Notes under the pieces: model-generated
Told to the model about the DNA's origin: nothing
Seen by the model: the letters and a program-made list of their open reading frames with translations, nothing else
The model's database searches: none
Source: Acidobacteriota bacterium
GTDB lineage: Bacteria; Acidobacteriota; Terriglobia; Acidiferrales; UBA7541
Length of the DNA stretch: 64,000 nt
Direction: 5' to 3'
NCBI GenBank assembly: GCA_003224055.1
Contig: QHYE01000033.1
Location: 1-64,000, forward strand
Translations under genes and position numbers: made by a program
Part shown: positions 1 through 64,000 of the stretch, piece by piece
Layout: each line of letters starts with the position of its first letter
Position numbering within the stretch: the first letter of the stretch is position 1

Positions 1-513
1 GCCGATGAGAATGGCTTCGTTTGGAGAGGCGGCGAATTCGCGCAAAATCGTATTGGCGCCGAGTGGATCCGGTTTTTTTGTTTCAAAACTATTGCCGCCA
101 TAGACCGCGCGAAAATATTTGGCGAGGCCGAGGCCTTCGAGAATGCGCACGCTGACGCGCACCGGCTTGTTCGTCAGGACGGCCATCGGATAAGCAGAGA
201 GATGTTCGAGCGCTTCGGGCACGCCCGGATAGGCGCGCGTGTTGTCCAGTTTGTGCTCGTTGTAGTGGGACAGGAAAAATTGCAGTGCCCGCTCACATTC
301 CTGGTCGCCTGCGTTCCCGCCCAACGCGCGCCGGACCAGTTGCGGCGCGCCGTGGCCGATGTAGCCAGAGATGGTGTCCTCGTGCAGCTCCTCGCGGCCC
401 ATTTCTCGCAGCATGGCGTTGACGGAGAGGATCAAGTCGCGCTGGGAATCGATGAGCGTGCCGTCGAGGTCAAAGATCATCGCGCGCACGGATGAAAATT
501 TCGGGGCAGCCAT
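1..513 (-). CDS. HAD-family hydrolase, phosphoglycolate phosphatase-like (3' end runs off window)
   Basis: Reverse strand from ATG at 513 reads MAAPKFSSVRAMIFDLDGTLIDSQRDLI..., with HAD motif I DLDGT and a later LTNKP; open to the window edge. Confidence 0.85.
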   Translation of the reverse strand, partial: MAAPKFSSVRAMIFDLDGTLIDSQRDLILSVNAMLREMGREELHEDTISGYIGHGAPQLVRRALGGNAGDQECERALQFFLSHYNEHKLDNTRAYPGVPEALEHLSAYPMAVLTNKPVRVSVRILEGLGLAKYFRAVYGGNSFETKKPDPLGANTILREFAASPNEAILIG

Positions 514-669
514 GAACCGGATATTGTAATACGGCTGCGTCTCGCCGGAGGTCACACATCCCGCTTCAAATTCACATGAAAAATTAATGCTCCGGATTTT
601 TCGGAATTCCCGCCGGTTCGCGTAAAATAAAGGATTCTGCAAGCGGCACAAAACGAGACCGGAGAATTC

Positions 670-2013
670 ATGGCCCAGGTTTACCCCTTCCGCGCGTTTC
701 GCTACAACCCGGAGCGCGCGCCCTTCGACCGCGTCCTGACGCAGCCTTACGACAAGATTTCTGCGGCGATGCAGGAAAAGTATTACGCCGCGGACCCGCA
801 CAACCTGATTGCCGTGGAGAAGGGCCGGGCGTATCCGGACGACACGCCCCAGAATAATGTGTACACGCGCGCGGGGGCGGCGATCGAAGATTGGATTCGC
901 AACAATATTATCGTGCAGGATTCCGCTCCGTCGTTTTATGCGTACACGCAGGAATATGCGGTGCCGGAAACGGAAGAACGCCGCACGCGGCGCGGATTTA
1001 TCGGCGCGGGAAAGCTGGAAGAATATTCCGCGGGGGTAGTCTTCCGGCACGAACATACGCTTTCCGGGCCCAAGGCCGACCGCCTGGAGCTGCTGCGGCA
1101 CACGAAGATGCACACGGGGCAGCTTTTCATGCTGTACTCGGATCCGCAGCGGCGCATTGATGGAATTTTGGCGGAGGCCGAATCGTCCGCCGCGCCTGCC
1201 ACGGAGATGCGCGATGAATACGGCGTGGTGCACCGGCTGTGGGTGATTGCGGATCCGCAGCGCGTGGCGGCGATCCAGAAAGCGATGGAGGACCAGAAGC
1301 TGGTGATTGCCGACGGGCATCACCGCTACGAGACGGCGCTGAACTACCACAAGGAGCGCCCCACGCACGCGGGAAGGATCGATCCCAATGCGCCGTCCGC
1401 GCGCGCCATGATGAGCTTTTTCAATACGCGGAGCGAAGGGCTGACGATATTGCCGGGGCACCGCGTGGCGGCGCACGTTCATGATTTTTCGTGGAGCGGC
1501 GTGAGGCGCTATCTGGAGCCGTGGTTTGCGGCGGAAGCGTTTCCGTTTTCCAGCGAGGAGAAGAGAGCAGAAGCGCAGAAAAAGTTTCTCGGGAAACTCG
1601 TAAGCGCGCGCCAGAAACGAGGGATCGGCGTTTATCCGGCAGCGGAGCCGCAGAAGCGCGCGTTCTACGTATTGACGCTGCGTGACGGCGTCAACCTGGC
1701 GCAACTGCTGCCGAGCGTTTCGCCGCTGCAACGCGAACTGGACGTGGTGCTGCTGCACGAAGGAATCCTGGAGCCCGCACTGGGCATCACGCCGCAAGCG
1801 GTGGCGGCGGAAGCGAACCTGACGTATGAGCGGGAAGCGAGCGCGGCGCTGGACGCCGTGGACAGCGGGCGCGCGCAAATTTCGTTTCTGCTGAATCCCT
1901 GCGATGTCGAGCAGGTAATGAAAATCGCCACGTCGGGCGAAGTGATGCCGCAAAAATCCACGGACTTCTATCCCAAGCTGATGAGCGGGATAACGATGTA
2001 TCGAGTGGATTAA
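670..2013 (+). CDS. DUF1015 family protein
   Basis: 447 aa ORF; MAQVYPFRAFRYNPERAPFDRVLTQPYDKIS and VIADGHHRYETAL are typical of DUF1015. Confidence 0.85.
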   Translation: MAQVYPFRAFRYNPERAPFDRVLTQPYDKISAAMQEKYYAADPHNLIAVEKGRAYPDDTPQNNVYTRAGAAIEDWIRNNIIVQDSAPSFYAYTQEYAVPETEERRTRRGFIGAGKLEEYSAGVVFRHEHTLSGPKADRLELLRHTKMHTGQLFMLYSDPQRRIDGILAEAESSAAPATEMRDEYGVVHRLWVIADPQRVAAIQKAMEDQKLVIADGHHRYETALNYHKERPTHAGRIDPNAPSARAMMSFFNTRSEGLTILPGHRVAAHVHDFSWSGVRRYLEPWFAAEAFPFSSEEKRAEAQKKFLGKLVSARQKRGIGVYPAAEPQKRAFYVLTLRDGVNLAQLLPSVSPLQRELDVVLLHEGILEPALGITPQAVAAEANLTYEREASAALDAVDSGRAQISFLLNPCDVEQVMKIATSGEVMPQKSTDFYPKLMSGITMYRVD

Positions 2014-2529
2014 AGGACGTCTGCACGCAGGAAGGTTTGAAGGTTTAAGGGTTAAAGAGAGATCCTTCTCTCCGATCGTCGTTCAGGACAGACACCCCTT
2101 ACCGGGTGTCTGGTTAACCATAACAGTCCCTCCCCCCTATGTTTTTTGTAAGTGTTGCATCTAAAGGATTTAGGTTTACTGTAAGTCCTTTGTTTTCGAC
2201 ACTTGCGAGAGGGCTCGTAAGTGTGGAATCTAAACAGGTTACAGGCATGAAATTTTGATGGTTCCAGTTGCGAACTATTGGAGGGTTCGAGTAGGCAGGG
2301 AGACGCGAGCCGGGTGGGGGAAGCGGTTTGAAGTCTGGCAAGCACGGGGGAGAATAGCATGCCGGTCTTGATAGGTTAACTAACTAGAAGGAAGGGAATG
2401 GAAGAAATTGAGGTTTGGACGGCTGTATAGGCGGGATGAACGGATCGGGCGGATCGGAAATGCGGAAGAGACATCTGCGCGGTTCCTTGAAACAGCGATG
2501 GCTGCGAATGTGAGTCGTTATCAGGGGAG

Positions 2530-2967
2530 ATGCGGGTGATGCTTGAAGTTGCTCAGTTGCGAGATTTTGCGAAGCGCTATACGGCAGCGTGGTGCAGCCG
2601 GGAGGCCGCGAGCGTGGCCGCGTTTTTCGCGCCGAACGGCTCGCTCAGCGTCAATGGCGCTCTGGCTGCCGGGCGCGGCGCCATCACCGACGTGGCGCAG
2701 GGATTCATGACCGCGTTTCCGGACATGGAGTTGCAAATGGACGACGTCCGTATTGAAGGCGACCGCGCGGTGTACCACTGGACGTTTATCGGCACTAACA
2801 ACGGGCCGGGGGGAACTGGGCATCGGGTTCGGTTCAGCGGCTTCGAAAAGTGGAGGATGGGAGAGGATGGACTCATTGCGGAGTCGCAGGGCCAGTTCGA
2901 TAGCGCCGACTACCAACGTCAAGTGGAACGCGGCGTGGAGAAGTCCCGGTTGGAAGGCAGAAACTAG
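2530..2967 (+). CDS. SnoaL-like / NTF2-like polyketide cyclase family protein
   Basis: 145 aa ORF; YTAAWCSREAASVAAFFAPNGSLSVNG...FPDMELQMDDVRIEGDRAVYHWTFIGTNNGPGGTG pattern. Confidence 0.7.
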   Translation: MRVMLEVAQLRDFAKRYTAAWCSREAASVAAFFAPNGSLSVNGALAAGRGAITDVAQGFMTAFPDMELQMDDVRIEGDRAVYHWTFIGTNNGPGGTGHRVRFSGFEKWRMGEDGLIAESQGQFDSADYQRQVERGVEKSRLEGRN

Positions 2968-2999
2968 AAATCAGAAACTAGAAATTGGAAAGTAGAAAG
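2958..2999. repeat. Three tandem 14-mers (cagaaactagaaat x2, then diverged tggaaagtagaaag)
   Basis: Direct reading; the first unit contains the stop codon of the SnoaL-like gene. Confidence 0.8.
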
Positions 3000-3037
3000 C
3001 GGAGACGTGAAGTCGCCGGTACATGAACACCGGAAGG

Positions 3038-3182
3038 GCCGGACTAAAGTCCGGCGTCTACATAGGAGAAGAACGGAATCACCGGTCTGAAGACCGGCCT
3101 CTACATAAGAGAAGAGCGGCCCGCCTCGGAAGGCGGCCGCTACAACGATCAAAGAGAGGGCACGATATATCGTGCCCCTACA
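3038..3182 (+). repeat. Array of four short palindromes with different stems, each followed by CTACA
   Basis: gccggactaaagtccggc-gt-ctaca (3038-3062); accggtctgaagaccggc-ct-ctaca (3081-3105); ccgcctcggaaggcgg-ccg-ctaca (3121-3144); gggcacgatatatcgtgccc-ctaca (3158-3182). Confidence 0.85.
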
Positions 3183-3198
3183 CAAAGAAAAGCGCAGA

Positions 3199-3245
3199 GC
3201 ACAGCCCCGTTCGGCAGGCTCAGGGCAGGCAAGAGTGGCTGTGCC
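3199..3245. repeat. Hairpin gcacagcc...ggctgtgc enclosing cccgttcggcaggctcagggcaggc
   Basis: 8-bp inverted arms at 3199-3206 and 3237-3244, directly after the CTACA array. Confidence 0.55.
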
Positions 3246-3323
3246 ACGAGGACGTAGAGAGACACGATCCATCAGCAAGCGCTTCAATGACACAAAACCC
3301 TGCGCCGAGAAGATTTTCTGTGA

Positions 3324-4016
3324 CTATTTTTTCCCTCTTGGTTTTCGTTCGGCGAAGGTGAGGGCGTCTTCGATGATCTTAGCGATGCGGCGGTCGCGGG
3401 CTTCGGGAGTGCGGTAATAGAAGATGGCGAGCAGGTTGCCGCGCCGGTGCGTCGGGGACATACGCTGCCATCCGGCGAGGGCGCGAGGCTCGCGTGCGAA
3501 GGCGAGCTTCAGGATGGGCGGGAGTTCGCGCTCGGCTTCCATGGTGGCCATCAATTGCTCGGCAGCTTGTTCAGCGCGGCGCACGCGAGCCTCTGCGCTC
3601 TTTACTTGCACGACCCGGTCGGTGATCCATTTGCAGGTGGAATAGTTGAGCTGGTCGAACCAGCGCCGGAGCGAACGGTCTTCGTTGAGGATGCGCTGAA
3701 GTTCCGCGGGCACGGTGGCGACGCGTTTTTCCATGTCTGGCTCGAGGCGGAATTGCGCCACCGAGCCGGGGCGCGCGGCGGCGCCGGCCTGCATGCGCTT
3801 GTTGACGAGCAGGTAGTGGTAACCCTTGCCGGTGGGGAAGAGCGAGGTGCGAAAGGCGAAGCCGTTGATTTCCCCTTTCACCTTCAGCATACCGCGCGTT
3901 CCCCAGACTTTGGGGACGTCGAGCGGAATGCGGACGATAACCCAGCCGAGGTTTGACGGCATGCGCTCGAGCGTGGCTTTGAAGGATTTTGAAACCGGCT
4001 TAGAAGCGCTCTTCAT
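3324..4016 (-). CDS. DUF1905 / YdeI-type (OmpD-associated) domain protein
   Basis: 230 aa; N-terminal KATLERMPSNLGWVIVRIPLDVPKVWGTRGMLKVKGEINGFAFRTSLFP (DUF1905-like) and C-terminal YdeI-like repeat. Confidence 0.75.
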   Translation of the reverse strand: MKSASKPVSKSFKATLERMPSNLGWVIVRIPLDVPKVWGTRGMLKVKGEINGFAFRTSLFPTGKGYHYLLVNKRMQAGAAARPGSVAQFRLEPDMEKRVATVPAELQRILNEDRSLRRWFDQLNYSTCKWITDRVVQVKSAEARVRRAEQAAEQLMATMEAERELPPILKLAFAREPRALAGWQRMSPTHRRGNLLAIFYYRTPEARDRRIAKIIEDALTFAERKPRGKK

Positions 4017-4043
4017 GGCGGCGTGGCGAGGAAAAGGGAAGAC

Positions 4044-4069
4044 GGCAGGGCTAAAGCCCTGCCGCTACA
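4044..4069 (+). repeat. Palindrome + CTACA unit (ggcagggctaaagccctgcc-g-ctaca)
   Basis: Direct reading; same layout as the 3038-3182 units. Confidence 0.8.
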
Positions 4070-4088
4070 AAGTCAAGATGCAGGCGAT

Positions 4089-4436
4089 TTACTTCGCGAA
4101 GCTGCGGACGGCTTCGGCTTCGGTGTTGAACACATCGAAGACGGTCAGCAGCTTGGTGATTTGCAGGACTTCCTGGAACTTGCTGCCGAGGTGGCAGAGG
4201 CGCAGCGCGGCACCCTGCGACTTTACGCTGTGATGCGCGGCGACGAGCGTGCCGAGCCCGGCGCTGTCGATAAAGGTGACGTTGTCCATGTTCAGGACGA
4301 TTTTCTTCTTGCCTTCCGCGATCAGGCCTTTCACTTTTTCGCGCAGCGCGTTGCTTTCCTCGCCGAGCACAATCCGCCCGTCCAGGGCCACCACGGAGAC
4401 GCCATCCACTTCGCGATTCGTCATCTTCAAAGCCAC
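4089..4436 (-). CDS. STAS-domain anti-sigma factor antagonist
   Basis: MTNREVDGVSVVALDGRIVLGEESNALREKVKGLIAEGKKKIVLNMDNVTFIDSAGLGTLVAAHHS; IDSAGLG is the STAS phosphoserine-loop motif. GTG start at 4436 preceded by GAGGAAA; the ORF is open to 4475. Confidence 0.85.
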   Translation of the reverse strand: MALKMTNREVDGVSVVALDGRIVLGEESNALREKVKGLIAEGKKKIVLNMDNVTFIDSAGLGTLVAAHHSVKSQGAALRLCHLGSKFQEVLQITKLLTVFDVFNTEAEAVRSFAK

Positions 4437-4499
4437 GTTATTTTCCTCCTCATCGGAAACGGGTTCCGGCGGCAACCCGGGCCGGAGCCGTCAAGGATA

Positions 4500-4742
4500 T
4501 CAGTAATAGTCCGCACAGGACATGTAATAACCGCAGACCGGACAGATCAACTTGCACCGCCGCGATTCCAAACGCTGCGAGCAGACGGGACAGTACCGCG
4601 AAGCATCTTCGGTCCGGGCTGGCTGGCTCAGGCTTCCCTGCGCGGGCGCAGCCGATTGAACTGCGGCCTGTGCTGCTTCACCGAGGACCTGACCCACATC
4701 CCGCTTCGGGGTGCGTTCCACAGCGCGACGGTTATAGCACAT
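4500..4742 (-). CDS. small zinc-ribbon protein
   Basis: C-terminal YCPVCSQRLESRRCKLICPVCGYYMSCADYY; start chosen at the internal ATG at 4742. Confidence 0.5.
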   Translation of the reverse strand: MCYNRRAVERTPKRDVGQVLGEAAQAAVQSAAPAQGSLSQPARTEDASRYCPVCSQRLESRRCKLICPVCGYYMSCADYY

Positions 4743-4864
4743 CCCCCGGCAAGGGAAAAGCTCGGCGGGGCGAGCTCTGGCCGGGCTTGAAACCTGAGGG
4801 GTCTGGGGCGCATCTTTATTAATGTAATGTAAGATCCGGTAGGCAGGGTCTCCAGGTGGGTACC

Positions 4865-5635
4865 ATGGTCCGGCCAATTCTGCTCGCAAGTTTTGCGGCG
4901 TTTTTTCCCCTGAGTGTGCATGCGCAAGGCCGGGCGATGATGCCGGCGGCGTCCCATGCCGTGGCTGCTGCTCCAAGGGCTGTCGCGCATGCGGCACCGC
5001 CGATGGTTTCCCGGGCTATGCCGACGGCGAGAATCGTTGTTAGGACGGGCATTCCTAGACCGCGGATAGCGTCGTCATCGGCGGGACGGGTTACGCGGAG
5101 GGCAGGAGGCACTCACCACAGTGCCGGGGCCACCGCTTTCACTTCGGATTTCGTTCCCGTGCCGGGGCTAGGATTTGACATGACGCACTTGGCGGCGACA
5201 CGCGGCCCGGAAGCAGTTGGCGCAGGCAGGCATCGGCGACAGGAACCAATTCTTTTTCCATTTATTGACGGCGGATTTTTTCTGCCCAGCTCGCCTGTAG
5301 TTGTGGAAGAGGCCGCCGCGCCGGAAGCGCCGGGGGAAGAAAATGCGGAAACCGAAGTTGCGGAGAGGCCGCGGCACGCGCGGGTGATGCAAGCCGCGCC
5401 GGCGCCACCTCAAGTTGAGGAAGCAAGCGCAGCCCCGCGTCAGACGGAAGAATTTGTTTTTGTGCGCCGGGATGGCACGGTGTTTTTTGCGGTGGCGTAT
5501 GCGTGGGAAAACGGAGTGCTGCGGTACGTGACGAGCGAAGGATTGCGGCGCAGCGTTGCACGCGAGACGCTGGACCTGAACGCGACGCAACAATTCAACG
5601 AACAGCGCGGATTGAATTTTCGATTGCCCGCTTGA
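4865..5635 (+). CDS. hypothetical secreted protein
   Basis: N-terminal signal-like MVRPILLASFAAFFPLSVHAQ; Ala/Pro-rich middle; no recognised domain. ORF opens at 4856. Confidence 0.55.
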   Translation: MVRPILLASFAAFFPLSVHAQGRAMMPAASHAVAAAPRAVAHAAPPMVSRAMPTARIVVRTGIPRPRIASSSAGRVTRRAGGTHHSAGATAFTSDFVPVPGLGFDMTHLAATRGPEAVGAGRHRRQEPILFPFIDGGFFLPSSPVVVEEAAAPEAPGEENAETEVAERPRHARVMQAAPAPPQVEEASAAPRQTEEFVFVRRDGTVFFAVAYAWENGVLRYVTSEGLRRSVARETLDLNATQQFNEQRGLNFRLPA

Positions 5636-5638
5636 ACG

Positions 5639-6613
5639 CTACTTCTTGGCCGGCTCGGGCATGACGTAACCGGAAACCGCGGGAAGGCCGGCCCTCTCCA
5701 ACTGCACGGTGGTGTGCTCGATTCCAAAATCCTGTGAAGCTTTGCGCTTAATGGAGGCGAGCAAGTGTTCGCACTCGTCAAGGTGCATGTCTGGGATGCG
5801 CGCGTGGAGGCTGAGCGCGTGGTGGCCGCCGCCGAGGGACCAGAGGTGAACGTCATGGACTTCCTGCACGCCTTCGATGGTGAGCATGGCGCGAGCGACT
5901 TCTTCCAAGCGCAGTTCACGCGGACGGCCTTCGAGAAGGATGTGCGAGGATTCGCGCAGGATGCCGATGCTCGACCACAACACAAGCAATCCGATGGCGA
6001 GGCCGAGGAGCGGATCAATCCAGTGCGCGCCGGTGACGTGAATGACGACCGCGCCGGCGATGATGGCGATGTTCGAAAGGGCATCACCGAAATTGTGGAT
6101 CAGGATGCTGCGCAGATTGAGATCGCCGCGACCGCGGACGAGCGCCAGAGTGATGCCGCCGTTCACGGCGAGAGCGGCGACGGAAGTCCAGATCATCCAG
6201 CTCTCGACGACGGTGACGGGAGCGCGGAATCGTTCGATGGCTTCATAGCCGAGCCAGAGCGAAAGTAAAACAAGGACAGACGCATTGGTGTAGGCAGCAA
6301 GAGTGCCGGCGCGGTGATAGCCGTAGGTTTTTTCGCTGTCAGCGGGACGCTGCGCGTAGCGCATGGCGAGATAGGAAATGCCGATGGCGGGAACGTCGGA
6401 AAGATTGTGAACCGCATCGTTCAGGAGGGCGACGCTGCGGCCCAGGATGCCGCCGAAAACTTCCGCGACGACAAGGCCGAGAGTGGCGGCCATGGCCCAG
6501 CCCATCACGGCAGGGCGAAGCGTAGGGTGAGCGTGATTATGATTGAGGTCATGCGAATGACCCGGGTGATCGTGGCCGTGAGAATGCGCGCCCATCCTCA
6601 CCATTCTACTCAC
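5639..6613 (-). CDS. cation diffusion facilitator (CDF) family transporter
   Basis: His-rich N-terminus HSHGHDHPGHSHDLNHNHAH; LLNDAVHNLSDVPAIGISYLAMRYAQRPADSEKTYGYHRAGTLAAYTNA is CDF-typical. Confidence 0.92.
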   Translation of the reverse strand: MSRMVRMGAHSHGHDHPGHSHDLNHNHAHPTLRPAVMGWAMAATLGLVVAEVFGGILGRSVALLNDAVHNLSDVPAIGISYLAMRYAQRPADSEKTYGYHRAGTLAAYTNASVLVLLSLWLGYEAIERFRAPVTVVESWMIWTSVAALAVNGGITLALVRGRGDLNLRSILIHNFGDALSNIAIIAGAVVIHVTGAHWIDPLLGLAIGLLVLWSSIGILRESSHILLEGRPRELRLEEVARAMLTIEGVQEVHDVHLWSLGGGHHALSLHARIPDMHLDECEHLLASIKRKASQDFGIEHTTVQLERAGLPAVSGYVMPEPAKK

Positions 6614-6779
6614 TCGATGGACGCTCCGCAGCCTTCCTCCGCGCTTATTAGGCAGTTTGACACGCCCCCTCCGCGAATGGATTGACGCTCCTCCCGGCGA
6701 CTGCGACCATGAAACGAGCTTCCCGTTCTGCGCGTGTTGGCGCGGAATGAGCCTTCACACGGGGATTTGCATTCAGGCA

Positions 6780-7949
6780 ATGACGGTTCCCATAGCAAAA
6801 TTGAGCTTTTGGGGCGTGCGCGGATCCACGCCGACGGTGGACCCGGCGACGTGGCGCTACGGAGGAAACACGCCTTGCCTGGAGCTGATTGCGCCGGACG
6901 GCACGCAATTCATCCTGGATTGCGGGACAGGGCTGCGAATGCTGGGGAGCCGCTGGGCGGCGCCGAACGGCGGGAAAAATCCCGAGACGCATATTTTCGT
7001 GACGCACTACCACTGGGATCACATCCAGGGGATTCCGTTTTTCTCTCCGTTGTATGTGGAAAGCAACGAATTTCATTTTTACAGCTTTCGTTCGAAATAT
7101 CTGGGGCGTGACAGCTTGAAGCAGGTGTTTGAAGCGCAGATGGCGCTGCCGTATTTTCCGGTGGACATGTCCGCGATGAACGCGAAGCGGAAGTTCAAGG
7201 AAGTGGATGGCGGGGATTCCTTCACGATCCGGGAAAATAAAATTACGGCGCGGTGGCTGAACCATCCGCAGGGATGCCTGGGATTTCGAATCGAAACGCC
7301 AGGGGGGACGGTGGCGTACGCGACGGACAACGAACCGGGCGACGCCAAGCTGGATGCAAGCCTGCGCGAACTGGCGGCGGGCGCGGACATTTTTATTAAT
7401 GATGCGCAATTCACACCGGAACAACTGGCGACGACGAGGAAAGGATGGGGACACTCGTCCTGGCTGGAAGGAGTGCGCGTGGCGCGCGAGGTGGGGGCAA
7501 AGACGCTGGTGCTCTTTCATCATGATCCGGATTCCACGGATCGCATGGTGGATTTGCTGCTGAAGCGGGCTCGGGAAGAGTTCGATTCCGTTTTTGCGGC
7601 GAGCGAAGGCATGGTGATCACGCTGGGAGCGCCGGGCGAAGGCGTGCAGGCGCACATGCCGGGAACGCGCACGGCGTTGCGGCGCGAGGCGCAATTCCAT
7701 GCCAAGGTTTCCGGGCTGACGGAAGGCGGAAAGGCGTTCGAGGAAGAAACGATGGTGCGCGATCTTTCGTTGCAGGGCGCGCTGATTTCGCTAAAGCACT
7801 TGCCGCAATTGCAATCGGAGCTGCAAGTGACGATGGAGGCGCCGGGGGAGAATGGCGTGCAGGCAATGAAGTTGCGAGGTTACGTCGTGAGAATCGATGA
7901 GGGAGCAGACAAGGGGCATGTGGCGGTAGGGGTGGTGTTCACGGATTAA
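6780..7949 (+). CDS. MBL-fold metallohydrolase fused to a C-terminal PilZ-like domain
   Basis: MTVPIAKLSFWGVRGSTPT...VTHYHWDHIQGIPFF (HxHxDH-type motif); C-terminus RREAQFHAKVSGL...MVRDLSLQGALISLK...GYVVRIDEGADKGHVAVGVVFTD resembles PilZ. Start at the internal ATG. Confidence 0.8.
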   Translation: MTVPIAKLSFWGVRGSTPTVDPATWRYGGNTPCLELIAPDGTQFILDCGTGLRMLGSRWAAPNGGKNPETHIFVTHYHWDHIQGIPFFSPLYVESNEFHFYSFRSKYLGRDSLKQVFEAQMALPYFPVDMSAMNAKRKFKEVDGGDSFTIRENKITARWLNHPQGCLGFRIETPGGTVAYATDNEPGDAKLDASLRELAAGADIFINDAQFTPEQLATTRKGWGHSSWLEGVRVAREVGAKTLVLFHHDPDSTDRMVDLLLKRAREEFDSVFAASEGMVITLGAPGEGVQAHMPGTRTALRREAQFHAKVSGLTEGGKAFEEETMVRDLSLQGALISLKHLPQLQSELQVTMEAPGENGVQAMKLRGYVVRIDEGADKGHVAVGVVFTD

Positions 7950-8064
7950 TTCGAAAGCTCAAGCGCTGTCGATTTGCTAAGCATGGGCGCCCCGATGTGA
8001 TTGGGACGCCCCTGTTGCTTTCTTGGCTTGGTCGCGCTGCTCCTGTAGGCTGAGGGAACTGACT

Positions 8065-9159
8065 ATGGCTGAGAAGATAGCAAACTTTGTTCCCGTGAGT
8101 GTGTTGGACAAGCGGAAGCCGACGAAGCGTGAGATCTTGCGCGGGCTGGTGCGGCAGGCGCCGTTTGTGGCGAAGAATTTTCAGCTTTATTTTCGAAACG
8201 CGTGGCGGCGGAAAATTCTACGGACGAAAGTGGTGGCGCCGTATGCCGTTACGTTTTACGTCACGCACAAATGTAACCTGGCCTGCAGTTACTGCACACA
8301 AAAAGAGCCGGATGTTTTCAGCGACGAATTGCCCACGGCCACCACGATTGGGCTGCTGAGACGTATTCGAAAAGAGACGGATTCCATCGTCATTACCGGC
8401 GGAGAGCCGACGCTGCGGGCGGATATCGAGGAGCTGGTGGAAGCGGCGCGGTTCGAATGCAAGTACCGCTCGCTATTGCTGATCACGAACGGGACATTGT
8501 TGGACCGGAAGCCGCGAATACTACGCGCGGTCACGGGGCTGGTGGTGAGCCTGGATGCTTTGGCGGCCGATCCGACGAATCCGCTTTCGAAACCGGCGGC
8601 GCTGCCGAAAGTGCTGGAGAACCTGGCGCTGGCGAAGGAGCAGCTGGGCAGCCCGCGGCGCATCACGATCAGCACGGTGATTGAGGAATGGAACATTGGC
8701 GAGGTAGAACGACTGCTGGATTGGTGCGGCGAGCAGGGGTTTGTGTTTGCGGCGCAATCGGCGCAGATGGAAAAGATGCCGAATCTGGCGCTGCTGAAGA
8801 AGGCGCGGTATCAGGCGCTGGTGGACAAGATCATCGAACGACGGCGCAGCGGGCTGCAGCCGATCAACGGCACGCCGAGGACGATCGAGACGCTGCTGCG
8901 GTTTGGGGATTTCGAATGCTATCCGACGATGTTTCCGCGGGTGTATCCGAATGGAGATGTTTTTTATCCTTGCGAGCCGCTGCACAAGGTGGCAGGGAAC
9001 TTGCTGCGGGATGGGTCGCTGAAGAAGATTTTTGCGCGCGGGAAGAAAATCTATGGGGATATTCCGCCATGCCAGGGGGTTTGCTACTTGTTCGGGAATG
9101 TGCTTTCACATTATTACGTGAATGATTTTTGGGGGCTGGCGGGGGATTTTATTCAATGA
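8065..9159 (+). CDS. radical SAM protein
   Basis: FYVTHKCNLACSYCTQKEP (CxxxCxxC), ITGGEPTLR; C-terminal Cys residues ECYPT...YPCEPL...PPCQGVC. Confidence 0.88.
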   Translation: MAEKIANFVPVSVLDKRKPTKREILRGLVRQAPFVAKNFQLYFRNAWRRKILRTKVVAPYAVTFYVTHKCNLACSYCTQKEPDVFSDELPTATTIGLLRRIRKETDSIVITGGEPTLRADIEELVEAARFECKYRSLLLITNGTLLDRKPRILRAVTGLVVSLDALAADPTNPLSKPAALPKVLENLALAKEQLGSPRRITISTVIEEWNIGEVERLLDWCGEQGFVFAAQSAQMEKMPNLALLKKARYQALVDKIIERRRSGLQPINGTPRTIETLLRFGDFECYPTMFPRVYPNGDVFYPCEPLHKVAGNLLRDGSLKKIFARGKKIYGDIPPCQGVCYLFGNVLSHYYVNDFWGLAGDFIQ

Positions 9160-9282
9160 CTGGCGCGCGTGAGATTCCTTTGTGCATGGGCTGAAAGCAG
9201 AAGAGAGAAACTTTAACGCAGAGGGCACTAAGGAGGCGCAGAGGACGCGGAGACAGATTACAGAAAGCTTGCGGCGTGCTCG

Positions 9283-9546
9283 TTAGCTGAGGCCGGCGAT
9301 TCTCTTGTCGAGGTGGGCGAGGGCGGCTTCGAGGGATTTGCGGTGCTGGGGGTGGGTAGCGGTCGCGAGGTCATTGACGATGCGGGTGCGCGATAGCTGC
9401 AGATCCTTGCGCTCCTCGTCGCGCTTCAGTTCTTCGGGGGTCTTGGGTCCCGAGCCAGGTTTCTGCTTCGGCGCCTGTGTTTCTTCCACCTGAGACTCGA
9501 CGTCCTTGCTTTCCCAGCCTCTTGCCATAGGCATAGTTTGACACAA
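9283..9546 (-). CDS. hypothetical small charged protein
   Basis: 87 aa ORF, Lys/Glu/Arg-rich, no recognised domain. Confidence 0.4.
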   Translation of the reverse strand: MCQTMPMARGWESKDVESQVEETQAPKQKPGSGPKTPEELKRDEERKDLQLSRTRIVNDLATATHPQHRKSLEAALAHLDKRIAGLS

Positions 9547-9594
9547 TTCGTGCGCGCTTGTAGCGCTGAAGCTGTGATTGTTGCCAGGAGAAAA

Positions 9595-10239
9595 TCAGGC
9601 GCTGGCGGCGCGGGCCTGCGGAATAACGGGGAGAGAAGGGCGCATCACGCTGCGGAGGGTGCTTTCAGCGACGCGCGCAAGGTGCTCGGCGAAAATGCCG
9701 GTGTAGGAAAACTCCGCGGTGTGATCGGGCCAAACTACGCGAACGAGCCAATCTTCTCCAGATTGTTCCGCACGGGCCAATGTGATCTCAGCGACAGGAA
9801 TGACCAGGAGCGGTTGGAAGCGAGAGTCGAGCACCGAAATACTCTCCGCGCCGACAAAAAGCTGGACGGATGCAGCGGCAGAGCTCCGGGATTGGTATTG
9901 CCCACCGTTGACGACGACCAGGGCACCGAGTTCGCGGGCTTTGTCATCGACATTGAAAACTGGCTTGGCGGGCGGGAGAAGAATGGCGGCGATGAACATA
10001 ACCATGCCGATGAGGGCATAAGCATAGTTGTTTCCCAGACCGAGCGGCAGGATGACGAGCGCAGCGCCGGCGGTCCCCAGAAGAATACAGAAGAGGCGCC
10101 AGGAGCGGGGGTTGCGGCGCAGGTGTAGAATCCGGGGAATCAGCAAAACCAGCGCGAAGAGAATTCCGACGGCGGCGTTGCGCAGTTTCTTGCCGAGGCT
10201 TTCAGGCCGAGTGAGGGCCGGGCCGGAGTTCGTGCTCAT
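9595..10239 (-). CDS. hypothetical membrane protein
   Basis: 214 aa; predicted TM stretches AAVGILFALVLLIPRILHL and LFCILLGTAGAALVILPLGLGNNYAYALIGMVMFIAAILLPP. Confidence 0.6.
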   Translation of the reverse strand: MSTNSGPALTRPESLGKKLRNAAVGILFALVLLIPRILHLRRNPRSWRLFCILLGTAGAALVILPLGLGNNYAYALIGMVMFIAAILLPPAKPVFNVDDKARELGALVVVNGGQYQSRSSAAASVQLFVGAESISVLDSRFQPLLVIPVAEITLARAEQSGEDWLVRVVWPDHTAEFSYTGIFAEHLARVAESTLRSVMRPSLPVIPQARAASA

Positions 10240-10253
10240 GGTTGCGCGCTCTT

Positions 10254-10604
10254 TCAGGGTTTCAGTCCGTTGATTTCGCGCATGCGGGCGAAGGCGCGGC
10301 GGACATGCGGAATGGTGATGGAGCCGCCGACGATCAGAGTGACATTCAGCGCGTCAATGACTTCCTCGCGCTTCCAGCCTTCTTCGCCGCAGCGCACCAA
10401 GTGATAGGTGATGCAGTCATCGCAGCGCAGAACGGCGGAGGCGACGAGGCCGAGCAATTCCTTGTTCCTGGTGCCTAGCGGGCCGGGTTCGTAAGCCTGA
10501 TGGTCGAGAGCGAAGAAGCGCTTGATGCCGAGATGGCCGCAGCCGAGGATTTCCTCATTCAGCTCAGCGCGAAATTTCTGAAAATCTTCCAGTCGTTCTG
10601 CCAT
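10254..10604 (-). CDS. carboxymuconolactone decarboxylase (CMD/AhpD-like) family protein
   Basis: 116 aa; LGTRNKELLGLVASAVLRCDDCITYHLVRCGEEGWKREEVIDAL contains the CxxC...H of the CMD/AhpD fold. Confidence 0.85.
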   Translation of the reverse strand: MAERLEDFQKFRAELNEEILGCGHLGIKRFFALDHQAYEPGPLGTRNKELLGLVASAVLRCDDCITYHLVRCGEEGWKREEVIDALNVTLIVGGSITIPHVRRAFARMREINGLKP

Positions 10605-10667
10605 CGTTCCTCCGGAGGCACGCTGAGCTGGGTTGGCAACCAGCCAGCTATTATGAACTAACTCGAG

Positions 10668-10910
10668 CTACTTCGGCAGAACGCGGCCGGGGCGCTCGAT
10701 TTCTGCATCGCTTCCGACTGCGGCGATCTTCGTTCTGCGAATGGCCACGGCCTGCGCCCACTGGTGTTTTGCATTTTCCGTGTAGACGTGGCCGTGAAAC
10801 ACAATCGTGTCCGCGGGAGCAGTGTTTGCGCTTTGTGCTTGAGAGCGCAGGGAAGCGCCGAGCACGAGCGCCAGCGTTTGGAGAACGAGTCGAAGGGCGT
10901 AATTTTTCAT
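10668..10910 (-). pseudogene. amidohydrolase N-terminal fragment (truncated)
   Basis: Signal-like N-terminus, then ADTIVFHGHVYTENAKHQWAQAVAIRRTKIAAVGSDAEI, resembling the start of YtcJ-like amidohydrolases, then a stop; no catalytic domain follows before the CMD gene. Confidence 0.55.
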
Positions 10911-10928
10911 TGCCACTCTTTCCTGCAA

Positions 10929-11759
10929 TCAGAATGTTGGCGGTGTGTTGATCCACAACAGCCATGTTTCTTTCCGCCCCGGGTTTCTCCAGCGATGCGG
11001 AGTCGAGCTTTCGAAATAGAGGCTGTCGCCGGGTTTCAGAAGGTAGTGCTCCTTGCGGTCCAGCCAGATTTCAAAATCACCACGGAGGATGTGTAGAAAT
11101 TCTTCGCCCTCGTGCGAATAGGATTCGCCGCTGCCGCCGCCGGGCTTGACGCGGAAGAGATGCGGTTCCATCGCGGTATTGCCCCAGGCGAGCAATTCCA
11201 TGCGGACGTCAGGTGTCGTCTCCAGGATTTTTCGCTGCGCTGGCCGAACGAGCCGGGGATGCTCCCCGGCGGTTTCGAAAAGCGAGAGGATGTTGGTGCG
11301 ATAGAAGCGGGCGATGCGGCGAAGCGTGGCGATCGAGGAGCGCATCTGGCCGCGCTCGAGGCTGCTGAGAAACCCCACGGACACGCCGGTGGCTCGCGCT
11401 ACCTGCGCGAGGGAGAGTCCCCGCCGCGTTCGCAGGCGCCGGAAACGCTGACCGGGATGCGCCTGCGTTTCCCCAACAGCGGAGACGACGCCCTGGCGTT
11501 TCAATACATGAACGATGGCGGCAGGATTGAGGCCGCGAGCGCGGCGGAGAAAAATCGCACGCTGGAGCAAGCGTACATCGGCTTCGGTGTAGAGGCGATA
11601 GCGGCTTTGCGTCCGCAGAGGCGTGACGAGGCCAAGGGCCTCCCAGGCACGCAACGCGGAAGATGAAATCCCGACGCGGCGCGCGACTTCGCTGATGCGC
11701 AAGTGACGATGCGCCCCTAGCTTCGCTGATGCGGTGGATAAATTCTTTCTGCTTGACAC
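10929..11759 (-). CDS. transcriptional regulator with MerR HTH + XRE HTH + cupin
   Basis: LRISEVARRVGISSSALRAWEALGLVTPLRTQSRYRLYTEADVRLL (MerR); RFRRLRTRRGLSLAQVARATGVSVGFLSSLERGQMRSSIATLRRIA (XRE); SYSHEGEEFLHILRGDFEIWLDRKEHYLLKPGDSLYFESSTPHRWRN (cupin). Confidence 0.88.
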   Translation of the reverse strand: MSSRKNLSTASAKLGAHRHLRISEVARRVGISSSALRAWEALGLVTPLRTQSRYRLYTEADVRLLQRAIFLRRARGLNPAAIVHVLKRQGVVSAVGETQAHPGQRFRRLRTRRGLSLAQVARATGVSVGFLSSLERGQMRSSIATLRRIARFYRTNILSLFETAGEHPRLVRPAQRKILETTPDVRMELLAWGNTAMEPHLFRVKPGGGSGESYSHEGEEFLHILRGDFEIWLDRKEHYLLKPGDSLYFESSTPHRWRNPGRKETWLLWINTPPTF

Positions 11760-11797
11760 CGGTCCCGGCTTTCTCTAAGTTTACTGGATTATAGTAA
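11753..11797 (+). promoter_or_regulatory. possible promoter/operator of the TonB-receptor gene
   Basis: TTGACA at 11753-11758, then TAAGTT at 11776 after 17 bp; dyad TTACT-GGATTAT-AGTAA at 11781-11797 between divergent genes. Confidence 0.35.
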
Positions 11798-11865
11798 GGT
11801 TTCAGGGGCGCAGCAACCTCGAAGAAAAGAAAGTGAACAAATCATTCACGGCAAGGGGTGAGGTC

Positions 11866-14800
11866 ATGAAGGTTGACGCACGTTTCCGGCAGGTCCGTAC
11901 CATCTGTTGGCAAAACATTCTTACGGCCGCCCTGGTTGCGGCTGCGGTTTTCTTCGCCGCGCCTTTGGCGAACGCGCAGAGCACCGGCGGCCGCATTCGC
12001 GGCACGGTCATAGACACCAGCGGCGCGGCGATTGCCGCCGCCAGGGTCACAATCATTAATGAGGCGACGCGCACCACAAGAGAAACAGACGCCGGCGCTG
12101 GCGGGGAATATATTTTTCTTGAGGTTCCAGTGGGAACCTACGAAGTCAACTCGCAGTCGGCTGGCTTCAAGAAGTACGTCCGCAAGGGTATTATTCTTAA
12201 TTTGAATGAAGTTGTGAACTTGGACATTACGTTGCAGGTTGGAGCGGCCGTGGAAACGATCGAAGTGACCGGCGCGCCCCCCCTCGTAGACACGACATCC
12301 ACGCAACTGGGCGCGGTGGTCAACGAACGCGCCGTCAGCCAGCTCCCGCTTGCCCAGCGCGATGCTTACCAGCTCTTGCAGCTTCAACCCGGCGTGCAGT
12401 CGCAGCTGGGTGTGGATGGTGTCTATGGGAGTGATCGCGCTGGCGTCGTCAGCGTTAATGGAGGCCGCGGCCGCGACAACAATTACACGGTGAACGGCGG
12501 CGACGGCAACGACCAATTTGCCAATTTGCCGGCCATCCAGCCCTCTCCCGACGCCATCGCTGAGTTCCGCGTATTGACAAACACGTTCGATGCCGAATAC
12601 GGCCGCAACTCTGGAGCGGTTGTGAACGTGGTCACTAAGTCCGGCACGAACGATTTTCACGGGAATATATACGAGTTTTTCCGCAACAAGGATTTGAACG
12701 CGCGCGGTTTCTTCGATTCGCAAAAACTGGATTATTTGCAGAACCAGTTTGGAGCTACGCTGGGCGGACCGATCATAAAGGACAAGACTTTTTTCTTCGC
12801 TTCCTTTGAAGGTAACCGTATCCGCAAGGGCACTTCCTCAGACACGGTTGCAGTGCCGACCCAGGCTGAACGGAATGGAGATTTTTCTGCAGATGGTTTG
12901 TTCGCTGGGTCCTATGGCTCGGGGGTAGCGAACGCCATGAACGCGCGGCTCAACTGTCAGAGCGATGTAACGGCGGGGGGCGGCGGGTCGATCCTGGGGA
13001 ATTCCAATTATTCCGCGATTTTTCCTAACGGCATCATTCCGACAACCTGCTTTGACCAGACCGCTCTTGACCTTCTGAAACAATTTGTGCCACTCCCAAA
13101 TGCAAAGGATGGAAGTGCGATATTCCAGGGAGTGCCCTTGGGACATGAGCGGAGCAATCAATTCACCGTCAAGATTGACCACGAACTCAATAAGAACCAG
13201 CGATTGACGGGTTACTACTATTTTACGCAGCACTATCTGGAAAAGCCGTTCGCGCGGTTTCAGGCCGGCGGCGCAACGCTTCCTCAATTTGGCGATCTGA
13301 CGGATGAGCGGTTCCAGCAATTGAATATCAGCCATACCTGGACGATCGGCTCGACCGCAGTCAACGAGGCGCGGTTTACATTTTTCCGCGAGGGGCAAGG
13401 CACATTTCTTCATCCTCAACACACGAATAAGGTGCAAGACTCGTGTACCTCCGCGGTTCCCGCCGGCACCTGCTTCAGCGATCCGGGCAACCCAGACCTC
13501 GGGATTCACCCAGTACTCGGCGCCAGCCGCGAAGGGGTACCGTTCGTCAGCGTTTCCGGTGGCTTCAGCTTCGGCAACAACTTTGAAGGAGAGCTGCCAC
13601 AGACGGGCAACACGTTTCAATGGTCAGATAACTTCAGCAAAGTTCTTGGAAAGCACTCCATCAAGTTCGGCGGTGATATTCGCTATCAGAAATTCGATCA
13701 GTTTTTGTTCTTCGATGTGAGCGGCCAGCAATTGATTTTCGGGGGAGGGCCGAACGATCCATGCTTGGGCACCATTGATCCCGTGAGCCAGTTGTGCACG
13801 GCCATTAATTTATTCCCGAACTATCTCCTGGGGCTCACCGATCAGTATGGCCAGGGATCGGCTCAAGATGAGTTAGTGCGCAGCAAGTCGCTTTACCTGT
13901 TCGCGCAGGATAGCTGGAAGATCCGACCGAATCTGACATTGAACTATGGACTGCGCTGGGAAGTGAACACGCCGCTGGCCGATGCCGGACAAAAGGTGCA
14001 GACGTTCCGGCCGGGGCAAGTTTCAACAGTCTACCCATGCGAGCTTTCACCGCTTAGCGGGCTATACAACCCGGGGGTGAATGATTGCGCAAATACAGGC
14101 GTCGTCCCAACGGGATTGGTTGTCCCCGGGGATGCAGGCATACCTAAGGGACTCACAAAAACTTACTACAAGTCGTTTGCGCCGCGTATCGGCTTGGCTT
14201 GGAGTCCCAACGCGCGAGATGGCTTCTTTGGAAAATTGTTTGGAGGCCCCGGCAAGACCAGCATCCGGTCGGGTTTCGGGATTTTCTATAATCCTGTCGA
14301 GCAACTCGTGCTGGAGCAGTTCAGCGCGGAACCTCCTTTCGGGGGAAGCACCTTTCTGTTTAATACGATGTTCAATACGCCGTTTCTCGGGCAGGATGGC
14401 ACGACTCAGTATCCCAATCCGTTCAACGGAGTACTTAACCCGCCACGCGGCCAGCCGGTGGACTGGTCTCTCTTCCGGCCGATCCTTCTGTTCGGCCAGG
14501 CACCCAAGAATCTGCGATCCCAGTATGCGGAGCAATACAATTTCGGCATCACGCGGGACCTCGGGAAAGAGATGGCCTTGACGGTCAGCTACATCGGCCG
14601 CCAGGGACATCGCTTGCTGGCTTCGCAGGACCTCAATCCCGGCAACCCAAACACCTGCCTGGATCTGCAGGCCATGTCTGACGCCTTCGCTGCCACAGAC
14701 GCTGCGTTGTCAACCGCGCTCGCCTGCGGTGCATTCTTTGCAGACACAGGTTACTTCATCCCGCCAGGCACTGTTCTGCCCAATGATCTGCACCTTCCGT

Positions 14801-15723
14801 ATGGCTCAACGAGCTTGGTTCCCGGGGGAACCACGGTAGGTCCAAAAGGAATCTCAATCCCAGGGCTACGTCCATTCTCATCGCCCAATTGCCAGCCGAT
14901 GACGGGTGCCGGATGTCCGCCAGACTCCATCCCCGTCTTCTCCAGCATTTTCACGCAGAATACCATTGCCAACTCGTCCTATAACGGGTTTCAGATGAGC
15001 GTCGAGAAGCGTTTCTCGCACGGGTTGCAGTTCCAGGCGTCGTACACGCTTGGCAAGTCGCTCGATTACGCGTCGACTTTCGAAAGCTTGGTGGATCCCA
15101 TCAACCCGAAACGCAACCGTGCGTTGTCGCTCTTCGATTCCAGGCACCGTTTCGTGTTCAGCTACTACTGGGAACTGCCGGTGCCAAAGTACGACGGTTT
15201 TAAGGGAAAAGCCTTGAACGGCTGGAGCGTTTCGGGCATTACCACGTTCCAGACGGGATTCCCGATCCGCGTTACGTCGCAGGATGACGTCGAACTGCAG
15301 GGCAGCTTCGATTTCGAAACGCCAGGTCAGCCAAATATCGCCGCACCTTTCAAATCCATCGATCCGCGGAAACTGACTTGCGCCGCTGGAACAGGCACTG
15401 ACCCCGCTACTTGCACGTTGATTAACGCCGGATTTAACCCTGACGCCTTTACCAATGAGACGGTCACGCCGGGGACCATCGGAAATGCGCCCCGCACCGT
15501 TTGCTGCGGCCCAGGTCTGAATAACTGGGAGTTTAGTTTCCAGAAGCAGATACCGCTCAACGAACGGTTGCGGCTCGAATTCCATGGAGAGCTGTTCAAT
15601 GCATTCAACCGCTCGCAATTCTTCCAGCCCGACGGCAACATTACCGATGGGTCCGACTTCGGCCGCGTCAAGCGGGCGCGCGATCCGCGGCTCGTGCAGT
15701 TTGCTCTGAAGCTGTACTTCTAA
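11866..15723 (+). CDS. TonB-dependent receptor with carboxypeptidase-regulatory-like N-terminal domain (Oar-like)
   Basis: Signal peptide; STGGRIRGTVIDTSGAAIAAARVTIINEAT...; plug VNGGRGRDNNYTVNGGDGNDQFANLPAIQPSPDAIAEFRVLTNTFDAEYGRNSGAVVNVVTKSGTNDFHG; C-terminal aromatic ...VQFALKLYF. Confidence 0.95.
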   Translation: MKVDARFRQVRTICWQNILTAALVAAAVFFAAPLANAQSTGGRIRGTVIDTSGAAIAAARVTIINEATRTTRETDAGAGGEYIFLEVPVGTYEVNSQSAGFKKYVRKGIILNLNEVVNLDITLQVGAAVETIEVTGAPPLVDTTSTQLGAVVNERAVSQLPLAQRDAYQLLQLQPGVQSQLGVDGVYGSDRAGVVSVNGGRGRDNNYTVNGGDGNDQFANLPAIQPSPDAIAEFRVLTNTFDAEYGRNSGAVVNVVTKSGTNDFHGNIYEFFRNKDLNARGFFDSQKLDYLQNQFGATLGGPIIKDKTFFFASFEGNRIRKGTSSDTVAVPTQAERNGDFSADGLFAGSYGSGVANAMNARLNCQSDVTAGGGGSILGNSNYSAIFPNGIIPTTCFDQTALDLLKQFVPLPNAKDGSAIFQGVPLGHERSNQFTVKIDHELNKNQRLTGYYYFTQHYLEKPFARFQAGGATLPQFGDLTDERFQQLNISHTWTIGSTAVNEARFTFFREGQGTFLHPQHTNKVQDSCTSAVPAGTCFSDPGNPDLGIHPVLGASREGVPFVSVSGGFSFGNNFEGELPQTGNTFQWSDNFSKVLGKHSIKFGGDIRYQKFDQFLFFDVSGQQLIFGGGPNDPCLGTIDPVSQLCTAINLFPNYLLGLTDQYGQGSAQDELVRSKSLYLFAQDSWKIRPNLTLNYGLRWEVNTPLADAGQKVQTFRPGQVSTVYPCELSPLSGLYNPGVNDCANTGVVPTGLVVPGDAGIPKGLTKTYYKSFAPRIGLAWSPNARDGFFGKLFGGPGKTSIRSGFGIFYNPVEQLVLEQFSAEPPFGGSTFLFNTMFNTPFLGQDGTTQYPNPFNGVLNPPRGQPVDWSLFRPILLFGQAPKNLRSQYAEQYNFGITRDLGKEMALTVSYIGRQGHRLLASQDLNPGNPNTCLDLQAMSDAFAATDAALSTALACGAFFADTGYFIPPGTVLPNDLHLPYGSTSLVPGGTTVGPKGISIPGLRPFSSPNCQPMTGAGCPPDSIPVFSSIFTQNTIANSSYNGFQMSVEKRFSHGLQFQASYTLGKSLDYASTFESLVDPINPKRNRALSLFDSRHRFVFSYYWELPVPKYDGFKGKALNGWSVSGITTFQTGFPIRVTSQDDVELQGSFDFETPGQPNIAAPFKSIDPRKLTCAAGTGTDPATCTLINAGFNPDAFTNETVTPGTIGNAPRTVCCGPGLNNWEFSFQKQIPLNERLRLEFHGELFNAFNRSQFFQPDGNITDGSDFGRVKRARDPRLVQFALKLYF

Positions 15724-15878
15724 CGCGAATCAGGCGTCCGCAGGAAGATTGGGAGGCGCGGCTCGCGAGGGCCGTGCCTTCTCACTTCCGAAAAAGGTAA
15801 AATGAAAGAGCAATTACGAACAGTTTTCCAGCTTGATACTGACCGCAGGGAATAGACCTGCTCTTACGGAGTACTCTC

Positions 15879-17261
15879 ATGCACGACGCACTGCAGAAGG
15901 AAATCGCAACCTACGAAAAGTGGACTCCGAAATCCGCCGCGGCGCACAAGCGGGCCCTGCAACGCATCCCGCTCGGCGTGGCGAGCAATTACCGGCACTA
16001 CGAGCCTTATCCCATTTTTGTGAAGGATGGAAAGGCCGGCAGGATTCATGACGTGGACGGCAACGAATACGTCGATCACAACCTCTGCTTCGGCGCCCTG
16101 ATGGCGGGACATTGCCATCCCGCGGTCGTGAAAGCCGTCGAGCAGAAGCTCCATGAAGGAACTACCTTCGGAATGCCACACGAACAGGAATGGGAGCTTG
16201 CCGAAGAAATTTGCGCGCGGTATCCCATCGATATGGTGCGCTTCGGTTCGAGCGGGACAGAAGTGACGATGCATGCCGTCCGCATCGCCCGCGCCGCAAC
16301 AGGCCGCGACAAGATTCTAAAGTTCGAAGGCTCCTACCACGGATTGCATGACGCAGCTCTCGTCAGCGTCAAGCCCAAAGCCGAAGATTGGGGCGATGCG
16401 GATGCTCCTAATTCCGTTCCCGGCGGCGGCGGCATTCCAAAAGCTTCCCTCGCCAATGTCGTCGTCGCGAGCTTCAACAACCTCGCCAGCGTCGACCGGC
16501 GCTTCCGCGAAAATCCAGTCCAGATTGCCGCGATTATTCTCGAGCCCATCTTGATGAACGTCGGCTTGTGCATGCCGCAGCCCGGATTCCTGCAAGGCTT
16601 GCGCGACATTTGCACCAAAAACGGAACGTTGCTGATCTTCGACGAAGTCAAAACCGGAGCAAAACTTGGATGGGGCGGCGCCAGTGAATTCTTTGGCGTG
16701 AAACCGGACATGATCTGTCTCGCGAAATCCATCGGCGGCGGTCTGCCCCTGGGTGCATTCGGCGCGAGCCGAGCAGTGATGGACCTGATCTCGCAGCACA
16801 AAGTTTTTCACGGCGGGACGTACAACACCAACCGCGTCGCGATGGCTGCAGGTCTCGCGACGTTCCGCGAAGTGCTCACGCGCGAAAGTTACGCGCACGT
16901 CGGCACTCTAAGCAAGAAACTCACCGAAGGCTACCGTGCCATCGTGAAAAAATCCGGACTGCGGGCCTACGTCGCCAGCGCCGGCGTCAACGGTGCGTTG
17001 ATGCTCTACCCGGAGGAAATCCGCAATTATCGCGACTGGACCAAAATTGATGTCGACCTCTGGCGACACTATTGGTTCGGCATGGTCAATCGTGGCGTGC
17101 TTGCGCAGCCCTACTGGTGGGATGAACAGTGGACGATCTCCGTGCAGCACACCGAAGCGGATATCGACAAGCATCTCGCCGTGTTCGAAGAAGTCGCGCC
17201 CGCGCTTTCAAAGGCGCAACGGGAGCGTGGCCTCGCATTTGTCGGTGCGGCCGGACACTAA
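15879..17261 (+). CDS. class-III aminotransferase, glutamate-1-semialdehyde-aminomutase-like
   Basis: FGSSGTEVTMHAVRIARAATGRDKILKFEGSYHG; LLIFDEVKTGAKLGWGGASEFFGVKPDMICLAKSIGGGLPLGAFG. Confidence 0.88.
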   Translation: MHDALQKEIATYEKWTPKSAAAHKRALQRIPLGVASNYRHYEPYPIFVKDGKAGRIHDVDGNEYVDHNLCFGALMAGHCHPAVVKAVEQKLHEGTTFGMPHEQEWELAEEICARYPIDMVRFGSSGTEVTMHAVRIARAATGRDKILKFEGSYHGLHDAALVSVKPKAEDWGDADAPNSVPGGGGIPKASLANVVVASFNNLASVDRRFRENPVQIAAIILEPILMNVGLCMPQPGFLQGLRDICTKNGTLLIFDEVKTGAKLGWGGASEFFGVKPDMICLAKSIGGGLPLGAFGASRAVMDLISQHKVFHGGTYNTNRVAMAAGLATFREVLTRESYAHVGTLSKKLTEGYRAIVKKSGLRAYVASAGVNGALMLYPEEIRNYRDWTKIDVDLWRHYWFGMVNRGVLAQPYWWDEQWTISVQHTEADIDKHLAVFEEVAPALSKAQRERGLAFVGAAGH

Positions 17262-17295
17262 TCTTCATCAGGAAGAAATCCAGGAGAAGGCAAGC

Positions 17296-18744
17296 TTGGC
17301 GAACGAGGTCATCACAAAACCCGCGGCGCAAGAAGCACCACACTTGCGCCGCGTTTTGGGCAAGCGAGACCTCGTTCTCCTCTTCGTCGTCGCCGTTTTC
17401 AACTTGAATGTTGTTCCGTCGATCGCCGCCAACGGCGGCGTCACGGTCTGGTTGTGGATGATCTCGCTGATTCTTTTTTTCTGGCCGCAGGGCATTGCCG
17501 TGATCGAGCTCGCCCATCGCTACCCGGGAGAAGGCGGCGTCTACCTCTGGGCGAAGGAAGTTTTCGGCGACTTCCACGGCTTTCTCTCCGGCTGGTGCTA
17601 CTGGACGAACAACATGATGTACGTTCCCACGGTGATGCTCTATTTCGTTGGCGTCTCCGTCTTCGTTTTGGGCGAGGGGCATCGCGGACTGGCGGACAAC
17701 AAGGCGTTCGCTCTGACGGCTTCGCTCGTGTTGCTGGTGCTCCTTGTGGTTCTCAACGTGGTCGGTCTCGGCGTCGGAAAATGGGTTAACAATCTGGGCG
17801 GGCTCGGCACCGCCATCGCCGCTGCGCTTTTGATCGGCCTGGGAATCGTCGTGTGCACGCGCTTCGGAACGGCGGTGACAGCCGCGGATTTCAAGATCCC
17901 TGCCAATCCACGGTTCGTACTGAATTCATTCGGCGTAATCTGCTTCGGCCTCGTCGGGCTGGAGCTCGCCTCCGTCATGGGCGATGAAATCGACAACCCG
18001 CAAAAGACGCTGCCGGGCGCGGTCGCCTGGGGAGGAGTTCTCGCCGGCCTGCTGTATGTCGGCGCAACTTTGACGCTGCTCGTTGCCGTGAGCAAAGAAA
18101 GCATAAGCGTGCTGCAGGGAATCGTACAGGCTGTCAGTTACATGGCGGCGCGCGTGGGCGTCGCGTGGATCGTCGCTCCGTTCGCATTTCTGTTAAGCCT
18201 CTCGATTGCGGGGATCGGCTCGGCGTGGCTCGGAGGCTCCGCAAGAATCCCGTTTGTCGCGGGGCTCGATTCCTACATGCCATCCTGGCTCGGAAAGATT
18301 CACCCGAAATATGCGACGCCGTATGCCGCGTTGATCGTGCACGCGGCCGTCTCATTGATTCTCGTGGTGATTAATTTTACGTTCTCTGGCGCCGGTGTCC
18401 AGGAAACGTTTCAAAAACTCCTCTCGCTCGCCGTGGTGCTGCAATTGATTCCCTTTCTCTACATGTTTGGCGCGCTCCTGAAGATCGCTGCCGGCGATTC
18501 CTTTGCGAAGGGCCGGTATAGCAAGGCAACCCTGATCGCCGCCGGGGCCAGCGGGTTGATTACAACTTCAATGGGCATCGCGCTGGCCTTTTTCCCGGCG
18601 CAACAGATCACATCCTTATATTCATACGAAGTCTGGATGGCCGGAGGCACGTTGTTTTTCATTGGCCTCGCGGCATTTTTCTTCTTTGTGTACGGCAGGC
18701 GCAAGGCGGCACGAAAACTGGCGACCGCCGCGCCTGCGCTTTGA
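17296..18744 (+). CDS. APC-superfamily amino acid/polyamine permease
   Basis: Multi-TM protein with WPQGIAVIELAHRYPGEGGVYLWAKEVFGDFHGFLSGWCYWTNN; TTG start at 17296 with upstream aggagaagg. The longer ORF from 17047 overlaps the aminotransferase. Confidence 0.85.
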   Translation: MANEVITKPAAQEAPHLRRVLGKRDLVLLFVVAVFNLNVVPSIAANGGVTVWLWMISLILFFWPQGIAVIELAHRYPGEGGVYLWAKEVFGDFHGFLSGWCYWTNNMMYVPTVMLYFVGVSVFVLGEGHRGLADNKAFALTASLVLLVLLVVLNVVGLGVGKWVNNLGGLGTAIAAALLIGLGIVVCTRFGTAVTAADFKIPANPRFVLNSFGVICFGLVGLELASVMGDEIDNPQKTLPGAVAWGGVLAGLLYVGATLTLLVAVSKESISVLQGIVQAVSYMAARVGVAWIVAPFAFLLSLSIAGIGSAWLGGSARIPFVAGLDSYMPSWLGKIHPKYATPYAALIVHAAVSLILVVINFTFSGAGVQETFQKLLSLAVVLQLIPFLYMFGALLKIAAGDSFAKGRYSKATLIAAGASGLITTSMGIALAFFPAQQITSLYSYEVWMAGGTLFFIGLAAFFFFVYGRRKAARKLATAAPAL

Positions 18745-18764
18745 ACTGAATTTGGGAGGCAGTT

Positions 18765-20246
18765 ATGTCCAGCAGTGTGAAGACCGTGGTTCGGGCTTAT
18801 CAAAATTACGTGAATGGACAGTGGGTCAAGAGTTCTTCCGGCGAGATGTTTCCCGTCTACGATCCTTCGACCGAAGAGGTCATCGCGCAAGTTGCGTCGG
18901 CGAACGCCGCCGACGTCGATCAGGCTGTGAAAGCGGCGCGTTCCGCGTTTGACTCTGGGCCCTGGCCGCAAACGAGCGCCGCCGAGCGCGGCCGCCTGCT
19001 CTACAAATTGGCTGAGAAAATCCGGCAGAATGCCGCGCATCTCGCGGAAATCGAGTGCCGCAACACAGGCAAGCCCATCGTCGAAGCGGAATACGATATC
19101 GCGGACGTGGCCACTTGTTACGAATACTACGCGGGACTTGCGAACAAAGTTCTCGGCCACGTGAATCCCGTTCCGGCAAACGCCTTGAGTTTCACCTTGC
19201 GCGAACCTGTGGGCGTCGCCGGCCAGATCATTCCCTGGAATTACCCGCTGCTGATGGCCGCGTGGAAACTCGCTCCCGCGCTTGCCGCCGGGTGCACCTG
19301 CGTGCTGAAACCTGCGGAGCAAACGCCCCTTACTGCGTTGGAGATCGCTCCCTGGTTCGAAGAGGCCGGGTTTCCGCCGGGTGTGGTGAACATCGTTAAT
19401 GGCATGGGCGAAATCGCCGGCGCGGCACTCGTTGCGCATCCCGGGGTGGACAAAATCGCCTTCACCGGAAGCGCTGCGGTCGGCAAGGTTATCGTCAAGA
19501 GCGCCGCGGATACCCTCAAGCGTGTCACGCTGGAGCTCGGCGGCAAGTCACCAAACATTTTCTTTGAAGGAGCCGATTGGGAAGCCGCCGTCGATGGTGC
19601 GCTCTTTGGCGTGTTTATCAATCAGGGCGAGGTTTGCTCCGCGGGCAGCCGCATTCTCGTCGAAAAGAAAATCTATTCGAAATTCGTCGAATCCATGACC
19701 GAAAAGGCCAAGCGCATCAAGCTCGGCGCACCCATGGAACGCGAAACGAAGATGGGGCCACTGGTCAGCAAGGAGCAGTACGACCGCGTCAGCTCCTATC
19801 TGGAGATCGGCAAGAAGGAAGCCAAGGTTGCCATCGGCGGCGGGCGGCCGAAGCAGTTTGGCAAGGGCTATTATGTCGAACCTACGATTTTCTATGACGT
19901 GGAGAACAGCGCGCGCATCGCGCGTGAAGAAATTTTCGGCCCCGTCGCTTCCGTGATTCCTTTTGACGGAGAGGGTGAGGCGATTCGCATTGCCAACGAC
20001 ACGCCCTATGGCCTCGCGGCAGCCGTTTGGACGCGCGACATTTTCAAGGCGTTCCGCGTCGTGAAGGCGCTTCGCGTCGGCATCGTGTGGGTCAATCACA
20101 TGCAGCCGACCTACGTCGAAGCGCCGTGGGGCGGCTACAAGCAGTCCGGCTTTGGCCGCGAACTGGGTCCCTGGGGCCTTGAAGAATATTTCGAAACGAA
20201 ACAGGTGTTCGTCAATCTCGACGAGACGCCGATTGGGTGGTACTAA
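18765..20246 (+). CDS. aldehyde dehydrogenase (betaine/aminobutyraldehyde dehydrogenase-like)
   Basis: ALDH motifs VTLELGGKSPNIFFEGAD and FINQGEVCSAGSR. Confidence 0.92.
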   Translation: MSSSVKTVVRAYQNYVNGQWVKSSSGEMFPVYDPSTEEVIAQVASANAADVDQAVKAARSAFDSGPWPQTSAAERGRLLYKLAEKIRQNAAHLAEIECRNTGKPIVEAEYDIADVATCYEYYAGLANKVLGHVNPVPANALSFTLREPVGVAGQIIPWNYPLLMAAWKLAPALAAGCTCVLKPAEQTPLTALEIAPWFEEAGFPPGVVNIVNGMGEIAGAALVAHPGVDKIAFTGSAAVGKVIVKSAADTLKRVTLELGGKSPNIFFEGADWEAAVDGALFGVFINQGEVCSAGSRILVEKKIYSKFVESMTEKAKRIKLGAPMERETKMGPLVSKEQYDRVSSYLEIGKKEAKVAIGGGRPKQFGKGYYVEPTIFYDVENSARIAREEIFGPVASVIPFDGEGEAIRIANDTPYGLAAAVWTRDIFKAFRVVKALRVGIVWVNHMQPTYVEAPWGGYKQSGFGRELGPWGLEEYFETKQVFVNLDETPIGWY

Positions 20247-20247
20247 A

Positions 20248-21597
20248 ATGTCGACAATTCAAATTAAAACAGAAATTCCCGGGCCGCAGTCGCGAGCGTT
20301 GATGGCGCGCCGCGAGGCTGCCATTCCTCGCGGTCCCTCCAATGCCACGCCTATTTTTGCTGCACGCGCCGACGGTGTCACCATCGAAGACGTAGACGGC
20401 AACCGCTATCTCGATTTTGCCGGCGGCATCGGCTGCCTGAATATCGGCCACCGTTCGCCGCGCGTGATCTCCGCGATTCAGGCACAGCTCGAAAAGCATT
20501 TGCACCTCTGTTTCGCTGTCACTCCCTACGAGAGCTATGTCGCCGTCGCGGAGAGATTGAATTCACTGGCCCCGGGCAAGTTTCCTAAAAAAACGATTCT
20601 CCTCAATTCCGGCGCCGAAGCCATCGAGAATTCCATCAAGATCGCGCGCGCGTACACGAAGCGTCCCGCCGTCATCTGTTTCGAGGACGCCTTTCATGGC
20701 CGCACGCTTCTCGCGATGTCGCTCACCAGCAAGACGCATCCTTACAAGGCGGGATTCGAGCCCTTTGCCAGTGACGTCTACCGCATCCCCTTCGCCTATC
20801 CGTACCGTGGAGAAAAAGGCGCCACCGCGGAAACGTTTGCGCACTATCTCGAGGATGCTTTCAAGCGTTCCGTCGCCCCGGAATCCGTCGCTGCCCTAAT
20901 CGTCGAGCCGGTTCTTGGGGAGGGTGGCTTCATCATTCCGCCGCGCGATTATTTCAAGCTGCTCCAGGACATTTGCCGCAAGCACGGCATTCTCTTCATT
21001 GCGGACGAAGTGCAGTCCGGCTTCGCGCGCACCGGAAAATGGTTCGCTTCGGAACATTTCGGCATCGAGCCGGATTTGATCACCATGGCGAAATCCCTCG
21101 GCGGCGGCATGCCCATCGCCGCCGTGACCGGCCGCGCCGAAATCATGGATGCGCCCGGCGTCGGAGCGCTTGGGGGCACCTTCTGCGGGCATCCAGCTTC
21201 GTGCGCCGCGGCGCTTGCCGCGATCGAAACGATCGAGAAGGAAGGCCTGCTCGCCCGGTCCACCGCTCTGGGAAAACATTTTGAATTGCGCGCACGCGGC
21301 TGGCAAAAAAAGTGGCCGCTGGTCGGAGACGTTCGCGGTCTCGGCGGCATGTGCGCCATCGAGTTGGTGCGCGACGCCCAGACGCGGGAGCCTGCCGATT
21401 CCGAGACCAAGGAGATTGCAAAGTATTGCTACGAGCACGGCCTCATCATCATCACCGCCGGTACGTTCAACAACGTGATTCGCATTCTCGTGCCGCTCGT
21501 GGTGACCGACGTGCAGTTCGACGAGGGTTTGAACGTGATCGAAGCGGCACTGGCTTCGGTGGCAGAGCGCAAGCAGGCCGCGCTTTCCCACGCGTAA
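20248..21597 (+). CDS. gabT: 4-aminobutyrate aminotransferase-like class-III aminotransferase
   Basis: YLDFAGGIGCLNIGHRSPRV...FEDAFHGRTLLAMSLTSK...FIADEVQSGFARTGKWFASEHFGIEPDLITMAKSLGGGMPIAAVTG. Confidence 0.85.
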   Translation: MSTIQIKTEIPGPQSRALMARREAAIPRGPSNATPIFAARADGVTIEDVDGNRYLDFAGGIGCLNIGHRSPRVISAIQAQLEKHLHLCFAVTPYESYVAVAERLNSLAPGKFPKKTILLNSGAEAIENSIKIARAYTKRPAVICFEDAFHGRTLLAMSLTSKTHPYKAGFEPFASDVYRIPFAYPYRGEKGATAETFAHYLEDAFKRSVAPESVAALIVEPVLGEGGFIIPPRDYFKLLQDICRKHGILFIADEVQSGFARTGKWFASEHFGIEPDLITMAKSLGGGMPIAAVTGRAEIMDAPGVGALGGTFCGHPASCAAALAAIETIEKEGLLARSTALGKHFELRARGWQKKWPLVGDVRGLGGMCAIELVRDAQTREPADSETKEIAKYCYEHGLIIITAGTFNNVIRILVPLVVTDVQFDEGLNVIEAALASVAERKQAALSHA

Positions 21598-21673
21598 TTC
21601 GCCGCGGAAAACCGGCCAGGTATCGGCCCGTAGGTCAGGGCATCCAATATTTGGAGTTTCCTAGGAGTTTCCT

Positions 21674-23167
21674 ATGCATGAGACAGCGACAAAACCCGCC
21701 ACCGCAGCGGTTGAACTCAAGGATGCCCGGCTGTTCCGCGAAGCCTGCTACGTCGACGGCCAGTGGGTCCAGGCCAAGTCTGGCGCCGCGATCAACGTCG
21801 ACAACCCTGCTACCGGCGAAATCATCGGCCGCGTGCCGAAATTGGGTGGCGCGGAAACGAAGCAAGCGATCGAAGCGGCGAATCGCGCTTTTCCGGCTTG
21901 GAGCAAGAAAACAGCGAAAGAACGCGCCGCTGTTCTGCGCCGCTGGTTCGATCTGATGATGGCGAACCAGGAGGATTTGGCCCGGCTGATGACCCTGGAA
22001 CAGGGTAAGCCTCTCACCGAATCGAAAGGCGAAGTCGCTTATGCGGCTGCTTTCCTCGAATGGTTCGGCGAAGAGGCCAAGCGCGTGTATGGCGACACCA
22101 TTCCGCAGCATCAAGCGGACAAGCGGATTGTGGTCATCAAACAGCCCATCGGAGTTGTTGCCTGCATCACGCCGTGGAACTTTCCCTTGGCCATGATCAC
22201 CCGCAAAGCGGGCCCCGCCATCGGCGCCGGCTGCACCGTCGTCCTGAAGCCCGCATCGCAAACACCTTTTTCCGCGCTTGCGCTTGCGGAGCTGGCCGAA
22301 CGTGCGGGCGTTCCGAAAGGCGTATTCAACGTGCTGACGGGCTCGGCGACGGAAATTGGCGGTGAACTGACTTCGAACCGCATCGTTCGAAAGCTGTCGT
22401 TCACCGGTTCGACCGAAATTGGAAAGATCCTGATGGCGCAATGCGCGGGCACGGTGAAAAAACTCTCGCTCGAACTCGGTGGCAATGCGCCCTTCATCGT
22501 TTTTGACGACGCGGATCTGGATGCCGCCGTCGAGGGCGCCATCGCTTCCAAGTACCGCAACACCGGCCAAACCTGCGTTTGCACGAACCGTGTCCTGGTC
22601 CATGACAGCGTGTACGATTCGTTTGCCGCGAAGCTCGCGGTGGCGGTGAAAGCGCTGAAGCCTGCTCCGGGCCTCGAACCGGGCGCCACGCAGGGACCGC
22701 TGATTGACGACGCGGCGGTGCTGAAAATCGAAAGCCATATTCGCGACGCGCAATCCAAAGGTGCAAAAATACTCGTCGGCGGACATCGCCACGCACTCGG
22801 CGGCCGCTTTTTTGAGCCGACCGTTCTTACCGGCGTCACGCCGCAAATGGCCGTTGCGCGTGAAGAGACCTTCGGCCCAGTCGCGCCGCTCTTCCGGTTC
22901 AAAACGGATGCGGAGGCGGTTGCCCTGGCGAACGACACGGAATTCGGATTGGCTGCTTACTTCTACGGGCGAGACATCGCCCGCATTTGGCGCGTCGCCG
23001 AAGCGCTAGAGTACGGAATTGTCGGCATCAACACCGGAATCATTTCCACCGAGGTCGCGCCCTTCGGCGGCGTAAAGGAGTCGGGCCTCGGCCGCGAAGG
23101 CTCCAAGTATGGAATGGACGAGTTTCTCGAAATCAAATACATGTGCTTCGGCGGCATCACGGGATAG
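21674..23167 (+). CDS. gabD: NAD(P)-dependent succinate-semialdehyde dehydrogenase
   Basis: FTGSTEIGKILMAQCAGTVKKLSLELGGNAPFIVFDDADLDAAVEGAIASKYRNTGQTCVCTNR, typical GabD. Confidence 0.88.
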   Translation: MHETATKPATAAVELKDARLFREACYVDGQWVQAKSGAAINVDNPATGEIIGRVPKLGGAETKQAIEAANRAFPAWSKKTAKERAAVLRRWFDLMMANQEDLARLMTLEQGKPLTESKGEVAYAAAFLEWFGEEAKRVYGDTIPQHQADKRIVVIKQPIGVVACITPWNFPLAMITRKAGPAIGAGCTVVLKPASQTPFSALALAELAERAGVPKGVFNVLTGSATEIGGELTSNRIVRKLSFTGSTEIGKILMAQCAGTVKKLSLELGGNAPFIVFDDADLDAAVEGAIASKYRNTGQTCVCTNRVLVHDSVYDSFAAKLAVAVKALKPAPGLEPGATQGPLIDDAAVLKIESHIRDAQSKGAKILVGGHRHALGGRFFEPTVLTGVTPQMAVAREETFGPVAPLFRFKTDAEAVALANDTEFGLAAYFYGRDIARIWRVAEALEYGIVGINTGIISTEVAPFGGVKESGLGREGSKYGMDEFLEIKYMCFGGITG

Positions 23168-23504
23168 AAACGCCATCCAGAAGGGCCCCTGCCGGAGCCC
23201 TTCGTTTCTTGCTGACCACTGTCCCTGCGGCCCAGGGAACTCCACTCAAAAGCCCGTTTTCGTCCTTGATTTTTGGATAACCTATGATATATCTATTGCT
23301 AGAGATAACTATACCTTCCCGTTTTGGAACTGCACCAGGCCTTTCCGTGTCACCCAACAACCGTTTCTTGAAGCAACTCATGCCTTTAATGACTTGTGCG
23401 TTGCTCTTCTACAACGACCTTAGGTAAGAGTTGCCCAGCCCTTTAGAATCAATCAATTATGAATTGCCCTTTTTCTAAGCCCTTTGTTTTGACATTCGTG
23501 CATC

Positions 23505-23528
23505 GGATGGGGGGTGTACCCCCCATCC
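23505..23528. terminator. GC-rich palindrome between convergent genes, possible bidirectional terminator
   Basis: ggatggggggt-gt-accccccatcc, perfect 11-bp arms; lies between the gabD and DUF2911 3' ends; no strong U-tract. Confidence 0.4.
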
Positions 23529-23544
23529 CACCTCGGCATCCGCC

Positions 23545-24633
23545 CTACTTATTAATGTCGTCTTTCGCTTCCAGCCGCTTCAACAACGGCTGAAGAAAGG
23601 GTTTCGTCTGATCCGGCGCGCCGCTGATGGCCTGTGTCATTTCTTTGGTGGCGTTCGTGAAGTCGCCTGAATTGGAAGCCATTCTCGAGAGCGCCAGGTG
23701 GCTGATCCAGTGGTTCGCGTCCTTCTTGGGAACTTGGGGATACAGCTCAAAGGCGCGCTTGGCATTTCCCTGGCGTTGCAGACCGCGCGCATACGAGTAA
23801 AGCTGAATTGCGCTCGCCTTGCTAATGGCTGCTGCAAGCGTTTTCGATGCCTCGTCTTTGCGGCCCATCGCGTCCAGGATGCGCGACTTCGTTTCCCAGT
23901 TCTCGAAGCGATCTTCATTCTGAATGGAAGTTTCTTCCCACTTCAGAGCCTCTTCGAGATTGTAATTGTTGTCCAGGCACCATTGCGCCGCCTCGTCGAA
24001 GCCGGCCCAGGTGAATCCCCCGACGCTGCGAAGTTCATGCTTGATGCTGCGCAGCACGACGGCTTTCACGTCCACGCCGATGTGGATGGGAACGGCGAGC
24101 TTTTCCCAACGCAGCGTGGCCACCGCTGAATCCGGTTTGACGTCGTCGAATACGTACGTCAGAACTTCAAACGATTCCGCCGCTTGCGGTTTTGTAGTCA
24201 CGCGCAGCGCATCTTCCTTCTCGTCATAGCTGAAGCTGCCCCAGGAAGTCGAATTCTTCGAGAAGATGATCGTCCACTGGTCCTTGTCCGGGATCGTGTG
24301 CAATCCATAGGTCCCCGCAGCCAGCGGCTTCCCTTCGAGGGACACGTCATCCGAAAACGTGATCGTTGTATTCTCGTTCGCTCCCGCACGCCACACCTTC
24401 CCATAAGGCACGGTCTTTCCCCAGATTTCACGCCCGCCTACCGCCGGCCGGTGGTACGCGATCGTGATGTCCGTCAGTCCGATCCGTTGCGAAACCGTTC
24501 CACGCTGACTCACGCGGGGAATGTTCAGCTCCGTCGCCTGGCTTCCATTTTTAAACTGCGCTTCGGCATTTCCGGCCCAGATGCCGAGCCCCATGACTAG
24601 TCCCAAAACACACTTTATCTTGCGCATAAGCAC
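23545..24633 (-). CDS. DUF2911 domain protein
   Basis: VSQRIGLTDITIAYHRPAVGGREIWGKTVPYGKVWRAGANENTTITFSDDVSLEGKPLAAGTYGLHTIPDKDQWTIIFSKNSTSWGSFSYDEKEDALRV. Confidence 0.9.
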   Translation of the reverse strand: MLMRKIKCVLGLVMGLGIWAGNAEAQFKNGSQATELNIPRVSQRGTVSQRIGLTDITIAYHRPAVGGREIWGKTVPYGKVWRAGANENTTITFSDDVSLEGKPLAAGTYGLHTIPDKDQWTIIFSKNSTSWGSFSYDEKEDALRVTTKPQAAESFEVLTYVFDDVKPDSAVATLRWEKLAVPIHIGVDVKAVVLRSIKHELRSVGGFTWAGFDEAAQWCLDNNYNLEEALKWEETSIQNEDRFENWETKSRILDAMGRKDEASKTLAAAISKASAIQLYSYARGLQRQGNAKRAFELYPQVPKKDANHWISHLALSRMASNSGDFTNATKEMTQAISGAPDQTKPFLQPLLKRLEAKDDINK

Positions 24634-24860
24634 ACCATCTCCTCTCCCGATGAAACAGAAAGGTGAATTTGCCGAACCCTGCCGGCCTTACACCCCCGCT
24701 GTGAGAGACGCCCCTCTGAAGGAGGCGTGAGCAGAATTACGCGGCGCAGACACTCTCGAGCGCGTCGATTTAGCACAAATTTATAATGATTTATCGCCGT
24801 TTACGGCAGGCAGTGGATGCGCGGCCAACTCTTTCGAGGTACGATGTTCTAGTGATGGCG

Positions 24861-24933
<73 letters not shown>

Positions 24934-24975
24934 CCCGCCCCAGCCGTTGAGCTTGTCCTGTTGGGCACGTCGTTT

Positions 24976-25233
24976 CTACCGGCGTCCCCCGTGACGTTTG
25001 CCGTGACAACCGGCGCAAAGCGCTATCAAATTGTCTATCACATCGGCACCAAGCCGGCTCCGTGGTCTCATGTGATGGACTTCCAAACTTTCCATGGAAC
25101 CGCACTCTTGACACCGCCAACTATCTCTCTCCAGGACCCGGATTCGGAGTTTCGTGTACTCTTCCGGGCTCAGTTTAAGCCTGGGTTGGTTTTGACGTAG
25201 ACGCGTCGGATTTATCGAACTTTGCATAATCAA
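24976..25233 (-). CDS. HNH endonuclease domain protein
   Basis: YTKLRIRVLERDSWRCQECGSMESLEVHHMRPRSRLGADVIDNLIALCAGCHGKRHG: CxxC...HH...N...CxxCH pattern. Confidence 0.8.
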   Translation of the reverse strand: MIMQSSINPTRLRQNQPRLKLSPEEYTKLRIRVLERDSWRCQECGSMESLEVHHMRPRSRLGADVIDNLIALCAGCHGKRHGGRR

Positions 25234-25235
25234 AT

Positions 25236-25892
25236 CTATTGTTCTGGCTCTCCCAACCTTGCTCCTGCCAGAAAATCAGCGCAAATCATCTCCAGGCAGT
25301 AACCCCTCGACTTGCTTGAGCCGAGCATCAACCCAGCAGTTTCGGGCGCCTGTTCGATTATAGGCAGCTGGCTCTTGTACACCTTGAAGTAAAGGATCTC
25401 GTGTGGCTCGGTCTCCTGCCCGGTCAAGTGCCGGTCGACTTCTTGCTTGAATTCCTCCCTGGGCATCGAGCTGGCCTTGTGCACCCAGGGTGCACAATTG
25501 AACCTCTGCCCTTCCGTCCGGGCCACCTTCACCAACTCTCGGGCTTTGGTCCATCTCATCAACCTTAGTTCCGGTTTCGCGATCTGCGGTAGATGGTCGT
25601 GGATCGCCATCAGGTAATAGGCTTCCCAAGAAGTTTCCGATCGCCTCATACGGTACGAGGCGCACTTGAGTCGTGAATTCGACAGAACCCTAACCCAGCT
25701 CGAACACTTGCAGCGGATGCGGTTGGGCCAACCGGTCCTGCCCAGACTCGAGGTTCGCCATTCGCTTTCCTGAGAATTAGCGGATGCGAATGAGTTAGGA
25801 GAACGCTCTCCACCACACTTTAAGTGGGCCGCAGTGAGCGCAGTATACCAACCTGCGACAAGGGAGCCAGGGCGCTTACGAAGGACGAGCAA
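25236..25892 (-). CDS. hypothetical protein upstream of the HNH gene, possibly degenerate at the N-terminus
   Basis: C-terminal two-thirds (SWEAYYLMAIHDHLPQIAKPELRLMRWTKARELVKVAR...YFKVYKSQLPIIEQAPETAGLMLGSSKSRGYCLEMICADFLAG) reads as a structured protein; the N-terminal third looks poor. Confidence 0.45.
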   Translation of the reverse strand: MLVLRKRPGSLVAGWYTALTAAHLKCGGERSPNSFASANSQESEWRTSSLGRTGWPNRIRCKCSSWVRVLSNSRLKCASYRMRRSETSWEAYYLMAIHDHLPQIAKPELRLMRWTKARELVKVARTEGQRFNCAPWVHKASSMPREEFKQEVDRHLTGQETEPHEILYFKVYKSQLPIIEQAPETAGLMLGSSKSRGYCLEMICADFLAGARLGEPEQ

Positions 25893-26235
25893 TTCGAACC
25901 AGTAGAATAACTATTACTTAATATAATTAATAAATGCACACTAGAACACTGTTGCCCGAACAAGGACCAGATTCAACTATCGGTCTCCACAAGGACTAAA
26001 CTGCAAAACGAACTCCGGCAAGTCTTTTTAATTCAGAAACTTAGGTTTGGGGGGCGCCTTAACCCACAAGAATCCCCAAACGAATGATGTATGACACAGC
26101 TAGAATTCAGCAACATAGTTTTTCTAAAAGCAACCGTTGGTCATAGGTTTAAATCCTGGCGGGCCCACCAGTTTCTTGTGTCGCGGCGCGAAATGTTCTC
26201 TGCCGGCTCGTTCGTGTGAGTAGCAAGACCAGAGG

Positions 26236-28770
26236 CTAGCGCATAGCTTCGAAGATTTGCTTCGCGTCGCGCAGCCTATGCAGGACGCGTTCTTTTTCTT
26301 CAGGGGAATTCCAGTCCGGGTAGCGCGACGTTATATCCAGCACCCGATCGATCCATGCCGAGAAATATTTTGCGTCTTCGGGGGAGCGCGGTACTTTTCC
26401 GCCAACTGTCACGTAAATAGGGCTCGTGGTGGCATACGCATAGTGATCGAGAACCGGATACTCGGCCTTGTCGCTCGATGCGCGCAGCACGCACCATCCG
26501 CTCTCTTTTGCCGGGATTGCACCCATCATGTCCGCGGAATCTTTCGGTCCATCCAGCAAAAATGATTGCACCACTCGTCCGTTGCAAACGAGTTCGAGAT
26601 GATCCACGGGCACAATCGAGCGCAGCTTTGCCGTGAACGAAACGTCGTCCTGCGCACGGTCCAATTTCAGTTCGTCGCCGACGCGCTGACCGCCTAGCGT
26701 GAATTCGATCAGGGGCCCATTTGTTGCAAATGTCCGACCCTTCTTCAACGCTTCGAACCAAAGCTCGACACTCAATGGCCATTCCGGCACCCAGGCATAA
26801 ACGCGATCCATTCCCACTTGACCGCGAATCGGCGCCGCATAGTTGGTTGTGGCATCTGTCCCCGCGCCCGCCGGAATCCGAAATCCCAGATTCAGCAGCT
26901 TGTACCAAACTGCCGCTGTCGCTCGATGATCGCTGAATCCAACGATCTCCATGTAGTCCAGCTTTCCCAGCGCCACATCGATAGGGAGTTCATCCGTGAT
27001 CCGTTGCGGTGGATTCGCGAACGGGTCTGGAACTTCCTCAAATGGATGCACTGCGCCCACCAGCGCACCGTGAGCATGCGCCATGTCGTACGCATCCGCG
27101 TTCATCGGATACAAGCTCGCCGCAGCCGTATTCGGATACCCCGCATATCCTGGCAACATCAGGTGTTCTTTCAAGTGCAATATTCCTCGATGACCCCAAT
27201 AGCTGGTGTGAAATTCCTGTCCGTGAATCACCATCGCGCCAGGCTTGGACGCCGGGTCCAGACCTTTTCCGCCGTAGGCAATACCCGGGAATCTTTGTTC
27301 CTTGTTCACAACCAAGTCGTTCACCACTGCCAAGTCTTCGGCTTCGGCCTGCTGCACCAAGTGCGCCGGGGTGTTTTTATACGCTCCGCCGTAGTTCATG
27401 TGCACGTGCAGATCGCCGGAAATCCATCGTTCTGTGTCCTTGCCAAGCTGCCATTTCTGCCCGAGCTGAACGTGGACGATACGATTTGTGCCCGACGTTG
27501 TAGTCTCTTGCGCGGCTTGAAGGGGGCGCTCAAATCCGCTCATCACTTCCAAATGAAACTTTCCAGACGGCATCGTAACCGTGTCATCGCCGGCGGTATG
27601 AAAATAATGCGCCTCAAACGGCTGCTCCTTTCTGTCGAAGCCATCGTCCGCATGAATCCATCTCGCATTCGGCGCGAAAAAGCGTCCATCCTCGGAGGTA
27701 AGCGAAACTCGGGCAGGCGCGCGGTGGCCGTCGTGATCGGTCACGTGCAAAACGACGGTTATCGTCGGACCGAGGAAACGGCGCTCGTGTACTTCGATTC
27801 GGCGCTGCTCCGCGCCGGGGATCGTTTGCACCCACAACTCCGTGTTTTCACTTCGATTGGAAATGAACGCAAGTTGCTTCCCGTCGGGCGACCAGCGCAC
27901 GTTGGTTTCGTCCCAGTCGCCGTACGAAATGGGAAACGCATCACCGCCGTTTGCGGGCAGTACCCACAACTGGTGCCACTGCCGCCCTTGGTACGAGCTG
28001 TAGACCATGCGCGAGCCATCCGGCGAAAAATCCGGCCGCGCCCGCCAATTCGTTTCCTCGTAGTGAATTTCACGCGCCTCCGCTCCCGGTTCGGCTTTCA
28101 TGCGCCAGAAGCCGCCGGTACCGTGAATGTGCCCTTTGTTCGAGACGAACAGAATTTCCTGGCCGTCGCGCGTCCACACCGGACTGAGTTCCATGTCGAA
28201 CGCGCTGTAGTAATAGCGGGGAAGCGCGCTCTTTGTTTCTCCTGTCAGCCGCACGACGTTTTCCAGTCTTCCGTCGCGCACATCGGCCCGGAAAACGTGA
28301 AATCGCTTGTTATAGGAAGTCGAAACGAACACGACGCGCTTTCCATCCGGAGACCAGCGCGGCTCCACGTTCACGGCGCCCCCTCTGGTGAGTTGCTGCG
28401 TCTTTCCCGTTGCCAGGTCCAACAGCCAGAGGTCGATGGTATCTTTTTGATACGAAACGTACACGATGCTTTTTCCGTCCGGAGACCAGTCCGGCTGATA
28501 GTCGTATCCGGGACCGTCTGTCAGTTGCTGCGCGGTCTTTGAATCGATCTTCTGCCGCCACAGCGATCCCGCCATCGAATACGCCACTTCTTTGGAATCC
28601 GGCGACCACGCGACGCTGCTCGGCCCGCTGGTCAACTGCGGCAAATACATTTCGCGGTAGTAATAAGGATGCGGAAGGTCAATCTGCGACAGAACGGGCT
28701 TCCGCTGTGCCAACTCAGCCGGGTTAAGCGCGAAAGCCAGCAGAATCAGAGAGAATACCGTCTTCAGCAA
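26236..28770 (-). CDS. TolB-like beta-propeller fused to CehA/McbA-type metallohydrolase (PHP-like)
   Basis: Repeated WSPDGK blades, then WISGDLHVHMNYGG...GALVGAVHPFEE...MEIVGFSDHR. Confidence 0.82.
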   Translation of the reverse strand: MLKTVFSLILLAFALNPAELAQRKPVLSQIDLPHPYYYREMYLPQLTSGPSSVAWSPDSKEVAYSMAGSLWRQKIDSKTAQQLTDGPGYDYQPDWSPDGKSIVYVSYQKDTIDLWLLDLATGKTQQLTRGGAVNVEPRWSPDGKRVVFVSTSYNKRFHVFRADVRDGRLENVVRLTGETKSALPRYYYSAFDMELSPVWTRDGQEILFVSNKGHIHGTGGFWRMKAEPGAEAREIHYEETNWRARPDFSPDGSRMVYSSYQGRQWHQLWVLPANGGDAFPISYGDWDETNVRWSPDGKQLAFISNRSENTELWVQTIPGAEQRRIEVHERRFLGPTITVVLHVTDHDGHRAPARVSLTSEDGRFFAPNARWIHADDGFDRKEQPFEAHYFHTAGDDTVTMPSGKFHLEVMSGFERPLQAAQETTTSGTNRIVHVQLGQKWQLGKDTERWISGDLHVHMNYGGAYKNTPAHLVQQAEAEDLAVVNDLVVNKEQRFPGIAYGGKGLDPASKPGAMVIHGQEFHTSYWGHRGILHLKEHLMLPGYAGYPNTAAASLYPMNADAYDMAHAHGALVGAVHPFEEVPDPFANPPQRITDELPIDVALGKLDYMEIVGFSDHRATAAVWYKLLNLGFRIPAGAGTDATTNYAAPIRGQVGMDRVYAWVPEWPLSVELWFEALKKGRTFATNGPLIEFTLGGQRVGDELKLDRAQDDVSFTAKLRSIVPVDHLELVCNGRVVQSFLLDGPKDSADMMGAIPAKESGWCVLRASSDKAEYPVLDHYAYATTSPIYVTVGGKVPRSPEDAKYFSAWIDRVLDITSRYPDWNSPEEKERVLHRLRDAKQIFEAMR

Positions 28771-28993
28771 GCGCGTCCTCCGGGCGTGTTCCTAGCAACG
28801 ATAACGCCGACTGGAGAAGTTATTCGACATGTCGCCACAAAGCAACGGTTCTTCACGTTCGCACGCATTGGCCTTGTTGGGAGCTTGAATTTTCATTGGA
28901 CTTTTGGAGCCATTTTGTTCGACAAATGCACTACACATCTAACCAGTTTCTCTGTTGGGGAATCTAAAGCATGCTCATTCTCAAGGATGGTTA

Positions 28994-29785
28994 ATGACCT
29001 CTCTATCAGCCGTGTTCGCCCGCTCCAAACCAGCGGTAGAATCGATTCTAGCGCTAGCGTTCCCGCTTTTGATTCTGCTCTCGTCCGGCTTTTGTTCGAC
29101 CGCTCACGCGCAAGACCATACCGCGCATGATATGCACGCGGCCATGTCCATGCCCATGGAAGAAGAAATGGATTCCGCAATGGCGGCGAAACTGCTGGCG
29201 GACAAGAGAGAAAGCGAATTCAATCATCATCTGGCCGGATTTTTTGTCGTACTAGCAGGACTTTTCATTTTGGCGGAAGCCGATATCCGCTACCGCTGGC
29301 CCTCGGTTCGCTACGCATGGCCTCTCTGCTTCATTCTTTCGGGGTTCTTTGTCCTGATTTGGAGCGACACCGAGCTCTGGCCCTTCGGCCCTCAGAGTTG
29401 GTATTACGGCCTCACTCATCATCTCGAGGTATTGCAGCATAAGATCTTTGCGGTTTTGCTTCTAGGGGTGGGCGTACTCGAATTGCAGCGTGCACGCGGC
29501 ATTTTGCGGGCACGCTGGTCCGGATGGATTTTTCCGCTTCTCGCGGTGGCAGGTTCTTCCCTGCTTTTTTTTCACGAGCACCAGGCGGGAATGCATGGTG
29601 CTCATCACTCAGCGGTCATGCAGCGAATCCAAGCGCAGCATTTCAGTTTTTCGATGGCGGGATTCGGGATTGGTCTTTCGAAGGGGCTGGCGGAAACCAA
29701 ATTCAAGTGGCAGCCATTTTTCGAGCGTCTCTTCCCGGCGCTGTTGATCGCGCTTGGAGCACTCTTGATGGTCTACGCGGAATAG
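28994..29785 (+). CDS. hypothetical multi-TM protein with Met/His-rich N-terminus
   Basis: Signal-like start, HTAHDMHAAMSMPMEEEMDSAM, then several TM segments; resembles copper-resistance membrane proteins only in general character. Confidence 0.6.
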   Translation: MTSLSAVFARSKPAVESILALAFPLLILLSSGFCSTAHAQDHTAHDMHAAMSMPMEEEMDSAMAAKLLADKRESEFNHHLAGFFVVLAGLFILAEADIRYRWPSVRYAWPLCFILSGFFVLIWSDTELWPFGPQSWYYGLTHHLEVLQHKIFAVLLLGVGVLELQRARGILRARWSGWIFPLLAVAGSSLLFFHEHQAGMHGAHHSAVMQRIQAQHFSFSMAGFGIGLSKGLAETKFKWQPFFERLFPALLIALGALLMVYAE

Positions 29786-29809
29786 TCCGGGTCGTCGTCC
29801 CGTGCCTTT

Positions 29810-32080
29810 TCAGGCCAGGCCAGCTTTTGAAAGGGGCAATTCTCGAATGCGCTTACCAGTAGCGGCGAAGATCGCGTTGCACAGCGCAGGCGCAAAGGGT
29901 GGCAGCCCCGGCTCGCCAATTCCCGCGGGCGGCGCTTCGCTCGGTACGATGTACACATTCGTTTCGCGCGGCGCTACGTTCATGCGCGCCATTTGGTAAG
30001 AGTCAAAGTTGGATTGGTCGATCACACCGTTGGTTGCCGTGATCTCTCCATAGAAAGCGAGGCTTGTCCCCATGGCCGCCGCGCCTTCAAATTGCTGCCG
30101 CGCCATCTCCGGGTTTACGACCGTGCCGGCGTCCAAAGCTGTGTCTACTCTCTTGATCTGCACTTGTCCGGCGTCGTTCACCTGCACCTGAACCACCGTC
30201 GCCACGTAGGTCAGGAAACTGCGGTGCATGGCCACTCCCATTCCGTAGCCATTTCCCGATTTCTGCTTTCCCCACCCGGCCTTTTCCGCTGCCAGCGTCA
30301 GCACTCGCCGGAACCGCCCGGTATCGATCGGATATTGCGCGTAGTCTCCATCATAGTTCGGGTAATCTTTAGCGATTTCGTTCTTGGGAATAATCCGGTC
30401 CGGCCCGAGCAGTTGCAGCAAGTATTCGACAGAATCCTTGCCCGCCGCATGAGCCAGCTCGTCGGCAAACGAATGAATGCCGAACGCGTGATAGACGTTG
30501 GCGACCGATCGGAACCAGCCGATTCGAACGTGCGCCGTCGCCGGCCCGTTCTCAGCGCGCAGATTCGCTACGGCAAACGGCACATCCGTGAAACCCAATC
30601 CCAGCTCGCCTGGGTCCGAATAGTTTGCGCCCGGGTCGAACGTCGATCCGATGGGCGGGAAAACCGTTCTCTGTAGCCAGGCAACGGGCTTTCCATCCGG
30701 CCCCAGCGCGGCCTTCATGTACATCGCTGCGACGGAGTGGTACACGTCAAACTTGATGTCGTCTTCGCGGCTCCAAATCACCTTTACAGGTTTCCCCGTC
30801 TTTTTCGAGAGCACTGCGGCTTCGACCGCGAAATCTGGGAACGACTTTCTGCCGAACGCGCCGCCCAGCAGCGTCACGTTGACCGTCACATCTTCCTTTT
30901 TCAAGCCCACGGCCTGCGCAATCGCATCCCGCGCGCCTTGGGGATTCTGCGTGGCCGCCCACGCTTCCACTTTTCCATCGCGGTACACGGCCAGCGCCGC
31001 CGGCGGCTCCATCGCAGCATGCGCCAGCATTGGCGCGTAGTATTCCGCCTCGATGAACTTTCCACCCTTCGCGAACTCCGCGTCCACGTTGCCGTTCTCT
31101 CTCACGACTTTGCCGGGTTTCCGCGCTGTCTCCTGCAACTCTTTCCTGTACGCGACCGAGTTCCAAACGCTGTGCGGACTCTTTTCCCACTCGATCTTCA
31201 GTTTTTTCCTGCCCTGCATCGCCGCCCACGTGTTGTCCGCCAAAACCGCGACGCCACCCAACGCCTGAAATCCAATGGGTGGCTTGAACGCATCGATCGT
31301 GGCTGTCTGCTTCACGCCGGCAACGCCCAAAGCCGCTTTGTCATCCAGGGACTTCACGCTGCTGCCGAACACCGGCGGATGGGCCACGCTTGCGTAAAGC
31401 ATCCCGTCCATGTGCGCATCCTGTCCGTAGGCGGCCTTCCCGGTGCACATGTCTTTCAAGTCGTAGCTAGCCGTGCCCTTTCCGATGTAGCGCCACTCGC
31501 TGCGGACTTTCAGCTTGACGTCTTCTTTTTTTGGCACTTCCAATTTCGCCGCGGCGGCTGCCAGCGCGCCGTAACCTAATTTCTTTCCTGATGGTTTGTG
31601 CACTACGGAATGCAGTTCCGTGGCGCAGTCCACCGCGGGCACGCCCCACTGCGCAGCAGCCGCTCGCACCAGCATCAACCGCGCCGTCGCCCCGGATTCG
31701 CGCAAAGTGTCAAAAAAGCTCCGCACGGAATGCGAGCCATCGGTATCCTGATCGCCGTATTTCTCATCACCGATCGCCTGGACAATTTTCACGCGCGCCC
31801 AGTCCGCATCCAGCTCGTCCGCAACGATACGCGGTAGCGCCGTGCGGCTACCGCTTCCCATCTCCGAACGATGCGCGATCACGTAGGCCGTCCCGTCCGT
31901 ATCAATCGCCAGGTAGACATTGGGGCGCAGCGGCGCCTTGGTCATCGCGTCGGATGCCCCCGCGCCCGACGCCGAGCCGAACATCTCTGCGGGCGCCCAC
32001 CGCACGCTCAGCACAAACGCTCCCGCGCCCAGCATGCCCTTCAGGAATCCACGACGACCTACATTTTCAATGTGTAACAT
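29810..32080 (-). CDS. xanthine dehydrogenase-family molybdopterin-binding subunit (isoquinoline 1-oxidoreductase beta-like)
   Basis: Tat-like RRGFLKGMLGAGAFVLS; TAYVIAHRSEMGSGSRTALPRIVADELDADWARVKIVQA; GGAFGRKSFPDFAVEAAVLSKKTGKPVKVIWSREDD. Start at internal ATG; ORF opens at 32161. Confidence 0.9.
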   Translation of the reverse strand: MLHIENVGRRGFLKGMLGAGAFVLSVRWAPAEMFGSASGAGASDAMTKAPLRPNVYLAIDTDGTAYVIAHRSEMGSGSRTALPRIVADELDADWARVKIVQAIGDEKYGDQDTDGSHSVRSFFDTLRESGATARLMLVRAAAAQWGVPAVDCATELHSVVHKPSGKKLGYGALAAAAAKLEVPKKEDVKLKVRSEWRYIGKGTASYDLKDMCTGKAAYGQDAHMDGMLYASVAHPPVFGSSVKSLDDKAALGVAGVKQTATIDAFKPPIGFQALGGVAVLADNTWAAMQGRKKLKIEWEKSPHSVWNSVAYRKELQETARKPGKVVRENGNVDAEFAKGGKFIEAEYYAPMLAHAAMEPPAALAVYRDGKVEAWAATQNPQGARDAIAQAVGLKKEDVTVNVTLLGGAFGRKSFPDFAVEAAVLSKKTGKPVKVIWSREDDIKFDVYHSVAAMYMKAALGPDGKPVAWLQRTVFPPIGSTFDPGANYSDPGELGLGFTDVPFAVANLRAENGPATAHVRIGWFRSVANVYHAFGIHSFADELAHAAGKDSVEYLLQLLGPDRIIPKNEIAKDYPNYDGDYAQYPIDTGRFRRVLTLAAEKAGWGKQKSGNGYGMGVAMHRSFLTYVATVVQVQVNDAGQVQIKRVDTALDAGTVVNPEMARQQFEGAAAMGTSLAFYGEITATNGVIDQSNFDSYQMARMNVAPRETNVYIVPSEAPPAGIGEPGLPPFAPALCNAIFAATGKRIRELPLSKAGLA

Positions 32081-32228
32081 GGGACTCTCCGGATGGATGA
32101 AAATCGACGCAAAACCGTCGGATGTCAGGCTCCATCCTACCGCCATTCTTGTTTGTTGCAAGCCTGGAAGCGCGACGGTCGCTGCGCCAGCGCCGTGAAT
32201 CGTAAATCCAGCCAGGGTCGGCCGTTTA

Positions 32229-32756
32229 CTACTGCTCGGGCCAGGTCCCCAGGCCGCGGCGCAGGTCCACCAATTGCCCCAGGTGGTAGGAGTTGTGATC
32301 CGCCAGGATCAGCGCCTCACGAAGAATCGTCTGTCCATCGCCGTGCGGAATCTTCGCGAACAAGTCGATCCGTGGATTTTTCACCAGCTTGATCATTTCT
32401 TTCAGATCGTGCTGAAACTGATGCACGCAGTTGTCCCACGCCGAAGCATCCGGCGGCACCGGGGTCTTCGGCCAGTAACCATCGGGAAAACCGGGCGACT
32501 TGTGCTTTGGGTTACGGCTGAACTCCAGGATGTCCCACTGGGCAAGCCTCGCGTGCTCCAACAACTGCCAGCCGGAATGCGGCAAACTTTCGACGAATGC
32601 GCCCCGTTTCGCCTCGGGAAAACCATCAATCGCGTCCATAAAGTGAACGTGCGCACCCCCGCCCTTCAAAAGGGTGACAAGATGTTCGCGCAGCGCCCGA
32701 TCGCGGTCTCCTACAGCACTCTTCCTTTTCGTGGTCTTTTTTGTTTTCTTCTTCAC
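32229..32756 (-). CDS. DinB family protein
   Basis: [23 protein letters not shown]...[24 protein letters not shown]: DinB-type His ligands. Confidence 0.82.
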
Positions 32757-32765
32757 GCTCGTTTC

Positions 32766-33788
32766 CTACTTTTCTGAGAGGAGCACCTGTTGCGGCATGT
32801 CTGGAACAGGATGCAGCGTCGTTTTCACAAACCCAGCGTTGCAGAACATTTTCTCATATTCCGCAAGCGTATACGCGTCGCCGGCGTCGGTATTAGCGAG
32901 CATGATGAGGCTGAACGCGGCGGACATCGGCGGCGTCACGCGGTCTTCGTTTGGCACGAATTCCAAAGTGATGGCCTTGCCGCCGGGACGCAGCGCTGCA
33001 TGAACACGGCGCATTAGCTTCTCGCAAGTGGGAATGTCAAAGTGGTGAAAAATGTTCGTCAGTAACACCACATCGTAGCCCTCGCCGAGGTCTGCCTCAA
33101 ACGCGCTTCCTGGCCGGAAAGATACGCGATCGGCCACGCCGGCTGCCGCCGCATTTTCCTTCGCGACTGCGAGTACTGGCGCCCAGTCCACCGCCGTGAC
33201 TTGCGCATTCGGATTCAGCTTCGCGATGCTAATTCCAAACATCCCGTGTCCTGCCGCGATGTCCAACACCTTGCAGACTTTTCCTTCTTTTGCGCCCGAA
33301 AGCTCTGCGATGAACCCGGCCGACACGGTCGTCAACGGAGCCATGCTCCTTGCAAACGTCACCCAGAAATCGTCGTTCGGCTTGGTATTGTCTCCTTGCG
33401 CAACGGTTGTTCCGCCCTTCTTCACCGATTCCGTCAAGGCGTCGAAATTTTTCTTGTGAGTTTCGCTCGCGAGGAAATTCGCCAGCGTCCCCATATAAGC
33501 AGGCGAATGCCGGTTCAAGAAAATTGCGGACTCCTGCGTGAGCGCGAAGCGATCCTCGGTCTTGGTCAGGAAGCCCTGGATCGTCAGGTAGTCGCACAGA
33601 ATACGCACGCCTCGTTCCGCTGCGTTCACTCGTTGCGCAATGACGTTCGTCCGGTTTGCGCCGTCAGCGATCGCCGTGAAGATGTCCAGCTCAATCGCGG
33701 CTTTAAGGGCAGCCGAGTTTTGAAACGCGGTAAGCACGCCGAAGATGTGCTCCGGCGAGGGCCGTTGGGACTGGGATGGTGTTGCCAT
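32766..33788 (-). CDS. SAM-dependent methyltransferase (O-methyltransferase-like)
   Basis: N-terminal winged-helix-like region; KVLDIAAGHGMFGISIAKLNPNAQVTAVDW and VLLTNIFHHFD...GGKAITLEFVP. Confidence 0.88.
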   Translation of the reverse strand: MATPSQSQRPSPEHIFGVLTAFQNSAALKAAIELDIFTAIADGANRTNVIAQRVNAAERGVRILCDYLTIQGFLTKTEDRFALTQESAIFLNRHSPAYMGTLANFLASETHKKNFDALTESVKKGGTTVAQGDNTKPNDDFWVTFARSMAPLTTVSAGFIAELSGAKEGKVCKVLDIAAGHGMFGISIAKLNPNAQVTAVDWAPVLAVAKENAAAAGVADRVSFRPGSAFEADLGEGYDVVLLTNIFHHFDIPTCEKLMRRVHAALRPGGKAITLEFVPNEDRVTPPMSAAFSLIMLANTDAGDAYTLAEYEKMFCNAGFVKTTLHPVPDMPQQVLLSEK

Positions 33789-33948
33789 GGTTTTGTAACT
33801 CCTTGTCTGGATCGCAGAATGTGCGGACTCATTCTAGCGGAGGTGCCCTGGGATTGAAACCACTGTTGGACTCCCCGTCCAAAGCAATTGCCCTGCAGCC
33901 CGCTACGCTGGCATACTTTCACTCCCCGCAATCGACAAGAGGCAATGG

Positions 33949-34680
33949 ATGAAACGCGAATACCACCGCTGGCACTCTCCGCGGCTCGGCATCGAGCTCG
34001 GTGTGGTCGTCTATGGCCATTACGGTCCGCCGCTGCTGGGCTTTCCCACCAGTGCTGGCGACGAGATGGAGCTCGAAGGCCAGAGTATGGTCGGGGCCCT
34101 CGCAGATTTCATTGACGCTGGAAGAGTAAAATTCTTCACCATCAATTCCATCAATGGCCTCAGCTTTTACAATAAAGGTGCGCATCCTCTTCATCGCAGC
34201 TACGTCCAGTCCGTTTTCGACTCCTATCTGCGTGAAGAAGTCGTTCCCTTCATCTGGAACAACTGCCAATCGCCAGGCATCGTCATCTCGACCATGGGCG
34301 CTTCCTTCGGCGCGTACCATGCTGCAAATTCGCTATTCAAGCACCCCGATGTCATCAAGCGCTGCTTTGCCATGTCCGGCGTTTACGACGTGAAAAACTT
34401 CATGGACGGCATGTACGACGACAATTTTTATTTCAACAACCCCGTCGATTACCTCGCCAATATGAGCGATCCCTGGTTCTACGAACAGATTGCTTCGTGC
34501 GACATTCACATCACCACCGGCACGGGCCAGTGGGAAAACAGCGGGCCAACCTACCGCCTCTCGGAAATTCTTTCCAGCAAGGGAATCCGCCACTCGCTCG
34601 ATAACTGGGGCCCCCAGGGCGGCCACGACTGGCCTTATTGGAAACACCAGATGCGCGAATACCTCTCCCAGCTTTTCTGA
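33949..34680 (+). CDS. putative esterase, alpha/beta-hydrolase (esterase D-like)
   Basis: ISTMGASFGAYHAANSLFKHPDVIKRCFAMSGVYD: nucleophile elbow GASFG; C-terminal GGHDWPYW. Confidence 0.8.
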   Translation: MKREYHRWHSPRLGIELGVVVYGHYGPPLLGFPTSAGDEMELEGQSMVGALADFIDAGRVKFFTINSINGLSFYNKGAHPLHRSYVQSVFDSYLREEVVPFIWNNCQSPGIVISTMGASFGAYHAANSLFKHPDVIKRCFAMSGVYDVKNFMDGMYDDNFYFNNPVDYLANMSDPWFYEQIASCDIHITTGTGQWENSGPTYRLSEILSSKGIRHSLDNWGPQGGHDWPYWKHQMREYLSQLF

Positions 34681-34723
34681 ATGGAATCGTGCTTTGAGTT
34701 AGTTCCCGCGGACAAGGAGGACT

Positions 34724-35749
34724 TCAGGCCAGGCCGAGGTGCTCGAGCTGGTAGTGGCCCTTTTCGATGATCTGATCTTCATCGATCCAGACATCGCAGT
34801 TGCGGGTCAGCACATCCACATGCGTCTTGGATTTCCAGTCCGCATGGGTCTGGCTGCCGTAGGGGTCGCCAAAGGCGATGTGCACTCCAGGAAACTTTTC
34901 GTCCTGAAGTAATATGCCAATCATCTCGGACAAGCCGAGGTTGGTTCCAAAAGCAAGCTCGCCGACGCGGTCACTGTTTTCATCCGAGTGGCAGTATTCC
35001 CAGAACTCTTTTTCCAAATCCTTGCGCGCGCATTCGACTCCAACGAGCCGCGCGCCTTCGATTTCCAGCACCAGCGGCGTCGTCCGCAAATCGCCGTACT
35101 TGCCGTTGAAATGGTCGCCCGCCGTGGCGTCGCAAACGAACCTGCCGTCCACGGTCGCCGGCGTTGTGAAGACTTCTCCCGCGGGCAAGTTTGACCAGTA
35201 GCGCGGGCTGATCAGTCCGCTGGTCTTCACCCAATCAAGCCCGCGATCGAAGTGCGCCGCAATCTCGGTTCCGGCTTCGGTTTTTACCGTGAGCGTTTCC
35301 GCGCGAAGCATCCGCTCGCGGAGTTTGTCGCTCAGCCGGTCCACCATGCGGTAGTCCGCGCGCATTCCTTGCTGCATGATCTGCGGCGTTACTCCGACCA
35401 TGTGCGCGTAACGGATCTGCCGCCGTTCGACTACTCGCACGATGGCCATGCGCGCGGCCAGCTCGCCCGGCTGCGGTGACATGCACAGTACGCCGACGTC
35501 GGCGGTCTCGAGCGCCTGCAAAACATCGGGAGGCGCAACGGCCATCGGCCGCGGGCCAAAATCTTCCAGCAACAGCCCCGTGTATAAAGCCTTTTGGTCT
35601 TCCAGCGCGGCAGCGATGCTGGCTGCCACGGCGCGGCTCGCCTCATCGGCGATCAATGCCACATGTTCGCCGGGACGCACCGCCAGGCAGGTTTCCACCG
35701 CGTTGTGCGCGCCAGGCATCAATTCTGTTTGGCGAGGTCCAAAGTTCAT
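34724..35749 (-). CDS. M29-type aminopeptidase-like protein
   Basis: ETCLAVRPGEHVALIAD...VFTTPATVDGRFVCDATAGDHF...LGLSEMIGILLQDEKFPGVHIAFGDPYGSQTHADWKSKTHVDVL. Confidence 0.72.
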   Translation of the reverse strand: MNFGPRQTELMPGAHNAVETCLAVRPGEHVALIADEASRAVAASIAAALEDQKALYTGLLLEDFGPRPMAVAPPDVLQALETADVGVLCMSPQPGELAARMAIVRVVERRQIRYAHMVGVTPQIMQQGMRADYRMVDRLSDKLRERMLRAETLTVKTEAGTEIAAHFDRGLDWVKTSGLISPRYWSNLPAGEVFTTPATVDGRFVCDATAGDHFNGKYGDLRTTPLVLEIEGARLVGVECARKDLEKEFWEYCHSDENSDRVGELAFGTNLGLSEMIGILLQDEKFPGVHIAFGDPYGSQTHADWKSKTHVDVLTRNCDVWIDEDQIIEKGHYQLEHLGLA

Positions 35750-35813
35750 CGTATTAATTCTACTTGAATCAGCCAGATTTTCTAGCGCCGAGGTTCTTGT
35801 TTGGTTCTATTGC

Positions 35814-37238
35814 TCAACTGGCCGAAAGGCGGGCTTCCAATCCATCGGCTGCCGAGCTGCGTGGGGAAACTCGAAACGCGGGCACTTGGCCGCCGCCGCT
35901 GGTGACATTCGCGAGGCCGGTGGCGCTGAGGCGCGTCAGAAAGCCGCACAGTTTTCCGCGGAACAAGTAAGGCGCGAAGTCCACCAGCATGTCCCGGTAG
36001 TGCACCTGGCCGACGTCCGTGGTGAACGGAAAAACCTCGCGGCGGATCGGAATGCGTTCCTGCGCGACCCACACGCCATTTTTGGCCGTCAGCGCGCGCT
36101 CGATGGCCTCGTCCCACGCGTTTTCGCCGGTCTCCCAGCCAAGCGTCACGCCGGAACCGCCATACTCATCGCTCGGTTTCAGCACCAGGTTTTCGCGTTC
36201 CTTGCGGATAAACGCGAGCAACTCCACCTGTTGCCCGTAATGCGCCGTCTTGACGTCCGCGACGACACGTGTCCAGGGAATGTGATTCTTGATGAGTTCG
36301 CGTTCGCTGAGCGAGAAAAGCGCGCCGTTCTGTTCATCCGTCAGCACCGCGAAAAAAGCCTTTACGTGCGGAATCTTGCAGCGGAAGTTGTTCGCCACGC
36401 ACACCGCATTGGCCGAGTAGGCCTTTACCAGCGGCGCGCATTCGGCCGGCTTTGTAACGATGTCGTTGATCAGCACGCGACGGTAGACGAGATCGATCAC
36501 TTTGTCCTGCGCCACCAGCTTTTTGCCGTCGAATTCAAGTTCTCGTGGATCGGCGACGAGCGTGGGCACGCCCATTCGTTCGAAACGTTCCTGAAGAATC
36601 TCGAATTCGCTCCACGTGGGCACGCCTTCCCAATCCACGATCGCGATCTGCGGCGCCGCAGACGAACCGCCCCAGTCCTGGTAACTCGCCAGCAGCGCGT
36701 CAAGAAGTCTTGCACTCAGCGGGTAGCTATAGACCTCGTACCGCTGCGAAAACTTTCCCATGACGGGGAGTTCGCGAAAAATCTCCGCCAGGCTTTCCGC
36801 ATAGCCGGCGCCCGCAGGCGATTCGCCGTTGTATTCAGCGAACTTCAGCGAATCCGGAAGCAAAAACGCATCGAGCCGCGATGCCGTGCTGGCCGGCCCG
36901 TAGCCGGTGTGTATCCGCGCGAGCCGTTCCTCTTCGGGCCGCAGATGCAATTGGGCAAAAAGATGCTTGTCGTCGAGCGCTGCTGCAACTATGCGCTCGC
37001 CGATTTCAGCGATCGTTTCGGCGACCGTTCGAACGCGCTCCTCATCTTCCGGCGAAAGAAAAAACGGGCGCAGGAAGGGGCAGTGGACGCGGTCGCCAAA
37101 GGTGAGCTTGGCCTTGCGCATCCGCTTGAACAAATCTTGAGGGAGCGCCGGCACTCGCAGGAGTGTCGCCTTCAGAATTTCGCTCCATTCCTCCTGGGGC
37201 GTCGGAGGCGTCGCCGAAGGTGTGGCCGCGCTTGTCAT
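35814..37238 (-). CDS. circularly permuted ATP-grasp-like protein
   Basis: 474 aa; FAEYNGESPAGAGYAESLAEIF...LVLKPSDEYGGSGVTLGWETGENAWDEAIERALTAKNGVWVAQERI. Confidence 0.75.
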   Translation of the reverse strand: MTSAATPSATPPTPQEEWSEILKATLLRVPALPQDLFKRMRKAKLTFGDRVHCPFLRPFFLSPEDEERVRTVAETIAEIGERIVAAALDDKHLFAQLHLRPEEERLARIHTGYGPASTASRLDAFLLPDSLKFAEYNGESPAGAGYAESLAEIFRELPVMGKFSQRYEVYSYPLSARLLDALLASYQDWGGSSAAPQIAIVDWEGVPTWSEFEILQERFERMGVPTLVADPRELEFDGKKLVAQDKVIDLVYRRVLINDIVTKPAECAPLVKAYSANAVCVANNFRCKIPHVKAFFAVLTDEQNGALFSLSERELIKNHIPWTRVVADVKTAHYGQQVELLAFIRKERENLVLKPSDEYGGSGVTLGWETGENAWDEAIERALTAKNGVWVAQERIPIRREVFPFTTDVGQVHYRDMLVDFAPYLFRGKLCGFLTRLSATGLANVTSGGGQVPAFRVSPRSSAADGLEARLSAS

Positions 37239-38311
37239 TTTGTTGTCGTGCCAGATGATCCAGCTGGGCGCGTGGCGGTTGCCGGCGCAGGTTGAGTCTT
37301 CGCCGCTGGCACGGATGGCCCGCCGGCCGACTGTCCTGCTGCTGCGCTCTTCGGCGCTCCCGTGAATCCAGCCGCCGAGCCGATTCCCAGCATCTCCTCC
37401 CAGCGCGGCCAGGGGTTTGAGGCTTTGCCGTTCACCGCGCGGTCGACGACCAGCCGCGCCATCTTTTCCACCACAATCTCAAAATAAAATTCCGTGATCC
37501 GGTCCCGCTCGAAATCCGGGGCCGGATTCAAAAAATCAATCGCATAAGGCACGCCGTCTTTCACGGCGAACTCAATCGTGTTCATCTCGTAGCCAAGAGC
37601 CTGGTTAATTGTCTGCGCGTCTTTGACGACGCGCGTCCCAAGCTCCGCCGTCAAGTAATTGTGGTCCACCAGGTACTTGCGTTCTTTCGGGTCGTAATGC
37701 ACCGGCAAAATATCCATCTTCCCGAACGTGAAACAGCGCACGTATTGCGTGAAGTCGATGAATTCCTGTAGCGTCATGCAGTACGGAGAAGTCTTGTCGT
37801 AAGCCGCGAGCAGTTCCTCTTTGTTGTTCACTTTGTAGACGTGCTTCCAGCCCCCGCCGGAAAACGGCTTCAGGATCGCCGGCCGCCCCACATAATCCAG
37901 CAATCCGTCCCAATCCATTGGATATTCCAGGTTGTGGAGCGATTCGCTGTTGATATCCACGTCGCTCGGATAACCCTTCTGCGGCAGCAAAATTGTTTTT
38001 GGAATGGCAATTCCCAGCTTCGAGGCAACGGAGTAATTGAAGTATTTATCGTCGGCCGTCCACCAGAACGGATTGTTGATGACGTACGTCCCTTGCAGCA
38101 CCGCGTGCTTCAGGTAGCCGCGGTAGTATTCCACCTCATGCGAAATGCGGTCCACGATCACGCTGTATCGCGACGGCTCCCCCATGCGTGTACCGCCGAG
38201 CTTCACGAATTCCGCGGCCACGCCCTCCTTCGCTCCCATCTGATTGACTCGCGCAATGAACGCCGGAGGAAAGCTGTATTCCCGCCCGCAAAGAAGGCCA
38301 ACCTTTTTCAT
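37235..38311 (-). CDS. ATP-grasp ligase (RimK/glutathione synthetase-like)
   Basis: KHAVLQGTYVINNPFWWTADDKYFNYSVASKLGIAIPKTILLPQ; GRPAILKPFSGGGWKHVYKV; low-complexity Ala/Pro/Gly tail. 4-bp ATGA overlap with the next gene. Confidence 0.8.
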   Translation of the reverse strand: MKKVGLLCGREYSFPPAFIARVNQMGAKEGVAAEFVKLGGTRMGEPSRYSVIVDRISHEVEYYRGYLKHAVLQGTYVINNPFWWTADDKYFNYSVASKLGIAIPKTILLPQKGYPSDVDINSESLHNLEYPMDWDGLLDYVGRPAILKPFSGGGWKHVYKVNNKEELLAAYDKTSPYCMTLQEFIDFTQYVRCFTFGKMDILPVHYDPKERKYLVDHNYLTAELGTRVVKDAQTINQALGYEMNTIEFAVKDGVPYAIDFLNPAPDFERDRITEFYFEIVVEKMARLVVDRAVNGKASNPWPRWEEMLGIGSAAGFTGAPKSAAAGQSAGGPSVPAAKTQPAPATATRPAGSSGTTTK

Positions 38312-38361
38312 GTTTGTGCTCCTGTAAGGGCCTTGTAGGACTGCCTTGCTCGTTCTTGACT

Positions 38362-39498
38362 TCAATTCACCGCGTGCGCGGAAGAAGTCCGCGGATGGGT
38401 TACGCCGCCCCGCGTTTCCGCAACCAGATGGCGCACCACGGCTTTCATATCTCCCGTTTCCTTGTACACGCGCAACTGCCGGTCCGCGCTTGTGCCTTCA
38501 TTCATGATGGTATGAACATATTCGACTGCGCCGCGGCTTCCCAGGTCATCCACCACGTCATCCACGAATTCCAGCAGCTCGGAAATCAGCTGTCGCATCG
38601 GCACTTCCGCTTCTTTCCCGAAATCGATGAGTTTTCCTTCGATTCCGTATCGTGCCGCCCGCCATTTGTTTTCCTCGATTAACGCGCGCCGGTAAAGTCG
38701 CCAACTCATGTTGGCCTGGTACAGCCGGTGCAGTTTCACAATGATTGCCTGCGTCAGCGCCGCGATAGCCACCGCCTCCTCGACCTTCGTTGACACGTCG
38801 AACATCCGGAATTCCAGCGTGCCGAACATCGGATGCGGCCGCACGTCCCACCAGATCTTTTTGCCGTTATCAATGCAATTCAGCTTCACAAGCAGATTCA
38901 CGAAATTTTCGTAGGCGCTCCACGATTCGAATTGTTCCGGCACGCCCGTTCGCGGGAACCGCCGGAATACCGTCGTTCGAAACGACTTCAGCCCCGTGTT
39001 TCGCCCCATCCAGAAAGGGGAGCTCGTCGAGAGCGCCAGCAAGTGCGGGAGGAAATAGCGCACACCGTTCATCAAGTCGATGGTGGTCTGCTTATCCGGC
39101 ATCGCCACGTGCACATGCATCCCGAAGATCAGCAGCGACCTCGCCAGTTGTCCCATTTCTTCGATGATGTGCTGGTAGCGTTCACCCGGAGAAATCACTT
39201 GGTCGATCCAGCTCGAAAAAGGATGGGTGCCGGCGGCCGCCACTTGCAGTCCCGCGCGCTCGGCCGCCGCTACCAATTCGCCGCGCGTCCGGTGCATTTC
39301 GATGCGCAGTTCGCTGACGTTTTCGCAGATGCGCGTACCGGTCTCCACAATGGATTGGTGAAGTTCGTTTTTCACCTGTTCCGCGATGTCCGCGGAAACC
39401 TCGGAGACGATTTGGCTGACGTGCGAACGAAGCTCGCACGTTGCAGGATCTATGATTTGAAATTCTTCCTCGACGCCGATGGTAAAGCGGTGAGCCAT
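38362..39498 (-). CDS. GCS2-family carboxylate-amine ligase (YbdK-like)
   Basis: MAHRFTIGVEEEFQIIDPATCELRS...HPFSSWIDQVISPGERYQHIIEEMGQLARSLLIFGMHVHVAMPD. Confidence 0.92.
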   Translation of the reverse strand: MAHRFTIGVEEEFQIIDPATCELRSHVSQIVSEVSADIAEQVKNELHQSIVETGTRICENVSELRIEMHRTRGELVAAAERAGLQVAAAGTHPFSSWIDQVISPGERYQHIIEEMGQLARSLLIFGMHVHVAMPDKQTTIDLMNGVRYFLPHLLALSTSSPFWMGRNTGLKSFRTTVFRRFPRTGVPEQFESWSAYENFVNLLVKLNCIDNGKKIWWDVRPHPMFGTLEFRMFDVSTKVEEAVAIAALTQAIIVKLHRLYQANMSWRLYRRALIEENKWRAARYGIEGKLIDFGKEAEVPMRQLISELLEFVDDVVDDLGSRGAVEYVHTIMNEGTSADRQLRVYKETGDMKAVVRHLVAETRGGVTHPRTSSAHAVN

Positions 39499-39665
39499 GG
39501 AAGGGCCCTCTGGACACCTGGTCGTGTTGGGGACTTCAATCCCCGTATCATACCCTGCCAACCAGCCAATTTGCACCTGCTGGGAGGCCTCCGAACGGAG
39601 CCGCAACCAGGACGTGTCAAATTGGCCCTGGACGCTACCCCCGTTCGCTTGCCAGACTCCTTCGC

Positions 39666-40778
39666 ATGCAAATCAAGCCCTTTCGAATCGAACAGTATTT
39701 CGGCAAGTACGAATTCACTGCCAGGTATCTGCTCTCCAGTTCCGACGCCGAGTCCCGCACCATCAAGGAACTCCTCGACCTCGAGCCGGGAGCCCACGAG
39801 CGTCTCCTCGAACACTGGTGCGGCTACACCGAATCTCCGGGTGCTCCCTGGCTGCGCGAAGCTATCGCCGCCATCTACCAACAAATCAAGTCCGGCGACG
39901 TTCTGGTCCTGGCCGCCGCCGAAGAAGGGATTTTCGTGCTTTATCACGCGCTCGTAGGACCAGGTGATCATGTGATCGTCGAGACGCCGTGTTACGAGAG
40001 CGGCCTCGAGCTCGCCCGCAGCACCGGTGCGCAAGTCAGCGAGTGGCGCCGCACTTTCGAAAGTGGCTGGGCCCACGATGTTGCCGCTCTTGAAAAGCTC
40101 ATCCAACCGAACACCAAAGTCATCTACATCAATACGCCGCACAATCCCACCGGACTCTTGATGCCGGCGCCTGTCTTTCGACAAGTCCTTGCACTCGCCG
40201 CCAGCCGCAACATCATCCTCTTTTCTGACGAGGTCTACCGCGAGCTCGAGCACGATCCCGCCACGCGCCTTCCCGCTGCCTGCGAAGGGTACGAACGCGG
40301 CGTCAGCCTCGGCTCCATGAGCAAGACGTACGGCCTCCCCGGATTGCGTCTCGGATGGCTCGCCAGCCGCGATCCAGAAATCATTCGGCGCTGCCTGGAA
40401 TTCAAGTACTACACCACCATCTGCAGCAGCGCCCCGAGCGAATTTCTTACCGCGCTGGCCCTGCGCCATCGTGAGGTTCTCGTGCAGCGTAATTTGCAAA
40501 TCGTCTTGGGCAATCTGCGCCTTCTCGATGCCTTCATTCAGCAACGCCCGCATTGGTTCGATTGGGTGAAACCCAACGCCGGCCCGATCGGCTTTGCGCA
40601 TTTCAAGCCCGAGCGCGATGTGCTCGGCTTCTGCGAAGAAGTGGTCTGCGACTCCGGCGTCCTGCTGCTTCCGGGCACTGTTTATGAGCAGCCGCGCCAC
40701 ATTCGCTTCGGATTCGGGCGCAAAAATATGCCCGAATCCCTGGCGCAGTTTGGCGCCTGCCTCGATGCTCATTCTTGA
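39666..40778 (+). CDS. class I/II PLP-dependent aminotransferase
   Basis: YINTPHNPTGLLM...FSDEVYRELE...SLGSMSKTYGLPGLRLGWLAS. Confidence 0.92.
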   Translation: MQIKPFRIEQYFGKYEFTARYLLSSSDAESRTIKELLDLEPGAHERLLEHWCGYTESPGAPWLREAIAAIYQQIKSGDVLVLAAAEEGIFVLYHALVGPGDHVIVETPCYESGLELARSTGAQVSEWRRTFESGWAHDVAALEKLIQPNTKVIYINTPHNPTGLLMPAPVFRQVLALAASRNIILFSDEVYRELEHDPATRLPAACEGYERGVSLGSMSKTYGLPGLRLGWLASRDPEIIRRCLEFKYYTTICSSAPSEFLTALALRHREVLVQRNLQIVLGNLRLLDAFIQQRPHWFDWVKPNAGPIGFAHFKPERDVLGFCEEVVCDSGVLLLPGTVYEQPRHIRFGFGRKNMPESLAQFGACLDAHS

Positions 40779-40815
40779 TTCAGATTTATGCCTGGATGGT
40801 GGGATAAAAAAAATA

Positions 40816-40837
40816 GGACAGACGTTCCTGTCTGTCC
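40816..40837. repeat. Palindrome ggacagac-gttcct-gtctgtcc
   Basis: Direct reading; perfect 8-bp arms; resembles the units at 50689 and 50763. Confidence 0.7.
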
Positions 40838-40906
40838 CTTCATAAAGGTCTTTGTGTCGGGCCTTCTCTTTACTTCATAATTTCCTTACTTCTTTACTTC
40901 AGCCTC

Positions 40907-41212
40907 TCAAGCCGCGCCCATGGCCCTGCGCTGCTGGAAGCATTCCCGGCAGAACACCGGCCGTCCCTGCGTCGGCCGGAAGGGAACTGTGGTTTCCTTC
41001 CCGCACTGCGAACAATTCGTCTTCGTCTCCGAACGCATCGGCGAGGCATGTCCACCGCCACCGCCGCCTTCGGCCCGCTTCGCTTTACAGGCCTTACATC
41101 GTTTGGGCTCGTTCTTGAAGCCCTTGTCGGCGAAAAACATCTGTTCGCCGCCGGTGAACACAAACTCCGCACCGCACTCCGCGCACTTCAGCACCTTGTC
41201 GTGGTATTCCAT
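40907..41212 (-). CDS. zinc-ribbon domain protein with four Cys pairs
   Basis: LKCAECGAEFVFTGGEQMFFADKGFKNEPKRCKACKAKR...NCSQCGKETTVPFRPTQGRPVFCRECFQQRR. Confidence 0.82.
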   Translation of the reverse strand: MEYHDKVLKCAECGAEFVFTGGEQMFFADKGFKNEPKRCKACKAKRAEGGGGGGHASPMRSETKTNCSQCGKETTVPFRPTQGRPVFCRECFQQRRAMGAA

Positions 41213-41423
41213 GAGCCGCTCTCCCCTGGCCCCGTGCGGGCAGGAGATTGGGCGGACTTTGCACCAGAGAGCCGAAATGCTTGAGGAAACCTGTATCCGG
41301 GGACGCCGGGCGCGGATCCCTTGGGCCTGCGGGCACGAAGCCGAAACGCGATCCCAAAAATTACCCTGCCTTACGGGGGCCTGATTCTCGGAAGTGCGGC
41401 GCCGAGCCGCGTGGAAAACGGAT

Positions 41424-41452
41424 AGGCGGCCCTAACTGTTTTGGGGCCGCCT
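41424..41452 (-). terminator. rho-independent-type hairpin downstream of rpsU
   Basis: Perfect 9-bp stem aggcggccc/gggccgcct starting 9 bp after the rpsU stop; TTTT follows shortly on the minus strand. Confidence 0.6.
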
Positions 41453-41460
41453 CCCTGAAC

Positions 41461-41658
41461 TTAATCCGCTTCCCGCCGCTGCTTCTTGCGCAGTCGCTTC
41501 CGCGAAAGCGCTTCTTTCGCCCGGCGCTTCTCGCCGGGTTTCATGTAGAAGCTGTGCTTCTTGATTTCCTTGATGATGTCTTCCTGTTGCACCTTGCGCT
41601 TGAAACGCCGCAGGGCATTTTCCAGGGATTCACTCTCTTGGATGATGACTTCAGCCAC
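41461..41658 (-). CDS. rpsU: 30S ribosomal protein S21
   Basis: MAEVIIQESESLENALRRFKRKVQQEDIIKEIKKHSFYMKPGEKRRAKEALSRKRLRKKQRREAD. Confidence 0.95.
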   Translation of the reverse strand: MAEVIIQESESLENALRRFKRKVQQEDIIKEIKKHSFYMKPGEKRRAKEALSRKRLRKKQRREAD

Positions 41659-42071
41659 TTTATTAATTCACCCCCAATCCGGTTCGGATTGGTTTCTTGC
41701 GGCACCTCTCGCCGGCCATGCTGCGGCCGGTTGTAGACTTCTGCGGGCGCCGCCCCTGCGTTAATTATCGCACGTATTGACCGGTTCGAGCTCGCACCTG
41801 GATTGGTCGCTGGGCATCTTCTAATCAATTCTCGCCATCCAAGTCAAGGAATCTTTGCTGCTTCCCGCCAGTTTTCGCGGTACTGAACCCACCTCATAGC
41901 TTTTGGGTTACTGATTGAAGTCATAGTAAACAATGTTCGCCACCGCCCCCTTGGCCCCGCACGCCCCGCCCTTTCCCTCCTCCTTCTTCTCTCTTCTCTC
42001 CGCGCTTGTACTCCGCCTTGCCGTTACGTAGAATGAGCCGCTTCTCAAGTCACATCCACGAGGCTCGACTC

Positions 42072-43310
<1,239 letters not shown>

Positions 43311-43656
43311 GATGACTGGGCGGCGCTACTCTGCGCCACGGTTACCCAGCGGACCGATACTGCTGCAAAGAGCTATCTTTCCTTTGCCCCTCCCTCTGCA
43401 CTGCGCATCTCGTTGTAAAATAATACCTTATAGTTATCTTTTGTCGTGAAAATCGGCGCTGTGGTGCCAGTTTTGCCCCCCGGCTTCAATTCTTCCTCCC
43501 CCGTTAACCATTTTATAAACACTAGTCCTTTCATTTCCCTCCCACAACTCTCGCAGAATCAACACTTACAAACTGCCCCGCATGAATGTGAAAACAAACA
43601 CTTTCAAACTCTTTCTTTTCACATTCTTGTGCAACCCCCTCGTGTAAGTCCTTTAG

Positions 43657-45159
<1,503 letters not shown>

Positions 45160-45169
45160 GGACGATTCT

Positions 45170-45673
45170 ATGAGCGCGGCCGCAAATTCGCTTCCGGATA
45201 GGTACGACGCACGGATTCGTCTCGCACAGAGCGCGGACGTCGAAGCCCTCGTGAGACTGATCAACGTGGCGTTCCGCGTCGAGCTGCCCTTCATCGAGGG
45301 CGACCGCATCAATGCTGGGGGTGTTCGGGAGTACATGAAAAAGGGAAAATTTCTGCTGGCGGAAGATTCTGTGGGCCTCGCTGGCTGCGTCTATGTCGAA
45401 GTTCGCGGCGATCGCGGCTACTTGGGTTTGCTCGGCGTGGAACCACGGCGCCAGGGAACCGGACTGGGCCGCAAATTGATGCACGCTGCGGAGGATTTTT
45501 TTCGCACCGCGAACTGTGTCGCTATTGATTTGCGAATCGTCAGCGCGCGTGCACCGCTGTCGGCTTTTTATCGTCACCTCGGCTACGTTGAAACGGGAAC
45601 TGCGCCGCTTCCGCCAGACGCTCCGGCAAAAGTGCCCTGTCATTTCATTTTGATGTCGAAATCGCTTGCCTGA
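45170..45673 (+). CDS. GNAT-family N-acetyltransferase
   Basis: GYLGLLGVEPRRQGTGLGRKLMHAAEDFFR...LSAFYRHLGYVETG. Confidence 0.88.
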   Translation: MSAAANSLPDRYDARIRLAQSADVEALVRLINVAFRVELPFIEGDRINAGGVREYMKKGKFLLAEDSVGLAGCVYVEVRGDRGYLGLLGVEPRRQGTGLGRKLMHAAEDFFRTANCVAIDLRIVSARAPLSAFYRHLGYVETGTAPLPPDAPAKVPCHFILMSKSLA

Positions 45674-45785
45674 ATTTCTAAATATTCACAACGCCAAGAT
45701 TTCTTTGGCGGCTCGAGCCCAAAGTTAAGACTTGCGAGTCCAAGCAGCACAGGAAATAATCCACAGTTTACGTTTCGGAGGAATC

Positions 45786-48068
45786 ATGAATCGCAGCGTC
45801 GTGCTCCCTTTTCTCCTGTTCGCAGGACTCTCGCTCGCTCCCTTCGGCAATCATGTGATCGCCGACGAGCAGCCTCTCTTTGGGTACTCCGCGGCATCCT
45901 CCCGCACGGAGCGTCAATGGGAAGAGAAGTTGCGCGCGATTCCCAGTCCCGAGAATCTCCGCGCTTACATGCAGCGACTCTCGGCGCAGCCCCACCACGT
46001 TGGTTCAACCTACGACAAAAACAACGCCGATTGGATCGCTTCCAAATTCAAGGAGTTCGGCCTCGATACACACATTGAACAATTCGACGTTTTATTTCCG
46101 ACGCCGAAAGAACGCGTCGTCGAATTGGTCGAAGGCGGTCCGAAGTTTACCGCCAAACTTCAGGAACCCGCGCTCTCCCAGGATCTCACTTCGAATCAAC
46201 AGACCGAACAGCTGCCAACTTACAACGCGTATTCCATCGACGGTGACGTCACCGCCCCGCTGGTCTACGTCAATTACGGCATTCCTGAAGACTACGAGCA
46301 GCTCGACCGCATGGGCATTTCCGTGCAAGGCAAGATCGTCATCGCTCGCTACTATCACTCGTGGCGCGGAATCAAGCCGAAAGTCGCCGCCGAGCACGGC
46401 GCGGTAGGCTGCCTCATCTACTCCGATCCGCATGAGGATGGATTCGTCCATGGCGAAACCTTTCCGGCCGGACCGTTTCGTCCCCCGGACGGTGTGCAGC
46501 GCGGGAGCGTCGCGGACATGCCGTTCTATCCCGGCGATCCGCTCACGCCTGGCGTGGGCGCCACGAAAGATGCGAAACGGCTGAAGATCGAGGAGGCCGC
46601 CACCATCACAAAAATTCCCGTACTGCCAATTTCTTACGCGGACGCGCAACCACTGCTGGCGGCGCTCACCGGCCGCGTCGCCCCGGAAGGATGGCGCGGC
46701 GGACTCGGAATCACCTACCACGTTGGCCCTGGCCCGGCGAAGGTCCATCTGAAAGTGAAATCGAACTGGGAGATCAAGCCGGTCTACGACGTGATTGGAA
46801 AAATTCAGGGTTTCACTTTTCCCGACGAGTGGGTGATTCGCGGAAACCATCACGATGGCTGGGTGAACGGCGCAGAAGATCCGATTTCCGGGATGGTCGC
46901 GGTGCTCGAAGAGGCGCGCGCGCTTGGGGAGTTGGTGAAGTCCGGATGGAAGCCGAAGCGCACCATCATTTATTGCGCGTGGGACGGCGAGGAACCGGGG
47001 CTTCTCGGCTCCACCGAGTGGGCCGAAGCGCACTATGAAGAATTGCGCGCGCACGGCGTCGCCTACATCAACTCCGACAGCAACGGGCGCGGCTACCTCG
47101 AAGTCGAAGGCTCCCACACGCTCGAAAAGCTTACGAATGACATCGCTCGCGAAATCGCCGATCCGGAGACGAAGCTGACGGTTTGGAAGCGGCATCAGCT
47201 TCACGCTATTGCGGATGCCAAAACGACGGAGCAGCGCGAGGAAATTCGCAAGCGCGCCGATCTTCGCATTCCCGCCCTCGGTTCCGGCTCGGACTACACC
47301 GCATTTCTCCAACACGACGGCGTGGCTTCCCTGAATATCGGTTTTGGCGGAGAAGACGAGGGCGGCATCTATCATTCCATCTACGACGATTTTTACTGGT
47401 TCACGCACTTCAGCGACACGGACTTCGTCTACGGCCGCGCGCTTGCGCAGACCGGAGGGACGGCCGTAATGCGTCTTGCGGACGCAGATCTGCTTCCCTT
47501 CGAGTTTGGAAATTTTGCCGAGACGGTGCAGACCTACCTGAAGGAACTGAAAGCGCTTTCACAAAAAATGCAGGACGACATTCGAGAGCGCAATCGCGAG
47601 ATTGAAGAAGGGGTTTTCAAAGCCACGAACGACCCGAAGAAGCCGCTGATCCCACCCGCGGTGGAAACCGTTCCGCCGCATTTGAATTTCGCGCCTCTGG
47701 AAAATGCTGTCGACGTGCTCACTCGAAGCGCCGCGGAGTATCACAAAGCGCTGGAAGTGACGAATGCGAACGGTGGCGTTGCACTAGCCGCCGACTCGAT
47801 CGCCGAAGTCAACAAAATGCTCATGGATAGTGAGCGCAAACTCACGAATGCAGCGGGACTGCCCAATCGCCCCTGGTTCAGGCACCAGCTCTACGCCCCG
47901 GGCTTTTACACCGGATATGCTGTCAAGACCATGCCCGCTGTCCGCGAAGCGATAGAGCTTAAACAATGGAAACAGGCCGACGAAGCGATCGTGGTCGTCG
48001 CGCAGGTCCTGCAGGATGAGGCCGCGCTGATCGCATCCGCCGCTCAAAAGCTCGGGCAAGCGAGGTGA
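45786..48068 (+). CDS. M28-family metallopeptidase (glutamate carboxypeptidase II-like)
   Basis: Signal peptide; PEDYEQLDRMGISVQGKIVIARYYHSWRGIKPKVAAEHGAVGCLIYSDPHEDG (PA-like); IRGNHHDGWVNGAEDPISGM...CAWDGEEPGLLGSTEWAE; C-terminal dimerisation-like region. Confidence 0.92.
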   Translation: MNRSVVLPFLLFAGLSLAPFGNHVIADEQPLFGYSAASSRTERQWEEKLRAIPSPENLRAYMQRLSAQPHHVGSTYDKNNADWIASKFKEFGLDTHIEQFDVLFPTPKERVVELVEGGPKFTAKLQEPALSQDLTSNQQTEQLPTYNAYSIDGDVTAPLVYVNYGIPEDYEQLDRMGISVQGKIVIARYYHSWRGIKPKVAAEHGAVGCLIYSDPHEDGFVHGETFPAGPFRPPDGVQRGSVADMPFYPGDPLTPGVGATKDAKRLKIEEAATITKIPVLPISYADAQPLLAALTGRVAPEGWRGGLGITYHVGPGPAKVHLKVKSNWEIKPVYDVIGKIQGFTFPDEWVIRGNHHDGWVNGAEDPISGMVAVLEEARALGELVKSGWKPKRTIIYCAWDGEEPGLLGSTEWAEAHYEELRAHGVAYINSDSNGRGYLEVEGSHTLEKLTNDIAREIADPETKLTVWKRHQLHAIADAKTTEQREEIRKRADLRIPALGSGSDYTAFLQHDGVASLNIGFGGEDEGGIYHSIYDDFYWFTHFSDTDFVYGRALAQTGGTAVMRLADADLLPFEFGNFAETVQTYLKELKALSQKMQDDIRERNREIEEGVFKATNDPKKPLIPPAVETVPPHLNFAPLENAVDVLTRSAAEYHKALEVTNANGGVALAADSIAEVNKMLMDSERKLTNAAGLPNRPWFRHQLYAPGFYTGYAVKTMPAVREAIELKQWKQADEAIVVVAQVLQDEAALIASAAQKLGQAR

Positions 48069-48097
48069 GTCTTTTCCATAAATTGCGGAGAGCAGAT

Positions 48098-48460
48098 TTA
48101 TCCCGCGCGCGTACCGTTCGGCACGGGGCGTTCTGGAACAGAAAGAACCGGGGTGACGCCATCCGCGTAGCCGATGTCGAATAGCATGCCTTCGGAAATC
48201 TCGCTGGCCATTTTGCGAGGTTTCAGGTTCAGGACAAACAAGGCCTGGCGCCCTTCGATCTCTCGCGGATTTTCACGCTCTTTCTTGATCCCCGCAAGAA
48301 TCGTTCGCGAATGGTCGCCGAAATTCACGGTGAGCTTCATCAGTTTTCCCGAGCCGGGAATTTCTTCCACGCGCTCGATGGTGCCGACGCGGATGTCCAG
48401 TGCCTCGAGCGCTTCGATGCCGACGAGAGGTTTCACAGGTGCGGGAGTGAATTTGTCCAT
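48098..48460 (-). CDS. tRNA-binding domain protein (CsaA-like/MetRS beta-like)
   Basis: LDIRVGTIERVEEIPGSGKLMKLTVNFGDHSRTILAGIKK...GRQALFVLNLKPRKMASEISEGMLF. Confidence 0.85.
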   Translation of the reverse strand: MDKFTPAPVKPLVGIEALEALDIRVGTIERVEEIPGSGKLMKLTVNFGDHSRTILAGIKKERENPREIEGRQALFVLNLKPRKMASEISEGMLFDIGYADGVTPVLSVPERPVPNGTRAG

Positions 48461-48463
48461 GGC

Positions 48464-49129
48464 TCACCGCTTGTAGTGCGCCGCATAGGCGGGAGTCGGA
48501 ATCGAGGGATCGCACCTCTCGTCGCGGATCGGCGCGCCAGAGGTGAGTTGAAGAGGAATCACGCCGGCCCAGATCGGCAATAGATAGTCCGGAGCATCGT
48601 CCTCCGGAGGTCCGACGCGAATCTTGGCGGAAACTTCTGTGAGCGAAAGCCGCAGGATGCTGGTAGCTTTCAACTCTTTCTCGTTCGGCTGGCGCGAATC
48701 CTTCCAGCGGCCCGGGAGAATTTTCTCGGTGAAGAAATGCAGCGCTTCGAGCTTTTCCTCCGGGGCATCGACGAGGACGGCTTTGCCGAGCGCAAGGACG
48801 GAGCGGTAATTCATCGAGTGGTTGAAAACGGAGCGGGCCAGAACGAAGCCGTCCGTGAGTGTCACGGTAATGCAAACGGAGATTCCTTCGCTCACGTTGC
48901 GCAACATGCGGCTTGCCGCGGAACCATGAAAATAAAGCGCGTCACCGATGCGCGCGAACAGCGTTGGGACGACGTACGGCTGGCCATCGATGGAGAATCC
49001 GACGTGGCACACGAAGCCTTCGTCGAGGATTTTGTAAATCGTTCCGCGGTCGTAGGCGCCGCGATGCGATTCGCGCACCACGCGCGTGCGCTCGGTTGGC
49101 GGGATGGTTTCTGGCACAACGCACCTCAT
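48464..49129 (-). CDS. pyridoxamine 5'-phosphate oxidase family flavin-binding protein
   Basis: ILDEGFVCHVGFSIDGQPYVVPTLFARIGDALYFHGSAASRMLRN...SMNYRSVLALGKAVLV. Confidence 0.85.
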   Translation of the reverse strand: MRCVVPETIPPTERTRVVRESHRGAYDRGTIYKILDEGFVCHVGFSIDGQPYVVPTLFARIGDALYFHGSAASRMLRNVSEGISVCITVTLTDGFVLARSVFNHSMNYRSVLALGKAVLVDAPEEKLEALHFFTEKILPGRWKDSRQPNEKELKATSILRLSLTEVSAKIRVGPPEDDAPDYLLPIWAGVIPLQLTSGAPIRDERCDPSIPTPAYAAHYKR

Positions 49130-49320
49130 GGAGAAACTTGGCGCTGAGTTGATAGCCGGCGCCAAAGCGGCATGAGTGAGGAGCTACTTTAGTTATGCTA
49201 TCACGGCCTTTGAGAACATCGCGGGTTTCCGGCCACAGCTCGCCACGAAGGGACTTCCAATTTGGATGCGGCGGCGGTCATTGACGAAAGAGAATTGAGG
49301 CAACGGGCGAATCCAGAGGA

Positions 49321-49342
49321 CGCAGCAGGCTGCGCCCCTACA
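49321..49342 (+). repeat. Palindrome + CTACA unit (cgcagcaggctgcg-ccc-ctaca)
   Basis: Direct reading; same layout as the 3038-3182 units. Confidence 0.65.
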
Positions 49343-49408
49343 ACGTCCGCGGAACGTATGAGAAACTAACTGCTCGGAGAAGCCGCCAGTTTGCGGCGGC
49401 ACACAAAA

Positions 49409-50686
49409 ATGAGCACACCAGCGATGCAGGGCACGGAAAGCAAAACTTTTGATATTGCCTGGGTGAGGGAGCAGTTTCCTTCGCTGAAATTGCAGGTCAA
49501 AGGCCATGCGGCGGCGTTTCTGGACGGGCCCGCGGGGACGCAGGTGCCGAAGCAGGTGATGGATGCCGTCCAGAACTATTTTCTGAACGCGAATGCGAAC
49601 ACGTACGGTGCGTTTCTAACAAGCCGGCGAACCGATGAAATGATCCGGTCGGCGCGGGGGGCGATGGCGGATTTTTTCAATTGTGATTCGAATGAGGTCG
49701 TGTTCGGACAGAATATGACCACGATCACCTTTGCGCTGGCGCGCGCGATAGGGTGCGAGCTGAAACCCGGCGACGAGATCGTGGTGACCACGCTGGACCA
49801 CGATGCCAATGTTGCGCCGTGGCGCGCGCTGGAAGAAAAAGGCGTGATCATCCGGCAAGCGGATATTCGGGAGGCGGATTGCACGCTGGATTTGGAGGAT
49901 TTGAAGCGAAAGATTTCGGCAAAGACCAAGCTCGTTGCCGTCGGATATGCCTCCAATATCGTGGGCACGATCAATCCCGTCGCAGAGATTACGAAGCTGG
50001 CGCATGCCGCGGGCGCGCTGATGTTTATCGATGCCGTGCACTACGCGCCGCACGGACCGATTGATGTGAAGGTGCTCGATTGCGATTTCCTGGCGTGCTC
50101 GCCGTACAAATTTTTTGGGCCGCACATGGGAACGCTGTACGGCAAGAAAGAACACCTGGAACGGTTCAAGCCTTACAAAGTGCGGCCGGCGACGGACACT
50201 TCTCCGGAATGCTGGGAGACCGGGACGCAAGTACAGGAACTGATCGCGGGGATTGCGGCAGCGGTGGATTACATCGCCGAACTTGGACGGCATTGCGATG
50301 CGACGGTGAAAAATCGGCGCGAGGCTTTACTGGCAGCGTACCGCGCCACGCGACGTTATGAGACAGGGCTTATCACGAGACTCATCGAAGGATTGCTGGC
50401 GATTCCCGGCGTCCGGATCTTCGGCATTACAGACCCGAAACGATTTGACGAGCGCTGCTCGACACTATCGTTCCGTCTGGGCGATCACCATCCAACGGAA
50501 ATCGCAACATTCTTGGGCGAACACGGAATCTTCACTTGGGATGGCAATTTCTACGCGTTGAATTTGTCCGAGCGGCTTGGTGTCGAACAAAAAGGCGGCG
50601 TACTCCGCATCGGCCTAGTGCACTACAACACCGCCGACGAAGTGGAGAGGCTCTTGGCGGCATTGCGCGAGTTCACAATACCATAG
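49409..50686 (+). CDS. cysteine desulfurase-like class-V aminotransferase
   Basis: [51 protein letters not shown]...VDYIAEL; probable PLP-lysine in [13 protein letters not shown]. Confidence 0.88.
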
Positions 50687-50688
50687 TG

Positions 50689-50787
50689 GGACAGGCATTC
50701 CTGCCTGTCCTGTTTCAGGAATAAGTCTCGGACGTGATTGTGCGGGAAAAGGACAACAAGAAGACAGGCAGGAATGCCTGTCCTACT
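50689..50787. repeat. Pair of inverted palindromic repeats around a 52-bp spacer
   Basis: ggacaggc-attcct-gcctgtcc (50689-50710) and gacaggca-ggaa-tgcctgtc-ctact (50763-50787), in opposite orientation. Confidence 0.8.
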
Positions 50788-50795
50788 GGAACCAC

Positions 50796-52355
50796 ATGAG
50801 CAAACGACCGAAACCGATTGTGTTGACGGTGCTAGATGGATGGGGATTCCGCGCGGAGACGAAGGGCAACGCGATTGCAGTGGCGAGGAAGCCGGCGTAT
50901 GACGAGCTCATGAAGAAATTTCCGAACACGCTGATCCATACTTCGGGACCATTTGTCGGATTACCGGAAGGGCAGATGGGCAACAGCGAAGTGGGGCACA
51001 TGAACATGGGCGCGGGGCGGATCGTGCACATGGACATCACGCGCATTGATTTGATGATTGCGCAGAAACGGCTGCAAAACGTGCCTCTTTTTCAGCAAGC
51101 GATGGAGCGCGGTCGGACACGGCAACTCCATTTTATCGGCCTGTTGAGCGACGGCGGCGTGCACTCTCACATTCAACACCTGTTTGCGCTTCTGGAGATG
51201 GCGAGAGAGCAAAAAGTGGAAAACGTTTTTGTGCACTGCTTCATGGACGGACGCGACACGCCGCCGAATAACGGGCGGGATTATGTGCGCCAGCTGCAGC
51301 AGAAAATGCGCGAGCTGGGGGGAGGAGAAATCGCGACGCTGGTGGGGCGGTACTACGCGATGGACCGCGACAACCGCTGGGAGCGCATTGAGCTGGCTTA
51401 TCGCCCGCTGGTACACGGCGAAGCGGAGACAAAAACGCATGATCCGGTTGCGGCCTTGCAGAAAAGCTACGAGCAGGGAATCACGGATGAGTTTGTGAAG
51501 CCCATCGTGGTGACCAAGGGGAACGGCATTTCCGCCGCACCAGTGGGATTGATTCGCGACGAGGATGCGGTGATTTTCTTCAATTTCAGGGCAGACCGCG
51601 CGCGACAGATGACCTATGCACTGGCGGCGCCGGACTTTGACAAGTTCCCCGACGCGAAACGGCCGAAGAATCTGTTTTTTGTGGGAATGACGCAGTACGA
51701 CAAAGACTGGCCGTGGTTAAAGTACGTGATTGCGCCGGAAAAACTGGAGCACATCCTGGCGCAAGTGTTCGCGGAGCTGCAGTACAAGAATTTGCGCACG
51801 GCGGAGACGGAGAAGTACGCGCACGTGACTTATTTTTTCAACGGTGGAGTGGAGAAGCCATTTGGCGGTGAGGAACGAATTCTGGTGCCGTCGCCGAAAG
51901 TTGCGACTTACGATTTGAAGCCGGAAATGTCCGCCGCGGGAATCACGGATACGGTGGTGAAGGCTATCGAGAAGGGCGAATTCGACGCCATCATCATGAA
52001 TTACGCGAATGCGGACATGGTGGGCCATTCGGGAAAGTTGGCAGCGGCGATCAAGGCCGTGGAAGCGGTGGACGCAGGGCTCGGGCAGATTTATCAGACG
52101 CTGAAATCGCGGGGAGGCGCGTGGATTATCACCGCGGACCATGGGAATGCCGAGACGATGATCGATCCCGCGACCGGCGGGCCGCATACCTATCACACGA
52201 CGAATCCGGTGCCGTTCATTTTGGTGAGCGATGACGAAAAGATGCGTTTGCGGCCAGGTGGCTCGCTGCGGGATATTGCGCCGACAATGCTGAGCGTGCT
52301 GGGACAGCCGAAGCCCGTGGATATGACGGGAACAGACCTGAGGATGACTTCCTAG
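50796..52355 (+). CDS. gpmI: 2,3-bisphosphoglycerate-independent phosphoglycerate mutase
   Basis: [27 protein letters not shown]...[27 protein letters not shown]...[32 protein letters not shown]. Confidence 0.95.
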
Positions 52356-52361
52356 TTCACC

Positions 52362-53369
52362 ATGAAACGCACCCAGCCTTCAGAAACCAAACTCGTGATT
52401 TGCGTATGGCACCCGTTTACGGAGTGGCGGCCGAAGCCGGCGATGGCGGAGGCGATTCGAAAGCGGTGGCCGGAAATGCAGGTCTTGCATTTGCCGAATT
52501 ACGACGGGTTGCCAAAGGAATTGCCGGACACGGATATTTTTGTGGGCTACTCGCTGCGGGCGGAGCAATTGAAGGCTGCCAGTAAACTGAAGTGGATTCA
52601 CTCGACGGCGGCGGGCGTGGCGCAATTGATGTACCCGGAGCTGCGCGACTCCGGAATCCTGGTGACGAACCCGAGCGGAATATTTTCGGTGCCCATGGCC
52701 GAGCACACGATGGGCTTGTTGCTGGCGCTGGCGCGGAATTTTCCGGACTCGGTGCGGCACCAGGATCACGCGCACTGGTCGCAGCAGGAATTGTGGGACA
52801 AGCCGCAGCACTTGACGGAAATCAATGGCAAAGTGCTGCTGATCGTGGGCTACGGATCGATCGGGAGGGAAGTGGCGAAGCGGGCAAGAGCCTTCGAGAT
52901 GCGCGTGTGGGGCGTAACGCGATCCGGCGAGGGCGACCGAACGCATGCGGAAAAGATTTTTGCCGCGGCAAAATTGCGCGAGGCTCTGCCGGAAGCCGAC
53001 TATGTCCTAATCGCCGCGCCAGAGACTGCGGAGACGAGGCATCTCATGGGGGCGACGGAGATCGCGAAAATGAAACGCGGCGCAAGGTTGATCTACGTGG
53101 GGCGCGGGTCGCTGCTGGACGAGGCGGCGCTGCTGCGGGCGCTAGAGAGTGGAGCGCTTGGAGGAGCCGCGATCGACGTCGCCAAGTTGGAGCCGTTGCC
53201 GGCGGAGAGCCCGCTCTGGAAGGTGCCGAATTTGTTGATCACACCACACACCAGCGGGGTGAGCGACCGGCTCTGGGACAGGCAGGCAGGGGTCTTGCTC
53301 GAATTGCTGGAGAGATGGTTTGACGGCCGGGAACTATTTAATCGCGTTGATTTTGCGCGGGGGTACTGA
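52362..53369 (+). CDS. D-2-hydroxyacid dehydrogenase
   Basis: GKVLLIVGYGSIGREVAKRARAFEMRVWGVTRS...AAPETAETRHLMGATEIAKMKRGARLIYVGRGSLLDEAALLRAL. Confidence 0.92.
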   Translation: MKRTQPSETKLVICVWHPFTEWRPKPAMAEAIRKRWPEMQVLHLPNYDGLPKELPDTDIFVGYSLRAEQLKAASKLKWIHSTAAGVAQLMYPELRDSGILVTNPSGIFSVPMAEHTMGLLLALARNFPDSVRHQDHAHWSQQELWDKPQHLTEINGKVLLIVGYGSIGREVAKRARAFEMRVWGVTRSGEGDRTHAEKIFAAAKLREALPEADYVLIAAPETAETRHLMGATEIAKMKRGARLIYVGRGSLLDEAALLRALESGALGGAAIDVAKLEPLPAESPLWKVPNLLITPHTSGVSDRLWDRQAGVLLELLERWFDGRELFNRVDFARGY

Positions 53370-53381
53370 AGGAGACCTTGG

Positions 53382-53441
53382 AAAATCGAAATTGGAAAAG
53401 GGTCAGGCTCCAAACGAATTTCGATTTCCACTTTCGATTTT
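53382..53441. terminator. Imperfect inverted repeat between convergent genes
   Basis: aaaatcgaaattggaaa (53382-53398) vs tttccactttcgatttt (53425-53441): 15/17 complementary; between the 3' ends at 53369 and 53458. Confidence 0.4.
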
Positions 53442-53457
53442 GCAACTATTAGCTCGA

Positions 53458-54561
53458 TCAATCCCCGACGCCGCTTTTGACGGACTGATAGCCTTCGCGG
53501 GCGTAGATCTGATATTTCTGTTTCTTACCTTTTTGATCCACGATGCTGAGCGGGCCGCCGTCGGGCGCGACCAATTCTACTTTGACTTTGTGAAATTTTC
53601 CGTCCTTCGCGCCGTGAGATGGCGAGTAAGAAATGCTGTACTGATGGCGAAGGAAGGCGGCAACGCTGCGGAACACATCCGGCATCTCGCCGGCGAATTG
53701 GGGAAACCAGGAATAACCCCCGGTTTCCTGCGCGAATGTTCTGAGCTGATTTTCCGCCTGCAGGTAATCCATGTGGCGCGTGCTGCCCATTCCACCGTTC
53801 ATGTCGGCATAATTCTGAAAGGCGCGGCCCAAACCGATGCAGAAGATTGTGACATCGCTCTGCCGAAGCTGTTTCATGGTTTGATCGAGCGTGTGCTTTG
53901 AAAAAGTGTCCACGCCGCTGGCGAGAACGACGATGGACTTCTTGCCCTGTACGTCCTTCAGGCGATCCACAGTTTCGAGAATGGCGTCAAAGACGTTCGA
54001 TTCGCTGAACCCCGGAAAATAAAGGCGGTACAACCCCTGCATGACTTCGTCTTTGTTTTGCGTGAAATCCACCTCGACGCGGGTCCTCATGTCAAACGTT
54101 TCGAGAGCGACCCAGTCCTTTTGCAGCAGTGCGGGGAAGAGCGCCGTGGACCAATACTTTCCAACATAGGCGAAAAAACCACCGTAACCGCGGCTGCTGA
54201 ATTCGAGGAGAAGAACCATGGTGATAGGGGCATCGGTGGCACCGAAGTTGGTGATGGTCTGGGGCGCGCCGTCGTCGAGGATGCGGAAATTTTCCTTTTT
54301 AAGGCCGGGAATGATGTCGCCGTGCTGGGTGGTGGCGACGACGTCGAGCGTGACGATGGGGACGTCCACGGCAATGGCAACACCGGCGTCCGGCGGTTTC
54401 TGTGATGCGTCGGGAGTCTTCGTCGGCGCTGGATTCTGCTGCGGCTGCGCTCCAGGTTGCGGGCCCGTGGGAGCCTGAGCCAGAGCGGTGTGCTCGGTCA
54501 GGGGAAAGACGAGCGCCGTGGCCATGGCTACAAGTACGATAAGCGAGAAGATAGCTTTCAT
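53458..54561 (-). CDS. secreted VWA-domain protein ('VWFA-related' type)
   Basis: VTLDVVATTQHGDIIPGLKKENFRILDDGAPQTITNFGATDAPITMVLLLEFSSRG...RQSDVTIFCIGLG. Confidence 0.9.
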   Translation of the reverse strand: MKAIFSLIVLVAMATALVFPLTEHTALAQAPTGPQPGAQPQQNPAPTKTPDASQKPPDAGVAIAVDVPIVTLDVVATTQHGDIIPGLKKENFRILDDGAPQTITNFGATDAPITMVLLLEFSSRGYGGFFAYVGKYWSTALFPALLQKDWVALETFDMRTRVEVDFTQNKDEVMQGLYRLYFPGFSESNVFDAILETVDRLKDVQGKKSIVVLASGVDTFSKHTLDQTMKQLRQSDVTIFCIGLGRAFQNYADMNGGMGSTRHMDYLQAENQLRTFAQETGGYSWFPQFAGEMPDVFRSVAAFLRHQYSISYSPSHGAKDGKFHKVKVELVAPDGGPLSIVDQKGKKQKYQIYAREGYQSVKSGVGD

Positions 54562-54761
54562 TTTGAACTCCCGATTCGCGGTCGATAAACCCAGACAAGC
54601 AATGTAACCCGGCGCTCAAAAAGCGCAACGGTTGAATTTTGGCAACGCGGGGCCAAAGCCAAAGTCAGGCGCCCACACCTGCATGTTAGTATGAAGCACA
54701 TTTGATGCAAAACGTTTGCTGAGGCGTTTGCGGGGCAACAGCATAAGAGGAGGAAGGATTC

Positions 54762-56228
54762 GTGAACTGGAATCGCAGGGTGCAGGTTTTGGTGGGAGCG
54801 GCGGCCCTCGCGGCAGCCGCGAGCTTGCCCGTTGCGGCGCAGGCGCCGACTCCGGCGGCGCCGGGAATTCCCGTGAACCCGTCGCTGGTAGGAGATACAT
54901 CAAACGTGGCGAAGGAGGCGCAGGGCTGGCTAGCGGATCTGATTCGAATCAATACCACGAATCCGCCCGGAAATGAGCAAGTTGCCGCAAAATATATCGC
55001 CGGGATACTCGAGAAGGAAGGGATCACCGCAGAAATTCTAGAGCTGACGCCCGGGCGGAGCGCGGTGGTGGCGAGGCTGCGGAGCGCGGCAGTGGCCAAT
55101 CCGGCCAAGGCGCTGCTCTTGGTGGCGCACATGGATGTGGTCGCGGTGGACAAATCCAAGTGGACGGTCGATCCGTTTGGCGGAGTGATCAAAGATGGAT
55201 ACCTGTATGGACGCGGGGCCATCGACGACAAGGGGATGCTGGCAGCAAATCTGGCGGCGTTTGTCGCCTTGAAGCGAGCCAATCTTCGCCTGAATCGCGA
55301 CGTCATTTTCCTGGCAACGGCCGACGAAGAAAACGGAGGCGATGCGAACATCAAGGTTTTGATCGGGAAATACTGGGACAAGTTTGCGGCCGGGTTTTCG
55401 ATCAATGAGGGCGGAAACGTTTTCGTCGTGAAGGGGAAAGTACAGTATGTAGGAGTTCAGGCCAGCGAGAAAGTCTCGGGAAATATAGACGTGATTGCGC
55501 GGGGAAAGTCCGGGCACGCCTCGCAACCGACGAAAGACAACGCAGTCGTGCACCTGGGGGCGGCCGTGGGCAAAATCGGAGCGTATACCGCGCCCGTCCA
55601 CTTGACGGCGATTGTGCGGAGATATTTCGAAGGGCTGGCGCCGCTGGAGGACGACGAAATCGGAAAGTGGATGCGGTCGCTCGATACGTCAGACCGCGGA
55701 GAGCACGCGCAGCGAGTGCTTTCGAACACGAGCCCGCTCTGGAACGCCATGCTGCGAGATACGATTGCGCCCACGATTCTGTCCGCGGGAGTAGCGAACA
55801 ACGTGATACCGGGGGAAGCGCATGCGAATCTGAATGTTCGGTTACTGCCCGGGGACACGATCGAGGCGGTGGTTAGAGACTTGACGAAACTGGTGGATGA
55901 TCCTCTGGTGAAACTCGAAGTCAAGCCAAATGGAGGACTGGCAGCGCCACCGTCGTCGCTGGAGTCGGATTTTTACGCCGTGATTTCGAAAGTCGCGGCG
56001 CAGGAATTCCCGGGCGCAGCCGTGCTGCCGTTTCAGTCCACATGGGCGACGGATTCATCCCAATTGAGATTGCACAACGTGCAGGCGTACGGGCTGGTGC
56101 CATTTCCACTGACGGAGGAAGATTTGAAACGAATGCATGGAGAGGATGAGAGAATACCGCTGGCGGCGTTCAACAAAGGAGTTCACGTGCTGACGCGGAT
56201 CGTGGCCGAATTTGCGGTCACTCGTTAG
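54762..56228 (+). CDS. M20-family metallopeptidase
   Basis: LLLVAHMDVVAVDKSKWTVDPFGGVIKDGYLYGRGAIDDKGMLAANLAAFV...FLATADEENGGDANIKVLI. Confidence 0.92.
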   Translation: MNWNRRVQVLVGAAALAAAASLPVAAQAPTPAAPGIPVNPSLVGDTSNVAKEAQGWLADLIRINTTNPPGNEQVAAKYIAGILEKEGITAEILELTPGRSAVVARLRSAAVANPAKALLLVAHMDVVAVDKSKWTVDPFGGVIKDGYLYGRGAIDDKGMLAANLAAFVALKRANLRLNRDVIFLATADEENGGDANIKVLIGKYWDKFAAGFSINEGGNVFVVKGKVQYVGVQASEKVSGNIDVIARGKSGHASQPTKDNAVVHLGAAVGKIGAYTAPVHLTAIVRRYFEGLAPLEDDEIGKWMRSLDTSDRGEHAQRVLSNTSPLWNAMLRDTIAPTILSAGVANNVIPGEAHANLNVRLLPGDTIEAVVRDLTKLVDDPLVKLEVKPNGGLAAPPSSLESDFYAVISKVAAQEFPGAAVLPFQSTWATDSSQLRLHNVQAYGLVPFPLTEEDLKRMHGEDERIPLAAFNKGVHVLTRIVAEFAVTR

Positions 56229-56333
56229 GAAAGCGAAGAAGCAGGTAAGATAGGCTCGAAAAGAGACGATCGAATCCCAGAGACATCCAGCAAATAATAC
56301 GAACGTACGGGAACTCTCTCCGGCGTCAAGAGC

Positions 56334-57758
56334 ATGAACTTTCGCCATTCGAAAATCGTTTGCACCATCGGACCAGCCAGCCGCTCGCCGCGGATGATCG
56401 ACCGTTTGCTGGACGCGGGAATGGATGTGGCGCGGCTTAATTTTTCGCACGGTACGCACGAAGAGCACGCGAAAAACATTTCAACACTGCGCGCGGCGTC
56501 GATTAAGCACCAAAAGCCGATAGCAATTCTGGCCGACCTGCAAGGACCGAAAATCCGCACCGGGCCGCTGGCCAGCGGCGGGCCGGTGCTGCTGCGCACG
56601 GGCCAACGCTTCGTCATCACCACGGCACGAGTGTTGGGCGATTCGACGCGCGTGAATACTACGTTTACGCCACTGCCCCGGGAAGTCCACCGCGGGGACC
56701 GCATCCTTCTTTCGGATGGATTGATTGAGCTGCGCGTTCAGCAGATACGGGATAAGCAGGTGATTTGCGAAGTGGTGAACGGCGGCGCGCTTGGCGAGCA
56801 CAAGGGCATCAACTTGCCGGGTGTGAAGCTGCGCGTGCCGGCGATGACGCCGAAAGACCGCGCGGACCTACTGTTCGCGCTCAAGCACGGCGCGAATTAC
56901 ATCGCCGTGAGTTTTGTGCGGCGCCCCGAAGACGTGCTGCTCGCGAGGCAGCTCATTCGGCGGGCAGGGAAAGACACGCCGGTGATCGCGAAATTGGAAA
57001 AGCCGGAGGCCATTGAAAAGCTGGACGAGATCCTGCATGTTGCGGATGGCGTCATGGTGGCGCGGGGCGATCTCGGCGTCGAGATGAGCCCGGAGCGCGT
57101 GCCGGTGGTGCAAAAGACGATTATCACGCGGGCGAGGGAGTTCCGGAAACCGGTGATCACCGCCACGCAGATGCTGGAATCGATGACGGAAAATCCGCGG
57201 CCGACGCGCGCGGAAGCTTCCGACGTGGCGAACGCCATTTTCGACGGATCGGACGCGGTGATGCTTTCCGCGGAAACCGCCAGTGGCAAATATCCCGTCG
57301 AGGCCGTGGACATGATGGCGCGGATCATCGAGGAAGCCGAAGCGAGCATCAGCGAATTTCCGCGGCCTGCGTCGCAGGAGCAATTGAAAGTGGCGGAGAC
57401 GGTGGCGGAACTGGTGTGTCACGCTTCGCGCGAGCTGCACATGAAATTGATCGCCGTGTTCACGCACAGCGGATTTACAGCGCGGCTGGTCTCTCGTTAC
57501 CGCCCGCTGGTGCCAATCGTGGCGTTTTCACCGGAGGCGGAGACGCGCAGGCGCATGGCGCTGATCTGGGGCGTGCTGCCGAGAAGTATACAGGACGTGC
57601 AAAAAGTGGATGGACTTGCGCCCGTCGCGGAGAAGCGTCTCCTGCAGGAGCGTCTGGTGCGCAAGGGCGATGTCATTGCCATCGTGGCGGGCACGCCGAT
57701 GGGAATCCGCGGGACGACCAACTTCATGAAGTTTCACGTCATTGGCGGGCCGGCGTGA
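56334..57758 (+). CDS. pyk: pyruvate kinase
   Basis: RHSKIVCTIGPASRSPRMIDRLLDAGMDVARLNFSHGTHEEH...VMVARGDLGVEMSPERVPVVQKTII...VITATQMLESMTENPRPTRAEASDVANAIFDGSDAVMLSAETASGKYP. Confidence 0.97.
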   Translation: MNFRHSKIVCTIGPASRSPRMIDRLLDAGMDVARLNFSHGTHEEHAKNISTLRAASIKHQKPIAILADLQGPKIRTGPLASGGPVLLRTGQRFVITTARVLGDSTRVNTTFTPLPREVHRGDRILLSDGLIELRVQQIRDKQVICEVVNGGALGEHKGINLPGVKLRVPAMTPKDRADLLFALKHGANYIAVSFVRRPEDVLLARQLIRRAGKDTPVIAKLEKPEAIEKLDEILHVADGVMVARGDLGVEMSPERVPVVQKTIITRAREFRKPVITATQMLESMTENPRPTRAEASDVANAIFDGSDAVMLSAETASGKYPVEAVDMMARIIEEAEASISEFPRPASQEQLKVAETVAELVCHASRELHMKLIAVFTHSGFTARLVSRYRPLVPIVAFSPEAETRRRMALIWGVLPRSIQDVQKVDGLAPVAEKRLLQERLVRKGDVIAIVAGTPMGIRGTTNFMKFHVIGGPA

Positions 57759-57830
57759 GGCCGTTGTTGGTTCTTAGTTGTAAGTAATTTGTTCTTCCTT
57801 CGGACTTCTAAGCCACTCAATTCAACGCCT

Positions 57831-58616
57831 TCAGTTGACCCAATTGTCGGGCCGGGAAGGCGGGTCTTTTTTGTGCTTGTTGATATAAACCTCGAAGCGC
57901 TTGCGATTGCGCTTGTTTTGCCAGTCGGAAACCGAGTTGCGAACGTTGTAAAGGAAGGAACCCCGGCGAAGATAGACCCAGCCGACGAGCATACCGCCAA
58001 AATGGCAGATATGGCTGATGTTATTGCCACCAAGTCCAAAGGTTCCGAGAAATTCGAGGACGATCATCACGATGACGTAGGTACGCATGCTCATTTTGAT
58101 GGGAATCGGAAACATGATGACCTGGCGGTCCGGGAACATTATTGCGCATGCCAAAAGGATTCCAAAAATTGCGCCGGAGGCGCCGATCGTCGGTATGTCG
58201 GAGGGCGGACGTCCCCAAAAAACCGGCACGGTATTCACGATGACGTTGATGAGACCCGCGCCGACTCCGGTGAGGAAGAAATACTGGAGAAAACGAGTGC
58301 GTCCCCAGACCAGCTCCAATTCGCGCCCGAACATGTACAACATGAACATGTTCGTGAGGATGTGCCAGATGGTCGAGCCGTCGTGCAGAAAGAGATACGT
58401 AAACGGCTGCCAGAAGCGCAGGCCGTGCGTGACGGCGGAAGGCACCAGACCAAAGGCCAGAACAAACCAGTTGTAGGCCGATATATTCCAAAAGGTTCTC
58501 AGCAGGATTTCAAAGAAGAATATCCCAATGTTGGCGATTAGCAGCCACTGGACCGCGGGCGTAATGTAGAAATTAAAGCTGAAGCGATAGTTTCGAATGC
58601 CCGGCCGAGACGCCAT
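57831..58616 (-). CDS. rhomboid-family intramembrane serine protease
   Basis: FLHDGSTIWHILTNMFMLYMFGRELE; GASGAIFGILLACAIMFP (GxSG); ISHICHFGGMLVGWVYLR. Confidence 0.92.
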   Translation of the reverse strand: MASRPGIRNYRFSFNFYITPAVQWLLIANIGIFFFEILLRTFWNISAYNWFVLAFGLVPSAVTHGLRFWQPFTYLFLHDGSTIWHILTNMFMLYMFGRELELVWGRTRFLQYFFLTGVGAGLINVIVNTVPVFWGRPPSDIPTIGASGAIFGILLACAIMFPDRQVIMFPIPIKMSMRTYVIVMIVLEFLGTFGLGGNNISHICHFGGMLVGWVYLRRGSFLYNVRNSVSDWQNKRNRKRFEVYINKHKKDPPSRPDNWVN

Positions 58617-58670
58617 GATTCTCCAAGTGTACGGCGGTATCCGAAGTCCGTCAAAGTCGAGTTGCCGGGC

Positions 58671-60869
58671 TCAGTCCAGCTTCTTGCGGGCGAAATAGAA
58701 GAGCGAAGCTCCGAGAAGCGCAAACATGAATATGCCGAAAAGATTGCTGGTAGCGAGCGGCCCCATGATCTTGGGGCCAAAGGCGAAGAGATCCGGGCGC
58801 CAGGGGAGTCGCAGAATGGAAGTAAGCCAATGCGGTGTGCGGGTAGAGACTTCCGGATCCTGCAATAAATTGATGATGATCCCCAGCAAGCCAAAGACGC
58901 CACCTGCGGCGATCAATCCACTTGAGTACAGCGCGCCGGGGCTGGCTTCGCTCTCATCCTTCTTCTTCGTGGTGGCTTCGACCAAAGCACGTACGAGGCC
59001 GCCGGCAAACATGGCACCGGTGGTGGCGATGGAGAGATACGAGCCGGTGGCGAAGGCCAGAGAACGAACGCCGAGGATTTCAACGGCGACGACCAAGGCA
59101 ACACCCATCAAGACAAGACGCCAGGGCAGCCGCTGATTCAGGATGCCGTTGATGACCGTGGCCATTAATCGCGCTTGCGGAGCGGGAGCTTTGTCGCTGC
59201 CGATGCCCTGCGCCCACTGAAACTCGATTCGTTGAGTGCCCGTGTCGTAGAGATATTCGCCGTCCGGCACTTCATGGGAACCCAGCGAGTTGATGAGGAC
59301 GTAGTTCTTGCCTTGATAGTTGAAAGTGTCGCGCTCGACTTTTACGCCGGATGGCAAAGCCTGGATGTTGACAGGAATTGGCGTGGGGATGTACTTCTCC
59401 AGTCCCTTGTTCATGAGATTCAGGGTTGCGCCGATCGCGACCGTAGAAATCGTCACGCCGACCAAAAGCCCCATCTGCTGCCAGAACGGCGTGGAACCTA
59501 CGAGGTAACCGGTCTTGAGGTCCTGCGAAGTGGCACCGGCAATGGCAGCGGCGATGCAAACGATGCCGCCGATCATGAGAGCGAGTACCGCGTACTTGGG
59601 AGCGGTCCATCCCGCGACGAAGAAGATCGCGCAGGTGGCCATGAGAGTGGCGATACTCATTCCGCTGATTGGATTGGAAGAGTTGCCGAGGAGTCCGCTG
59701 ATGCGGCCGGCGACGGTAACGAAGAGAAATCCGAAGATGACGACGAAAACGCCGGCGAAAAGATTTTGGTACCACTGGGTTTGCGCGCCCTCGATGGGGA
59801 AAAAAGTGAGGAGCACCCAGATCATGGCGACGATCAAGATGGAGCCGACGATGACCCAGCGCATGGGGACGTCGCGGTCGATGCGGCTGGAAGCCGTTGA
59901 TTGGCCGGCGCCCTCGGCGCGGACGTCTTTCAATCCAGCGCGCAGAGCGGAGATGATCGTGGGCATAGTGCGGAGCAGGGTGATGAGGCCTGCAGCGGCG
60001 ACTGCGCCAGCGCCCATCGGGCGAATGTAGCTGCGCCAGAGGTCATCCGGGGTCATTTGCGGTATGGGAATCGTGGACGGATAAATCGGCGTGTTGCCGG
60101 CGAGTTGCCCGTAAAACCTGATGGCGGGCATCATCACCAGCCACGAAATAATGCCGCCGGCGAACAGGATGCCGGAGACCCGCGGGCCGATGATATAGCC
60201 GACGCCGAGATATTCCGAAGTGATGGCCGCGCGGAAGGAAGCGCCGGGAAACCAGCTGGGTCGGGCTTCGGGCTGGGCCGTCCAGGCCTGCACCGTGTTC
60301 ATAAGAAAGGTGTAAACGCCACCGAGGCCCAGCCCCCAGAAGACGCGGCCTGCAAACGAGCCGCCGCGTTCCCCCGCGACGAGCACATCGGCGCAGGCCG
60401 TGCCTTCGGGAAACGCCAGATTCCCGTGTTCCTTGACGATGAGCTGGCGGCGGAGCGGCACCATGAACAAGACGCCCAGCCAGCCGCCCAGAAGCGCGAG
60501 CGGGAAAATCCGCCAGAAGGTGAACTCCGAGCCGAATCCCAGAGAGATCAAAGCGGGGATCGTGAACATGACGCCCGCGGCGAGCGACTCGCCGGCGGAG
60601 CCCGTCGTTTGCACGATGTTATTTTCAAGAATGGTGGAGCGGCCGAACGCGCGAAGGATGCTGATGGACAGAACGGAGATAGGGATGGATGCGGAAACGG
60701 TAAGCCCGGCGCGAAGGCCGACATACACGGTGACGGCGCCGAAGAGCAGCCCGAAGAGCGCTCCAAGAATCACCGCGCGTAGGGTGAATTCCTTGATGCT
60801 TTCCTCCGCCGATATGTACGGGCGGAATTCTCCTGGAGGGGCCGTGGAACTCCATGGACGTTCGCTCAC
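58671..60869 (-). CDS. OPT-family oligopeptide transporter
   Basis: LRAVILGALFGLLFGAVTVYVGLRAGLTVSASIPISVLSISILRAFGRSTILENNIVQTTGSAGESLAAGVMFTIPALISLG; GTG start with GAGGAGG upstream; ORF opens at 60929. Confidence 0.9.
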   Translation of the reverse strand: MSERPWSSTAPPGEFRPYISAEESIKEFTLRAVILGALFGLLFGAVTVYVGLRAGLTVSASIPISVLSISILRAFGRSTILENNIVQTTGSAGESLAAGVMFTIPALISLGFGSEFTFWRIFPLALLGGWLGVLFMVPLRRQLIVKEHGNLAFPEGTACADVLVAGERGGSFAGRVFWGLGLGGVYTFLMNTVQAWTAQPEARPSWFPGASFRAAITSEYLGVGYIIGPRVSGILFAGGIISWLVMMPAIRFYGQLAGNTPIYPSTIPIPQMTPDDLWRSYIRPMGAGAVAAAGLITLLRTMPTIISALRAGLKDVRAEGAGQSTASSRIDRDVPMRWVIVGSILIVAMIWVLLTFFPIEGAQTQWYQNLFAGVFVVIFGFLFVTVAGRISGLLGNSSNPISGMSIATLMATCAIFFVAGWTAPKYAVLALMIGGIVCIAAAIAGATSQDLKTGYLVGSTPFWQQMGLLVGVTISTVAIGATLNLMNKGLEKYIPTPIPVNIQALPSGVKVERDTFNYQGKNYVLINSLGSHEVPDGEYLYDTGTQRIEFQWAQGIGSDKAPAPQARLMATVINGILNQRLPWRLVLMGVALVVAVEILGVRSLAFATGSYLSIATTGAMFAGGLVRALVEATTKKKDESEASPGALYSSGLIAAGGVFGLLGIIINLLQDPEVSTRTPHWLTSILRLPWRPDLFAFGPKIMGPLATSNLFGIFMFALLGASLFYFARKKLD

Positions 60870-61161
60870 CGAAACCTCCTCGTGTTTCCTGGAAAGTTGA
60901 CTTAACCGTGTGCGGGGATTATGCCGCACGTGGGCAGAGTGGCAAAGCGATTCCTGCCTGAGGCGGCAACTTGCCCTTCCGGTTCTCTTGACACCAGTAA
61001 CGCATCCTTGTATTGTCCGACGCTATAAAGTACTCAGGTCGGCAACAAACCATGCTTGGGGACCCTTCGAGGTCGTTAAAGCGCCACACTGCAGGCAGCT
61101 GTTATCTCCCTGTGTGTCTTCAAGTTACGCGTTTCTTGAAAATTCAATCCGGAGGCACGCC

Positions 61162-63129
61162 GTGAATTGTCACCGAGTGTTCTTGCTTGTGGCGTTCCTG
61201 TTGGGGGTGGTCCTTTTGCAGCGTACACAGGAGGTGTCCGCCGGCGACGAATGGCAGCCGATCTCGCCGGAAGAGCTCAAGATGACCAACCTGCCGGAGG
61301 CCCCAGGAGCGCCGGCCGTGTATCTCTACCGCCAGGTCGACCGCGACGACGGGAGGAACGGTCATGAGTACAACTACGTGCGTATCAAGATTCTGACGGA
61401 AGAAGGGCGAAAGCAGGCGGACATCGAGATCCCCTTCGTCAAAGAGCGTGGGAGCATTCATGGGATCAAGGCGAGAACGATTCGACCCGACGGGACCATC
61501 GCGAACTTCGACGGAAAGGTCTATGACAAGACCATCGTGAAAGCCAAAGGGTTCAAGTATCTCGCAAAGACCTTCACACTGCCGGACGTACAGGTGGGGA
61601 GCATTGTCGAGTATCACTATATGAATAATCTTGGCGAGGGATATGTCTACGATTCAGAGTGGATCTTGAGCGAGGAGCTGTTCACGAAGCGCGCGAAGTT
61701 TACATTGAAGCCGAATTCCGATTTTGCGATGACTTGGAGCTGGCCGGTCGGATTGCCTGCCGGAACGAATCCCCCCGTGAAAGACGGGGCGGCGATCCGC
61801 CTGGATACTCAAAACGTGCCGGCTTTTCAAGTGGAGGACTTCATGCCCCCCGAGAAAGTTCTTAAGTACAGGGTGGAGTTCGTCTATAGCGAGGACAGTT
61901 CCGAAAAAGATCCGGCCAAATTCTGGAAGAACATGGACAAGAAATGGAACGGCCACTTTGAAGATTTTGTCGGGAAGCGTAAAGCGATGGAACAGGCGGC
62001 CGCAGGAATCGTTTCTCCGAGCGACTCGCCGGAAGTGAAGCTGCAGAAAATTTACGCGAGAGTGCAACAAATCCGGAATACGTCCTGGGAGACATCGAAA
62101 ACCGAACAAGAACAAAAGAGGGAAAAACAGAAAGACATCAACAACGTCGAGGATTTGTGGAAACAGGGATACGGGAATGGCCGGCAAATCAACTGGTTGT
62201 TTGTGGCCCTGGCGAGAGCGGCCGGGCTTGAAGCCTACGCCGTTTATATCTCCGCTCGTAGTGAATATTTTTTTAACCCCAAGCTGATGAACACGAACCA
62301 ATTGAATGGCGACGTTGTGCTCGTGAAGGTGAATGGAAAAGATGTTTACTGCGATCCGGCGACGAGATTTGCCCCTTTCGGACTGCTTTCCTGGCCGGAA
62401 ACTGGCGTACAAGGGCTGAAATTGGACAAAGACGGAGGTAGTTGGGTGACGACAACACTGCCGGCAAGCTCCGTTTCGCAGATAGAGCGAAAAGCGGATT
62501 TGAAGTTGACCGACACGGGTTCGCTGGAAGGTAGGCTCACCTTTACTTTTTCAGGATTGGAAGCCCTCTGGAGGAGGATCGAAGAACGGAACGAGGATGA
62601 AGCCAACCGCAAGAAGTTCCTGGAAGAACAGGTGAGGGAGTACATTCCGGTCGGGATCGATGTGGAGCTCACCAACAAGCCGGATTGGGCAAGTTCGGCG
62701 CCAACCCTCGTTGCCGAATACGACCTGAAAGTGCAGGGATGGGCCACGGGAGCGGGCAAACGAGTGCTTGTGCCGGTGGGTCTATTCAGCGCACCAGAGA
62801 AGCATCTCTTTGAGCACGCCAATCGCGTTCACCCAGTCTATTTTCAGTTTTTCTCCCAGAAAACGGACTATGTGACCATCGATCTCCCATTGGGATGGCA
62901 AGTGAGCAACCTTCCCGCTGAGCAGACCAATGATCAGAAGGTGGCGGTGTATCACCTGAAGGCCGAAAATAACAAGGGGACGCTGCACGTGACTCGGCAG
63001 TTGAATTCTGATTTGCTCATGGTGGATGCGAAATCGTATCCGGCATTGAGAAACTTCTATCAGGCTGTGAGGACCGGAGATGACCAGCAAATTGTGATAC
63101 AGCCAGGTACGTCAGCGGCGAGTAACTGA
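61162..63129 (+). CDS. DUF3857 domain protein with transglutaminase-like region
   Basis: VYLYRQVDRDDGRNGHEYNYVRIKILTEEGRKQADIEIPFVKERGSIHGIKARTIRPDGTIANFDGKVYDKTIVKAKGFKYLAKTFTLPDVQVGSIVEYHY; GTG start with ggagg upstream. Confidence 0.85.
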   Translation: MNCHRVFLLVAFLLGVVLLQRTQEVSAGDEWQPISPEELKMTNLPEAPGAPAVYLYRQVDRDDGRNGHEYNYVRIKILTEEGRKQADIEIPFVKERGSIHGIKARTIRPDGTIANFDGKVYDKTIVKAKGFKYLAKTFTLPDVQVGSIVEYHYMNNLGEGYVYDSEWILSEELFTKRAKFTLKPNSDFAMTWSWPVGLPAGTNPPVKDGAAIRLDTQNVPAFQVEDFMPPEKVLKYRVEFVYSEDSSEKDPAKFWKNMDKKWNGHFEDFVGKRKAMEQAAAGIVSPSDSPEVKLQKIYARVQQIRNTSWETSKTEQEQKREKQKDINNVEDLWKQGYGNGRQINWLFVALARAAGLEAYAVYISARSEYFFNPKLMNTNQLNGDVVLVKVNGKDVYCDPATRFAPFGLLSWPETGVQGLKLDKDGGSWVTTTLPASSVSQIERKADLKLTDTGSLEGRLTFTFSGLEALWRRIEERNEDEANRKKFLEEQVREYIPVGIDVELTNKPDWASSAPTLVAEYDLKVQGWATGAGKRVLVPVGLFSAPEKHLFEHANRVHPVYFQFFSQKTDYVTIDLPLGWQVSNLPAEQTNDQKVAVYHLKAENNKGTLHVTRQLNSDLLMVDAKSYPALRNFYQAVRTGDDQQIVIQPGTSAASN

Positions 63130-63130
63130 A

Positions 63131-64000
63131 ATGCGGCGCATACCTTTCGTACTCGCCCCCATTATTCTCTGCTTTCTCGCAGCGGTGCGGCCGGCTGTCG
63201 CTGGTGACGCTCCAGCATGGATGCACGTGCTGGTATCCGTACCGCTGCCCGCGCACGACGAGAAGACAGACGTAGTGCAGCTTTATTCCGAACGGACGGT
63301 GATCGTTCAATCCGCGGACAAGATCAAAACCACAGTTCGCGAAGCCTACAAGATTCTGCGGCCCGGCGGCCGTGAATTCGGCACGCTGGTAGTTTCTTTC
63401 AATTCCCATAAGAAAATCACGGGCATGCGCGGATGGTGCATCCCGGCGCAGGGCAAAGACTACGAAGTGAAAGACAAGGAGGCAATCGAGATATCACTGC
63501 CAAAAATAGATGGAAGCGAGCTCGTGTCCGACGTGAAGGAGAAAATCCTCCGCATCCCCGCGGCCGATCCGGGCAATATCATCGGATACGAGTACGAAGA
63601 GGAGGATCAGCCGTTTGTCCTCCAAGACGTCTGGTCTTTCCAAGAGACAAATCCGGTGCGCGAGGCTCATTACTCATTGCAGCTCCCCTCCGGCTGGGAA
63701 TACAAAGCGACCTGGATAAACTTTCCCGAAGTTAAGCCGACCCAAGCGGGAAACCAGGCGCAATGGGTCGTCAGCGACATCAAGGCGATCAAACCGGAAA
63801 ACGAAATGCCACCGATGCGTGCCGTCGCCGGGCTTTTGGTGCTCTCTTTTGTGCCGCCGGGCGGGGGTGCAAACCGAGGCTTTCAGAACTGGAGGGAGAT
63901 GGGGCATTGGGAAGCTGGCTTGGAGCAGGGGCGCCGTGACGCTTCACCTGAAATCAAACAGAAAGTTGCCGCCCTTACGTCTCCGGCGGCCACTCAACTG
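63131..64000 (+). CDS. second DUF3857-type protein (C-terminus beyond window)
   Basis: From ATG 63131: MRRIPFVLAPIILCFLAAVRPAVAGDAPAWMHVLVSVPLP...QLYSERTVIVQSADKIKTTVREAYKILRPGGREFGTLVVSFNSHKKITGMRGWCIPAQGKDYEVKDKEAIE...; open to the window end and absent from the ORF track. Confidence 0.8.
   Translation, partial: MRRIPFVLAPIILCFLAAVRPAVAGDAPAWMHVLVSVPLPAHDEKTDVVQLYSERTVIVQSADKIKTTVREAYKILRPGGREFGTLVVSFNSHKKITGMRGWCIPAQGKDYEVKDKEAIEISLPKIDGSELVSDVKEKILRIPAADPGNIIGYEYEEEDQPFVLQDVWSFQETNPVREAHYSLQLPSGWEYKATWINFPEVKPTQAGNQAQWVVSDIKAIKPENEMPPMRAVAGLLVLSFVPPGGGANRGFQNWREMGHWEAGLEQGRRDASPEIKQKVAALTSPAATQL

Follow-up and report, generated by a model that had tools for sequence, protein, structure and literature searches.

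In a 64,000-nucleotide window of acidobacterial DNA, four minus-strand genes in series encode three predicted amide ligases (GCS2, AG, and CPAG) and an M29-family metallopeptidase-like protein, and a fifth gene, encoding an esterase-like protein (EST), converges on their end (Table 1). The five ORFs, their strands, gaps, and overlap agreed to the base with the original prediction. ORF coordinates place 50 bp between GCS2 and AG, 64 bp between CPAG and M29, and 43 bp between the convergent M29 and EST genes. The AG and CPAG genes share four bases (ATGA), an overlap likely to reflect translational coupling. Alignment of nine gp2 loci revealed an invariant GTATGAT within the presumed promoter region; apart from a −10-like element, the upstream region is little conserved among relatives. 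Scanning with promoter and terminator consensus sequences gave no significant site and nothing above chance, and an Rfam search of the region returned no match.

Table 1. Genes and sequence features of the ligase locus (positions are those of the window)
Feature	Position	Strand	Basis and remarks
GCS2, YbdK-family carboxylate-amine ligase, 378 aa	38362..39498	-	PF04107, PRK13515.1; predicted first ligase
AG, ATP-grasp amide ligase with RimK/LysX/Ddl fold, 358 aa	37235..38311	-	Motifs, AlphaFold model
CPAG, circularly permuted ATP-grasp ligase with glutathione-synthetase/Gss fold, 474 aa	35814..37238	-	AlphaFold model, residues aligned to Gss
M29-family metallopeptidase-like protein, 341 aa	34724..35749	-	PF02073; predicted processing/turnover role
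EST, alpha/beta-hydrolase of the PF00756 esterase family, 243 aa	33949..34680	+	PF00756; convergent
ATGA overlap, AG stop/CPAG start	37235..37238	-	Sequence
Presumed ligase-operon promoter region, common to the divergent aminotransferase	39499..39665	-	Alignment of nine gp2 loci

The proposed GCS2/YbdK identity of the first ligase was borne out by a full-length GCS2 domain that exceeds the curated cut-offs of both PF04107 (213 bits against 21) and the NCBIfam equivalog PRK13515.1 (533 against 371). The protein is 30% identical to Escherichia coli YbdK and its catalytic residues are conserved across 20 sequences. GCS2 is a predicted gamma-glutamyl-type ligase, although its carboxylate substrate need not be glutamate.

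The two ATP-grasp enzymes named in the original prediction fell below Pfam cut-offs as single sequences, and support for both came from their predicted folds. AG lies under every curated family cut-off among the RimK, LysX, and Ddl models; its weak match to TIGR00768 (31 bits against a cut-off of 143) suggests a protein that resembles RimK-type ligases in action yet is not a member of the RimK family. Its AlphaFold model (pLDDT 81.8), in which the C-terminal tail is disordered from about residue 315, matched RimK, LysX/ArgX, and Ddl structures in Foldseek, with RimK matches both with and without the ribosomal protein substrate, and also matched the folds of MdnC and AMdnB. RimK, LysX/ArgX, and D-Ala-D-Ala ligases share the fold and ATP-grasp motifs of AG at about 11–18% identity, and the module contains no partner of the LysW or RpsF sort. 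Together with the fold, the invariant residues assigned to ATP and Mg2+ binding (K89, K148, a GGGW loop, E247, D259, and N262) identify AG as a putative ATP-grasp ligase outside the curated families. AG was absent from the plasmids and viral contigs searched and does not look like cargo of mobile elements.

CPAG likewise gave a weak match to Pfam CP_ATPgrasp_2, under the cut-off as a single sequence. The best fold match of its model (pLDDT 90.6) was human glutathione synthetase (GSS; 4.7e-18); others included Gss, YjfC, YgiC, 3n6x, and Cp1B (E 9e-15). A direct hhalign comparison with one single Gss sequence was not significant. In a MAFFT alignment, R121, D123, E135, N137, and K354 of CPAG, invariant in 23 sequences, align with R316, D318, E330, N332, and K533 of Gss. 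Fold and residues are those of the glutathione-synthetase/Gss type, and CPAG is accordingly modeled as a permuted ATP-grasp enzyme without a curated family match. The ATP-binding residues, on which the original prediction depended, appear intact. In some relatives the CPAG slot is occupied by another family, CP13, which is assigned to the permuted ATP-grasp enzymes from its slot, its KP...AGLG motif, and a weak profile match to CPAG (probability 22%, E 9e-4).

The hydrolases also belong to the families first proposed for them. The M29 protein scores 34.8 against PF02073 (cut-off 27), aligns with AmpS, and has invariant metal-binding residues (E192, E264, H290, Y297, H310, and D312 in 23 sequences). 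However, NicX, a dioxygenase with the same fold, outscores AmpS as a match, and the peptidase activity of the predicted protein is consequently uncertain. The slot can be taken by at least two kinds of hydrolase, as some relatives have a glutamine-amidotransferase-like hydrolase (c31) in place of M29. EST matches PF00756 at 38.4 bits (cut-off 22), with the nucleophile S119 and catalytic H226 invariant in 19 sequences; one PF00756 structure matching it is an S-formylglutathione hydrolase.

The same genes were found at 80 loci from other genomes in three main arrangements, and 35 of these loci repeat the complete order GCS2-AG-CPAG-M29-EST on matching strands. Conservation of the neighborhood in relatives, a premise of the original prediction, thus held across acidobacterial classes and in a second phylum, Chloroflexota, where the search covered the six genomes from which loci came. 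Co-occurrence was computed in 77 whole acidobacterial genomes, 45 with AG and 32 without; in counts that ignore shared ancestry, GCS2 was present in 39/45 and 1/32 of these, respectively, EST in 43/45 and 2/32, CPAG or CP13 in 44/45 and 2/32, and M29 in 17/45 and 0/32. The six AG-containing genomes that lack GCS2 suggest that the first ligase is dispensable or different there. The set also persists where the genes are not adjacent: four genomes (G404, G123, G276, and G314) have the genes spread over contigs with all core types retained, and three Chloroflexota genomes keep all five as two loci, EST-AG and CPAG-GCS2-M29. The five genes are therefore a real, widely conserved unit and no chance cluster, although the replaceability of M29 means that the five-gene unit first proposed needs redrawing. 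The genes that vary least in presence are those for AG, a permuted ATP-grasp enzyme, GCS2, and the esterase, and among them AG is the most constant. Neighboring genes considered as further members were set aside: outside gp2 the module stands without the aminotransferase (39666-40778) and the methyltransferase (32766-33788), and a SerB-like protein and response regulator (n51 and n52) occur only beside the Chloroflexota CPAG-GCS2-M29 locus.

We favor the interpretation, with a probability of about 0.6, that these genes specify a non-ribosomal pathway in which amide ligases build a small metabolite, either of gamma-glutamyl type or resembling a short peptide. A single operon holds members of three amide-ligase families whose predicted catalytic residues are intact, and AG and CPAG resemble in fold enzymes that ligate amino acids or peptides (RimK, LysX/ArgX, and Ddl for AG; glutathione synthetase, Gss, and Cp1B for CPAG). 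Co-occurrence even of scattered genes indicates that the set probably makes and recycles a small peptide-like molecule, and the presence of c31 in the M29 slot and of CP13 in the CPAG slot of some relatives suggests that the chemistry is conserved. The functional linkage and the ligase-plus-hydrolase design of the original prediction are well supported by these computed data on presence, conservation, co-occurrence, folds, and catalytic residues; its small-peptide or gamma-glutamyl product, like the substrates, step order, and hydrolase roles, is what we infer from them. GCS2 would use ATP to activate a carboxyl group, probably that at the gamma position of glutamate, and couple it with an amino acid or amine. 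AG and CPAG would each turn a free carboxylate of the intermediate into an acyl phosphate and add an amino acid or amine, so that three ligases joining one bond each could form up to three amide bonds. M29 (c31 in relatives) and the serine esterase EST may trim, activate, or recycle the product.

It is very improbable that these are independent enzymes kept adjacent merely through inherited gene order. The wider flanks in gp2 are also syntenic (aminotransferase, CSD protein, GlgC, enolase, methyltransferase, and DinB), which makes gene order within gp2 alone weak evidence, but a constant module has different surroundings in the loci of Vicinamibacteria type and in those of Terriglobales and Chloroflexota, and the genome-level association holds even where the genes are dispersed. 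Modification of a protein is unlikely. Here, AG would act like RimK and add an amino acid (e.g., glutamate) to a protein, and it is equally unlikely that GCS2 and CPAG extend or cap such a tag while M29 and EST strip it. The match of AG to RimK and to LysX/ArgX, which modify a carrier protein, and the peptidase and esterase partners would suit a reversible tag; however, the mapped module loci share no conserved gene for a carrier or target protein, and the enzymes matched by the other two ligases use small molecules: GCS2, glutathione synthetase, and Gss, and also Cp1B (PMC12568646). An extremely unlikely alternative casts AG as a graspetide-type cyclase acting on a ribosomal precursor peptide, as the fold matches to MdnC and AMdnB might suggest. 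The short intergenic gaps leave no space for a precursor gene, the poorly conserved upstream region offers none, and neither a conserved small ORF beside AG nor a C39 transporter or similar partner was found in the mapped loci, which do not have the makeup of a RiPP cluster.

Another alternative is a glutathione analogue. GCS2 would form gamma-Glu-Cys or a related dipeptide, in keeping with the weak gamma-glutamyl-cysteine ligase activity of YbdK, and CPAG, whose top fold match is human glutathione synthetase, would complete a low-molecular-weight thiol; we consider this quite unlikely, and give the same weight to a corresponding role for EST as an S-formylglutathione hydrolase-like enzyme, to which its structural match would lend itself. 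The genome has no PF02955 match and hence no GshB of the bacterial GshA/GshB route, a point in favor of an analogue, but it does contain the bacillithiol gene BshC, and bacillithiol probably serves as the thiol. Glutathione itself is unlikely for both reasons. Furthermore, a tripeptide would not require AG, although no other member is as constant, and the distribution of the module is patchy even inside one genus, unlike that of a housekeeping thiol.

Iyer, Abhiman, Burroughs, and Aravind reportedly predicted amidoligase gene neighborhoods in Mol BioSyst in 2009, and their clusters are said to combine GCS2, ATP-grasp, and permuted ATP-grasp enzymes with peptidases for the synthesis of small peptides or tags. 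The likeness would lie in the mix of ligase families with peptidases; such neighborhoods are a kind already predicted then, and the present locus is a variant. The slot exchanges (CP13/CPAG and c31/M29) and genome-level co-occurrence are results of the present analysis. The locus has the GCS2 family in common with the pathways to glutathione and glutathionylspermidine (GshA-type GCS2, eukaryotic GSS, and E. coli Gss), and Gss shares the permuted ATP-grasp fold and R-D-E-N-K residues of CPAG. The locus differs in its third ligase of RimK/Ddl fold (AG), in the absence of the Gss amidase domain, and in a host genome without GshB and with BshC. In fungal E-64 biosynthesis, the stand-alone ligases Cp1B (ATP-grasp) and Cp1D act in succession, without an NRPS, to build a small pseudopeptide (PMC12568646). 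The successive stand-alone ligases and the match of CPAG to Cp1B recall that pathway, whereas the locus has GCS2 and hydrolases instead of an epoxysuccinate-forming oxygenase and an ANL ligase. A literature search on such ligase, peptidase, and esterase sets and on acidobacterial thiols did not find the locus described.

More tentatively, and at slightly under even odds, the locus may represent an uncharacterized Acidobacteriota/Chloroflexota pathway to a new class of gamma-glutamyl or peptide-amide metabolites, built by three successive NRPS-free ligases, with one ligase and one hydrolase swapped between lineages. The swapped-in enzymes in that reading would be distant or unrelated proteins performing the same chemistry. 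Few bacteria are more common in soil than Acidobacteriota, whose specialized metabolism is little known; NRPS-free ligase pathways are easily overlooked by gene-cluster finders, and their ligases are useful as amide-bond biocatalysts. The co-occurrence pattern defines an enzyme set. Roughly one in three sampled genomes carries the module, and together with the intact active sites this suggests a metabolite of some importance to these bacteria.

All five open reading frames of the original prediction, a cluster of three ligase genes with a peptidase and an esterase, are present in the window sequence at the positions first assigned to them (see table). The host is an acidobacterial genome of 4.5 Mb. 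Spacings along GCS2, AG, CPAG, and M29 are 50, -4, and 64 bp, and 43 bp lie between the convergent ends of EST and M29. None of the five genes appears to be decaying. Upstream of GCS2, nine loci from the acidobacterial subgroup gp2 have diverged except for an invariant GTATGAT, a -10-like element ~50 nt from the start codon. The adjacent PLP aminotransferase resembles PRK07324 and, more weakly, capreomycidine synthase and GntC; it accompanies the five-gene module in gp2 only.

Features of the locus and of related loci (L, loci; G000, host genome)
Feature	Location	Strand	Length (aa)	Remarks
GCS2, YbdK-family ligase	38362-39498	-	378	over Pfam cut-off
AG, ATP-grasp ligase	37235-38311	-	358	below Pfam cut-offs as single sequence
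CPAG, circularly permuted ATP-grasp	35814-37238	-	474	below Pfam cut-offs as single sequence
M29, metallopeptidase-like	34724-35749	-	341	over Pfam cut-off
EST, PF00756 esterase	33949-34680	+	243	over Pfam cut-off; convergent with M29
AG/CPAG coupling overlap	37235-37238			
Region upstream of GCS2	39499-39665	-		GTATGAT element
PLP aminotransferase	39666-40778	+		divergent from GCS2
c31 and PGM1_C ATP-grasp	L118:8904-11613			beside ligase module
c31 and PGM1_C ATP-grasp	L151:13985-15517			beside ligase module
Second-tier AG cluster	L113:5544-10435			also in L114
BshC	G000:C35:18304-19416 (L160)			E 1.3e-87

The key residues of AG and CPAG proved to be conserved in alignments, and the AlphaFold models of both match known ligases. 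The AG model (pLDDT 81.8) matched D-Ala-D-Ala ligase, RimK, ArgX/LysX, and graspetide cyclases in a structure search (E-values ~1e-11 to 4e-13), and K89, K148, the GGGW loop, R192, E247, D259, and N262 are kept across 33 sequences. The CPAG model (pLDDT 90.6) found its best match (4.7e-18) among the glutathione synthetases of human, yeast, and plant; further matches were 3n6x, YjfC/YgiC, Gss from E. coli, and a fungal ligase, Cp1B. Residues were compared with the products of the E. coli genes gss and ybdK. CPAG residues R121, D123, E135, N137, and K354, invariant in 23 relatives, were aligned by MAFFT on Gss R316, D318, E330, N332, and K533, which are known active-site residues; since hhalign of CPAG against one single Gss sequence was not significant, this correspondence is based on MAFFT and the fold match. 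GCS2 shares 30% identity with E. coli YbdK over 349 residues. In M29, E192, E264, H290, Y297, H310, and D312 are conserved in 23/23 sequences, the first three falling on the corresponding residues of AmpS, and EST conserves S119 and H226.

The five proteins were mapped on 80 loci from a scan with AG. The full order GCS2+ AG+ CPAG+ M29+ EST- (signs, relative strand) recurred in 35 of them. Terriglobales-type loci (12/80) have EST+ AG+ GCS2+ M29+, Blastocatellia-type loci (3/80) AG+ CPAG+ GCS2+, and three Chloroflexota loci EST+ AG+ alone; the other 27, many of them on short contigs, hold subsets. Flanking genes are also syntenic in gp2, which weakens that share of the evidence; outside gp2, flanks differ between groups and the module is kept. 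Identities of the five families correlate pairwise across loci (Spearman 0.71-0.91), which is not strong evidence because shared ancestry alone would give such values. One contig labelled Betaproteobacteria (L044) bears a gp2 locus with acidobacterial synteny and is probably misnamed.

Some positions are filled by other families. CP13, a putative second permuted ATP-grasp family (~390 aa, KP...AGLG loop) with a weak profile match to CPAG, comes after M29 in Terriglobales-type loci. The M29 slot is occupied by c31 in L066, L072, L083, and L118; c31 lies between GCS2 and CP13 in L129 and next after GCS2 in L151. No Pfam family matched it; to judge by motifs, its invariant CH[ST]FG and its HHPE resemble the Cys and the His-Glu found in hydrolases of the class-I glutamine-amidotransferase type. 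In L118 and L151 the gene after c31 encodes an ATP-grasp enzyme that bears a PGM1_C domain. After EST, some Vicinamibacteria-type loci add one more ATP-grasp (c16) and another PF00756 esterase (c15). A divergent second-tier AG occurs in a different cluster with an enterochelin-esterase-like PF00756 protein, an S51-like peptidase, and, in L113, another ATP-grasp. The theme that recurs over these variants is ATP-dependent ligases with an alpha/beta hydrolase and an amide hydrolase.

AG was found in 122/340 good-quality acidobacterial genomes and 76/190 genera, counting a divergent tier near E 1e-45. Forty-five genomes with strong AG matches were compared with 32 lacking AG, each at least 90% complete. 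GCS2 was present in 39/45 versus 1/32, EST in 43/45 versus 2/32, CPAG in 25/45 versus 2/32, CP13 in 22/45 versus 0/32, and M29 in 17/45 versus 0/32; CP13 was found in 19 of the 20 AG-bearing genomes without CPAG, and CPAG or CP13 in 44/45 versus 2/32. Fisher values, from 1e-16 (EST) to 3e-5 (M29), are descriptive and ignore shared ancestry. In G404, G123, G276, and G314 the members lie far apart or on separate contigs with all four core types retained, and three Chloroflexota genomes (loci L091-L093) have EST-AG at one locus and CPAG-GCS2-M29 at another. This distribution argues for joint function beyond mere inherited neighborhood.

Gene presence and conservation, folds, intact residues, and co-occurrence are computed results; from the protein families we infer, as the simplest model, all substrates, step order, product, and hydrolase roles. 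GCS2 would make the first amide, of gamma-glutamyl type; AG and CPAG would each turn a free carboxylate into an acyl phosphate and join an amino acid or amine; and the metallopeptidase or GATase-like hydrolase, plus EST, would process or recycle the product. Glutathione is an unlikely product, as the host genome has no GshB match, has BshC and so probably makes bacillithiol, and the module is patchy within one genus. A route through a ribosomal precursor peptide is improbable, as no precursor gene was found in the locus. Protein tagging is a less likely alternative to the small-molecule model.

Amidoligase neighborhoods with GCS2, ATP-grasp enzymes, and peptidases were reportedly predicted as a kind in 2009, and this gene set is a particular variant of that kind. 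A full-text search of openly available literature, which includes few subscription papers, found no report of the five-gene set; the pathway and its product stand a fair chance of being undescribed so far.
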